Shown here piece by piece: positions 1-40,595 of a stretch of 40,595 bases of DNA. The notes beneath the pieces were generated by a model. The model searched no databases, was not told the origin of the DNA, and worked only from the letters and a program-made list of their open reading frames with translations. Position 1 is the stretch's first letter; the number at the start of each line of letters is the position of its first letter. Location: the IMG/VR virus record IMGVR_UViG_3300046524_000356, positions 1 through 40,595 of that record; one strand, given 5' to 3'. The translations under genes and the position numbers were made by a program. This stretch comes from a virus.

Positions 1-49
1 CAGGACAGCCCGTTTTTCATTTCAGCGACGTATTCTCGTCGCGACATAT

Positions 50-126
<77 letters not shown>

Positions 127-185
127 AATTCTTATTTATAATCAATGAGTTGCAAGCTAAGTATAATGCTCAATAAATAGGCATC

Positions 186-219
186 GTACTATTCAAACGT
201 CGCTGTACTATTCAAACGT
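186..219. repeat. 15-bp direct repeat at the integrase 3' end
   Basis: GTACTATTCAAACGT occurs at 186-200 and again at 205-219, a 19-bp period. The inner copy covers the last codons and stop of the integrase gene; the outer copy lies between integrase and tRNA. It could be a pair of integrase arm-type binding sites or a small tandem duplication of the gene end. Confidence 0.6.
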
Positions 220-1278
220 GATTTTGGCCGGTTGAACGCGCTCCGGTTTGCGACGATAGATGCGGTCGGTAACACGGCTGTCGACGTGGGAAAGCAGGGC
301 GCGCGCATGCTCTAGTGACTCGGCATCGCTGGCGCACTTGGCGCGTAGGTCGTGTTCTGTGAAGCGGTCTTCAAGCTTCGTTTCTTGCATGATCCGCACC
401 ATAAACCGCTGCCACATCGAATCCCAGCCGGATGCGGTTTCTTTCACTTCGTCAATATAGCTGCTGCCGTCGCGGGTGCAGAACAACAGCGCCGAGCTGG
501 CGGCCGAGCGCACCGCGATGGCAGCCGCGACAGCAGCTCGCAGGTCGTCGTTCCATTCGTAGATCGTAGACTTGCCTGTCTTGCCGGCGGTCTTGTGGCG
601 CGTGATGTGGATTCCGTCATCCTTGAAATGGACGTCCGGCTCTAGGCGCAGCAGATCGCTGCGCGCCATGCCGGTGAGTAGCTTGAGGCGGATGTAAGCC
701 TGCATCATCAGCACGCTGCCCTTCTTACGCTTACTCGGCAGCGCCAGTACCTCGATCAACTCCCAGTCCTCTACGTAGCGCGAGCGGGACTCCTCTCCGC
801 TGAGGCGCACTTCGCCCTTAAACGGGTGGCGGTCGATCAGGCCCCATTCCACGCATTTTGTGAATGCGTGAGATAAGACGTCGACGGCCCGATGTGCGGC
901 GATCTTCTTAGCCTTGCGCGTGTCGACGTACTGGTAGACGTGCTGCGGCCGTAACCAGGTCAGCGGCGCTGCGCCGAACACGGCCTTTAGATTCTTGATT
1001 GCGCGGAGGTTTTCTACGCGGGTGCGCGGCGACTTGGTCGGCACAACTTCAAGAGCATAGCGGTCAAGCAGGGCGCCTATCGACTTCGCGGCGTCGACCA
1101 CCTCCAGGCGCTTGGCCCACTCGGCGTAGGCCTCCGGTAGCGTCGCACCAAGTCGGAACAGCTTTTTGCCATCCCAGCGGCTCTCCATGCCTGGCGGCAC
1201 TTGATAGTAGTACGCGCCGTGTGCGTGCTTCCAGCGCGATGGCAAGCCGGCGTTCTCTTTGTTCCGCTTCCTAGGCAT
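208..1278 (-). CDS. int: Phage tyrosine recombinase (integrase)
   Basis: A site-specific recombinase that would integrate and excise the prophage, 356 aa with the start at 1278. The C-terminal catalytic domain shows an Arg in TGMARSDLLRL, a Lys in RHKTAGKTGK, H309-x-x-R312 (HDLR), H331 (LLSHVDSR) and the nucleophile Y341 (DRIYRR). The N-terminal part is a small DNA-binding region. I chose the start MPRKRNKEN because it overlaps the upstream DUF4224-type gene by 8 bp. An in-frame start 75 nt further upstream would lie well inside that gene. The gene is last in the leftward operon and its 3' end faces the tRNA target. Phage integrases in Burkholderiales are often preceded by a DUF4224 gene, as here. 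Confidence 0.93.
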   Translation of the reverse strand: MPRKRNKENAGLPSRWKHAHGAYYYQVPPGMESRWDGKKLFRLGATLPEAYAEWAKRLEVVDAAKSIGALLDRYALEVVPTKSPRTRVENLRAIKNLKAVFGAAPLTWLRPQHVYQYVDTRKAKKIAAHRAVDVLSHAFTKCVEWGLIDRHPFKGEVRLSGEESRSRYVEDWELIEVLALPSKRKKGSVLMMQAYIRLKLLTGMARSDLLRLEPDVHFKDDGIHITRHKTAGKTGKSTIYEWNDDLRAAVAAAIAVRSAASSALLFCTRDGSSYIDEVKETASGWDSMWQRFMVRIMQETKLEDRFTEHDLRAKCASDAESLEHARALLSHVDSRVTDRIYRRKPERVQPAKITFE

Positions 1279-1495
1279 TCGCAGCTCCCCAGTTCGGCGT
1301 GAATTCGCGGGTGCGTGCTGCAGCTGGTGCGCCGCCGCCGAGTTCCTTCTCAACGTGCGAGCGCAGCACTAGGGCGCTGCCATCGGCACGCACTTTGAAT
1401 GTGATTCCCAAGCTTCGCAGCATTTTGGCCTGTGCCTGGCGTTGTATGCGGTTCGTCAGGTCCCTGACCTCGTCCGCGTCAAGAAACATGCTCAT
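1271..1495 (-). CDS. DUF4224-type small protein upstream of integrase
   Basis: A 74-aa protein whose N-terminal pattern (MFLDADEVRDLT, then a helix with RSLGITFKVRADGS) fits the DUF4224 family found next to phage integrases. The real start may be the first or third residue (both Met). The start overlaps the stop of the preceding gene as ATGA, and its own end overlaps the integrase start, so translation is probably coupled. An excisionase or accessory role is plausible from position but not shown. The C-terminal tail is rich in Ala and Gly. Confidence 0.75.
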   Translation of the reverse strand: MSMFLDADEVRDLTNRIQRQAQAKMLRSLGITFKVRADGSALVLRSHVEKELGGGAPAAARTREFTPNWGAANA

Positions 1496-1674
1496 TGCTT
1501 CACCTGGTTAGGTTGCGAGAACGGGCAAGCGGGGCAAGCATGCGAGCCATCGTCGCATTGGTCGGCATGCTCCTCGGTGTGTCCGGCCTGGTGCGCCGCG
1601 TCATAGCAGGCAGCGGCGGCGGCTTCTTCGTGGTCTGCGTACGCACGGTGGATTGCGATGATATTACGGTCCAT
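1492..1674 (-). CDS. Small Cys/His-rich phage protein
   Basis: A 60-aa protein. It has a good ribosome site (AGGAG, about 9 nt before the ATG) and overlaps the next gene as ATGA, so I treat it as real. The middle is Ala-rich (HEEAAAAACYDAAHQAGH) and the C-terminal half carries Cys and His residues including CPACP, which might bind a metal. I do not recognise a family. It sits between the ParB-like gene and the DUF4224-type gene in the leftward operon. Confidence 0.6.
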   Translation of the reverse strand: MDRNIIAIHRAYADHEEAAAAACYDAAHQAGHTEEHADQCDDGSHACPACPFSQPNQVKQ

Positions 1675-1695
1675 TATCTTGATCTCCTTGTGCGG

Positions 1696-3597
1696 TTAGT
1701 TTGATTGGGTTGGGAATGGCCAAGCGCTTGCTGGCTTCAATTCGACAGTGCGGTGCTTCTTCACCTTGATGACCGGGCCGGCGTCGGCTACTGGCACTGG
1801 CTCGATGTCGACAGGTTTGGCCTTGAGCTGCAGCTTTGGCCGTGCGACTTTGGCGGCCGGTGGGGCTGCATCAGCTGACGGTGCGAGCGCAGGTTCTGCC
1901 GGCGCCTGGGCTGCCTGACGGTGATCTTGGCCAGGGTCGATGCGCTCTAGTTTTGCCATTGCATTAAGCGCGTCGACGCCGTAGCTGTCATCAGCGCGGT
2001 CAACCTCCCAGTGTTCGACGCTCAGGTGTTCGCCCATCATCAGGTCGAGCATCAGCAGTTCGATCTGCGCGAATTCTGCCTGGTCGATATAGGCGCAAAT
2101 TCCGTCATCGCTGCGGTCTTCAAACGTGTACAGGTCATCGAGAAGATCGTCAGGCAGCGGTTTTTCCCGGACAAGCAGCTTCGCCACTTCGCGGATCATT
2201 TCCAAGCTAAAGCCGGTCTGTGTCGAGCTGCGCACTTTCCGGTAAAGGGCGACGCGCTTGCTGGTGATTTCTTCTGCGCGCTCTTGTTTGCTCGCTTCGG
2301 CGGCATGCTGCGCAGCTTCCTTCGCTTTTTTCTTCGGCGACTCTTTGACCAGGTCTTTTTGCTCGCTTTGCGTGCGTGCTTCGCGCACCTCGGCCGTCTC
2401 GCACGCGCCGGCTTGTTCCAGGGCGGACTGTGCGACCGCGCGTATATACAGCGGCTGCATGATGCCCTTCTCGCTGCGAGTATAGGCAGCGACTTGCGGC
2501 AGCTGTTCGCGCTTCAGGCGGGTAGCCAAAGTGCCAGATAAGCCGGTATGCGGAGCCACGCGCTCGAACGTGTACAAAGGCGTTTCATCACATACCAGGT
2601 CACTCCCGGCACGGTAGATCTCGCTCCACGTGTTGTACGCTTCCTGGCCCTCATGTACCGGGATTTTTTGCTTCAGCGCCTCCGCGTACAGCTTGTCGTA
2701 GTGTGCGGCAGTCTTCTCCTTGAAGCATTCAGGATCGGTGCAGACGTTTGCATCCACGCCTTCAAATACTTCGGGTTGATTGCCGGCACGCTTTGGGCAT
2801 TTGTTGCAGTTGCCGGCGGTCTTGACGAGCTTTGCATCGTCCGTCATGAATATGGCTTTGCGCAGATCCAGCATGTAGTTCTGCTGCAGCCATTCCTTCG
2901 CCTTGCGGTACGACATCGGCTCATCATCCACGCGGCCGTTGGGACGCAGGATTTCGTTCAGCGCTTTCGTCTGCAGTTTGGCCAGCGGAATGCGGGCGAT
3001 CAGTAGCGCGGTCGACGCCTGCAGGTGTTCCTCGTTGTCGAGGAACAGTTCGCGCACTTCGAGATTCAAGGCGCACAGCTTCAGGCGACCGTAGACATAG
3101 CTTCGGCTCTTGTTGAGCTTGTCGACCAGCTGGTCGGCCGTGTAGCCGTGCTTCATCAACAGGCGCTCATAGCCTTCTGCCTCTTCAAGCGGATGCGGAT
3201 TGTCGCGCTGCAGGTTCTCCAGGATCTGCAGCTCAAGCGCCTCTTGATCGCTCAGGTTGCGGCAGAAGGCGGGAATAACCGACAGGCCGGCAATGATGGA
3301 GGCGCGGAAGCGACGCTCGCCGGCGACGATCTCGAACGACTGCGGCTCGTCGGCGGTAGGCTTAACTGGCCGAATCAGGATAGGCTGGGCAAGTCCTTTG
3401 GACAGGATGCTTGCCGCAAGCTCGCTCAGCTTTGCCTGGTTGAAGCGCTTACGGTTGGTGCGGGAGATACGGATGTGCACCAGGTTGTAGTTGCCGAAGC
3501 GGCTACCATCTTCAAAGACGACTTCGTCCACAACGATTCGCTTTTCGGCGGCCTCCGGGACGGTTGGAGCTGGCAAGGTGGTCAGTGCATTGGTCAT
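1696..3597 (-). CDS. ParB/RepB/Spo0J-family protein
   Basis: A 633-aa protein. The N-terminal ParB/Srx domain spans about residues 30-140 and includes the typical GERRFRA box (EIVAGERRFRASIIAG) and ENLQRDNPHPLEEAEGY. An HTH-like stretch follows (YTADQLVDKLNKSRSYVYGRL). The middle carries a four-Cys cluster (CNKC, then VCTDPEC), and the C-terminal 250 residues are Lys/Ala/Glu-rich and low in complexity. ParB proteins bind palindromic centromere sites and spread along DNA as CTPases. No ParA ATPase gene is visible, so a regulatory or DNA-packaging-linked role is equally possible. The start MTNALTTL was chosen because the longer reading frame runs back into the preceding gene. Five copies of a palindrome elsewhere in the prophage are candidate targets. 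Confidence 0.85.
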   Translation of the reverse strand: MTNALTTLPAPTVPEAAEKRIVVDEVVFEDGSRFGNYNLVHIRISRTNRKRFNQAKLSELAASILSKGLAQPILIRPVKPTADEPQSFEIVAGERRFRASIIAGLSVIPAFCRNLSDQEALELQILENLQRDNPHPLEEAEGYERLLMKHGYTADQLVDKLNKSRSYVYGRLKLCALNLEVRELFLDNEEHLQASTALLIARIPLAKLQTKALNEILRPNGRVDDEPMSYRKAKEWLQQNYMLDLRKAIFMTDDAKLVKTAGNCNKCPKRAGNQPEVFEGVDANVCTDPECFKEKTAAHYDKLYAEALKQKIPVHEGQEAYNTWSEIYRAGSDLVCDETPLYTFERVAPHTGLSGTLATRLKREQLPQVAAYTRSEKGIMQPLYIRAVAQSALEQAGACETAEVREARTQSEQKDLVKESPKKKAKEAAQHAAEASKQERAEEITSKRVALYRKVRSSTQTGFSLEMIREVAKLLVREKPLPDDLLDDLYTFEDRSDDGICAYIDQAEFAQIELLMLDLMMGEHLSVEHWEVDRADDSYGVDALNAMAKLERIDPGQDHRQAAQAPAEPALAPSADAAPPAAKVARPKLQLKAKPVDIEPVPVADAGPVIKVKKHRTVELKPASAWPFPTQSN

Positions 3598-3611
3598 GTA
3601 TGTGATTCCGT

Positions 3612-4127
3612 TCAATCGATGTCGTTCGCGGCCAGCTGCTTGTAGTCGGCAGCGGCACGGCGCGGGTGTTTGCGTGCGTAGGAGTGCAGGGCTACGCTTA
3701 GGGTTGGATTCTTGAGGGCGCTGTCGAGCGAGCCGGCAATGCGCAAGGTGCGGTGCGCGGCGGACAGGGATGCCAAATCGGGTTCGGCCGGCCGCACGGA
3801 AATGCCGCACGGCGTGTCGCCTTGCCTTGTCGCCGCCTCCTCGTACGCTTGGTAGGCCGTCTCAGCCTGGGCTGTGTACACGGTGGTATCCGCAGTGGTG
3901 CGCACCTTGACGCAGAACTCGGACAGCACATGCTGCTGGCGAGCGATGGCGAGGCGCAGATCGTCGGCGGTATCGCCTGTCATGCCGGCAAAGCCGGCTG
4001 CCGCTAGCAGTTCGACAGCGTTGCCGGCGGCGGCAGCGAGCGTCTCGAACGAGGCAGTGAGCGCTGTAGCAATATCGTGGTACGTGCCATCGGCGAGCGT
4101 CAGGCGCGGGGATTGAACGAGGATCAT
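3612..4127 (-). CDS. Hypothetical phage protein, leftward operon
   Basis: A 171-aa protein of unknown function, Ala-rich and mostly helical by composition. There is no signal peptide or membrane segment. The start codon overlaps the stop of the upstream 61-aa gene (ATGA), and 14 bp separate its stop from the ParB-like start, so it is part of the same transcript. The C-terminal end is basic (ARKHPRRAAADYKQLA). It might assist the ParB-like protein, but this rests only on neighbourhood. Confidence 0.65.
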   Translation of the reverse strand: MILVQSPRLTLADGTYHDIATALTASFETLAAAAGNAVELLAAAGFAGMTGDTADDLRLAIARQQHVLSEFCVKVRTTADTTVYTAQAETAYQAYEEAATRQGDTPCGISVRPAEPDLASLSAAHRTLRIAGSLDSALKNPTLSVALHSYARKHPRRAAADYKQLAANDID

Positions 4128-4309
4128 TTGCAGACCTCGTTGTCGTTGTGTGCAGACGTCTGCACACGCTTTACCGGCGGATTAAGGTTACGGGCTTTGA
4201 TGTAGTCGTGCCCCTTGAGTCCTGCAAACGGGTCATCGTTAATTCTGATGACCCGCACCAAGGTGCTGCGACCAGTGGCGTACTGCTGGGTGATGCAAGG
4301 TGAAATCAT
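4124..4309 (-). CDS. Small hypothetical protein, first gene of the leftward operon
   Basis: A 61-aa protein with a good ribosome site (GGAGTGGATC directly before the ATG at 4309). It is the first gene after the leftward promoter at 4342-4370. The sequence contains INDDPFAGLKGHDYIKARNL, with no family that I recognise. The 16-bp palindrome GTGCAGACGTCTGCAC lies inside it and is read as VQTSA. Its stop overlaps the start of the 171-aa gene. Confidence 0.6.
   Translation of the reverse strand: MISPCITQQYATGRSTLVRVIRINDDPFAGLKGHDYIKARNLNPPVKRVQTSAHNDNEVCK
4150..4165. repeat. 16-bp palindrome, copy 1 of 5
   Basis: A perfect GTGCAGACGTCTGCAC. The inverted symmetry extends to 20 bp (4148-4167). 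It lies within the 61-aa gene in the frame V-Q-T-S-A. Confidence 0.95.
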
Positions 4310-4341
4310 GATCCACTCCGCGCTGTTGAGATAACAACCGG

Positions 4342-4370
4342 ATATTAGATAAATCTAATGTTGTGGTCAA
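4342..4370 (-). promoter_or_regulatory. Leftward early promoter (PL-like)
   Basis: Read on the minus strand there is TTGACC (4365-4370), a 17-bp spacer and TAATAT (4342-4347), close to the sigma-70 consensus. It points into the operon that starts at 4309. One operator-like inverted repeat covers its spacer and -10, and another lies just upstream of the -35, so the repressor would shut it off. Confidence 0.75.
4344..4359. promoter_or_regulatory. Repressor operator, left cluster site 1
   Basis: ATTAGAT-AA-ATCTAAT, an inverted repeat with 7-bp half sites. It overlaps the -10 and spacer of the leftward promoter. The half site matches those at the repressor gene (5726-5799). Confidence 0.7.
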
Positions 4371-4375
4371 GAAAA

Positions 4376-4391
4376 ATTAGACTAATCTAAT
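4376..4391. promoter_or_regulatory. Repressor operator, left cluster site 2
   Basis: ATTAGAC-TA-ATCTAAT, with one mismatch between the half sites. It lies immediately upstream of the leftward -35. It is 32 bp centre to centre from site 1, about three helical turns, which allows cooperative binding. Confidence 0.65.
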
Positions 4392-4467
4392 TTAAAGGTG
4401 GATCGAATACCAAGATTCTCTCCAATTATCACCAAAAGACGTTGTTAAATTCGCAGACTTATTAGAT

Positions 4468-4782
4468 TTAGCCACGCTTTTTAGTGGTTTTTACGACAAG
4501 GCGTTGCTCGATGGTGCTGAGAAATCCCACTAACTGGCCGTGGACTCCCTCCGGCAGTGCGCCATCGACCATGTCGAGAACTATCTGCGCAAAGACCTGT
4601 GGCGATTCGACCGCATCCTGCAAATAGTTCAAGTACTCGGTCGCCATCTTTGCTCCGATCACAGTACCGTTGGAAAAATCCATGGCAGGGGGGACCATCC
4701 AGAACGACAACGATTTCTTTCTTTTTGTGCGACCAACAAAGGGGAGATCTGTCGGTGAATTCGTGTTTCTCACTTCGTACAT
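4468..4782 (-). CDS. Hypothetical small protein between the operator regions
   Basis: A 104-aa reading frame that I do not recognise. The N-terminus has a basic patch (GRTKRKKSLSFW) followed by MVPPAMDFSNGTVIGAKMATEYLNYLQDAVES and a helical C-terminus. The start is uncertain: AAAGG abuts the ATG at 4782 with almost no spacing, and internal Met codons at 4698 and 4683 lack better sites. Its end lies about 75 bp upstream of the left operator cluster, on the same strand as the leftward operon, so it would be transcribed separately. Confidence 0.5.
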   Translation of the reverse strand: MYEVRNTNSPTDLPFVGRTKRKKSLSFWMVPPAMDFSNGTVIGAKMATEYLNYLQDAVESPQVFAQIVLDMVDGALPEGVHGQLVGFLSTIEQRLVVKTTKKRG

Positions 4783-4945
4783 CCTTTACAGTTTTGGTAT
4801 CAGTTTTACTCAGGCCTACGTACGTCCGGCCTGGCCCCAGCCTTCTTCTGAGACTTAGAGGGCACGACAAGTATCAGGCAATTTCGATCAAATTGCTTTG
4901 TTGCAAATGTTATTGCTAAAAGGGAAGGGTATACTGTAGCAGATA

Positions 4946-4960
4946 GCGTCACCGTGACGC
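4946..4960. promoter_or_regulatory. Palindrome upstream of the RHH gene, candidate autoregulatory operator
   Basis: GCGTCAC-C-GTGACGC is a perfect inverted repeat about 40 bp before the start of the Arc-like gene. A -10-like TATACT lies at 4930-4935. Arc/MetJ-type proteins commonly bind such sites near their own promoter. Binding here is inference. Confidence 0.45.
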
Positions 4961-4997
4961 CATTTCGTGTAAAGATCAAGCCTTGTATGCTGGGGAA

Positions 4998-5333
4998 ATG
5001 ACAGAAAAAGAACAAACCCCAGTTGCCGATAGGTCAGATCACAAGTTCACACTGCGTCTGACGGAGGGGCTGCACGCGGTTATTGAAGACAGTAGCAATA
5101 GGGAAGGGCGCTCGATGAACACCGAGATCTTGCTCCGCCTGGCGCGAACGGTCGAGGCCGAAGAGGTGGTGCAGGTTCGAGTGGCCCGCAACAACTTGAG
5201 TGTGATTGAGTTCCTGGCTGATAGTGTTCAGGAGTTGGCAGTTCTTCTTACTGAGGAGCAGCGAGAATCAGACCGAGTAAAAACTATCCTCGACTTCAGC
5301 CGAAAATTCACGTCGGCAGGAGTGCCCAAATAA
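4998..5333 (+). CDS. Arc-like ribbon-helix-helix DNA-binding protein
   Basis: A 111-aa protein. Residues about 15-50 fit the Arc fold: a beta strand HKFTLRLTEGLH followed by two helices ending in SMNTEILLRLA, a pattern typical of Arc/Mnt phage repressors. The C-terminal half (about residues 60-105) is helical and may form a coiled coil for oligomers. I chose the ATG at 4998; a TTG 15 nt upstream is also in frame. It lies convergent to the CI-like repressor gene, with a shared terminator between. It probably regulates transcription in the switch region, with the 4946-4960 palindrome as a candidate site. Confidence 0.75.
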   Translation: MTEKEQTPVADRSDHKFTLRLTEGLHAVIEDSSNREGRSMNTEILLRLARTVEAEEVVQVRVARNNLSVIEFLADSVQELAVLLTEEQRESDRVKTILDFSRKFTSAGVPK

Positions 5334-5334
5334 C

Positions 5335-5360
5335 AAAAGCCCGCGATTGCGGGCTTTTTT
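5335..5360. terminator. Bidirectional intrinsic terminator between the RHH and repressor genes
   Basis: Stem AAAAGCCCGC (5335-5344), loop GATT, then GCGGGCTTTTTT. A-tract and T-tract on opposite sides let it end both convergent genes. Confidence 0.85.
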
Positions 5361-5727
5361 ACGTCTGACTGCCCGTATCGGGGCGGCGCGTGTTGGCAAG
5401 GGTGTTGATGATTCCGATGACCTGGGCCAGTTCGTATGGTTCCATTCGTTCCATTAGCTCCACAGCTTCGGCGATCTGCGCGTTGTGGCCGAAATATGTT
5501 TTGGAAGCAATACCACCTTCTGCCCCAGTAGGGCCTGACATCAGCCATTCGGGCGTGATGTTCAACACTTGGCATATCTTCATCACGTTGGCTGCAGACG
5601 GAGCAACGGTATCTCCGCGTTCCCACTCGGTGATCGTGGGCGGCTGCACTCCAATTGCCTTAGCAAAGTGTGCCTTTTTAAAGCCTTTGGCTTGCCGAGC
5701 CTGGCTGAGTCGTTCATACCATTTCAT
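5359..5727 (-). CDS. Prophage repressor, Cro/CI-type HTH
   Basis: A 122-aa protein with a HTH_3 domain at about residues 6-62 (FKKAHFAKAIGVQPPTITEW, then NVMKICQVLNITPEWLM). It is short: there is no S24 LexA-like autoprotease domain, so induction by RecA-driven self-cleavage is not expected. An operator-like repeat overlaps its own start codon (5726-5741) and others lie in the divergent promoter region, which implies autoregulation and control of the Cro-like gene. The same half sites recur at the leftward promoter 1.4 kb away. The C-terminal 50 residues are helical (AQIAEAVELMERMEPYELAQ) and may dimerise. Confidence 0.85.
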   Translation of the reverse strand: MKWYERLSQARQAKGFKKAHFAKAIGVQPPTITEWERGDTVAPSAANVMKICQVLNITPEWLMSGPTGAEGGIASKTYFGHNAQIAEAVELMERMEPYELAQVIGIINTLANTRRPDTGSQT

Positions 5728-5741
5728 TAGATCATCCTAAT
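5726..5741. promoter_or_regulatory. Repressor operator overlapping the repressor start codon
   Basis: ATTAGAT-CA-TCCTAAT, an imperfect inverted repeat that includes the ATG of the repressor gene (5725-5727, minus strand). Occupancy would block the repressor's own translation start region or transcript. Confidence 0.55.
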
Positions 5742-5743
5742 CT

Positions 5744-5757
5744 ATCTAAAATTAGAT
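5744..5757. promoter_or_regulatory. Operator-like inverted half sites, right cluster
   Basis: ATCTAA-AA-TTAGAT has the same half sites in reversed order. It lies between the repressor start and the strongest palindrome. It may be two half sites rather than one dimer site. Confidence 0.4.
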
Positions 5758-5785
5758 TTCGCTAAATTTTTCCTTGTAGTAAAAT

Positions 5786-5799
5786 TTAGATTAATCTAA
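5786..5799. promoter_or_regulatory. Repressor operator, perfect palindrome before the Cro-like gene
   Basis: TTAGATTAATCTAA is fully symmetric and 31 bp upstream of the Cro-like start codon. It is the best-conserved member of the operator family. I could not assign a convincing -35/-10 pair for the rightward promoter in this AT-rich stretch. Confidence 0.75.
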
Positions 5800-5829
5800 T
5801 TTTCGATCTCTTTTTTGAAGGGTGAACAC

Positions 5830-6042
5830 ATGCATACGGATCATTCGCGGTTGATAGACGACCTCGGCGGGACGGGCGAGGTGGCACGAATGTTTGAGAT
5901 TGAGCCGCCGAGTGTCTCGTACTGGCGAAAGCACGGGATTCCGAAGGCTCGTTTGATGTATCTGAAAACGGTGTATCCGGCCAAGTTCAACACCGATGGA
6001 AGTGTAGTGCCGGCGAACGAATATAAAAACCATAATTTTTAG
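5830..6042 (+). CDS. Cro/YdaS-like DNA-binding protein
   Basis: A 70-aa protein with one HTH: LIDDLGGTGEVARMFEIEPPSVSYWRK-type pattern, in which the recognition helix is followed by HGIPKARLMYL, as in Cro and YdaS proteins. The ribosome site GAAGGGTG lies 5-8 nt before the ATG at 5830, so I prefer that to the TTG 15 nt upstream. It is divergent from the repressor, the usual Cro position, and would turn off the repressor during lytic growth. It is followed after 8 bp by the YmfL-like gene. Confidence 0.8.
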   Translation: MHTDHSRLIDDLGGTGEVARMFEIEPPSVSYWRKHGIPKARLMYLKTVYPAKFNTDGSVVPANEYKNHNF

Positions 6043-6050
6043 GAAATTGT

Positions 6051-6536
6051 ATGGATCTCCGCAAAGCAGTTATTAGGATGGTGAGCGCGGTCAATGGCGG
6101 GTGGACCGTCGCGGCAGCGCATCTGGGCATGACCGAGAATGCCCTACGCAACCGGGTGTATGAAACGAAAGGCCAAAGCCTGACGACCACTGACAAGCTC
6201 GCGCTGCAGGAACTATCCGGCACCACGCACTTCGCCGAAGCGGTTGCGGCGGCCAGCGCCGGCACTTTCCAGCGTCTGCCAGAAATCGGGAACTTGGCGC
6301 ATGACTCGGTGCATGTGATGTTCAATCAGATGTATTCCCAGCTGGGCGAGCACTTCAAGCTCTTCATGGCGGCCATCGATGACGGCGTTATCGACTCGGC
6401 CGAGCGCACTGACATTCAGGAACATGGCGCAGAGCTTCATCGCACCGTCGCGCAGTTGCAGGCCTTGATGTTCAGCCTGTACAGCCGTGACACAGGTGAG
6501 GTTAAGGTCCAAGCGGCGGAGGTGCGGCGTGGCTAA
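6051..6536 (+). CDS. YmfL-like phage regulatory protein (CII-type position)
   Basis: A 161-aa protein resembling E. coli e14 prophage YmfL: the N-terminus DLRKAVIRMVSAVNGGW, then HLGMTENALRNRVYETKGQ, and a later ELSGTTHFAEAVA stretch. Family members carry an HTH and stand where CII stands in lambdoid phages, so a role in the lysis-lysogeny decision is likely. The second half is helical (EHFKLFMAAIDDGVIDSAERTD). The gene overlaps the next one by 8 bp. Confidence 0.75.
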   Translation: MDLRKAVIRMVSAVNGGWTVAAAHLGMTENALRNRVYETKGQSLTTTDKLALQELSGTTHFAEAVAAASAGTFQRLPEIGNLAHDSVHVMFNQMYSQLGEHFKLFMAAIDDGVIDSAERTDIQEHGAELHRTVAQLQALMFSLYSRDTGEVKVQAAEVRRG

Positions 6537-6948
6537 CTTTGAACTCCCTCGTCGCGGCAGCTCGCCGCACCTGTTCTTGACCGCTCTGAACAATATCGGC
6601 GGCGAGGCTTCAGTACAGACCTTGATGAGTGTCCGCAATTGGAAGGGCCGCATCGCACTGTTTCGCTCCGACATCCTGGCCCGCTTGACTCGTTGCGACC
6701 TGGTCGTCGCCGTGAACGATCAAGTGGCAATCACCAATGCCGGACGTAAGTACCTGGGCATCAAGATTGATGGCGACGAGGGCTATGTCGGTCAACTGCC
6801 CGGACCGCGCTACGTTCCACCTATGCGCCCCCTCAATACGGCAAAACACTTTCCCCCGCGCCCCCAGCGCCCGGAGGGCGACGAATTTCGCTCGATCCCG
6901 TCTGTAATGGGTGGCCAGCGTATCGAATACTGGAGCGGTCGCGCCTGA
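6529..6948 (+). CDS. Hypothetical early protein, coupled to primase
   Basis: A 139-aa protein. I place the start at GTG 6529 because GGAGGTG ends 5 nt before it and it overlaps the YmfL-like stop by 8 bp. The sequence ANFELPRRGSSPHLFLTALNN followed by VQTLMSVRNWKGRIALFRSDILARL and a basic tail looks like a winged-helix-style DNA-binding protein, but I do not recognise a family. The stop overlaps the primase start (TGATG), so it is probably co-translated with replication proteins. Confidence 0.7.
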   Translation: MANFELPRRGSSPHLFLTALNNIGGEASVQTLMSVRNWKGRIALFRSDILARLTRCDLVVAVNDQVAITNAGRKYLGIKIDGDEGYVGQLPGPRYVPPMRPLNTAKHFPPRPQRPEGDEFRSIPSVMGGQRIEYWSGRA

Positions 6949-9515
6949 TGTCTCAATTTGAAGCTATTCCACAAGAGCTGCGTCAGCGGCCGCAATGGCT
7001 TGTCTGGCGATTCGAGGAGAACCCGAAGGGCGCCGATAAAAAGCCGCTGAAGGTCCCGTACTACATCAACGGATCGAAGCGCTTCGGCACACAGGGTGAC
7101 GATTCTGACCGCAAGCGTCTCGTCACGCTCGACCGCGCCCTCGCGTTATTGGAGCGCGCGGACACACGGTACACCGGTATCGGCTTCGCGTTCCTTCCTG
7201 GTGACGGCCTGATCGGCGTCGATATCGACAAATGCATCGATGCTGAAACCGGAGAAGTGAGCCAGCTGGCGCAGGACGCCATCGCGGGCTGCGACTCCTA
7301 TACGGAGTATTCGCCGTCTGGTACCGGCGTCCACATCATCGTGTCCGGCGAGACTGAAACGTTCAAGTCGAACAAGATCGGCCTGGAGGTGTTCGCCGGC
7401 CGCCAGTATTTCACGTTCACCGGCCGCCAATACGCGAATAGCCCGGTGACGATTAATCCTATCGCCGCTGCCGAGCTGGCCCGTCTGCGTACCTTGGTGA
7501 AATCGAACGGTCCTGCTGCTGGCTCGCTCGCCAAGCCCGGCGCCCCCCTTCCCCCAGGCGCCGTAGGCGACCGCGCGCGCTTAGAGCAGGCGTTGTCGTT
7601 CATTCCTGCTGACAGCCATGACGTATGGATTCGCGTCGGTATGGGGCTGTTCTCCGCGCTGGGCAACGATGGATTCGGTCTGTGGGATTACTGGTCTTCA
7701 AAGGCCGCGAACTACGGCGGGCCAGACGAATGCAAGCGCCGTTGGGCGTCGTTCCAAGACGGTGTGCGCATCACCGAAGCAACGATTTTCAAGCTGGGCA
7801 TCGATTGCGGCTGGAAACCTCCGCGCTCGATCCTGCCAGCGCCTGTCAAGGCCAGTTCCCCCCGCCCCCCTCGCGCGAGCGAGACCAATGCACCTACGTC
7901 CGGTCCGTCCCCCCCTCCTCCCGGAGGGGGGGCGGCGGCGGTATCCAGCGCGGAGCAAGCTCCGCAAGGGGAAGGGTTAGGACCAGAGGGAGCAGAGGCC
8001 CCCGATTTGAAAGTAGCAGCCGATGCGTCGCAGGGCGATTTCGACGCCGCGATTGAATCGCTGATAGCGGGCGGCCATGACGTTGATCTTCCGGAGCATA
8101 TCGAGTTCGAGGAGCTTCCCTACGGCGAAAGCGCATCGCTTTTCCCAGGGGCGGAGGGGGAGAAGGGCCGCAAGGATAAGCCGAAGAAAGTCTACGGCGC
8201 AGACCACTGGCGCCAGGTGGAAGACGTGCTCGACAACTTCGTCCTGATCTATGGCGAGGACCTAGTGTGGGACTGCCGGCAACGCATGCTGATGAAGCTG
8301 TCTGCGATGCGCACCATTGTGCAGAACTCCGACGTGATGAAGTTCTGGAGCGGCGAGGCCCGTAAGTGGGTGCTGAAGAAGAACATCGTCTTCGATCCGA
8401 AGGAGACGCCAAGCCCTGCGGCGAGCGGTCCCACGGCGACGTTGAACCTGTTCAGTGGCTGGAAGATGACGCCGAAGAAGGGCAGCTGCCTGAAAATTCA
8501 AACGCTGCTAATGCACCTGGTGGACGGCAACGACGAGATGTACGAATGGATCGCGCGTTGGCTGGCTTATCCGCTTCGCAACCCCGGCGCCAAGATGGAA
8601 ACCTCCATCATCATGCACGGCGACGAGGGTTCCGGTAAGAACTTCTTCTTCGAGAAGGTAGTCAAGGCGATTTACGGTGAGTACGGCTATGTGATCGGTA
8701 ATGCGCAACTGGAGGCGAACTTCAACGACTGGGCCAGCATGAAGCTGTTCATGGTGGCCGACGAGGTAGTTACGCGTGCCGAGCTGAAGCAGATGAAGGG
8801 CAAGCTGAAGTATCTGATCTCCGGTGACTCGGTGATCATCAACCCAAAAGGATTGCCGGAACACAGCGAACGCAACCAGATGAACTTCGTGTTCCTGTCG
8901 AACGAGCTGGTGCCCCTTGCGCTGGATAAGACGGACCGGCGTTACCTGGTGATCTGGACGCCACCGGCGCTGGACCGTGAATTCTACGTGGCGGTGGCGC
9001 AGGAGATTGCGGACGGCGGCATCGAGGCGTTCTATCACTACCTGATGCACGAGCTGGACATGGGAGATTTCAACGAGCACACGAAGCCGATCTACAACGA
9101 TGCGAAAGACCGTCTGATCGAGAAAAGCCTGGCGCCGGCCGAGCGCTTCTACCGCGAATGGGCTAACGGCTTGCTGCCACTGCCTTTCCACACGGTGGGC
9201 GTTCAACAACTATATGACGCGTTCCAAGTGTGGTGCGGCCGGTCGGGGGAATCGCGGTACACGACAATGACCACGTTCAGCCCCCAAGTCGAGCGGTATG
9301 CCGGCCAGGCCCTGAGAAAGCACGCGGTCAAGTATGAGTACGGCCACGTGGTGAAGCAGCGCACCGTCTTCCTCGTTGGCGAGCAGCCAGCAGGAAAGCC
9401 GACCATTCGTGACTGGGCAGAGGATGCCTGTGCATCGTTTGAGCAAGCGTTTCAGAAATACCGTCGACGGGATTATGTCGGTGATGTGGAGACTAACCCT
9501 CCATACGCGGCCTAA
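6948..9515 (+). CDS. Phage primase-helicase (primase, PriCT and SF3-type helicase)
   Basis: An 855-aa replication protein. Residues about 1-180 form a PrimPol-like primase, with GIGFAFLPGDGLIGVDIDKC holding the acidic metal-binding residues and a later SPSGTGVHI. Residues about 210-285 resemble a PriCT domain (LSFIPADSHDVWIRVGMGLF). A long Pro/Gly/Ala-rich linker (about 295-350) is built from repeat-like DNA. The C-terminal helicase (DUF5906/SF3 type) has Walker A GDEGSGKN at about 558-565 and Walker B-like LFMVADEV at about 600. It would prime and unwind DNA for prophage replication. Unusual feature: the repeat-rich linker. Confidence 0.88.
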   Translation: MSQFEAIPQELRQRPQWLVWRFEENPKGADKKPLKVPYYINGSKRFGTQGDDSDRKRLVTLDRALALLERADTRYTGIGFAFLPGDGLIGVDIDKCIDAETGEVSQLAQDAIAGCDSYTEYSPSGTGVHIIVSGETETFKSNKIGLEVFAGRQYFTFTGRQYANSPVTINPIAAAELARLRTLVKSNGPAAGSLAKPGAPLPPGAVGDRARLEQALSFIPADSHDVWIRVGMGLFSALGNDGFGLWDYWSSKAANYGGPDECKRRWASFQDGVRITEATIFKLGIDCGWKPPRSILPAPVKASSPRPPRASETNAPTSGPSPPPPGGGAAAVSSAEQAPQGEGLGPEGAEAPDLKVAADASQGDFDAAIESLIAGGHDVDLPEHIEFEELPYGESASLFPGAEGEKGRKDKPKKVYGADHWRQVEDVLDNFVLIYGEDLVWDCRQRMLMKLSAMRTIVQNSDVMKFWSGEARKWVLKKNIVFDPKETPSPAASGPTATLNLFSGWKMTPKKGSCLKIQTLLMHLVDGNDEMYEWIARWLAYPLRNPGAKMETSIIMHGDEGSGKNFFFEKVVKAIYGEYGYVIGNAQLEANFNDWASMKLFMVADEVVTRAELKQMKGKLKYLISGDSVIINPKGLPEHSERNQMNFVFLSNELVPLALDKTDRRYLVIWTPPALDREFYVAVAQEIADGGIEAFYHYLMHELDMGDFNEHTKPIYNDAKDRLIEKSLAPAERFYREWANGLLPLPFHTVGVQQLYDAFQVWCGRSGESRYTTMTTFSPQVERYAGQALRKHAVKYEYGHVVKQRTVFLVGEQPAGKPTIRDWAEDACASFEQAFQKYRRRDYVGDVETNPPYAA
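7855..7980. repeat. Repeat-like, palindrome-rich insert inside the primase linker
   Basis: A stretch of C-runs and G-runs with CCTCC-C-GGAGG (7917-7927) and GCGGAGC-AA-GCTCCGC (7950-7965). Composition differs sharply from the flanking coding sequence. It reads in frame as a Pro/Gly/Ala linker. It looks like a dispersed intergenic-type repeat that has entered the gene without breaking it. Confidence 0.5.
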
Positions 9516-9784
9516 CCCTCCACATCGGAAACCCGCATGGATACTAGGTTTGTGGGGAGTGTTGACGGTATTGGCGGATATTTTGAAGCCCACGCGCACG
9601 TAGAGCGCCGGACACAGCATGAAACAAAAAGCGGCGACATATTTTTTTAAGCAATTCTGATTTAGGTATCAATACTGTCAATACAGTCAATAAAGCTAGG
9701 AAAAATCAGGCTCTCCGGTGTGGGGGGTAATGTTGGTGGTATTGGCGGTGATGAAAATACGGGCAAAACTAGGAGAGGTTGGTC
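9516..9784. other. Repeat-rich gap after primase, candidate replication origin
   Basis: This 269-bp gap has no convincing gene. It contains three consecutive 9-mers TATCAATAC, TGTCAATAC and AGTCAATAA (9667-9693). An imperfect direct repeat lies at 9551-9577 and 9721-9747, both ending GGTATTGGCGG. CTAACCCTCCA occurs at 9493-9503 and 9512-9522, across the primase stop. An AT-rich stretch lies around 9637-9700. Iteron-like repeats plus AT-rich DNA beside a primase suggest an origin. This is inference. Confidence 0.4.
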
Positions 9785-10363
9785 ATGGGTGTAGAAATTA
9801 AAGTGGATGGCATTTCGTTCGCTGAAGTGGTGACGGCAGCGCGTCCGGTGCAGAAGCAATCCGTGGAGCGCCACGCTAACGTGGATGCGCCAGCGCGTCA
9901 GGAATTCCTAGCCCGAATGGATAACTGGCGCAAGGTCGTGCATGGTCCGGTGACGGCTGGGGCAGCCTCACAATATTGCGCAGGCTGGGCGAAGCTTTAC
10001 GTTCATTTGCGCACCAGCGAAGCGCCGCCGGCACAGGAGCTTCTGGACGAAAAACACAAGCCGCTCAGTCCACTGGTGTCGGCGAATGTGCTGGATGCAT
10101 GGCTGGTTGAGGCTGCATGGCGAACGCTGGCCGACTATAACGAGCGCCAAGCACTCAAGAGCCTTTATATCCAGCGCTGGCCAGCGTCGCAAATCCGCCG
10201 CTTCCTGCGTGGTGTTCGTGGCCCACACGTGCCGCTGGTGATCGCGAAAGCGGAGAAAAATTTGCAAAGGGTCTTGAAATGCGTGGACGAGGCGGCTACC
10301 ATTCGCTTTACAACTTGCCTGCCGGGGTGTCCCGTGCCTACAGCCGAAACGGCGTCTCCTTAG
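9785..10363 (+). CDS. Putative late-gene antiterminator (Q-like)
   Basis: A 192-aa protein with a strong ribosome site (AGGAGAGG) 6 nt before the ATG at 9785. The C-terminal half (about residues 95-170) has helices LVEAAWRTLADYNERQALKSLY then WPASQIRRFLRGVRG and a final AEKNLQRVLKC, the layout of the sigma-region-4-like HTH of phage antitermination proteins. Position fits as well: last early gene, just before the late module, which begins with a terminator. The family match is from pattern only. It ends at a terminator hairpin shared with the opposing gene. Confidence 0.45.
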   Translation: MGVEIKVDGISFAEVVTAARPVQKQSVERHANVDAPARQEFLARMDNWRKVVHGPVTAGAASQYCAGWAKLYVHLRTSEAPPAQELLDEKHKPLSPLVSANVLDAWLVEAAWRTLADYNERQALKSLYIQRWPASQIRRFLRGVRGPHVPLVIAKAEKNLQRVLKCVDEAATIRFTTCLPGCPVPTAETASP

Positions 10364-10394
10364 AGGAGGCGGCTGTTCGCCTGTAGATGACCCG

Positions 10395-10422
10395 AAGCCC
10401 TGCATCTAACCAGGGCTTTTTT
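10395..10422 (+). terminator. Intrinsic terminator after the Q-like gene
   Basis: AAGCCCTG (10395-10402), an 8-nt loop, CAGGGCTT (10411-10418) and a T-run. Its loop contains the stop codon of the opposing membrane-protein gene. Confidence 0.8.
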
Positions 10423-11302
10423 CTTGCGGTTTTGTTTTGGTGGCCTGTTCTTTGGTCTCTACCTTTCCGCCCTTCAAAAGGATGGCAGAGTTTTGGACAC
10501 CTTTTATTACAAGCTCGTACGGGTGTTGTGTGGCGCGTTCGCGTTCGCTTCGGTTGATCAAAAGCAGCTTTAATACGGCGATGTCCCGGTTCGTCGTCGG
10601 CACAGTAGAAGGTCGTGAGGATAGGTAGCGTAGCGCATCGAAATACCTTTTTGTATCCTCTTGTACAGCTAAAAGAATTAGCACTCGAGCGTTACAAGCT
10701 CGATAGACGTACACAATGAAAACCGCCATGCTCACGTAAAGTCCTAAGATGACTTGCTGCGTGATCGCCGGGAGTTCTTTTTGCAGAACAACGTTGTACA
10801 GAGCAAAGTTCAACATCAGGCCAACATTAAATAGTATGAATAGGTTCAGCATGTAGCGCTTGATCTTCGTTGCGCTCTCCATTTCTTGATCGGCTGCGAA
10901 TATGAGATCAGAGCGTGCCTTTGACATCTCTCTCTCCTGTTCAACGTCGCGCCGCATTGCGAACAACTGATCTAGTGACAGACCGTCTACGTCGCCACTT
11001 ATTTTCGTACGGATCGCCGTATCTATGATGGTTCCCATATCCTGTTCTTCGTCGACGATACCGTGCTCAGCCTTGCTGAGCTCCACAAGGCGTGACTGAA
11101 GTGTTAGTACCTGTTCCTGAAGCACTGAAAACTGCTTAATGAATGTCGGTGCCACTTCAGGAATCAATATACTCAGATTGAAGTGGGGGAGCCACTTTGG
11201 CCGATATCGCTCGGGGATTGCAGTACTGACCGCGATAGCGGCGCCTACGCCCACTGCACTTAGGATTGCGGGTATTAGTTCCATTACCGCGCCAGTGGCC
11301 AT
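10406..11302 (-). CDS. Coiled-coil membrane protein, accessory 'moron' candidate
   Basis: A 298-aa protein. There are three hydrophobic segments at about 8-28, 150-173 and 181-201. The region between the first and second is charged and helical (FSVLQEQVLTLQSRLVELSK, DVEQEREMSKARSD), probably a coiled coil, and the C-terminus is Lys-rich. No enzyme motif is visible and I do not recognise a family. It is alone on the minus strand between early and late modules, has lower GC than its neighbours, a ribosome site GGAGGG and its own -10 (TATAAT at 11330-11335). These are the marks of a gene expressed from the lysogen. Superinfection exclusion or abortive infection is a reasonable guess, not shown. 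Confidence 0.75.
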   Translation of the reverse strand: MATGAVMELIPAILSAVGVGAAIAVSTAIPERYRPKWLPHFNLSILIPEVAPTFIKQFSVLQEQVLTLQSRLVELSKAEHGIVDEEQDMGTIIDTAIRTKISGDVDGLSLDQLFAMRRDVEQEREMSKARSDLIFAADQEMESATKIKRYMLNLFILFNVGLMLNFALYNVVLQKELPAITQQVILGLYVSMAVFIVYVYRACNARVLILLAVQEDTKRYFDALRYLSSRPSTVPTTNRDIAVLKLLLINRSERERATQHPYELVIKGVQNSAILLKGGKVETKEQATKTKPQEKSPG

Positions 11303-11329
11303 ATTCCCTCCGTAAATTTATGTTGCAAA

Positions 11330-11335
11330 ATTATA
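11330..11335 (-). promoter_or_regulatory. -10 element of the membrane-protein gene
   Basis: Read on the minus strand, a perfect TATAAT lies 28 bp before the start codon. No clear -35 is present at 17 bp, so the promoter is only partly supported. Confidence 0.45.
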
Positions 11336-11425
11336 ACTCAAATGTATTCATTTCCATTAACCGCGAAAGGTTGTGATCGGTCTCGACCCGCTGCGTAGCT
11401 GTGAATACAAACTATGTTTTTCCTT

Positions 11426-11447
11426 GCCCGGTCCGCCGGGCTTTTTT
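11426..11447 (+). terminator. Leader terminator before the late operon
   Basis: GCCCGG (11426-11431), TCCG loop, CCGGGC (11436-11441), six Ts. It stands upstream of the first late gene and just before palindrome copy 2. A terminator here fits a late leader that needs antitermination. Confidence 0.8.
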
Positions 11448-11456
11448 ATTCAAGCA

Positions 11457-11472
11457 GTGCAGACGTCTGCAC
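11457..11472. repeat. 16-bp palindrome, copy 2 of 5
   Basis: A perfect GTGCAGACGTCTGCAC in the gap between the leader terminator and the ribosome site of the first late gene; its last base is next to AAGGGGG. Confidence 0.95.
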
Positions 11473-11482
11473 AAGGGGGCGA

Positions 11483-12148
11483 ATGGACATCTCGGTGCAA
11501 TCGAATCTGCGGCAGGTACAGCGCCAGTTCGGCGCGTTCATCGAAAGACAGCTGCCGTTCGCCACAGCCATGGCCCTGACCGCAGTGGGCAAGCATGTGC
11601 AGGCGGACGAGAAGAAACAGTTCAATCGCGTACTGGATCGCCCGACGCCGTTCACGCTGAACGCGGTTGGTGTCATGGCCGCGCGTAAGAGCGATCTGCG
11701 GGCAGTGGTGTACGTCAAGGATAAGGCCGCCGGCTACCTGGCGCCGTATGAAAGCGGCGACGTGCAGGAGGTAAACGGGCGCGCGGTCTTGAACCCGAAA
11801 GCGTCGCCGGTCAACCAGTACGGCAACTTGCCGCGCAACCTTATCGCGCGATTGAAGGGGCGCGCCGATGTCTTCATCGGTCCCGTCAAGACCAAGAGCG
11901 GCGAGGTGATCAACGGTGTATGGCAACGGCCATACATGCGCGGCGGCAGCGGCAAGGTGCGGGGCAACTCAAAGCTGGGGCGCGGCTACAACACATCGGG
12001 TGCGCTCAAGCTGCTGGTGCGGTTCACCGACCCGCAGTCGACGACGAAGCGCCTCGGCTACCGATCCACTGCCAAGGCCAGCATTGACCGGAATTTTCAG
12101 GCTGAGTTCACCCGCGCCCTTGCGCGCGCAACGGCCACGGCGCACTGA
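11483..12148 (+). CDS. Hypothetical phage structural/morphogenesis protein, first late gene
   Basis: A 221-aa protein. The start ATG at 11483 follows AAGGGGG; a longer reading frame would translate through the terminator and palindrome, so I reject it. The sequence (FIERQLPFATAMALTAVGKHV, YESGDVQEVNGRAVLNPKAS, a Gly/Arg-rich loop, then LLVRFTDPQSTTKRLGYR) resembles proteins that precede terminase in beta- and gammaproteobacterial prophages, perhaps a minor virion protein. No catalytic motif is seen. Placing it before terminase is unusual for a lambda-type order. Confidence 0.65.
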   Translation: MDISVQSNLRQVQRQFGAFIERQLPFATAMALTAVGKHVQADEKKQFNRVLDRPTPFTLNAVGVMAARKSDLRAVVYVKDKAAGYLAPYESGDVQEVNGRAVLNPKASPVNQYGNLPRNLIARLKGRADVFIGPVKTKSGEVINGVWQRPYMRGGSGKVRGNSKLGRGYNTSGALKLLVRFTDPQSTTKRLGYRSTAKASIDRNFQAEFTRALARATATAH

Positions 12149-12264
12149 CCGAAGGCCGAGACTGCCTATTAGATATGCAACGGGTCCCTCCTGGGGGGCT
12201 CTGTACCACGGGCATTGCGCGCCGCGATCTCTCGCTACGCCAAAAACTTTTGTAAGGGGGTTGT
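12149..12264. other. Gap before terminase, candidate cos/packaging site
   Basis: A 116-bp gap with no gene. It holds GGGTCCCTCCTGGGGGG (12182-12198) and a GC-rich stretch with GCGCGCCGCGATCTCTCGC. Phages with Nu1/GpA-type terminase package from a cos site immediately upstream of the small-subunit gene. The exact cut position cannot be read from the sequence. Confidence 0.35.
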
Positions 12265-12783
12265 ATGGTGGACCTTCAGTCTCCCATGACACAGACAGCT
12301 TTCGGCCAACTGGTCGGGATCAGTCAGCAAGCGGTCAGCGATTTACTTCGCCGCGACGTGCTGAACGGTGGCGGGTCTGGCGAGGTGTGGCTCCACCAGT
12401 ATTGCGCGCACCTGCGCGAACAGGCCGCCGGCCGCGCCGCTGCCGGCGAGCTGGATCTGGCCGGCGAGCGCGCGCGCTTGGCGCGAGCCCAGTCCGAACG
12501 GATCGAAATGCAAAACGCCGAAACCCGGCGTGAGAGCGCGCCGGTTGTGCTGCTGGAAATCGCCATCGCATCGATGGGCCGCAAGGTCGCTGCGATCCTG
12601 GAAGCCATCCCCGTAAAGATCAAGCGCCGCAGCAAACACCTGACTGCCGAGGACATCGAGATCATCACCGCCGAAATCACCAAGGCGCGCAACATCGCCG
12701 CCTCGGCCCAGTTCGATATGGAAGACCCCGATGGATCTAAGCGAGATACAGAGAGCGATACGGAGCGGCCTGAAGTCGCTTGA
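12265..12783 (+). CDS. terS: Terminase small subunit, Nu1-like
   Basis: A 172-aa protein that recognises the packaging site and recruits the large subunit. The N-terminal winged HTH (TAFGQLVGISQQAVSDLLRR) is the Nu1 pattern; the middle (LDLAGERARLARAQSERIEMQNAE) is a long helix typical of the dimer or oligomer region. The end (MEDPDGSKRDTESDTERP) is charged and flexible. AAGGGGG lies 4 nt before the ATG at 12265. The 3' end overlaps the large-subunit gene by 53 bp. Confidence 0.85.
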   Translation: MVDLQSPMTQTAFGQLVGISQQAVSDLLRRDVLNGGGSGEVWLHQYCAHLREQAAGRAAAGELDLAGERARLARAQSERIEMQNAETRRESAPVVLLEIAIASMGRKVAAILEAIPVKIKRRSKHLTAEDIEIITAEITKARNIAASAQFDMEDPDGSKRDTESDTERPEVA

Positions 12784-14800
12784 GGCGCCGGAACCGATCC
12801 GCCTGTCGGAATGGGCGGCTAAGCACTTCTACCTGAGCGCCGAATCCTCCTACGTGGAGGGCAGCTGGGAAGCCTATCCGTTCCAGCCGGCCATCATGGA
12901 CGCGTTCGGCAACGACGACATCGAGGTCGTCGTGGTGAAGAAGTCAGCGCGCGTCGGCTACACCAAGATGCTGGTGGCGTTGATCGCGTACGTCGCGCAC
13001 CACAAACGGCGCAATCAGGCTGTCTGGCAACCGACAGATGACGACTCTGACGAGTTCGTCAAAACCGAGTTGGACACCATGCTGCGCGACGTCAAGGTCA
13101 TGCGCGAGGTGTTCCCGCAAGGCCGTGGCCACGACAAGCGCGACACGCTCAGCGGCAAGATCTTCCTCGGCTCGCGCCTGTACACCAAGGGCGGCAAGGC
13201 CGCGCGCAGTTACCGCCGGATCTCGGTGGACTACGCGATCCTGGATGAGCTGGACGGCTTCGACCACGACATCGAGAAAGAGGGTAGCCCGGACAAACTG
13301 GCCGGCAAGCGCGTCGAGGGCGCGGTATTCCCGAAGGAGGTGATGGGGTCTACGCCGAAGCTGAAGGGCTTTAGCCGGATCGAGGCGCGGGAGGAACAGT
13401 GCGAGCTACGCTTCCGCTTCCAAGTGCCATGCCCGTCGTGCGGCGAGTATCACACGGTGGCGTGGGGCGGGAAGGACAAGCGCTACGGCTTCAAGTGGGT
13501 CGACCGCAATCCGGCCACGGTCGGGCATGTGTGCCCGCACTGCGCGACCTTGTACACGCAGGCCGACTACCTGAAAGTTTGGCAGCGTGGTCGTTGGGTG
13601 GCGCAAGACGGCACATGGATCGATAGTGACTCGCGCTTCCGCAACGAAGATGGCGACATCGTGGCGCCGCCGCGTTCCGTGGCGTTCTTCATCTGGACCG
13701 GATACAGCCCGCAGGCTGCCTGGGAGCAGATCGTCCGCGACTACCTCGCGGCGGTCGACAAGGCGCGGGCGGGCGACACCAGCGAACTGAAGACCTTCAC
13801 CAACACCACGCTGGGCGAAACCTGGCAGGAAGAAGTAGAACAGACAGAAACCGACGCCCTTAAACGGCGCGCGGAGCAATATGCGCTGCGCACCGTCCCG
13901 CGCGGCGGCCTGGTGCTGACCGCTGGCATCGACGTGCAGAGCAATCGCTTTGAGTGCGTTGTATGGGCGCACGGGCGCGGCGAAGAGATGTGGCTGGTCG
14001 ACCACCACATCATCGACGCCAATCCGGCCGACGAGCGTGATTGGGAGGAGAAACTCGATCCATACCTGCAACTGGTGTTTCGCCATGAGGGTGGCCAGCT
14101 GCTACCGATTGAATGCACCGCCATCGACACCGGTGGCCACTTCACGCACCAGGCGTACAACTTCTGCCGCACGCGTGCGCGCCGCAAGATTTACGCGGTC
14201 AAGGGTGATAGCCGGCAAGGCCAGCCAGTCAAAGGGCGCAGCAGCCTGCAGGACGTCAACCATCGTGGCCAGGTAATCAAACGCGGCGTGAAGCTGTGGA
14301 TGGTCGGCACCGATACGGCCAAAGACTTGATCCACGGTCGCCTGCAGGTCGAGCAGCACGGCGCCGGCTTCGTCCACTTTGGCGCTGGCCTGTCCGATGA
14401 GTTTTATGAGCAGCTGACCGCCGAGGTCCGTGTGCTGCAAAAAACCGCCACGGGCGAGCAGTACCGGTGGGTAAAGCGGCGCCAGCGCAATGAGGTGCTG
14501 GACTGCACCGTGTACGCGGTGTTCGCCGCGCACAGCCTGGACCTGCACCGCTATACCGAAAAGATGTGGGCGAAGCTCGAAAGCGTCGTCAACCCGCCGA
14601 TGTCGGACCTGTTCGACATGCCGGCGCCGACGCAGGCAAACGTCGCCGAACCGCTGCCTGTTGGCGAGTTGGCCGAGCGCATGGTGCAGGTACTGCAGGC
14701 AGTCAAGAAGATCACCGAGGCAGGTCCGACCGTATCGGTGAAGACTGCCGCGCCAACGGAGAAGCGAAGCCGGCTCGCCGGATTACTGAACAAGGGGTAA
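12731..14800 (+). CDS. terL: Terminase large subunit, GpA family
   Basis: A 689-aa DNA-packaging motor and nuclease. The ATPase has a Walker A variant KKSARVGYTK at residues 70-79 and a Walker B with DE at 172-173 (AILDELDG). A zinc-binding-like pair CPSC (234-237) and CPHC (268-271) follows, as in the lambda GpA family. The C-terminal nuclease domain includes AGIDVQSNRFEC (about 397-408), where the Asp is a likely metal ligand. Length fits GpA (about 640). It overlaps the small subunit and is followed after 3 bp by gpW. Confidence 0.93.
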   Translation: MDLSEIQRAIRSGLKSLEAPEPIRLSEWAAKHFYLSAESSYVEGSWEAYPFQPAIMDAFGNDDIEVVVVKKSARVGYTKMLVALIAYVAHHKRRNQAVWQPTDDDSDEFVKTELDTMLRDVKVMREVFPQGRGHDKRDTLSGKIFLGSRLYTKGGKAARSYRRISVDYAILDELDGFDHDIEKEGSPDKLAGKRVEGAVFPKEVMGSTPKLKGFSRIEAREEQCELRFRFQVPCPSCGEYHTVAWGGKDKRYGFKWVDRNPATVGHVCPHCATLYTQADYLKVWQRGRWVAQDGTWIDSDSRFRNEDGDIVAPPRSVAFFIWTGYSPQAAWEQIVRDYLAAVDKARAGDTSELKTFTNTTLGETWQEEVEQTETDALKRRAEQYALRTVPRGGLVLTAGIDVQSNRFECVVWAHGRGEEMWLVDHHIIDANPADERDWEEKLDPYLQLVFRHEGGQLLPIECTAIDTGGHFTHQAYNFCRTRARRKIYAVKGDSRQGQPVKGRSSLQDVNHRGQVIKRGVKLWMVGTDTAKDLIHGRLQVEQHGAGFVHFGAGLSDEFYEQLTAEVRVLQKTATGEQYRWVKRRQRNEVLDCTVYAVFAAHSLDLHRYTEKMWAKLESVVNPPMSDLFDMPAPTQANVAEPLPVGELAERMVQVLQAVKKITEAGPTVSVKTAAPTEKRSRLAGLLNKG

Positions 14801-14803
14801 AAC

Positions 14804-15067
14804 ATGCAATTCAATCCAAGAGGCGGCCTGCTGGCGGGGGTGCAGACGTCTGCACTGCAAGCGGCGCTGAAGGCCGCACAGCAGGCATACATCGATCTGT
14901 CGACCGGCGCCAAGGGCGAATCCTATGCCTACACGCAGGGCGACGGCTCCAAGTCGGTGACGTACACGAAGGCCGATCTGCCGGCACTGTCGGCGTTGAT
15001 TCAGTCTCTGCAGGCGCAACTGGGGATCGTTGCCCGTCCGCGCCGCGCTATCAATCTGAGGTTCTGA
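14804..15067 (+). CDS. Head-to-tail joining protein, gpW family
   Basis: An 87-aa protein matching the lambda gpW layout: helix (ALQAALKAAQQAYIDLSTG), beta hairpin (QGDGSKSVTYTKADL), helix (ALSALIQSLQAQLG) and a basic tail. gpW plugs the portal after packaging. It is longer than lambda gpW (68 aa) by an N-terminal extension, which includes palindrome copy 3 read as VQTSA at residues 13-17. Without that extension the homologous part would start at about residue 18. The stop overlaps the portal start. Confidence 0.8.
   Translation: MQFNPRGGLLAGVQTSALQAALKAAQQAYIDLSTGAKGESYAYTQGDGSKSVTYTKADLPALSALIQSLQAQLGIVARPRRAINLRF
14840..14855. repeat. 16-bp palindrome, copy 3 of 5
   Basis: A perfect GTGCAGACGTCTGCAC inside the gpW-like gene, read as V-Q-T-S-A in the N-terminal extension. 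Confidence 0.95.
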
Positions 15068-16683
15068 TGGAAGCCGTCACGCTGCTCGATGCTTCGGGCA
15101 AACCGATGGCGGCGCGTCGCCCGTCCATGCTGCACGGTAGCAACGTGCCGTATGACGCCGCCGACCGCACGGGCCAACACATGGCGGAATGGAATCCCTA
15201 CCTGGGTTCTCCTGACGGCGATCTCAACGTCCACCGCGACACTATCGTGGCGCGTGTCCGTGACCTGGTGCGAAACGATGGCTGGGCTTCCGGCGCGGTC
15301 ACTCGCATGCTGGACAACGTCATCGGCGCGAACTTCCGTCCGATCTTCAAGCCGGACTATCTGGCGCTGGCGGCGCATAGCGGCATCAAAGCCTTCGACC
15401 ACGTTTGGGCCGATGAGTTCAGCCAGCAGCTGGGAGCTAGCTACCGCACCTGGGCCGGCGACATCGGCAAGTACTGCGACACCCAGCGTAATCAGACGGT
15501 ATCGCAGATGTTTCGGCTGGGCTTCCGGCATAAGGTCGTAGAGGGCGACGCAATCGCCATGCTGCACTGGCTGCCTGACCGGGTTGCGCCTGGCCGCGCA
15601 CGCTACGCGACAGCGATGCAGTTGGTCGACCCCGACCGGCTCTCGAATCCCCAGCTGAAGTTTGACACGCTGACGATGCGCGGCGGCGTGGAGGTCGATG
15701 AGTACGGTGCTGCGGTCGCGTACCACTTCCGTCGTGCGCACCAGGGCGATTATTTTGCCGCAGCCAAATCGGCGACGTGGGAGCGCGTGGAGCGCGAAAC
15801 GCAGTGGGGGCGCCCGATTGTCGTTCACGACTTCGACGCCGAGCGTGCAGGCCAGCATCGAGGCGGCGCCGGAATCTTCGCGCCGGTGCTGCAGCGTCTG
15901 AAGATGCTGGCCAAGTACGACGGCGCAGAGCTGGACGCGGCACTGATTAATGCGATCTTCGCCGCGTACATCGAATCGCCTTACGACCACGCGATGGTCG
16001 AGGGGGCGCTGGCGGGCGACGACGACCTTGGCGCGTACCAGACTGACCGGGTGGCCTATCACCAGTCGGCCGGTTTGAAGCTTAATAACGCTCGTCTGCC
16101 GATCCTGTATCCGGGCGAGAAGATCAACGCAGTGACGGCCTCGCGGCCGAATCCGAACTTCCGCCAGTTTGAAGCGGCGGTGCTGCGGAATGCTGCTGCC
16201 GCCACCGGCCTGTCAGCGCAGCAGCTGAGCAACGACTGGTCAGACGTGAACTACTCGTCGGCGCGCGGCGCGCTGCTGGAGGCGTGGAAGACCCTCTCAC
16301 GCCGGCGCCATGACTTCGGTATCGGCTTTGGCCAGCCGATTGTCGCAGCGTTCGCGGAGGAGGCGATGGAAGTGGACGATCTGCCGCTTCCGGCCGGAGC
16401 CCCTGCCTTCCACCTCTTCCGTGGCGCCTACACGCGAGCCAAGTGGATGGGGCCGGGCCGTGGCGTCATCGATTCGCTGAAGGAACGCCAGGGCGCGGTG
16501 CTGGGCATGGATTCGGGGCTGTCCACGCTGGAGGACGAAGCTGGTGAAATGGGTGGCAGCGACTGGCGCGAAAACGTCGCTCAGCGCGCCATCGAGATCC
16601 AGCGCTTCAAGGATCACGGCATTCCGCTGCCGCAGTGGGCTATTGGCTCCCCGGAGAGCAGCACATCATCATCGGAGGATTGA
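15067..16683 (+). CDS. Portal protein, lambda family
   Basis: A 538-aa protein, the usual size for a lambda-family portal. The ring sits at one capsid vertex and passes DNA. Typical stretches are DGDLNVHRDTIVARVRDLVRNDGWASG near the N-terminus (partially quoted families share this 'R-D-L-x-R-N-x-x-x-A' pattern), VEGDAIAMLHWLPDRV, and PNPNFRQFEAAVLRNAAAA, then GLSAQQLSNDWSDVNYSSAR. The C-terminus is Ser-rich and disordered. The start ATG at 15067 overlaps the gpW stop by one base. The protease gene follows after 2 bp. Confidence 0.92.
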   Translation: MEAVTLLDASGKPMAARRPSMLHGSNVPYDAADRTGQHMAEWNPYLGSPDGDLNVHRDTIVARVRDLVRNDGWASGAVTRMLDNVIGANFRPIFKPDYLALAAHSGIKAFDHVWADEFSQQLGASYRTWAGDIGKYCDTQRNQTVSQMFRLGFRHKVVEGDAIAMLHWLPDRVAPGRARYATAMQLVDPDRLSNPQLKFDTLTMRGGVEVDEYGAAVAYHFRRAHQGDYFAAAKSATWERVERETQWGRPIVVHDFDAERAGQHRGGAGIFAPVLQRLKMLAKYDGAELDAALINAIFAAYIESPYDHAMVEGALAGDDDLGAYQTDRVAYHQSAGLKLNNARLPILYPGEKINAVTASRPNPNFRQFEAAVLRNAAAATGLSAQQLSNDWSDVNYSSARGALLEAWKTLSRRRHDFGIGFGQPIVAAFAEEAMEVDDLPLPAGAPAFHLFRGAYTRAKWMGPGRGVIDSLKERQGAVLGMDSGLSTLEDEAGEMGGSDWRENVAQRAIEIQRFKDHGIPLPQWAIGSPESSTSSSED

Positions 16684-16685
16684 CT

Positions 16686-17543
16686 ATGAAATTTCCATTC
16701 CTGGCACAGCGCCTGTTCAACACGCCGCTGGCGATCACGCCTGGCAAGGCAGAGGTGATCATGGCGGCGCTGGCCGAGCGCATGGGCATCGCGCAGGTAC
16801 AGCGCGGCGTCAGCATGATGGAGAACGACGACTACGACTACAACGGGCCGGGCGACAATCCGCGCACCGGGTACGACGTCGTCGCCGGCACGGCCATCGT
16901 GCCCGTTTCCGGCACGCTGGTGCAGAAGCTCGGCACGCTGCGGCCGTACTCCGGCATGACCGGTTACGACGGCATCCGCCAGAACTTCCTGACCGCACTG
17001 GCCGACCCGAAAGTGAAAGCTATCGTGCTGGACGTGGACAGCCCAGGCGGCGAGGTGGCTGGCTGCTTCGACCTGGTCGACACGATCTACAAGGCGCGCG
17101 GCACCAAGCCGGTGCGCGCAATCCTCAATGAGGCAGCCTACAGCGCGGCCTACGCCATCGCCAGCGCGGCCGACAGAATCTATGTACCGCGCACTGGCGG
17201 TACCGGCAGCATCGGCGTCATCTGGATGCACATGGACTGGTCGAAAGCGCTGGACGCGGCCGGCTTCAAGGTCACGTTCGTGACTTACGGCGACAGCAAG
17301 GCGGACGGTCACCCGGAGATCGAACTGTCGCCAGAAGCGTATGCGCGCTTCAAGGCACAGATTGACAGCATGGGCGAACTGTTTGTCGAAACAGTGGCAC
17401 GTAACCGAAAGATCCCGGCCAAGCAGGTCCGGGCCACGCAGGCTGCAACCTACATGGGCGCAGCGGGCGTAACGCAGGGGCTTGCGGATGGCGTCATGGC
17501 GCCGGATGCGGCATTCAGGGCATTGCTCGCAGATATTAACTAA
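16686..17543 (+). CDS. S49-family head maturation protease (gpC-like)
   Basis: A 285-aa serine protease of the SppA/ClpP fold that processes the prohead. Visible are the oxyanion motif DVDSPGGEVAG at about 117, the catalytic Ser in AYSAAY at about 153, a GGTGSIGVI strand, and a Lys in YGDSKADGHPE at about 205, consistent with the Ser-Lys dyad. GGAGGA lies 6 nt before the ATG at 16686; an in-frame upstream start would overlap the portal gene. In lambda, C encodes both protease and scaffold; here the scaffold seems to be the separate next gene. Confidence 0.92.
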   Translation: MKFPFLAQRLFNTPLAITPGKAEVIMAALAERMGIAQVQRGVSMMENDDYDYNGPGDNPRTGYDVVAGTAIVPVSGTLVQKLGTLRPYSGMTGYDGIRQNFLTALADPKVKAIVLDVDSPGGEVAGCFDLVDTIYKARGTKPVRAILNEAAYSAAYAIASAADRIYVPRTGGTGSIGVIWMHMDWSKALDAAGFKVTFVTYGDSKADGHPEIELSPEAYARFKAQIDSMGELFVETVARNRKIPAKQVRATQAATYMGAAGVTQGLADGVMAPDAAFRALLADIN

Positions 17544-17560
17544 CCACAGAAGGATCAAGC

Positions 17561-18127
17561 ATGAAGAAGGGCACCAAAGTAAAGAAAGCGTTCTCGTTCG
17601 CTCACCTGATCGGCATTGGCGCCGCGCGCGCCGATGACGACCAGGACGATGCCGCCGATGACAAAGACGACAAAGACGACGAGCGCAAGCAGCGTGACGA
17701 CGAATCCGACGAGGATTACGCCGAGCGCATGGAAGAGCTCGACAAGAAGGAAGCTGACGACGAGGACCCAGATCCGGACGCCGACGACGATGACGAAAGC
17801 GAGAAAGAAAAGGCGGCACGCGCCAGCGAGCGTGCACGCTGCGCCGCGATCTTCGGCTCCAAGGCTGCCGCGAATCGCCCTGACTTCGCCGCGCACCTGG
17901 CATTCGAGACCGACATGAGCGCGAAGCAGGCTGTGGGCATGTTGAGCGCGTTCGCTGCCGGCGCTCCAGCTGGTGCGGCTAAGCCGAAATCCCTGGGCAA
18001 TCGCATGGCCGGCGTCAAGGTCCCGAACGTTGGCGCCAGTGCCGACGCCGCAGCGGCGCCGAACGCGACGCAGGCGGCGGCCGACGCCATCATCGCCGCC
18101 GGCCGCGCCCGTCGCGGCGAGAAGTAA
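17561..18127 (+). CDS. Probable scaffold protein (acidic, Nu3-like position)
   Basis: A 188-aa protein. Residues about 25-90 are extremely acidic, with Asp-Asp repeats (DDKDDKDDER), then a helical stretch ARASERARCAAIFGSKAAA, an Ala-rich tail and a basic end. It lies between the protease and decoration/capsid genes, where lambda has the Nu3 scaffold. Low-complexity acidic scaffolds are common. Function rests on position and composition. Confidence 0.65.
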   Translation: MKKGTKVKKAFSFAHLIGIGAARADDDQDDAADDKDDKDDERKQRDDESDEDYAERMEELDKKEADDEDPDPDADDDDESEKEKAARASERARCAAIFGSKAAANRPDFAAHLAFETDMSAKQAVGMLSAFAAGAPAGAAKPKSLGNRMAGVKVPNVGASADAAAAPNATQAAADAIIAAGRARRGEK

Positions 18128-18155
18128 TCCAGTTTTTTGACCACGAAAGGATCGT

Positions 18156-18569
18156 ATGGCAGTCCCTACTACCAACATTGGCGCCAACCCGCAGATTCCG
18201 GGCGCGGTGGCGCAGGTATTTAATCCCGACCAACTGATCGGCGGCAACTTCAAGCTGGTGACCGATACGGTGACGCTCGGCGCCGGCAACCTGCCTCGCG
18301 GCTCGGTGCTGGGCCAGATCACCGCGAGCGGTAACTACATCCTGTCGGTGAAAAACGCCGCCGACGGCAGTCAGGTGCCGAGCGCCGTTCTGGCCGACGC
18401 CACGGATGCAACCGGTGGCGCCGTTACCACGGGCGTCTATCTGACCGGCGAATTCAGCGTGACGGCGCTGAACTTCGACGCCACCTGGACGGCCGCAACC
18501 CTGAAGACTGCGCTGCGTCCGCTGGACATCTTCCTGAAGAACGTCGTCAGCGCCACCGACCCGACCTAA
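18156..18569 (+). CDS. Head decoration protein, gpD family
   Basis: A 137-aa protein that caps the mature capsid. The pattern matches the gpD-type fold: GAVAQVFNPDQLIGGNF near the start, then TLGAGNLPRGSVLGQITASG, a VLADATDATGG stretch, and TGEFSVTALNFDATW. Larger than lambda gpD (110 aa), as is common in beta-proteobacterial prophages. It is followed by an intrinsic terminator before the capsid gene, so it can be made in a different ratio. Confidence 0.85.
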   Translation: MAVPTTNIGANPQIPGAVAQVFNPDQLIGGNFKLVTDTVTLGAGNLPRGSVLGQITASGNYILSVKNAADGSQVPSAVLADATDATGGAVTTGVYLTGEFSVTALNFDATWTAATLKTALRPLDIFLKNVVSATDPT

Positions 18570-18590
18570 GTATCACCAGGTGCCCATGAG

Positions 18591-18613
18591 ATCCCGCTTC
18601 TGGCGGGATTTTT
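18591..18613 (+). terminator. Intrinsic terminator between decoration and capsid genes
   Basis: ATCCCGC (18591-18597), a 5-nt loop, GCGGGAT (18603-18609) and Ts. It lies inside the late operon on the same strand. Confidence 0.75.
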
Positions 18614-18641
18614 CTTATCCTCTTTCATTGAAGGAATCGCA

Positions 18642-19697
18642 ATGCCACTGAATGGTAATTCGTTTGCATTCGACACCAATGCGCTGATCGCCGTGGTGCC
18701 GAACCTGAAGCGCTCCCAGCAATTCCTGCTGGACCGCTTCTTCCCCAACGTCGTCATGAGCGACACCGAGTATGTCTCCATCGACGTCGATATCGGCAAG
18801 CGCCGCATGTCGCCTTTCGTCTCCCCCTTGGTCGAGGGCAAGTTGGTCGAGCAACGCCGTGTGCAGACCAATATGTTCAAGCCGGCGTACATCAAAGACA
18901 AGCGCGCGCCCGACCTGCGTAAGCCGGTCCGCCGCGCTATCGGCGAACAGATCGGCGGCACGCTGACGGGCGCCCAACGCGAGGCGGCCAACATCGAGCT
19001 GGAGATGACCGATCAGCTGGATATGGTCGACCGCCGTCTGGAATGGATGGCCGCGTCGGCCCTCGTCAACGGAACCGTCACCATCACCGGCGAAGGCTAT
19101 CCGACCGTGGTCGTTGACTTCGGCCGCGATCCGACGCTGACCGTGGCCAAGACTGGCACCGGCCTGTGGACGGCGGCGAACATCGCTGCCGGCAACGCAT
19201 CGCCATCGAACGACGTTTCCGCGTGGGCGCAGCAGATGCTGAAGAAATCCGGTGCCGCGCCGACCGACATCGTGTTCACGACCAGTGCATTTAACGGCTT
19301 CAAGCTGGACCCAGCGCTGCAGGGCGCGATCATCTATCCGAAGATGAGCGACTCCGGTAACTCGATCAACGCAGCGGCGCAGATCCAGCTGGGCGCGCAG
19401 TACCAGGGCAAATGGGGCCAGTACGATCTGTGGGTCTACAACGACTGGTTCGTTGACGACAACAACGTCGAGCAGCCGATGATTCCGGACGGTTCGCTGG
19501 TGATGACCGGCGCCCAGTTGTCGGGCACTCGCGCCTTCGGCCAGATCATGGACCCGAAACACAACTACGAGGCGCTGCCGTATGCGCCGAAAACCTGGGT
19601 GGAGGAAGACCCAGCACAGCGCATGCTGATGATGCAGTCCTCCCCAATCGTCATCCCCTCCCGCGCGAACGCGGCAATGTCGGCAAAGGTGCTCTAA
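18642..19697 (+). CDS. Major capsid protein, gpE family
   Basis: A 351-aa protein, close to lambda gpE (341). It matches the gpE (phage capsid E) pattern: FPNVVMSDTEYVSIDVDIGKR near the N-terminus, VEQRRVQTNMFKPAYIKDKR, then LEWMAASALVNGTVTITGE, and a late region with YNDWFVDDNN and RAFGQIMDPK. It would form the icosahedral shell with the decoration protein. It is followed without a gap by the small 67-aa gene. Confidence 0.93.
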   Translation: MPLNGNSFAFDTNALIAVVPNLKRSQQFLLDRFFPNVVMSDTEYVSIDVDIGKRRMSPFVSPLVEGKLVEQRRVQTNMFKPAYIKDKRAPDLRKPVRRAIGEQIGGTLTGAQREAANIELEMTDQLDMVDRRLEWMAASALVNGTVTITGEGYPTVVVDFGRDPTLTVAKTGTGLWTAANIAAGNASPSNDVSAWAQQMLKKSGAAPTDIVFTTSAFNGFKLDPALQGAIIYPKMSDSGNSINAAAQIQLGAQYQGKWGQYDLWVYNDWFVDDNNVEQPMIPDGSLVMTGAQLSGTRAFGQIMDPKHNYEALPYAPKTWVEEDPAQRMLMMQSSPIVIPSRANAAMSAKVL

Positions 19698-19901
19698 ATG
19701 GCTAAAACTGAACAAACCAATGTCACGGTCAAGGTGGCGGCGCGCAAGTCCGTCTACGTGGGCGTCGATTTGAAAGGCCCTGGCAGCCTGATCGAACTGC
19801 CGGCAGATGAAGCGCAGGCTCTCCACGAGCAGGGATTCGTCGTCGATCCTGACGACGACGGCAGCGACCAACCGCCTCAAATCGGCGGCGCTGCAGCGTG
19901 A
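19698..19901 (+). CDS. Small head-associated protein (FI position)
   Basis: A 67-aa protein starting directly after the capsid stop. A beta-rich front (VTVKVAARKSVYVGVDLKGP) and an acidic end (VVDPDDDGSDQPP) are seen. It occupies the place of lambda FI, a DNA-packaging helper, but is much shorter. I do not assign a function. The end overlaps the next GTG start (GTGA). Confidence 0.65.
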   Translation: MAKTEQTNVTVKVAARKSVYVGVDLKGPGSLIELPADEAQALHEQGFVVDPDDDGSDQPPQIGGAAA

Positions 19902-20224
19902 TCGACTGGGACGCCGTTGTGATCGGCCCGTGCGTCGGCGTCTTCGGTGAACCGGTGACGTTCACGCCGGTCGGTGGCGATCCGGTCGACATCGAGCTGG
20001 TGTACGACGAGGGAAACAAGGATGTGACGCTGGCCGGTGGCACGCCGCTGAACTCCTCCAACCCTATCGTCAGCGGCCAGGCCTCGGCCTTCCCTGTCGA
20101 TCCGCAGACGGGCGACCGCATCCTTATCAAAGGTTCCGGCGAGGAGTTTGTCGTCAGCGACGTCAACGAAGACGGCAAAGGCGGCATCGTCTTGTCCCTG
20201 AACTACGTCGGGCCTGATCTATGA
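19898..20224 (+). CDS. Head-tail joining protein, FII-like
   Basis: A 108-aa protein starting at GTG 19898, coupled to the preceding gene. The strand-rich pattern (GEPVTFTPVGGDPVDIELVYDE, then VDPQTGDRILIKGSGEEFVV) fits the lambda FII family: a joining ring between the neck and the tail tube. Lambda FII is 117 aa. The stop overlaps the next ATG. Confidence 0.7.
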   Translation: MIDWDAVVIGPCVGVFGEPVTFTPVGGDPVDIELVYDEGNKDVTLAGGTPLNSSNPIVSGQASAFPVDPQTGDRILIKGSGEEFVVSDVNEDGKGGIVLSLNYVGPDL

Positions 20225-20856
20225 GCGGCACGCCGATCACCGCGCGGCGTGAACTTCGGCTTGCCGTGCTGGCGGCGTTGAAAAACGTCCCCAGCGCCAA
20301 GGACGTGGCATCACCAGGCGACTGGACGACGCAGCTCGCGAACCTGCCGGCGGTTCAGGTTCGCGCGCCGAGGGGCAGTAAAGAACCTCTCAGCCGTGGG
20401 GCGCCATCGTACACGTCCACGATCCTGATCGAGATCGAAACGAAGGTGCTGGGCAAGACGGGCGCTGAGGCGCAGGACTTGCTGGAAGCGCTCGATGCCG
20501 AAGTCGAGGTGGCATTGCTTACCAATCATGCGCTGGTGGCTATGGCGCAGCAGTTCAGCATTGACATCGATTCAGAAGTGAACGCGGACGGCCGGCATCA
20601 CTACGGCGGCTCCAAGTGGTCGATCCGCTGCGAGGTCGTTGAAGTCTTCGATCCGGTTTACGACGCGCCGGACGCGGTGCAACCTGTCGCGCCACCGCTC
20701 GACGGCATGAATGTCCACGTCGACCTGGTCAACGTTTATGACGCCAGCGGCGCCTATCCAGGCGCAGCATTTCCAGCGGCCGTGGTGCCGGCGCCACGCG
20801 GTGCTGGTCCTGATGGTCGTGACGAAGGCGGCTTATCAATCAATTTTCCTCACTAG
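20221..20856 (+). CDS. Probable tail terminator/completion protein (Mu gp37-like position)
   Basis: A 211-aa protein starting with TARRELRLAVLAALKNV, a pattern found in tail-terminator and minor tail proteins, then a strand region TILIEIETKVLGKTG and helix AQDLLEALDAEVEVALL. The C-terminal 50 residues are extended with Pro/Ala/Gly. It lies just before the DUF2635 and sheath genes, as gp37 does in Mu-type tails. Function is inferred. Confidence 0.6.
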   Translation: MSGTPITARRELRLAVLAALKNVPSAKDVASPGDWTTQLANLPAVQVRAPRGSKEPLSRGAPSYTSTILIEIETKVLGKTGAEAQDLLEALDAEVEVALLTNHALVAMAQQFSIDIDSEVNADGRHHYGGSKWSIRCEVVEVFDPVYDAPDAVQPVAPPLDGMNVHVDLVNVYDASGAYPGAAFPAAVVPAPRGAGPDGRDEGGLSINFPH

Positions 20857-20864
20857 GAGATTTT

Positions 20865-21065
20865 ATGTACGTGAAACCCGCGCCGGGTCTAAGCATCCGC
20901 GACCCGGATCTCAAGGACCTGCTGCCGGAGTCGGGCCGCCTTGTGCCCGACACCGATTACTGGCTGCGCCGCGTGCGCGACAACGACGTCATCGAGGCGG
21001 AAGCGCCTGCAGAGGACGAGTCGCCAGCGCCGGCTCCGGCCGCCAACAATGAGGGTGAACAATAA
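20865..21065 (+). CDS. DUF2635-family small protein
   Basis: A 66-aa protein starting MYVKPAPGLSIRDPDLKDLL and later VPDTDYWLRRVRDNDV, which is the DUF2635 pattern seen directly upstream of sheath genes in Mu-type phages. The tail is acidic with Pro/Ala. The exact role is unknown. AGGAG precedes the ATG, and the stop overlaps the sheath start (TAATG). Confidence 0.8.
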   Translation: MYVKPAPGLSIRDPDLKDLLPESGRLVPDTDYWLRRVRDNDVIEAEAPAEDESPAPAPAANNEGEQ

Positions 21066-22546
21066 TGGCGATCAGCTTCAAGAATATCCCTGCCAACGTC
21101 CGCGTACCGCTGTTCTACGCCGAAACGGATAACTCGCAGGCCAACAGCGGCCAGTCGACACAGCGCGCGCTGATCATCGGTCAAATGACGGCGGCCGGCA
21201 ATGGCGCGGCAAACGTGCCAGTGATGTCGCAAGGCGTCACCGATGCGGCCTCGGTCGGCGGTGTCGGCTCGATGCTGCACCTGATGACGCAGGCATACCG
21301 TCTGAACGACACCTTCGGCGAAGTCTGGTATCTGCCGCTGGCGGACGACGCGGCTGCAACGGCCGCAGTCGGCTCCATCAACTTTACGGCGGCCGCGACC
21401 GCCAACGGCACGCTGAACTTGTACGTCGGCGGCGTGAAGGTTGCACTGCCGGTGCTGACCACGCAGACCACCGCCGCGCTGGCAACGGCACTGGCCGCTG
21501 CGATCAATGCGACGCCGGCCCTGCCAGTGTCGGCGACGGCGGCGACCAACACGGTCACGCTGACGGCGCTGAACAAGGGACCGTGCGGCAACGACATCGA
21601 CCTGCGCCTGAACTACCTGGGCACGCGCGGCGGCGAAGTCACGCCAACCGGCCTGACCGCGACGATTACGCAGATGACCGGCGGTGCAACGCCGCCGAAC
21701 CTGACGAACGCCTTCGCCAATTTCTCGAACCAGGCGTTCGACTTCATCGTGTGCCCGTATACCGATGCCACCAGCTTGAATGCTGTGCAGGCCCTCCTGA
21801 ACGACATCACCGGTCGCTGGAGCTGGTCCACCCAGCTGTACGGCCACGCGTTCGCGTCGCTGAAGGGCACGGTCGGTGCGTTGACCACGGCCGGCCTGCT
21901 GCGCAATGATGCGCACACCTCGATCATGGGCGTGTACGACAGCCCGACGCCGACCTGGCTGTGGGCGGCTGCGAATGCCGGCGCGGTCGCCAACAGCGTG
22001 CGTGCCGATCCGGCGCAGCCGCTGCAGACGGTCGTCATCCAAGGCGTACTGGCGCCACCGCTGCAGTCGCGTTTCCTGCTGACTGACCGCAACACCTTGC
22101 TGTACGACGGTATCTCGACCTTCACGGTCGGCGACGATGGCACAGTCGCTATCGAGAACCAGATCACCACCTACCAGAAGAACGCTGCCGGCAATGCCGA
22201 CAACAGTTATCTGGAAGTTGAGACGCTGTTCACGCTGGCGTATGTGCTGCGCCAGATGAAGAGCGTGATCACCAGCAAGTACGCGCGCTCGAAGCTGGCC
22301 GCTAACGGTACGCGCTTCGGCCCCGGTGCAAACGTGGTGACGCCGAACCTGATCCGCGCGGATCTGATTGCCCAGTACCGCACGCTGGAGCAGCAGGGCG
22401 TGGTGCAGAACGGTGACGCCTTCAAGGCTAACCTGATCGTGCAGCAGAACGCGCAGAACCCCAACCGCGTCGACGTCCTGTGGCCGGGCACGCTGATCAA
22501 CCAGCTGCGCATCTTCGCGCTGCTGGCTCAGTTCCGCCTGCAGTAG
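21065..22546 (+). CDS. Contractile tail sheath protein, Mu gpL-like
   Basis: A 493-aa protein, similar in length to Mu gpL (495). The pattern FKNIPANVRVPLFYAETDNSQ at the start, QRALIIGQM, then ADDAAATAAVGSINF, and NPNRVDVLWPGTLINQLRIF near the C-terminus belongs to the Mu-type sheath family. Polymers of this protein contract to drive the tube through the envelope. This shows a myovirus-type tail on a lambda-like head. A terminator follows. Confidence 0.92.
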   Translation: MAISFKNIPANVRVPLFYAETDNSQANSGQSTQRALIIGQMTAAGNGAANVPVMSQGVTDAASVGGVGSMLHLMTQAYRLNDTFGEVWYLPLADDAAATAAVGSINFTAAATANGTLNLYVGGVKVALPVLTTQTTAALATALAAAINATPALPVSATAATNTVTLTALNKGPCGNDIDLRLNYLGTRGGEVTPTGLTATITQMTGGATPPNLTNAFANFSNQAFDFIVCPYTDATSLNAVQALLNDITGRWSWSTQLYGHAFASLKGTVGALTTAGLLRNDAHTSIMGVYDSPTPTWLWAAANAGAVANSVRADPAQPLQTVVIQGVLAPPLQSRFLLTDRNTLLYDGISTFTVGDDGTVAIENQITTYQKNAAGNADNSYLEVETLFTLAYVLRQMKSVITSKYARSKLAANGTRFGPGANVVTPNLIRADLIAQYRTLEQQGVVQNGDAFKANLIVQQNAQNPNRVDVLWPGTLINQLRIFALLAQFRLQ

Positions 22547-22570
22547 CAGTCAGCGCAAGCAGTCAACAAT

Positions 22571-22593
22571 GCCGCCTTCGGGCGGCTTTTTTT
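22571..22593 (+). terminator. Intrinsic terminator after the sheath gene
   Basis: GCCGCC-TTCG-GGCGGC with seven Ts, a stable UUCG tetraloop hairpin. Confidence 0.85.
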
Positions 22594-22606
22594 ATAGGGA
22601 AGTGAT

Positions 22607-22975
22607 ATGGCAGATACAACCAACCGGCTGGCCGGTACCGCGTTTATCTCGGTCGATGGCCAGACCTACATGCTGGCCGGCGACCTGGGTTACAGCCCAT
22701 CGGGCGTGACGCGGGAAACGCTGACCGGTCAGGATCGTGTGCACGGCTACTCGGAGAAGCCGAAGCAGGGCTCGATCAGCGCGACGCTGCGCGACGCCGG
22801 CGGCCTGTCCGTCAAGTCGTTCAATGCGATGACCAATGTGACGGTCACGCTGGAGCTGGCCAACGGCAAGACGGTACTGGGCCGGAACATGTGGACCGTG
22901 GAGGCCCAGGAGGTGAAAACCGCCGAGGGCACGTTTGAAGTGAAGTGGGAAGGTTTTAGCGTCGAGGAGGTTTGA
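22607..22975 (+). CDS. Tail tube protein, Mu gpM-like
   Basis: A 122-aa protein, near Mu gpM (118). The pattern GTAFISVDGQTYMLAGDLGYS, KPKQGSISATLRDAGGLSV and GRNMWTVEAQEVKTAEGTFE matches the Mu tube family. It forms the inner rigid tube within the sheath. The ATG follows GGGAAGTG. It ends just before the chaperone gene. Confidence 0.9.
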   Translation: MADTTNRLAGTAFISVDGQTYMLAGDLGYSPSGVTRETLTGQDRVHGYSEKPKQGSISATLRDAGGLSVKSFNAMTNVTVTLELANGKTVLGRNMWTVEAQEVKTAEGTFEVKWEGFSVEEV

Positions 22976-22977
22976 GG

Positions 22978-23316
22978 ATGGAAACGGTAAACAACGAGCA
23001 GGACGGCGCTGGCGCCGATGTGGCAGTTCAGGACGAAAAGACGGTCACGCTGCGTAAGCCGGTGACGGTCGGTAAGGGCGCTGGTGTCGTGTACACCACG
23101 CTGGATCTGCGCGAGCCGACTGCCGGCGAATTGGAGAAGGCATCGAAGGCGGATACGGAAATCGGCGTTGTGCTGAATCTGATTTCGCTGGTGGCGAAGG
23201 TTCCACGCGCCGTGGCGGAAGGTCTGTGCTCGCGTGACCTGAAAGAAGCATCCAATTTTTTGGGCAGCTTCAGCGAGGACGTCCCGACAACTGGCGAGAC
23301 GTCGTCGCCGAACTGA
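22978..23316 (+). CDS. Tail assembly chaperone, Mu gp41-like (short form)
   Basis: A 112-aa protein. GAGGAGG lies 7 nt before the ATG at 22978. The pattern TVTLRKPVTVGKGAGVVYTT, LDLREPTAGELEKASK belongs to the Mu gp41 family. It is the unshifted form; a slippery T-TTT-TTG at 23256-23262 allows a longer product. Chaperones of this type coat the tape measure during tail assembly. The acidic C-terminus (SFSEDVPTTGETSSPN) is in the zero frame. Confidence 0.85.
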   Translation: METVNNEQDGAGADVAVQDEKTVTLRKPVTVGKGAGVVYTTLDLREPTAGELEKASKADTEIGVVLNLISLVAKVPRAVAEGLCSRDLKEASNFLGSFSEDVPTTGETSSPN

Positions 23317-23429
23317 CCAAGTACTACGGATGGGGGCCGCGTGACGCGTGGTCCCTGACCTGGTCGGAAATGAAGTGGTGGAATCAACAAGCTCTGCGGA
23401 TGAACGAGGCGGCTAAAGATGGCAAATAA
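22978..23429 (+). CDS. Tail assembly chaperone, -1 frameshift fusion product
   Basis: A predicted 150-aa product. Ribosomes reading T-TTT-TTG (23256-23262, zero-frame codons TTT and TTG) would slip back by one and continue in an open frame up to TAA at 23427-23429, adding NWRDVVAELTKYYGWGPRDA then WSEMKWWNQQALRMNE. The added part resembles the second chaperone domain of G/GT-type systems, including the conserved YYGW motif. It overlaps the tape-measure start (23419) by 11 bp. The mechanism is well known for lambda and Mu tails; shift efficiency here is unknown. Confidence 0.75.
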
Positions 23430-25713
23430 TTTTCAAATCACGATCACGGCGATTGATCGCGCGACTGCTGTTGTGCGCCGAATCAACGCCGGGATGGCGC
23501 GCATCACACAGCCGATCACGAACATCCGTCGAGCTGCCGGCGCACTGACAAGGGAACTGGGCTTCGACAAAGTCGGGGTGGCCGTTGGCGGCGTCGTCAA
23601 GAACGTCCGCCAGCTTGGCAGCCAGCTGGGCTCGTTGCTGGGACCGCTGGCGATCATTGCCGGGGGCGGAACGCTGGCCGGGATCGCGGCGCTTGCGACG
23701 GAGTGGGGTCGCATGGGTTCCGAGATCTCGCGCACTGCCTCAATGCTCGATATGGGCGCTGGCAAGCTGCAGGCGCTGCGCGGTGCCGGTGCGCTGGCCG
23801 GCGTGGGCGCGCAGGAGCTGGAAGGTGGGCTGAAAAGCCTGGGCGACACAATGGAGGATGCGCTGTACGGGCGCAACCAGCAGGCGCTGGTGGTGCTGAA
23901 CCGCTTGGGCGTGGGCATCCACAAAACGAAGGACGGTTCGATCGACGCGGCGCGCGGCTTCCGCGACCTGGCCGGTGCGATCGCCGCAACGAAGAATGTA
24001 CAGGTGCAGGGCCTCATCGCTCGCACCTTTGGCCTGGAGGCAGCGTTGCCGCTGCTCCGCAAGGGGCCGGAAGCCATCGAGGCATACGAGCGCAAGGTGG
24101 CGTCGCTCGGTGGCATCATGGGTGGCGAGGCGCTGGCCGCCGCCGTGAAGTTCAAGGAGTCGCTGAGCTTTCTGGACATTGCCGTGCAGGGCGTGCGCAA
24201 CTCCATCGGAGAGAAGCTGCAGCCGATAATCGGTCCTCTGATCGAGCAGCTGACGGCGTGGATCGCCGCCAACCGCGAATTGATCTCGACGAAGGTGGCC
24301 GAGTTCGTGCAAGGCGTGGCACAGTGGATCTCTCGCCTAGACTTCAAAGAGATCGGTGAGCAGGTGCGCCAGTTCTGCTCGGACATCGAGTCGCTGGTGG
24401 ATAAGTTCGGCGGCTGGCAGAACGCTGCCGGCGCCGTCGTGCTGGCCATGAATGCCGGGTTGTTGGCAGGCGTCATCAACCTGGGCTTGGCTATTGGCAA
24501 TCTCGCCGTCGTGTCTGTGCCGGTCCTGATTCGTGGCTTCGGCCTGCTGGCGGCGGCAACAGAAGCGTCGCTTGTGCCGGCAATCGTGAAAGGGCTGACT
24601 AATGCGGCGCTGTACACGGCGATGCTGGCGGACATGGCCGTGGGTATCCCCGTGGTCGGATCGTTGCTTGGTGGCCTTTCTGTCGCGTTTGCGAGCGTCG
24701 GTGCTGCCATCGCTGCGACGCCGGTCGGCTGGCTGATCGCTGGTGCGGCGGCTGTCGCCGTTGCGGTGTACGCGATCTACAAGAACTGGGACAACATCAC
24801 GGCCTATTTCAGCGAGAAGTTCGCCGGCATCAAAGCGGCGTTCCAGAAAAACTGGCTGCAGGGGATCGTCAAGGCGCTATGGGAGTTTAATCCCGTCAAG
24901 ATTTTGGCCGATGCGTTCAACGGGCTGTCGAAGTGGTTGTTTGACTTCGATCTGTACGACGCCGGAAAGAGCCTGATCAACCGGCTTATCGGTGGCGTGA
25001 AGTCGGTTGCCACGATGCTGCCGAAGTCGGTGCTGAAGTTTCTGGGTATCGAGGGCTGGGCCAATTCACCGGTTCAGGTATCGGCGGCCGTCGCGCCGGC
25101 TGCAGGCGGACAGAAGGACGTACAAAACGCGCCGACAGTGCAGACGTCTGCACAAAAGGCTGCATCGCCGCTGGGTGTCCGGAACAATAACCCTGGCAAC
25201 CTGCGGCAGTGGGGAGACATGCCGCGTGACGCCAAGGGATACGCCATGTTTCCCACGGCTGACGCCGGCCTCGCTGCGGCGATCAAGAACCTGCGCGCCC
25301 AGCAGCAGGTCCACGGGCTGAACACTATCGAGAGCATCATCGGCAAGTGGGCGCCACCTTCGGAAAACAATACTGGTGCGTACATCTCGGACGTGGTCAA
25401 GCGTACCGGCTTCGGCGCAAAGCAACGCCTGAATCTTGACGACGCTGCGACGGTTGCACCGCTGATCTCCAGCATCATCAAGCATGAGGGCAACGGCGCG
25501 GCGTACAGCGACGAAATGATCAACAAGGCCGTCGCCGCCCAGCTGGGCGCGGCGGGTGCCGGTACGCAGCAGAAATCGGGGCCACAACAGGTCGAGATGG
25601 CGCTGACGCTCCACGGCTTGCCTACAGGCGTAACGGCCAGCGCGCAGACGAAGGGCGGGCAGTCTATGCCGGTTCGGGTCGCGTATTCGATGCCAACGGG
25701 GATTACACCATGA
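23419..25713 (+). CDS. Tail tape measure protein with C-terminal lysozyme-like domain
   Basis: A 764-aa protein. The N-terminal part is helical and Ala-rich (GMARITQPITNIRRAAGALT). Two hydrophobic stretches at about 340-385 and 415-460 are typical of tape measures. After residue 586 comes a distinct domain, GVRNNNPGNLRQWGD, then FPTADAGLAAAIKNLRAQQ and IIGKWAPPSENNTGAYI, the pattern of P5-type peptidoglycan hydrolases, probably used during DNA entry. The two parts are joined at about residues 565-586, where palindrome copy 4 is read as VQTSA (574-578). That suggests a domain was added at this point. Confidence 0.88.
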   Translation: MANNFQITITAIDRATAVVRRINAGMARITQPITNIRRAAGALTRELGFDKVGVAVGGVVKNVRQLGSQLGSLLGPLAIIAGGGTLAGIAALATEWGRMGSEISRTASMLDMGAGKLQALRGAGALAGVGAQELEGGLKSLGDTMEDALYGRNQQALVVLNRLGVGIHKTKDGSIDAARGFRDLAGAIAATKNVQVQGLIARTFGLEAALPLLRKGPEAIEAYERKVASLGGIMGGEALAAAVKFKESLSFLDIAVQGVRNSIGEKLQPIIGPLIEQLTAWIAANRELISTKVAEFVQGVAQWISRLDFKEIGEQVRQFCSDIESLVDKFGGWQNAAGAVVLAMNAGLLAGVINLGLAIGNLAVVSVPVLIRGFGLLAAATEASLVPAIVKGLTNAALYTAMLADMAVGIPVVGSLLGGLSVAFASVGAAIAATPVGWLIAGAAAVAVAVYAIYKNWDNITAYFSEKFAGIKAAFQKNWLQGIVKALWEFNPVKILADAFNGLSKWLFDFDLYDAGKSLINRLIGGVKSVATMLPKSVLKFLGIEGWANSPVQVSAAVAPAAGGQKDVQNAPTVQTSAQKAASPLGVRNNNPGNLRQWGDMPRDAKGYAMFPTADAGLAAAIKNLRAQQQVHGLNTIESIIGKWAPPSENNTGAYISDVVKRTGFGAKQRLNLDDAATVAPLISSIIKHEGNGAAYSDEMINKAVAAQLGAAGAGTQQKSGPQQVEMALTLHGLPTGVTASAQTKGGQSMPVRVAYSMPTGITP
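25138..25153. repeat. 16-bp palindrome, copy 4 of 5
   Basis: A perfect GTGCAGACGTCTGCAC in the tape-measure gene, in the linker just before the lysozyme-like domain, read as V-Q-T-S-A. Confidence 0.95.
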
Positions 25714-27254
25714 GTTTTGACCAACTGACCGGCGGCGTTCAGTCGCTGGCGAACACTGTTTCGAGCGGGCAGAACGTCACCAACCGCCTTGCCGCCGACT
25801 TTGGCGCTGGCGGCGGTGGCGACGCCGGATCGTGGCTTTCTAAGCTGCGGCCGGCGTCGTTTCGAGGCGTGCCCTTCAAGGTACTGGAAGGGCAGCTCAA
25901 GTTCGGGCGGCGCAGCGTCATCCATGAATACCCATTCCGTGACACGGTGTGGGTGGAGGACCTGGGCCGCGCCGCGCGCCGTATCGCCTTCACGGCATAC
26001 ATCGTCGGCGACGACGTCATCGCGCAGCGCGACCAGCTGCTGAAAGTTTGTGAGGAAGTCGGGGCGGTCGAGGGCGGCGAACTGGTGCACCCTACGCTGG
26101 GCCGCATGATCGTCAGCCTGGCAGATGGCGTTAGCTGCGCGGAGCGCTGGGATCGCGGCAGGGTATTTGAGCTTGCCTTCTCGTTCGTAGAGCAGGGCAA
26201 GCGCATTTTCCCAAATTCCGCAGTCGACACGCAGTCGGCTGTGGCCGGTGCTGCTGAAAAGGCCAAGGCGGCGGCCAAGGCGAACCTGATCAGCGCCGCT
26301 GCCGGCGCGCTGAAGTCGGGACTGGCGGTGGTGGCGCAGGCCACCTCGGCGGTCTCGACCTGGGCAGACGCCGCTCAGCGCCTGGTCAACGATGCGACGA
26401 ACCTGTACCACTTCGTGCAGACCATGCCGGGCGAGTTCGGCCGCATGTTCGGCAGCAATTCGACACGGCCCGCCGGCACTGGCGCAACTGTCGACAGCCT
26501 GGTGGCGCAGGGCGCAGCTAACCGCGCCAAGGTAGCGGTGGCGGCCACCAAGCTGGCCAGCACCGCCAGTGCGCTCGCAAGTGTCTCCGGTGGCGGTGCG
26601 ACAACTGCCGGTGCGCAGACGTCGACCGCAGGCAGCAGCGTGCCCCCTGCGGTGTCCGCTGCGCTGTCGGCTTACGTCGACGCGGTGCATGCCCTGGTTG
26701 CCACGGTAGCTACTGCGGCGCCGTCGCCTCCGGACGCATTGCGCCTGCTGACGGGCCTTACTGCCGCCGCGCCGGGCTTGCCGGGCGGTCTCGCTAAGCC
26801 TGCGTACCCCGTCAACGCGGTGGCGCCGGCAACCAGCGCGCAGGCGTCAGCATTGATGGCTGGCGCGACTGCGGATCTGTTTCGCCGCGCAGGCGTGATC
26901 GAACTGGCGAAGGCGAGCGCGAGCTACACGCCATCGTCCAGCGACGATGCCGTTGCAGTCCGGCAGCAGGTAACCCAGCTGGTCGAAGCCGAGATGCAGA
27001 TCGCGGCCGATCAAGGGCAGGACGACAGCTATCAAGCGCTGCACGATGTCCGTACGGCGGTCGTGCAGGACCTTGCGGCACGCGCCGCCGACCTGGCCAG
27101 CATGGTGCAGGTTGCCACGCCCCATTCGGTGCCGGCACTGTTCCTGGCTCAACGGCTCTACAGGGACGCCAGCCGGGCTGACGAGCTGGTGGCCGAGGCC
27201 AACCCGATACATCCCGCGTTCATGCCGCCGTCGTTCAAGGCGCTGGCGCGATAA
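25710..27254 (+). CDS. DNA circularisation/tail protein, Mu gpN-like
   Basis: A 514-aa protein, near Mu gpN (491). The N-terminal domain (WLSKLRPASFRGVPFKVLEG, SVIHEYPFRDTVWVEDLG, RRIAFTAYIVGDDV) is the 'DNA circularisation N' family, which in Mu is a baseplate hub/tail protein. The rest is a long Ala-rich helical region. It overlaps the tape-measure stop as ATGA, so the two are co-translated. Confidence 0.87.
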   Translation: MSFDQLTGGVQSLANTVSSGQNVTNRLAADFGAGGGGDAGSWLSKLRPASFRGVPFKVLEGQLKFGRRSVIHEYPFRDTVWVEDLGRAARRIAFTAYIVGDDVIAQRDQLLKVCEEVGAVEGGELVHPTLGRMIVSLADGVSCAERWDRGRVFELAFSFVEQGKRIFPNSAVDTQSAVAGAAEKAKAAAKANLISAAAGALKSGLAVVAQATSAVSTWADAAQRLVNDATNLYHFVQTMPGEFGRMFGSNSTRPAGTGATVDSLVAQGAANRAKVAVAATKLASTASALASVSGGGATTAGAQTSTAGSSVPPAVSAALSAYVDAVHALVATVATAAPSPPDALRLLTGLTAAAPGLPGGLAKPAYPVNAVAPATSAQASALMAGATADLFRRAGVIELAKASASYTPSSSDDAVAVRQQVTQLVEAEMQIAADQGQDDSYQALHDVRTAVVQDLAARAADLASMVQVATPHSVPALFLAQRLYRDASRADELVAEANPIHPAFMPPSFKALAR

Positions 27255-27289
27255 ACCGGCCGCTCCGGCGGCCTTCCGAAAGAAAAACG

Positions 27290-28351
27290 ATGCAAGACGA
27301 CCTGACCCTCGTTGTTGGAGGCATGCGCCTGTCCGGTTGGGACTCGATCCGCGTCACCGCCGGCATCGAGCGTTGTCCGAACGAGTTCGACATCACGATG
27401 AGTGAGCGCTTTGCGGGCGAGCTGGCCGGCGCGTCGACGGTGGTGAACGCGGGCGACTCCTGCGATGTGCTGCTCGGCGACGATCTGGTGATGCGCGGCT
27501 ACCTTGACCGCTTCATACCGACGATCAACGAGGGGCAACACGCGATACAGGCCGCTGGACGCGGGCGTTGTCAGGACCTGGTGGATTGCGCGGCGGAATG
27601 GCCGGGAGGCCAGATCACAGCATCGAGTGCGCTGGGGGTTGCGCAGAAGCTGTGCGAGCCGTATCAGCTGTCCGCGACCTGCATGGGCGACGCCGGCGGG
27701 CCTATCCCGCTGATGGTGCTCAACAACGGCGAAACAGCCTTCGAGATCATCGAGCGCGTCTGCCGGTACAGCGCGCTGCTGGTGTACGAAGGTCAGGACG
27801 GCAACCTGGTGATGAGCCAGGTGGGCACGGAGAAGGCCGCCAGCGGCTTCCAGCAGGGCGTCAACGTGTCGAGCGCGTCCTGCGCGTTCTCCGCCGACCA
27901 GCAGTTTTCCGAATACCTAGTGGTGCGAATGTCGATGGACGTCCTGCAGGACGCGGGCGACGCCGGCAACACGGTCGAGACGGTCACGAACCCGAATATC
28001 AAACGGCATCGTCGCCGGGTGATTGTTTCGGAAGGCGGCGACATGGGATCGGACGTGGCGAAGCAGCGCGCGCTGTGGGAGTGCAGCAGGCGCTGGGGGC
28101 GCGCGGCGCAGCTACGTCTGACTACGGATAGCTGGCGGGACTCCGCCGGCAAGCTCTACAGGCCGAACACGCTGGTCGACATCGATATCCCGTTTCTGAA
28201 GATCGTCAAGCGCACCTGGTTGATCAGCGAGGTGACATACCGACGCGACGGGCAGGGCACGGCGGCCGACCTGGTCATCATGCCGCCGGAAGCGTTCGCG
28301 CCTGAACCAATCCTGCTCCAGCAGGGACCTGCGGAGCTGGGGCAGCAATAG
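27290..28351 (+). CDS. Baseplate hub protein, Mu gpP-like
   Basis: A 353-aa protein. It starts with DDLTLVVGGMRLSGWDSIRV and has a middle FEIIERVCRYSALLVYEGQDGN, then VTNPNIKRHRRRVIV and PNTLVDIDIPFLKIVKRTWLIS, which fits the Mu gpP family of hub proteins related to T4 gp27. It would bind the spike protein encoded next. There is a short gap of 35 bp from gpN. Confidence 0.85.
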   Translation: MQDDLTLVVGGMRLSGWDSIRVTAGIERCPNEFDITMSERFAGELAGASTVVNAGDSCDVLLGDDLVMRGYLDRFIPTINEGQHAIQAAGRGRCQDLVDCAAEWPGGQITASSALGVAQKLCEPYQLSATCMGDAGGPIPLMVLNNGETAFEIIERVCRYSALLVYEGQDGNLVMSQVGTEKAASGFQQGVNVSSASCAFSADQQFSEYLVVRMSMDVLQDAGDAGNTVETVTNPNIKRHRRRVIVSEGGDMGSDVAKQRALWECSRRWGRAAQLRLTTDSWRDSAGKLYRPNTLVDIDIPFLKIVKRTWLISEVTYRRDGQGTAADLVIMPPEAFAPEPILLQQGPAELGQQ

Positions 28352-28359
28352 GAGAATGC

Positions 28360-29013
28360 ATGAGTGAGATTTACGCCGCCATCGAGCGGGTGTATCGCCG
28401 GGTGCTGCTGGTGGTCGGGCGTGGCCGGATTAAGACTGGCGCGGACGACGGCCCGGCGCAGAAGCAGCAAGTACGGCTCAGCCAGTTCGAGACGTTTGAC
28501 GACATCCCAAGGCTGTCCGAGTACGGCTTCAACTCGATGCCCCCCGAAGAATCAGATGCGGTGCTGATTTTCGCTGGGGGAAACCGCCGCGACGGCGTCA
28601 TCATCGCCACCGGCAATCAGACCTATCGGATGCGCAACCTCAAGCCGGGCGAGGTGTCGATCTCCGACAACCTGGGCCAGTCGGTCTACCTCACGCAGAG
28701 CGGCATCGTCATCGATGGCGCCGGCCTACCGATCCTGGTGCACAACACGCCGTCCGTCACGTTCGACACGCCCACGGTACACGCAACCGGCGACGTGGTG
28801 ATCGACGGCGCGCTGCTGGTTAAAAAGGATGCGACGGTCCAGCAGAACGTGTTGGTCACGCAAAGCGTCACCGCGCAGGGCGACATCTCCGACCACGGCA
28901 GCAAGTCGATGAAGGCAATGCGCGACGTCTTCAACAGCCACGACCACGCGGTGGCCAGCGTCAAGGCCGGCACCGACAGCGTCAAGACTAACAAGCCGAA
29001 CCAATCCGAATGA
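28360..29013 (+). CDS. Baseplate spike protein, Mu gp45-like
   Basis: A 217-aa membrane-piercing spike, near Mu gp45 (197). An OB-like N-terminal domain with FETFDDIPRLSEYGFNSMP and GGNRRDGVIIATGNQT is followed by a beta-helix (SVTFDTPTVHATGDVVIDG, repetitive strands). Near the end NSHDHAVAS contains the H-x-H pattern that in Mu-like spikes binds a metal at the tip. The start at 28360 follows GGAGAATGC. It ends overlapping gp46 as ATGA. Confidence 0.87.
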   Translation: MSEIYAAIERVYRRVLLVVGRGRIKTGADDGPAQKQQVRLSQFETFDDIPRLSEYGFNSMPPEESDAVLIFAGGNRRDGVIIATGNQTYRMRNLKPGEVSISDNLGQSVYLTQSGIVIDGAGLPILVHNTPSVTFDTPTVHATGDVVIDGALLVKKDATVQQNVLVTQSVTAQGDISDHGSKSMKAMRDVFNSHDHAVASVKAGTDSVKTNKPNQSE

Positions 29014-29444
29014 GCGATACAACAATTATCTGGGACCCCAAGCAGGGGATAGGCGACTGGGCGCTCGATGGCGCGCAGCTGCAGGCCGGGAACGATCTGG
29101 TGACGGCGGTCTACATCAGCTTGTTCAGTGATCGGGTCGCGGGAGCGGACGACGTCATTCCAGACGGCTCGGGTGATCCGCGCGGCTGGTGGGGCGATGG
29201 CGATGTTGTCATTGGCTCACGGCTGTGGCTGCTGCGCCGCTCCAAGCAGACCATCGAGACGCTGAACCTGGCCAAGGACTACATCACGGAGGCGCTGCAG
29301 TGGCTGATCGATGACGAGGTCGTCGGGAGTTTCGACATAACGGTCGAGTGGACGGCGGCCGGAATGCTGGGCGCCAACGTGGTCGCGCACAAGCCGGCCG
29401 GCGGGCCGACATCAATGCAATTTTTCTGGAACTGGAGTAGCTGA
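29010..29444 (+). CDS. Baseplate protein, Mu gp46 family
   Basis: A 144-aa wedge component; Mu gp46 is 143 aa. The pattern ALDGAQLQAGNDLVTAVYIS, RGWWGDG and LWLLRRSKQT is the gp46 family. The start overlaps the gp45 stop. It probably joins gp47 to the hub. Confidence 0.88.
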   Translation: MSDTTIIWDPKQGIGDWALDGAQLQAGNDLVTAVYISLFSDRVAGADDVIPDGSGDPRGWWGDGDVVIGSRLWLLRRSKQTIETLNLAKDYITEALQWLIDDEVVGSFDITVEWTAAGMLGANVVAHKPAGGPTSMQFFWNWSS

Positions 29445-29445
29445 A

Positions 29446-30561
29446 ATGCCCTACGCACGACCAACACTGTCCGGCCTGCAGGAGACGGTGGCAAGCGACA
29501 TCGCCGCCAGCCTGAAAGGCTCGGATGCGCTGCTGCGCTTCTCCAACTTGGGCATCACCGGCCGGGCGCAGGCTGGCCTGGCCAACATGCACTACGGCTA
29601 CCTCGACTGGATAGCCAAGCAAGCGGTGCCCTTCACGTGCACCGATGAATTCCTGGAAGGGTGGGCCGCGCTCAAGGGAGTTTTCCGCGCTCCCCCGACC
29701 AGCGCGGCCGGCACGGTCACGTTTAATGGCGCCGCCGGAAAGTCTATTCCGAAGGGCGCCGGCATCGCGCGCAGCGACGGCGTCGCATTCCTTGCCACAT
29801 CGGCGGCCGTCGTGGCTGCGGACGGCACGATCTCGGTGCCGGTGAGTGCGGTTGCCGATCCTGCCGGTCTGGCTGGCGCATTCGGCAATACACCGGTCGG
29901 CGCAGCAATGACGCTGTCGCAGTCCATCGCGGGCATTCAGTCCACTGGCGCGGTGAGCGTTGAGGTCAAGGGCGGCGCGGATCTGGAAGGGAGCGACAGC
30001 TTGCGTAGTCGGATGCTTGCTGCCTATCAGCAGGCGCCGCAGGGTGGTGGTCAGACCGATTACGAGAGCTGGGCGAAAACGGCGCCCGGTGTCACGCGCG
30101 CCTGGTGCGTGCCCAATGGCTTCGGTATCGGCACGGTCGTCATCTTCACGATGTTCGACCAGGTGCGCGCCGCCACCGGCGGCTTCCCGCAAGGAACGGA
30201 CGGCGTCGCCGCTGCCGAACCGCGCGGGATCGTCGCCAGCGGGGACCAACTGGTGGTGGCCAACACGTTGTACGGCGTGCAGGCAGCGGTCGGCCTGGTG
30301 TATGCCGCCGCGCCGATCCCGCATGCGGTCGACCTGACCATTCAGGGGCTGAGCCTGTCGTCGCAGGCGACCATCACTGCCGCAATTGCGGCCACGCTGC
30401 TTACGCAAGGCCGCCCTGGCGGGACGATTCCCTTCGGAGCGGTCTGGTCGGCCATAGCCACGGCCGTGAACGGCAACGCGTTCACGGTGACGCCGACCGC
30501 CGACATCGTGTGCGGCTTCGGCCAGCTGCCGGTGGTGGGCACGATTAGCTTCGGGGGCTGA
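29446..30561 (+). CDS. Baseplate wedge protein J / Mu gp47 family
   Basis: A 371-aa protein, close to Mu gp47 (360). The pattern LQETVASDIAASLKGSDALLR near the start, then LEGSDSLRSRMLAAYQQAPQGG and the DYESWAKTAPGVTRAWCVPN region belongs to the baseplate J/gp47 family. It is a main part of the wedge that triggers sheath contraction. It is followed by the gp48-like gene after 2 bp. Confidence 0.92.
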   Translation: MPYARPTLSGLQETVASDIAASLKGSDALLRFSNLGITGRAQAGLANMHYGYLDWIAKQAVPFTCTDEFLEGWAALKGVFRAPPTSAAGTVTFNGAAGKSIPKGAGIARSDGVAFLATSAAVVAADGTISVPVSAVADPAGLAGAFGNTPVGAAMTLSQSIAGIQSTGAVSVEVKGGADLEGSDSLRSRMLAAYQQAPQGGGQTDYESWAKTAPGVTRAWCVPNGFGIGTVVIFTMFDQVRAATGGFPQGTDGVAAAEPRGIVASGDQLVVANTLYGVQAAVGLVYAAAPIPHAVDLTIQGLSLSSQATITAAIAATLLTQGRPGGTIPFGAVWSAIATAVNGNAFTVTPTADIVCGFGQLPVVGTISFGG

Positions 30562-30563
30562 GC

Positions 30564-31127
30564 ATGGCCGCTCCTTCTTACTGCGCGTCGGACTACCTCG
30601 GCGCGCTGCAGGCGCTGATGCCACGCGGCCGGATCTGGCCGCGCGATGTGTCCTCGGTGCAAGCCAAGGTGCTGGCTGGCTTGACGAAGGTCTATGAGGT
30701 GCAAAACCAGCGCGCCAACAACCTGCTGGTCGATGCGTTCCCCAAGACTGCGGCGGAGCTGCTGCCGGAATGGGAAGCGACGCTCGGCCTGGTGTCGACC
30801 AGCGCCGGGCCGGCCGCGACGGTTGCCGCGCGTCAGGCGCTGGTGGTGGCCAGACTGATCGGCGCCAACGGCATAGCGGCCAGCGATTTTGCGGGCTACG
30901 CGGCATTGCTCGGCTATTTCGTTTCGGTCAAGGGCAATGCGCCGTTCCGCTGCGGCCAGAGCCGCACGGGCGCGCACGTCGGCGGAGTCGAGCGCATGTT
31001 CGAGTGGATCGTCAGCGCGCACGCGCTGCCGTCGATGCCGTTCGGTGCATACGGTCCCGCGCTGCTGCAGCAGGAAATGCAGCGCCTGGCGCCGCCGTAC
31101 GCCTTCCTTAAATTCGTTTTCAACTGA
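30564..31127 (+). CDS. Tail protein, DUF2313 (YmfQ / Mu gp48) family
   Basis: A 187-aa protein. The pattern YLGALQALMPRGRIWPRD, then LLPEWEATLGLVS and ARQALVVARLIG matches the DUF2313 family, which links the baseplate wedge to the fibre. A Cys-containing segment (FRCGQSRTGAHVG) near residue 130 is normal for the family. The next gene starts 8 bp after the stop. Confidence 0.87.
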   Translation: MAAPSYCASDYLGALQALMPRGRIWPRDVSSVQAKVLAGLTKVYEVQNQRANNLLVDAFPKTAAELLPEWEATLGLVSTSAGPAATVAARQALVVARLIGANGIAASDFAGYAALLGYFVSVKGNAPFRCGQSRTGAHVGGVERMFEWIVSAHALPSMPFGAYGPALLQQEMQRLAPPYAFLKFVFN

Positions 31128-31135
31128 GGTGACAG

Positions 31136-31774
31136 ATGTATCAAATTGATGTGCCAAGTGCCTCTCCCACGTTGCCGGCGACATCGGCGCCGGGTCTGGC
31201 CGGTTATTTCACCGACGGCAGCGTTGCCGGCGGCATCGATCCGACTGTTGTTCCGGCGGAGTTTCTCAACGCGATGATGCTGGAGCTTCTGGCTGTCGTT
31301 ACGGCCGGCGGCCTGGCGCCGGTCAAAGGATCGAATGGGCAAATGCTGCTGGCGATCCAGAACCTGATCGAGGCGCGCTCGGGCAACTACGCGCTCGATA
31401 CCGGCGTGGCCGGCGCCTTTGTTGTCGCGCTGAGTCCTCCGGTCGCAGCCTATCCGAACGGCCTGCAGGTGCGATTCCGCGCGACGCATGCCAATGCCGG
31501 CGCGTGCACGCTGGACGCGGGCGCTGGCCCGGTGCCGCTACAGCGCGACGACGGTGCGCCGCTGCAGCAGGGCGACGTGCCCAACAACAGCATCGTCAGC
31601 GCTACGTATGACAAGCCTGCCAACGCGTTCCTGCTCAACAGCGTCGTGCCGTCGCAGTTCGGTGCGCTGGCCAAGCTCGGCATCGGCGCCGGCCTGGTCA
31701 ACGACGGAGCCGGCAACTTGGCGGTGAACTTCACGGCGCTGTCGTCGGATATGTTTTTTATTGGTCAACTTTAA
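31136..31774 (+). CDS. Tail fibre-region protein
   Basis: A 212-aa protein following gp48. The N-terminus (QIDVPSASPTLPATSAPGLAGYF) is a pattern found at the start of phage tail fibre proteins in beta-proteobacterial prophages, followed by beta-rich segments (LQVRFRATHANAGACTLDAG). Too short for a full fibre on its own; perhaps the first piece that attaches to the baseplate, with later genes giving the receptor-binding part. Role inferred from place and pattern. Confidence 0.65.
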   Translation: MYQIDVPSASPTLPATSAPGLAGYFTDGSVAGGIDPTVVPAEFLNAMMLELLAVVTAGGLAPVKGSNGQMLLAIQNLIEARSGNYALDTGVAGAFVVALSPPVAAYPNGLQVRFRATHANAGACTLDAGAGPVPLQRDDGAPLQQGDVPNNSIVSATYDKPANAFLLNSVVPSQFGALAKLGIGAGLVNDGAGNLAVNFTALSSDMFFIGQL

Positions 31775-31783
31775 GAGGAAGCG

Positions 31784-32098
31784 ATGGCAAGTTTTGTAGC
31801 AAAAGCGGCGCCGCCGGCAGGGCAGTACACGACGTTGGGACTGGTGCCCAACGATATGACCATCAACATCATCGGCGTCAACACTGACCCGATCAACGCA
31901 GTGACGATCCGGCTCGGCCTGTCCAGCGCCGCTATCGCGCCGTTGCCGATCCCGGCCAGCGATTACATCGAGCCGCCCGACCTGGTGATCCCGGCCAGCG
32001 GCAAACTCGAATTGACCGCGTACGCGGTTCTCGCGGGCGAAGCAATCACCGTTTTCAACAGCGCGGCCACCTTGAGCTGGCGCGCGCATGGCCGTTAG
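31784..32098 (+). CDS. Small tail-tip-region protein
   Basis: A 104-aa protein with strongly beta-rich sequence (MTINIIGVNTDPINAVTIRLG, LVIPASGKLELTAYAVLAGEAI) like a compact sandwich domain. No signal peptide or membrane segment. AGAGGAAGCG before the ATG is a good ribosome site. It lies between two fibre genes and probably belongs to the adhesin complex. I do not recognise a family. Confidence 0.6.
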   Translation: MASFVAKAAPPAGQYTTLGLVPNDMTINIIGVNTDPINAVTIRLGLSSAAIAPLPIPASDYIEPPDLVIPASGKLELTAYAVLAGEAITVFNSAATLSWRAHGR

Positions 32099-32107
32099 GA
32101 GAGATTC

Positions 32108-33727
32108 ATGCCACGTTATTTGACCGGAAATACGGGCGGCGCGGCCGCCCAGGCTATCGCCTCCACTTTGACGACCTTTGTCGCTGGCGAAGCGGTGCGC
32201 GCAGGCGATCCGCTCGCGCTCGGAACTGATGGCTTGGTTTACGCAGGCCTTGAGCCTGGCGTGCCTGGTTCCACGCTCAAGCCGTTGAGCAATCCTTCGC
32301 CGGTTTTCAACACGCTACAGATTCCTATGGTGACTGCGTCGACGCTGGTGCCGGCCGTGGGCAACTCGCTGTCCGTGGACAAGCTGGTGAACGGCAATCT
32401 GGTGTTTGTCTGGCGCACGGACCCAAGCCTGTATTACGCGATCTACAAGCCGGATGGTAGCGTGGTGGTGCCGCCGACCATTCTCGACGGGGTGGGAACA
32501 TCGGCGGTGAACCGCTTGCTCAAGGTGAAGGCGCTGACCGGCGGCGGCTTCGCCGTGGGGTGGTCGATCTTGAACGGCGCGATCCAGACGCCTCGCTTTG
32601 CATTGTTCGATGCAAATGGCTTGCAGCAGGGCGCCATCATCAACGTCGAGAACCCCGCGACCTCGTTCCCGACCGTTGCTATCGAAATTGCGCAGCTGGC
32701 CAGCGGTGACATCGTCTACGCGTACGGCGCCCACAACGGCACAAACTATCAGCCGCGGTTCTCGATTTTCAGTGCGGCTGGCGCAATCAAGATCGCAAAC
32801 GTGCAGGTCGACACGACAATGACCGCGGCGATCACGCTGCAGTCAGTCGCCTTGTACGGCAACATGGCCGTCGTAGCGTTGTCGGGCGGAACGTTCGTCT
32901 ACGGCTTCGGTCTCTACGACGGCACGAATACGCGGTGCTATTTCCGGCGGTACGATGCGACCGGGTCTCCTCTGGCTGCGCGGGCATCGCCCACGGCCAA
33001 CTACTCGGCGGGCAACAGTGCGCCTCTGGTCATGTGTGCCACGACCGATGGCGGCTTTGTTGTTTCTGTGAGCAACAGTATCGGCAAGTTCGACGCCACT
33101 GGCGCGACGATCAACTCGGCCAACGTCGGTTTGACTTACGGACACAGCCTGACTCCCTTGCCGGGGGGCGGCTTCCGGGTTGCGGTTTCCGCGACGACCT
33201 TGAACGTATGGGTGTTCAACGCTGCCGGCGCGCAGGTAGGTACAACGCTTTCGTTTGATACGTCCACCACCACCAGTAACCCGGTAACGGAGACGACGCT
33301 GAGCGACGGTTCGATCCTGTTCTGCTACAACAAGAGTGCAACTGCTGTGTACACGCGAGTCGACGCCAACCTGAACGTCATCGGCACTGCTGGGGCGACG
33401 GTTGGCGCTACGCTGCCAGGCGCGATGGTCTTCGGCTTTGCCACGCTGAATGGCTATAGTGCTGCTCCAACTTTTGCGGTGGCTTATTGCGGCTCGGCTG
33501 GCGTACAAGTTGGGCTGTTCTTCGGCTTCCTGCAGAAGCTGACCTTCATCGGCGTTGCGACCGCGAGCGCGGCGCAGGGTTCCGCCGTGCCGACGCAGTA
33601 CACGGGCGTGGCGACGCTGCGCCTCGGTTTCAAACAGCCCCTCGCCGTGAACTACCAGGCCAGCTCGCCACCTGGGCAAAAGGCGTCCATCGTTGGTAAC
33701 AGCGCAATCTTGTTGGGAGTGCAGTGA
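32108..33727 (+). CDS. Putative receptor-binding tail fibre with beta-propeller repeats
   Basis: A 539-aa protein. After an N-terminal part (about 1-85) there are seven or eight similar units of about 45-60 residues, each with a G-G/N-x-hydrophobic strand and a closing 'F/Y-D-A-x-G' turn: KLVNGNLVFVWRTDPS, LTGGGFAVGWSI, LASGDIVYAYGAH, TDGGFVVSVSNS, LPGGGFRVAVSA and LSDGSILFCYNKS. This is the pattern of a beta-propeller and a plausible sugar- or protein-binding head. The C-terminal 80 residues are a different domain. Function is inference from position and repeats. Confidence 0.65.
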   Translation: MPRYLTGNTGGAAAQAIASTLTTFVAGEAVRAGDPLALGTDGLVYAGLEPGVPGSTLKPLSNPSPVFNTLQIPMVTASTLVPAVGNSLSVDKLVNGNLVFVWRTDPSLYYAIYKPDGSVVVPPTILDGVGTSAVNRLLKVKALTGGGFAVGWSILNGAIQTPRFALFDANGLQQGAIINVENPATSFPTVAIEIAQLASGDIVYAYGAHNGTNYQPRFSIFSAAGAIKIANVQVDTTMTAAITLQSVALYGNMAVVALSGGTFVYGFGLYDGTNTRCYFRRYDATGSPLAARASPTANYSAGNSAPLVMCATTDGGFVVSVSNSIGKFDATGATINSANVGLTYGHSLTPLPGGGFRVAVSATTLNVWVFNAAGAQVGTTLSFDTSTTTSNPVTETTLSDGSILFCYNKSATAVYTRVDANLNVIGTAGATVGATLPGAMVFGFATLNGYSAAPTFAVAYCGSAGVQVGLFFGFLQKLTFIGVATASAAQGSAVPTQYTGVATLRLGFKQPLAVNYQASSPPGQKASIVGNSAILLGVQ

Positions 33728-34161
33728 TGAAGTATTTCTTGGTGACCGGTGAAGACCGCTTTTATGCCGGCGCGGCCTGTCCGGAATTTGATGTGCATTA
33801 CGGCGCCTGGCGCTGCGAGACGGGAATGCTGAGCGACGCCGGCCGGCAGCGCCAGATCCAGACCGAGGAAGATGCCGGCGGCGCAGTCGAGACTTTGCCT
33901 CTGCTGACGCCGATGACGCTGTACATGGCGTTCAAGCCTGCGGAACGTATTGCCATCAAGGCGTCGGTCGATCCGATGGTGCAGGAATTTTGGGCGATGT
34001 ATCAGCTGTCGGTGCAGCTGCAGAAGCCGACAGATCCGAACCTCGTATCAGTCCGCACGGCCATCGCCTATCTCGCTGCACCGGTCGACCCCGGCCCTGG
34101 CGCCGGCATCCTTGAAAGCCCGGAACGGGTGGACGAGATTCTGGCGGGTATCCCGCAGTAA
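33727..34161 (+). CDS. Hypothetical fibre-associated protein
   Basis: A 144-aa protein. The start overlaps the fibre stop as TGATG, suggesting that the two are made together, as for fibre-assembly chaperones. The sequence (MKYFLVTGEDRFYAGAACPEFD, MTLYMAFKPAERIAIKASVD) does not match one that I recognise. A fibre chaperone is a guess. A terminator follows. Confidence 0.6.
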   Translation: MKYFLVTGEDRFYAGAACPEFDVHYGAWRCETGMLSDAGRQRQIQTEEDAGGAVETLPLLTPMTLYMAFKPAERIAIKASVDPMVQEFWAMYQLSVQLQKPTDPNLVSVRTAIAYLAAPVDPGPGAGILESPERVDEILAGIPQ

Positions 34162-34178
34162 CAACGCTTCATCCCAAC

Positions 34179-34204
34179 AGCCGCCTTCGGGCGGCTATTT
34201 TTTT
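34179..34204 (+). terminator. Intrinsic terminator before the lysis genes
   Basis: AGCCGCC-TTCG-GGCGGCT followed by A and seven Ts. It separates the fibre genes from the lysis cassette on the same strand. Confidence 0.85.
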
Positions 34205-34222
34205 GTCTGCTGAAAGGAAGTT

Positions 34223-34621
34223 ATGCACCGAGATTTACACGGCCCTTCGCACTCTGACCAGGAACGCCTGGCGCGGGTGGAAACCGAAGTTGGCTTTTTG
34301 AAGGAAATGTTCAGCGAGGTGAAGTCCGCGCTGCTGCAGGTGGCCGACGACATGCACAAATTGGCGGTGCTGGAAGCTGAGCGCGCGGAGGACCGCCGCA
34401 CAATCAAGCGCGTCTTCGAGCAGATCCGCGCGGTAAACGATGTGGCTGGCCAACTGGACAAGCGCATCACCGATCTGGCCACAAACGTCGGTGCAGCGGA
34501 AACCCGCCGCATCGAGAACGAGCTGAAAGAGCGCAACCGCTGGCTGTGGGAACTGTCGCGCACGGGCCTGGCTGTCGCTGTTGCACTCGGCTTGGCGAAG
34601 ATGGGGGTACACCTCGTATGA
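34223..34621 (+). CDS. Coiled-coil protein with C-terminal membrane segment, XhlA/holin-like
   Basis: A 132-aa protein. Residues about 15-110 are a long charged helix (RVETEVGFLKEMFSEVKSAL, LDKRITDLATNVGAAETRR), and about 110-131 hold one hydrophobic segment (LAVAVALGLAKMGVHLV). This layout fits XhlA-type lysis proteins. The gene is the first in the lysis cassette and overlaps the endolysin gene as ATGA. It may be the holin or an antiholin. Confidence 0.65.
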   Translation: MHRDLHGPSHSDQERLARVETEVGFLKEMFSEVKSALLQVADDMHKLAVLEAERAEDRRTIKRVFEQIRAVNDVAGQLDKRITDLATNVGAAETRRIENELKERNRWLWELSRTGLAVAVALGLAKMGVHLV

Positions 34622-35142
34622 AGCCTGACGACTTTATCGCCCGACTGGCACCGGCCGCCGTCGCGTCGGCCAAGGTGAGCGGCATACCAGCCAGCCTCGT
34701 TGTCGCCCAGGCGGCGCTGGAATCAGGCTGGGGAACCGCGAAGCCGGCGGTCAACGCGCTAAACCTGTTCAACATCAAAGCCGATGCGAGCTGGACCGGC
34801 CCGGCCTGGCAGATGGCCAGCCAGGAATACGTCGCCGGTCGCACGATCTTGGTGCCGGCGAAGTGGCGGATGTATCCGACTTGGCAGGCTAGCGTCGAGG
34901 ATCACGCGACGTTCCTGAAAAAAAACAAGCGCTACGCGGCCTGTTTTGCGCCGCCTGATTGGACTTCGCCCGCCGGCCGGCAGCTGCTGGCCAAGTGCGG
35001 CAATAGTGCGGCGCTGGCCCGGCCTGCGTGGTTCGCGATGCAGATCGCAGCCGCCGGCTATGCCACCGATCCAGCATACCTGGATAAGGTCCTGCAGGTG
35101 CTGCGGGGCCACAACCTGATTGGGCTGGATTCCCAGCGCTAA
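34618..35142 (+). CDS. Endolysin, glucosaminidase (FlgJ-like) family
   Basis: A 174-aa cell-wall hydrolase. The pattern GIPASLVVAQAALESGWGTA, with the catalytic Glu in ALESGWG (about residue 37), is the N-acetylglucosaminidase family. It then has NLFNIKADASWTGP and WRMYPTWQASVEDHATFL, as in FlgJ-type domains. There is no signal peptide, so export needs a holin. The ATG at 34618 overlaps the previous stop. Confidence 0.92.
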   Translation: MKPDDFIARLAPAAVASAKVSGIPASLVVAQAALESGWGTAKPAVNALNLFNIKADASWTGPAWQMASQEYVAGRTILVPAKWRMYPTWQASVEDHATFLKKNKRYAACFAPPDWTSPAGRQLLAKCGNSAALARPAWFAMQIAAAGYATDPAYLDKVLQVLRGHNLIGLDSQR

Positions 35143-35153
35143 TCGCCTTCAAC

Positions 35154-35183
35154 AGCCGCTGAGCGACCGCCAGCGGCTTTTTT
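35154..35183 (+). terminator. Intrinsic terminator after the endolysin gene
   Basis: AGCCGCT (35154-35160), an 11-nt loop, AGCGGCT (35172-35178) and six Ts. Confidence 0.75.
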
Positions 35184-35204
35184 CTTTCTTGTCCTGGAGT
35201 TTGT

Positions 35205-35912
35205 ATGTCTCATAAAGAGAAATTGATTCTGCACGTCCTGATTGGCTTTGTAGGCTATGCGGTGTGGGCGCTGATGGCGTTCTTCGATCCGACCCTGCGT
35301 CATGACTTCCTGGTGTTCAACGTCGGCATGGCCACCGGCACCGTTGGCCTGGCGCTGCGCAATATGAAAGACGTCGCTGATGCTTCGGCCGTGCCGGCGC
35401 CGTCGCCCGTGGCGGTCGAGCAGGCGGTCATGGTGTGCGGCAGGCAGACTGCGTTGCCGCCGGCACCGCCGATGCGCCCTGAGTCGGCGAGTGGCCTGCA
35501 GGCTGGGTTCGCCCGCCTGAGCATGATGATGGTGATGGCGCTGTGCACGCTGGCCGTCTTGTCCGCTTGTTCGCTGGTGCCGCAGAACGTAAGCGCGGTG
35601 CAGGAAGGGATGGCGCAAACGGTCGTCCAGTCGTCGGAGCGCACTATCTGCCGCGATATCCCGATTGGGACCTGGTTGCGCCTCTACGGCGCCAATGCTG
35701 ACCGCCTGAAGGGCTGGCAGGCGCTGTGCTTCAATCCGGTGACAGCGCCACTGAACGCGGAAACCATCGCTGCCATCCTGAAGGTGTATCCCGGCTTTGT
35801 CGCGGCGTCGACGGCCGCGCCGCCACCTGTGACGTCCGATAGCGTGCTGGGAGTCGGCGCAGCGGTGCAATCCGGATCTGCGCCGCCGGTAAGCGGGGAG
35901 GGCGCAAAGTGA
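35205..35912 (+). CDS. Holin-like membrane protein fused to a lipoprotein-like domain
   Basis: A 235-aa protein with an unusual build. Two hydrophobic segments lie at about 7-27 and 35-51, as in a small holin. A Pro/Ala-rich stretch follows (60-105), and then a third hydrophobic segment (107-122) that ends in a lipobox, L-S-A-C122, as in a lipoprotein signal. After that is a soluble part SERTICRDIPIGTWLRLYGA and a Pro/Ser-rich end. Three Met codons at 35523-35531 could start a separate lipoprotein, but no clear ribosome site precedes them. Its place in the lysis cassette suggests holin plus outer-membrane spanin functions. The stop overlaps the next GTG. Confidence 0.7.
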   Translation: MSHKEKLILHVLIGFVGYAVWALMAFFDPTLRHDFLVFNVGMATGTVGLALRNMKDVADASAVPAPSPVAVEQAVMVCGRQTALPPAPPMRPESASGLQAGFARLSMMMVMALCTLAVLSACSLVPQNVSAVQEGMAQTVVQSSERTICRDIPIGTWLRLYGANADRLKGWQALCFNPVTAPLNAETIAAILKVYPGFVAASTAAPPPVTSDSVLGVGAAVQSGSAPPVSGEGAK

Positions 35913-36334
35913 CCGCAGCTTTTCTCAGCGCCCTGGAAGTTGAATGTGTGGACGATACAGCGAGCAGCGGTCGTGGCATCTGGCGCTTGACAGCGCCCCT
36001 GCGGTATTACTCGGACGTCCTCGGCCGGCAGATCGAGATCGAGGCGGGTTTCCTGACCGATTACGCGAGCGTGCCGCGCGTCCCGTTCGCGTACTGGCTG
36101 TTCGGCGATACCAGTCATCGGGCGGCGGTCGTGCATGACTGGCTGTTCCACCACCATGAAATTTGCGACGAGGCTACCACCAACAAGGTGCTGCTGGAGG
36201 CGATGACGGTGGAAGGCATCCCTGCATGGCGTCGTGCCGGAATCTATGCCGGCGTTGTGATTGGTGGGCGGTCTGCCTGGCTGGAAGATGGCCGCAGTAG
36301 CGGCCATTCAATCGTCGGTGGTCGTATCGTCTAA
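35909..36334 (+). CDS. DUF1353-family protein
   Basis: A 141-aa protein starting at GTG 35909, overlapping the previous stop as GTGA. The pattern GFLTDYASVPRVPFAYW and AAVVHDWLFHHHEI is the DUF1353 family, often found next to phage endolysin genes, where it is thought to help with lysis or remain structural. The His residues in HDWLFHHHE may bind a metal. A hydrophobic segment near the C-terminus (AGIYAGVVIGG) is weak. Confidence 0.8.
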   Translation: MTAAFLSALEVECVDDTASSGRGIWRLTAPLRYYSDVLGRQIEIEAGFLTDYASVPRVPFAYWLFGDTSHRAAVVHDWLFHHHEICDEATTNKVLLEAMTVEGIPAWRRAGIYAGVVIGGRSAWLEDGRSSGHSIVGGRIV

Positions 36335-36344
36335 AGCAGGGAAT

Positions 36345-36360
36345 GTGCAGACGTCTGCAC
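36345..36360. repeat. 16-bp palindrome, copy 5 of 5
   Basis: A perfect GTGCAGACGTCTGCAC. Symmetry extends to 20 bp (36343-36362). It lies in the 34-bp gap between the converging ends of the DUF1353 gene and the secreted-protein gene. Confidence 0.95.
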
Positions 36361-36368
36361 ATCGTGGT

Positions 36369-36896
36369 TCAAATCGGCGTGCGAACTAGCTTACCGATGG
36401 GGCGGTCGACTGGCGCCGTTGTGGACATGCCCTTGAGCGTCAAGGTTATGTTTTGCGGCATGCCCATGTTGATTGTGTCACCTGGTCGAATCGGGAATTG
36501 AGTATCTCCGGTGAACATGTGCATTTGGCGGTATTTCACTTCGCACGTGCCCATCATGCGCTTCTCCTCCGGGTCAGAGGTTGCGACCACGTAGCTAACG
36601 TAGATGCCGGCAACAAATGGGGTCCCCCACGCCGCCAGCTTTATACGGCCGCCGTCTTGGTACGTAATCGGCGTCATCGTGGTGTTGGCTGGGCACGTAT
36701 AGGGCATCGTTATGTCCTTGACGTCGCCAACGGTCACCGTCTGGTTGCGCGGCAGAACGACGTCACCGGACAACACGGTGATACCCATGCTTTGAAGTTC
36801 GACGTGGACGTCGAAGAACATCGGCACCTTGTCATCTTGAGCTTGGGCACAGCAGCTGGCCAGCGTCATCAACGCGGCAAAAATAGAATTTTTCAT
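36369..36896 (-). CDS. Secreted or lipoprotein-like hypothetical protein
   Basis: A 175-aa protein with an N-terminal signal: hydrophobic IFAALMTLASCCAQAQ. It can be cut by signal peptidase I (AQA at 17-19) or by the lipoprotein peptidase (L-A-S-C15). The mature part is beta-rich (MFFDVHVELQSMGITVLSGD, NITLTLKGMSTTAPVD). I do not recognise a family. It runs against the late operon and so is separately expressed, like an accessory gene. It may act at the cell surface, for example on phage adsorption. That is inference. Confidence 0.65.
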   Translation of the reverse strand: MKNSIFAALMTLASCCAQAQDDKVPMFFDVHVELQSMGITVLSGDVVLPRNQTVTVGDVKDITMPYTCPANTTMTPITYQDGGRIKLAAWGTPFVAGIYVSYVVATSDPEEKRMMGTCEVKYRQMHMFTGDTQFPIRPGDTINMGMPQNITLTLKGMSTTAPVDRPIGKLVRTPI

Positions 36897-36941
36897 CAGA
36901 TGCCTTTGCTAAATAAAGGTGTCGAATAAATAAGACAGAGC

Positions 36942-37029
36942 GCCCGGCAAACCTGCTGTAACAGGTCGGCCGGGCCTCAATCCACTGGTTGAGCAGTGAA
37001 CCAAGCAGGGCTCTGCACCTCGCGCGAGG
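36942..37029. other. Run of inverted repeats upstream of the methyltransferase, possible structured RNA
   Basis: Four hairpins in a row. One is GCCCGGC (36942-36948) with GCCGGGC (36969-36975), and an inner ACCTG/CAGGT. Then CACTG-GTTGAG-CAGTG (36983-36998), GCAG-GGCT-CTGC (37005-37016) and CCTCG-CG-CGAGG (37018-37029). There is no coding sequence in this 170-bp gap and no U-run after the hairpins. It may be the leader of the methyltransferase or a small RNA. Confidence 0.4.
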
Positions 37030-37069
37030 CGGCGGCAGTCTAGCACAAATGTAAAAATAGGGTTTACTT

Positions 37070-37858
37070 ATGGCAACACCAATCATTCCTTGGATCGGCG
37101 GCAAGCGTCGTTTAGCTGATCGTCTCATCCCTCAATTTCCGCCACACAGCTGCTACGTTGAAGTATTCGCGGGCGGCGCCGCACTCTATTTCATGCGCCC
37201 GCCAGCCGACGTAGAGGTCATCAACGATATCAACGGCGACCTGGTCAACTTATACCGCGTGGTGAAGAACCACCTGGAGGAGTTCGTCCGTCAGTTCAAG
37301 TACGCATTGTCGAGCCGCGACGTTTTCAAATGGATGCAAGACACGCCGCCGCACGTGCTGACTGATATCCAGCGCGCGGCGCGTTTCTTCTATCTGCAGC
37401 AGCAGGCATTCGGCGGCAAGGTGCAGGGCCAGACCTGGGGCACGGCCACGACCGCGCCGCCGATCAATCTTCTCCGGATCGAGGAGAATCTGTCGGCCGC
37501 CCATTTGCGCTTGGCCAGCGCCTATATCGAGAATCTGGACTGGCACAAGTGCATCGAGCGCTACGACCGACCGCACACACTGTTTTACCTAGACCCGCCA
37601 TACTGGGAAACAGAAGGCTATGGCGTCGATTTCCCGTTTGCGGAATACGAGCGGATGGCGGCGCTAATGGCGCGCATTAAGGGTAAGGCGATCCTCAGCA
37701 TTAACGACCATCCGGACATCAGAAAGGCGTTCGCGCAGTTCCAAATGGACACGACCGGGATTGCATATACAGTCGGCGGTGGTGGCAAGGCCGTAGAGCG
37801 GCAGGAGTTGATTATTTACAGCTGGGACAAGCAGGCAGATCCGGTAGGCCTGTTCTAA
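37070..37858 (+). CDS. Orphan DNA adenine methyltransferase, D12 class
   Basis: A 262-aa N6-adenine methyltransferase of the Dam type. Motif I-related PWIGGKRRLADRL (about 6-18) and FAGGAALYF (about 33-41) bind AdoMet, and DPPY at 175-178 is the catalytic motif IV. No restriction nuclease gene is beside it, so it is an orphan methylase. Phages use these to protect DNA from host restriction or to affect gene control. The target cannot be read from the sequence; GATC is usual for this class. Confidence 0.93.
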   Translation: MATPIIPWIGGKRRLADRLIPQFPPHSCYVEVFAGGAALYFMRPPADVEVINDINGDLVNLYRVVKNHLEEFVRQFKYALSSRDVFKWMQDTPPHVLTDIQRAARFFYLQQQAFGGKVQGQTWGTATTAPPINLLRIEENLSAAHLRLASAYIENLDWHKCIERYDRPHTLFYLDPPYWETEGYGVDFPFAEYERMAALMARIKGKAILSINDHPDIRKAFAQFQMDTTGIAYTVGGGGKAVERQELIIYSWDKQADPVGLF

Positions 37859-37888
37859 TCCAGTTCCGCTACAGGAAACGCCCAGCTG

Positions 37889-38491
37889 CTACCACGCCTT
37901 GAAGTGCATAAGAACGCCCTTCAGGGCGAGGCGTTGCTCTTGTGGCGTCAAATGGTAGAAGTCCGGGAAGTGCTCGTGCAGGGAGTGCTTGTTGGCTGTA
38001 GCAAACATTGGATCAGTTGAGCAAAACCATGCGAAATAATAACGTGCAATCGCCGGCATATCGACATCGCCGACAAGCATGGCGCAATCGTGGGCGGCGA
38101 TAAAGAGCATATACCTGTTGTCTCGTTGGCTTAGCTCGATGGTTTCGTTATAGTCTCCGGTCCCGGCAGGATGCTTGAAAAAATTCCTTGCCAGATTAAG
38201 CCTGTCCCAAATCTGCTTTTCGGTTCTGTCGGGAAATGAGTCTGCTAAGATGTCAAAGAATCGTCGCTGTCCGATTGCTTTACAGTGTTTCTCATATATT
38301 TCACGGGCTGCACAGGCGAGAGTGTGGACTGCCACGATATCGCCGCCTTCCACGTACAATCTTATCGCTGTCGCAAGCTGCCGGTGTGCTGCCTCAAGAT
38401 TGCTGATCACATATAGCTCATCTGCACGTGCAGGTGGTGCTACTTCTTCTGTCCCAGCGTCGTTCACTTTCAATTGAGCGCCTTCCATCAT
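37889..38491 (-). CDS. HEPN-like hypothetical protein in the LexA-controlled operon
   Basis: A 200-aa protein, mostly helical. Residues about 31-70 (NLEAAHRQLATAIRLYVEGG, then VAVHTLACAAREIYEKHC) are followed by LNLARNFFKHPAG, where R102-N-F-F-K-H107 fits the R-x4-6-H motif of HEPN RNases. The start (ATGATG) overlaps the stop of the SRAP gene, so the two form one transcript. It might be an RNase-type defence or stress protein. The family match is from pattern only, and a role without catalysis is equally possible. Confidence 0.6.
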   Translation of the reverse strand: MMEGAQLKVNDAGTEEVAPPARADELYVISNLEAAHRQLATAIRLYVEGGDIVAVHTLACAAREIYEKHCKAIGQRRFFDILADSFPDRTEKQIWDRLNLARNFFKHPAGTGDYNETIELSQRDNRYMLFIAAHDCAMLVGDVDMPAIARYYFAWFCSTDPMFATANKHSLHEHFPDFYHLTPQEQRLALKGVLMHFKAW

Positions 38492-39213
38492 AATTCCAGT
38501 TGTACCGGGTTCGGGTCGGATGCGTTCTCGAGCGGCAGGGCCATTTCTGGGCCGTCTGCTCCGACATTAAGTGCTCGGCTAACCTGATACCATTCAAACA
38601 ACTCCACATCGAGCATAGCCGTACGGGCGATGTGCTCAGCCTCCTCAACAGTGGTTGCCGGATCTAGCCATCTCCGCGCATCCTCAGCAGAAACTGCCAC
38701 TGGCCGACGGTCGTGTACGTCGACCATGCCACCCAGCGCATCGGCCGTCACAAGCGCAAAGCCTGCCTCTTCCGGCCGCACCTTGTATGGACCGAAATTC
38801 GCCACCGCCAACAGAAACAGTGGCTCGCGGTCCTTTCGATGGATGTGCCACGGCTGTCGAAGTTCCTTCGGACCGGTCCACTCGTACCAGCCAGCCGCGC
38901 ACACGATCCCCCGCCCACGACGCAGTAGCGGTTTCCAGTAAGGCCCCAGCAGCTTTTCTCTGCGGGCATTCGGCGTCATGCTGATTTTTCTCTTAGGGGG
39001 CACTGGGGCCTGCTCGGCGGCCCACAGCGAACGGTAGCCCCAATAGACGTCGTCCGCGACTAGTCTGCCATCTTCAAAGTGCACGACAGGCCGATAGGTG
39101 CCAGGCTTCACGTTCCATTGGCTGGACGCTTCGCTGCGATTTAATACCTCATCCACCCAGTCGAAGTTCGCTAGGAGGCGGCTAATATCGTTTTGATCGA
39201 GGCGTCCACACAT
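38488..39213 (-). CDS. yedK: SRAP/HMCES-family abasic-site protein, YedK-like
   Basis: A 241-aa protein. The start at MCGR (39213) is fixed because Cys2, freed by Met removal, is the catalytic residue. The other active-site residues fit at N82 (PNARRE), E111 (WYEW) and H167 (VHDRRPV), with spacing like E. coli YedK (75, 105, 160). The protein forms a covalent link with abasic sites in single-stranded DNA and so shields them. A perfect LexA box lies 34 bp upstream. It is the first gene of a two-gene operon with the HEPN-like gene. Confidence 0.93.
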   Translation of the reverse strand: MCGRLDQNDISRLLANFDWVDEVLNRSEASSQWNVKPGTYRPVVHFEDGRLVADDVYWGYRSLWAAEQAPVPPKRKISMTPNARREKLLGPYWKPLLRRGRGIVCAAGWYEWTGPKELRQPWHIHRKDREPLFLLAVANFGPYKVRPEEAGFALVTADALGGMVDVHDRRPVAVSAEDARRWLDPATTVEEAEHIARTAMLDVELFEWYQVSRALNVGADGPEMALPLENASDPNPVQLEL

Positions 39214-39246
39214 AAAACTATGGTACACGATTTCCCTTTTGATATA

Positions 39247-39262
39247 CTGTATGAATATACAG
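39247..39262. promoter_or_regulatory. LexA (SOS) box between divergent genes
   Basis: CTGT-ATGAATAT-ACAG matches the CTGT-N8-ACAG consensus and its flanking T/A bases fit too. It lies 33 bp upstream of the SRAP start and 22 bp upstream of the 224-aa gene, so it could control both. Both genes would be induced by DNA damage. Confidence 0.85.
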
Positions 39263-39284
39263 TAGTATTGAATGGGGTAAATGT

Positions 39285-39959
39285 ATGAAGGCGCGTGTTG
39301 TGCGGCGGCGGGATGATGGTGTGGTGTTAGCGGCGGCGGCGCCGGTGGTGGAGGGCGCATCTATCCTGGAAGTCGTGGTTGTCGAGATCACGGCGCCTGG
39401 TAGTCGGCGGCCTATCAAGGTCGCGCGCTTAATGCCGTTAGGACAGCAGCGAATCTTGGCACAATTACTGGTTCCCAAACTCGTCAAATTTTCCGGTTGG
39501 ACGATGGTTCTGAGTGGGATCGAGGAGCTGCGCGATCAACACCAACAGATGCGTGGTGTGGCGCAGACGTGGGTGTGCCAGTTGCACGTGCCGGCGAATG
39601 CTATTGGGTTCAGAATCGTCAACACAAATAAGCAGGGCGTGGTACTGCCACGTAGTTCTCTGCGGGATAGCTACAGCAGCCGGGGTAAGCTCGCTGTTGG
39701 AACCGAATTCGCAAACTCGCTGCAACGCTATGCGGCCTGTGCCGAGCTGCATGGATATCAGATCGCGACTTTCCCCTGCGCCAGGTTAGTTGACTGTTAT
39801 ATCGAATGGATGTCTGATGATCGTTTCGAGCTAGGAGGCCTCCGGGTGTGGGAGGCAAATGCCGATCACCCCCAGCGTCTAGAACGAGACGGATGGCTGT
39901 GCGAGTTCGACGTTGAGCAGCCGCAGCTCACGAAGGCGCAGTACAGACTGTTGAGGTAG
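39285..39959 (+). CDS. Hypothetical protein, LexA-controlled
   Basis: A 224-aa protein with start at ATG 39285 preceded by GGGG about 7 nt upstream. The sequence (RRPIKVARLMPLGQQRILAQ, FSGWTMVLSGIEELRDQHQQ, then CQLHVPANAIGFRIVNTNK) shows no motif that I recognise. It is divergent from the SRAP gene and shares its LexA box, so it probably belongs to the SOS response of the prophage. It may act on damaged DNA or regulate lytic genes, which is inference. Confidence 0.7.
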   Translation: MKARVVRRRDDGVVLAAAAPVVEGASILEVVVVEITAPGSRRPIKVARLMPLGQQRILAQLLVPKLVKFSGWTMVLSGIEELRDQHQQMRGVAQTWVCQLHVPANAIGFRIVNTNKQGVVLPRSSLRDSYSSRGKLAVGTEFANSLQRYAACAELHGYQIATFPCARLVDCYIEWMSDDRFELGGLRVWEANADHPQRLERDGWLCEFDVEQPQLTKAQYRLLR

Positions 39960-40087
39960 TTGCGGGCGCAAAGCGGGTCACATTTAGCTGCAAATCAACA
40001 GCTTTGGATTGGAGCGATTCGCCTTCCTGTTTTTGCGGCACTTCCACTACTCGGTATGGAAGCACGGCAAGCAGTATGTTAGCAGTG

Positions 40088-40595
40088 TCAGAAGAGTTTT
40101 TGAGTTTTTTCAAGCCCAGAATGTGCCATGAACGTTTTGAACAAGTTTGATTCACCGCTTGTGCCAGGCTTGAACTGATCAACCGTAAAGGCATCTTCTT
40201 CAATGTCAATTTTATTAAATATATCAAGGAAATCGGATTTTGAAACCACTTCGCCTTTCCAGCGCAAGCTTAGATAAGCCGGCTTAAGAAAACGCATTAG
40301 AGCCTTAAATCCGTTAGTTTTGTTTAAAATAACTCCCTTTCCGCCGGTCAACCAAGCGGTAGGCCAACGTTCAGCAACCGCACTGAAATAATTCAACAGG
40401 ATGTCGGTTATTTCTAGATCCTTCTCTTGTATGAAAAGGGTACGGAAAATCAACTTATCCGCTTTGGAATTATCTAATTTAGGTTTTCGATTTCGAATAT
40501 ACATGTCCCTATCACTGACTTTGTCGTCTGTAAGGTAACCGATTAAAGCTTCGACAAAAGTTGCTTGAGTCAACGTCTCAGTGAACTTGCCGTTG
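40088..40595 (-). CDS. DGQHR/DndB-like protein, cut by the right edge
   Basis: The last 168 residues or so of a gene that continues beyond position 40595; the reading frame is open through the window end. The visible part has KFTETLTQATFVEALIGYLT, then WPTAWLTGGKGVILNKTNGF followed by ALMRFLKPAYL. The T/K-T-N/T-G-F-x-A-L-M pattern resembles the C-terminus of DGQHR-domain proteins, a family that includes DndB of DNA phosphorothioation clusters. It is AT-rich compared with the prophage, so it may be a separate acquisition. Confidence 0.55.
   Translation of the reverse strand, partial: NGKFTETLTQATFVEALIGYLTDDKVSDRDMYIRNRKPKLDNSKADKLIFRTLFIQEKDLEITDILLNYFSAVAERWPTAWLTGGKGVILNKTNGFKALMRFLKPAYLSLRWKGEVVSKSDFLDIFNKIDIEEDAFTVDQFKPGTSGESNLFKTFMAHSGLEKTQKLF

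Follow-up and report, generated by a model that had tools for sequence, protein, structure and literature searches.

A predicted LexA-controlled prophage cassette joining an SRAP gene and a tandemly duplicated all-beta domain

Prophage setting and the divergent cassette

We analyzed the IMG/VR virus record IMGVR_UViG_3300046524_000356 over its whole length of 40,595 nucleotides (hereafter, the window). The 40.6-kb record is a prophage of the contractile-tail kind. It encodes terminase, major head, and tail-sheath proteins, and its integrase gene adjoins a tRNA-Arg gene; a right-hand attachment repeat for the tRNA-Arg end was not found within the window. A 704-aa ParB-like protein was encoded beside the integrase (1696–3810, minus strand). 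The end of the prophage, past the lysis and methylase genes, carried a cassette of three open reading frames, which lie where the first-pass annotation had placed them: a 200-aa HEPN-like protein (37889–38491, minus strand), a 241-aa SRAP protein (38488–39213, minus strand), and, divergent from the SRAP gene, a 224-aa protein (P0001; 39285–39959, plus strand). The window ends on its right side in an incomplete ORF (40088–40595) that resembled DNA phosphorothioation-associated DGQHR protein 1 with a value below the cut-off (8e-12).

Judged from its sequence, the 241-aa protein is certainly a full member of the SRAP / YedK-HMCES family. It matched PF02586 over residues 1–216 (E=3.1e-35) and the YedK structures with E~1e-33, and its residues C2, N82, E111, and H167 aligned with C2, N75, E105, and H160 of YedK, which serve abasic-site crosslinking (PMC9436759). 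The family profile and all four active-site residues are shared, and crosslinking activity of the protein is therefore likely. SRAP in a prophage is an ordinary finding; its occurrence in prophages and with umuDC, imuB, or dinB has been described (PMC3765255, PMC12926913), and the passages of these papers available to us name neither a twin-domain partner nor a shared divergent LexA box.

The gap separating the starts of the SRAP and 224-aa genes was 71 bp long and contained a putative LexA (SOS) box, TACTGTATGAATATACAGTA (39245–39264), which leaves 31 bp to the SRAP ATG on one side and 20 bp to the ATG of the 224-aa gene on the other. The first-pass annotation had called this box perfect; its CTGT-N8-ACAG half-sites are so, and 18 of the 20 bases match the E. 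coli-type consensus, which makes the whole site near-consensus. The box overlaps a weak sigma70-like promoter, TTGATA-18-TAGTAT (39239–39268, plus strand), which is a consensus match only. Shuffling of the window gave an expectation of 0.41 CTGT-N8-ACAG 16-mers per 40.6 kb, so that a chance occurrence in the 71-bp divergent gap is very unlikely (~1e-3). A second site of this kind, located among the structural genes (17379–17394), is expected by chance. Tandem CTGT-N8-ACAG boxes were found just upstream of lexA in five related host genomes, so that host LexA should recognise a box of the type seen in the cassette. A box of the same type occupied the same position in four related loci (L004, L006, L007, and L008). 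The predicted cassette box is a CTGT-N8-ACAG motif near a gene start and matches the host LexA sites, as a member of the LexA regulon would. LexA-type control of the divergent pair and a link to DNA damage, both of which had been proposed earlier, are thereby supported.

The HEPN-like gene overlaps the end of the SRAP gene: its ATG and the SRAP TGA form a 4-nt ATGA overlap, which fits the translational coupling noted before. The protein contains RNFFKH, an R-x4-H motif conforming to the Rx4-6H form with a polar residue after R; exactly this type of motif, with a polar residue following R, is described in a review of HEPN proteins (PMC3710099). RNFxKHP is retained in the closest relatives (about 47% identity), and the motif is conserved in L088 and L089; in remoter homologues it is mostly RN-x-x-KH, with R replaced in L157. 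The predicted model was all-helical (pLDDT 81), and AbiV, TT1696, 2hsb, and 1wol led the fold search, yet as weak matches (E>=0.4). No significant Pfam, NCBIfam, PHROG, or PADLOC family was found for the protein, and none of the curated HEPN profiles matched at E<=1. A weak hit to Glyco_hydro_1 below the Pfam cut-off was judged to be due to chance. Like the HEPN superfamily and AbiV, the protein is helical in its model and has the R-N-x-x-x-H motif, and HEPN structures rank first among its weak fold matches; it differs in that no Pfam HEPN model was reached, fold E-values were weak, and R was lost in the distant homologue L157. The motif and the first rank of AbiV/HEPN structures, weak E-values included, make the label "HEPN-like", already given in the first-pass annotation, a reasonable one.

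The three genes had also been regarded as a set, and this part of the earlier description did not hold. The HEPN-like gene was not found in any close relative of the cassette; two good homologues of its product were detected among 75 genus-level genomes, neither adjoining SRAP, and nowhere else was this protein found beside SRAP. Other genes occupy the slot in relatives. A 75–81-aa protein with the pattern GSLVRMxGDPDGQ...ALGEEHDWEGVRNGI.C.W and the same 4-nt overlap with the SRAP stop was encoded there in L004, L086, L230, and L234; the L004 copy (3289–3534) matched no Pfam family. In L083, a Duganella callida relative, the slot behind SRAP (2758–4168) contains a HEPN-like gene (PF05168, E=7e-4, below the cut-off) and a DUF4145 gene, unrelated in sequence to the HEPN-like gene of the window. 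The three-gene set was therefore rejected as a conserved unit, on the ground that the first-pass annotation itself had named as refuting it, namely that the trio does not occur together elsewhere: the slot behind SRAP is variable, and its HEPN-like occupant is certainly exchangeable. When the trio was sought elsewhere, what recurred was the pair of SRAP and the 224-aa-type gene.

Tandem duplication in the 224-aa protein

The 224-aa protein had no match in Pfam or NCBIfam and matched PHROG 5560 weakly, in its second half (E=0.0013). Iterated searches of the collected loci led to Pseudomonas prophage proteins of about 97 aa, encoded divergently from SRAP behind SOS boxes, and each half of the 224-aa protein aligned with this family. 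A profile built from 31 single-domain proteins only matched both halves: residues 1–102 (39285–39590, plus strand; domain E=1.9e-18) and residues 109–214 (39609–39926, plus strand; domain E=6.8e-15). Profile comparison gave probabilities of 99.7% and 99.4% for the halves against the singles and 95.5% when the halves were compared with each other. Since both halves match the single-domain profile, the 224-aa protein consists of a PHROG 5560-type all-beta SOS domain duplicated in tandem. In a second, diverged twin protein (L220), the internal repeat was visible by plain BLAST (4e-14).

The AF2 model of the 224-aa protein (pLDDT 92) consisted almost entirely of strands arranged in two repeats. 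The fold search against PDB and viral libraries returned no match at E<=1e-3, and the domain showed no conserved catalytic residues beyond R/G/Q/W positions; its function is therefore not readable from the structure.

The gene described earlier as unknown is present, but its product is not an orphan: it carries twin copies of a widespread domain of about 100 aa, apparently under SOS-box control, with relatives across genomes of the genus and the family. Pseudomonas phage members of the family matched PHROG 5560 fully (E=1.5e-43), and distant chromosomal members matched it too. That PHROG is a 90-position single domain with a function-less label, whereas the window protein has two copies, and members of the wider family extend far beyond phages. 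In named phages, tblastn searches with P0001 and P0003 gave no match. We found no description of the domain family in the open-licence literature, and the passages of PMC6511836 available to us do not mention it. The SOS domain family is new and is covered by no Pfam or NCBIfam model.

Distribution, LexA boxes, and gene neighbourhoods of the domain

The domain was carried by 35 of 75 genomes of the genus and by 86 of 394 genomes of the host family, the named genome matches being Duganella species. In an even class-level sample of 274 genomes, in which the first look scored up to 17 candidates, it occurred in at least one, the seed genome.

A strict CTGT-N8-ACAG motif within 60 bp upstream of the start was found in 81 of 117 nonredundant members, comprising 28 of 32 twins and 53 of 85 singles; for the remaining ORF starts of these loci, the corresponding count was 7 of 635. 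We also considered a SRAP-blind subset of 93 distinct genome copies, found via the domain itself and not via SRAP. The strict box lay within 60 bp upstream in 60 of these copies (compared with 1.1% of random stretches), and SRAP was located within about 1.5 kb of 35 of them (SRAP and UmuC counts are based on profiles made in the present analysis). SRAP was mostly divergent from the twins in this subset (17/28). Members without a nearby SRAP had the box in 32 of 58 cases. This retention of the box away from SRAP suggests that the domain itself is a LexA-type target and not the mere neighbour of one.

The two-gene core of SRAP and the domain recurs in Duganella-type and Pseudomonas prophages and on P. 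syringae plasmids. A divergent SRAP/twin-domain pair with a box was present in L004, L006, L007, L008, L083, and L087. The SRAP of the window is of the MCGR type, as in L004 and L083; a very different, MCVN-type SRAP is divergent from a twin in L003, L085, L086, L093–L096, L099, and L104. The same divergent order with two SRAP types indicates that the twin-domain partner was kept while SRAP was exchanged.

Some copies of the domain adjoin genes of error-prone polymerases and related proteins. The operon of L201 has the order umuD-umuC-domain-SRAP; L203 contains a umuC-domain operon; and in L218 (1027–2835) a single domain is encoded 7 bp before imuB, behind an SOS box. On the P. syringae plasmid pMG1, SRAP is divergent from a domain-S24 peptidase arrangement, a Massilia plasmid has the domain followed by DNA polymerase Y, and phage vB_PstS-pAN has a SRAP-domain arrangement. 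UmuC-like polymerases were linked with SRAP-related proteins in an independent report as well (PMC12926913). The links of the domain with PolY, UmuD, or ImuB are few, amounting to about nine loci. Most chromosomal single-domain copies adjoin unrelated genes (e.g., L112–L119), and the domain may thus act independently of SRAP and polymerases.

The copies in L112–L119 (about 1501–1866) represent one strongly conserved gene that encodes a single domain, has an SOS box of its own, and is located between GntR-type and DeoR-type regulators, as we named these from their sequences; this fixed chromosomal site is occupied in many Massilia/Duganella-type genomes. One Pseudomonas-type prophage contig (L037) contains two separate single-domain genes (677–1003 and 2709–3113), both with SOS boxes. 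A short family member was found in the filamentous Pseudomonas phage PfAC02b (L122, 2992–3195), where a hypothetical gene and the Gabija genes gajA/gajB follow downstream.

Known small proteins of the SOS response offer a comparison. The family shares with ImuB-C small size, an all-beta character, the SOS link, the company of PolY and SRAP genes, and a conserved tryptophan near the C-terminus; the AF2 model of the twin-domain protein is mainly beta, as is ImuB-C, which has no bearing on homology. ImuB-C differs in that profile-profile comparison revealed no relationship (<1% probability). P0001 was accordingly rejected as an ImuB-C protein: hhalign against 26 ImuB sequences gave a probability of 0.1–0.2%, about as low as that of the SRAP control. 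DUF6504 (PF20114), which we take to be the Pfam name of the ImuB-C domain, was absent from 60 related genomes. UmuD' and the YolD-YqjX subunits are likewise small SOS-induced proteins encoded beside Y-family polymerases, as members of the present family are predicted to be; where UmuD and the domain occur together (L201), UmuD is a separate neighbouring gene. No S24/SH3-type fold was among the PDB matches listed for the 224-aa protein, nor was one found at E<=1e-3. The twin-domain protein is most likely comparable in role to UmuD', YolD, and ImuB-C, yet belongs to an unrelated family.

Possible roles of the cassette

LexA is cleaved on DNA damage. In the lysogen, host LexA bound to the single box would silence both promoters of the cassette, and RecA-driven cleavage of LexA would open both. 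SRAP would then covalently cap abasic sites in single-stranded DNA via Cys2 and so guard these sites against both cleavage and error-prone bypass. The twin-domain protein would most likely be a small non-catalytic accessory subunit with protein- or DNA-binding beta domains, acting at damaged forks together with SRAP, Y-family polymerases, or both. The HEPN-like gene would ride the SRAP transcript as exchangeable cargo, and its product, probably a ribonuclease, would act only after damage. We give an even chance to the reading that the cassette core is such a LexA-controlled damage-tolerance module of the prophage, composed of SRAP and a twin-domain accessory protein with HEPN as exchangeable cargo.

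The very consistent SOS box of the domain, its small size, and its wide occurrence without SRAP or polymerases would also suit a regulator of the damage response, i.e., a corepressor or modulator of LexA/RecA, for which the linkage with SRAP would be co-regulation only. A protein of this kind is DdrR of Acinetobacter, a small damage-inducible corepressor encoded divergently from umuDAb (PMC7273328). We regard such a role as improbable: no DNA-binding fold was recognised in the twin-domain protein, and its close association with umuC, imuB, and SRAP in operons speaks for a role further downstream, in tolerance. Conflict between phage and host is another setting to be considered, in which SRAP would shield phage DNA against defences that generate abasic sites, HEPN would act on the host or on rival phages by killing or arrest, and the whole would be damage-triggered defence or counter-defence cargo. 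The cargo position at the prophage end, the presence of the anti-phage RNase AbiV among the closest HEPN-like fold matches (with weak E-values), the HEPN-like and DUF4145 genes behind SRAP in L083, and the generation of abasic sites by the glycosylase defence Brig1 (PMC11078745) are consistent with it. It is rather unlikely in our estimate, considering that PADLOC had no match for any of the three cassette proteins, that chromosomal single-domain copies lie away from phage genes, that HEPN is not conserved with SRAP, and that deletion of yedK left Brig1 immunity unchanged in E. coli.

An earlier proposal, made by Aravind 2013 (PMC3765255), treats prophage SRAP as a DNA-damage sensor and switch. 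Extended to SRAP and its partner as a switch for prophage induction, it agrees with the prophage location and the predicted LexA control; SRAP has since been recognised to crosslink abasic sites, however, and the same pair occurs on plasmids and in umuDC operons, where there is no lysogeny switch, so we assign this proposal a low probability. The variable slot behind SRAP and the exchangeable HEPN-like gene might even mean that the cassette is no functional unit, its genes being independently acquired cargo and the single LexA box serving SRAP alone. This, too, has a low probability, since the divergent order of SRAP and twin recurs with two SRAP types and the domain is preceded by a box even where SRAP is absent.

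The damage-tolerance module remains our preferred reading of the cassette, and a broader proposal, possible but clearly more tentative, concerns the family as a whole. The twin-domain protein may define an SOS-regulon family not recognised before, with an all-beta fold of a kind not yet seen, and may serve as the accessory subunit that joins SRAP shielding to translesion polymerases, with singles in host chromosomes and a tandem duplication in prophages. The SOS response passes for a well-catalogued system, yet a family in which about two thirds of the members examined had an upstream LexA box is covered by no Pfam or NCBIfam model, and no description of it was found. Recent predictions of SRAP-like proteins as polymerase partners raise the question of their coordination (PMC12926913). 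The recurrence of the domain beside SRAP, UmuDC, and ImuB would offer a practical way into the coordination between SRAP and error-prone polymerases, and the single chromosomal copy in non-pathogenic Duganella/Massilia strains would allow simple deletion and mutagenesis tests.
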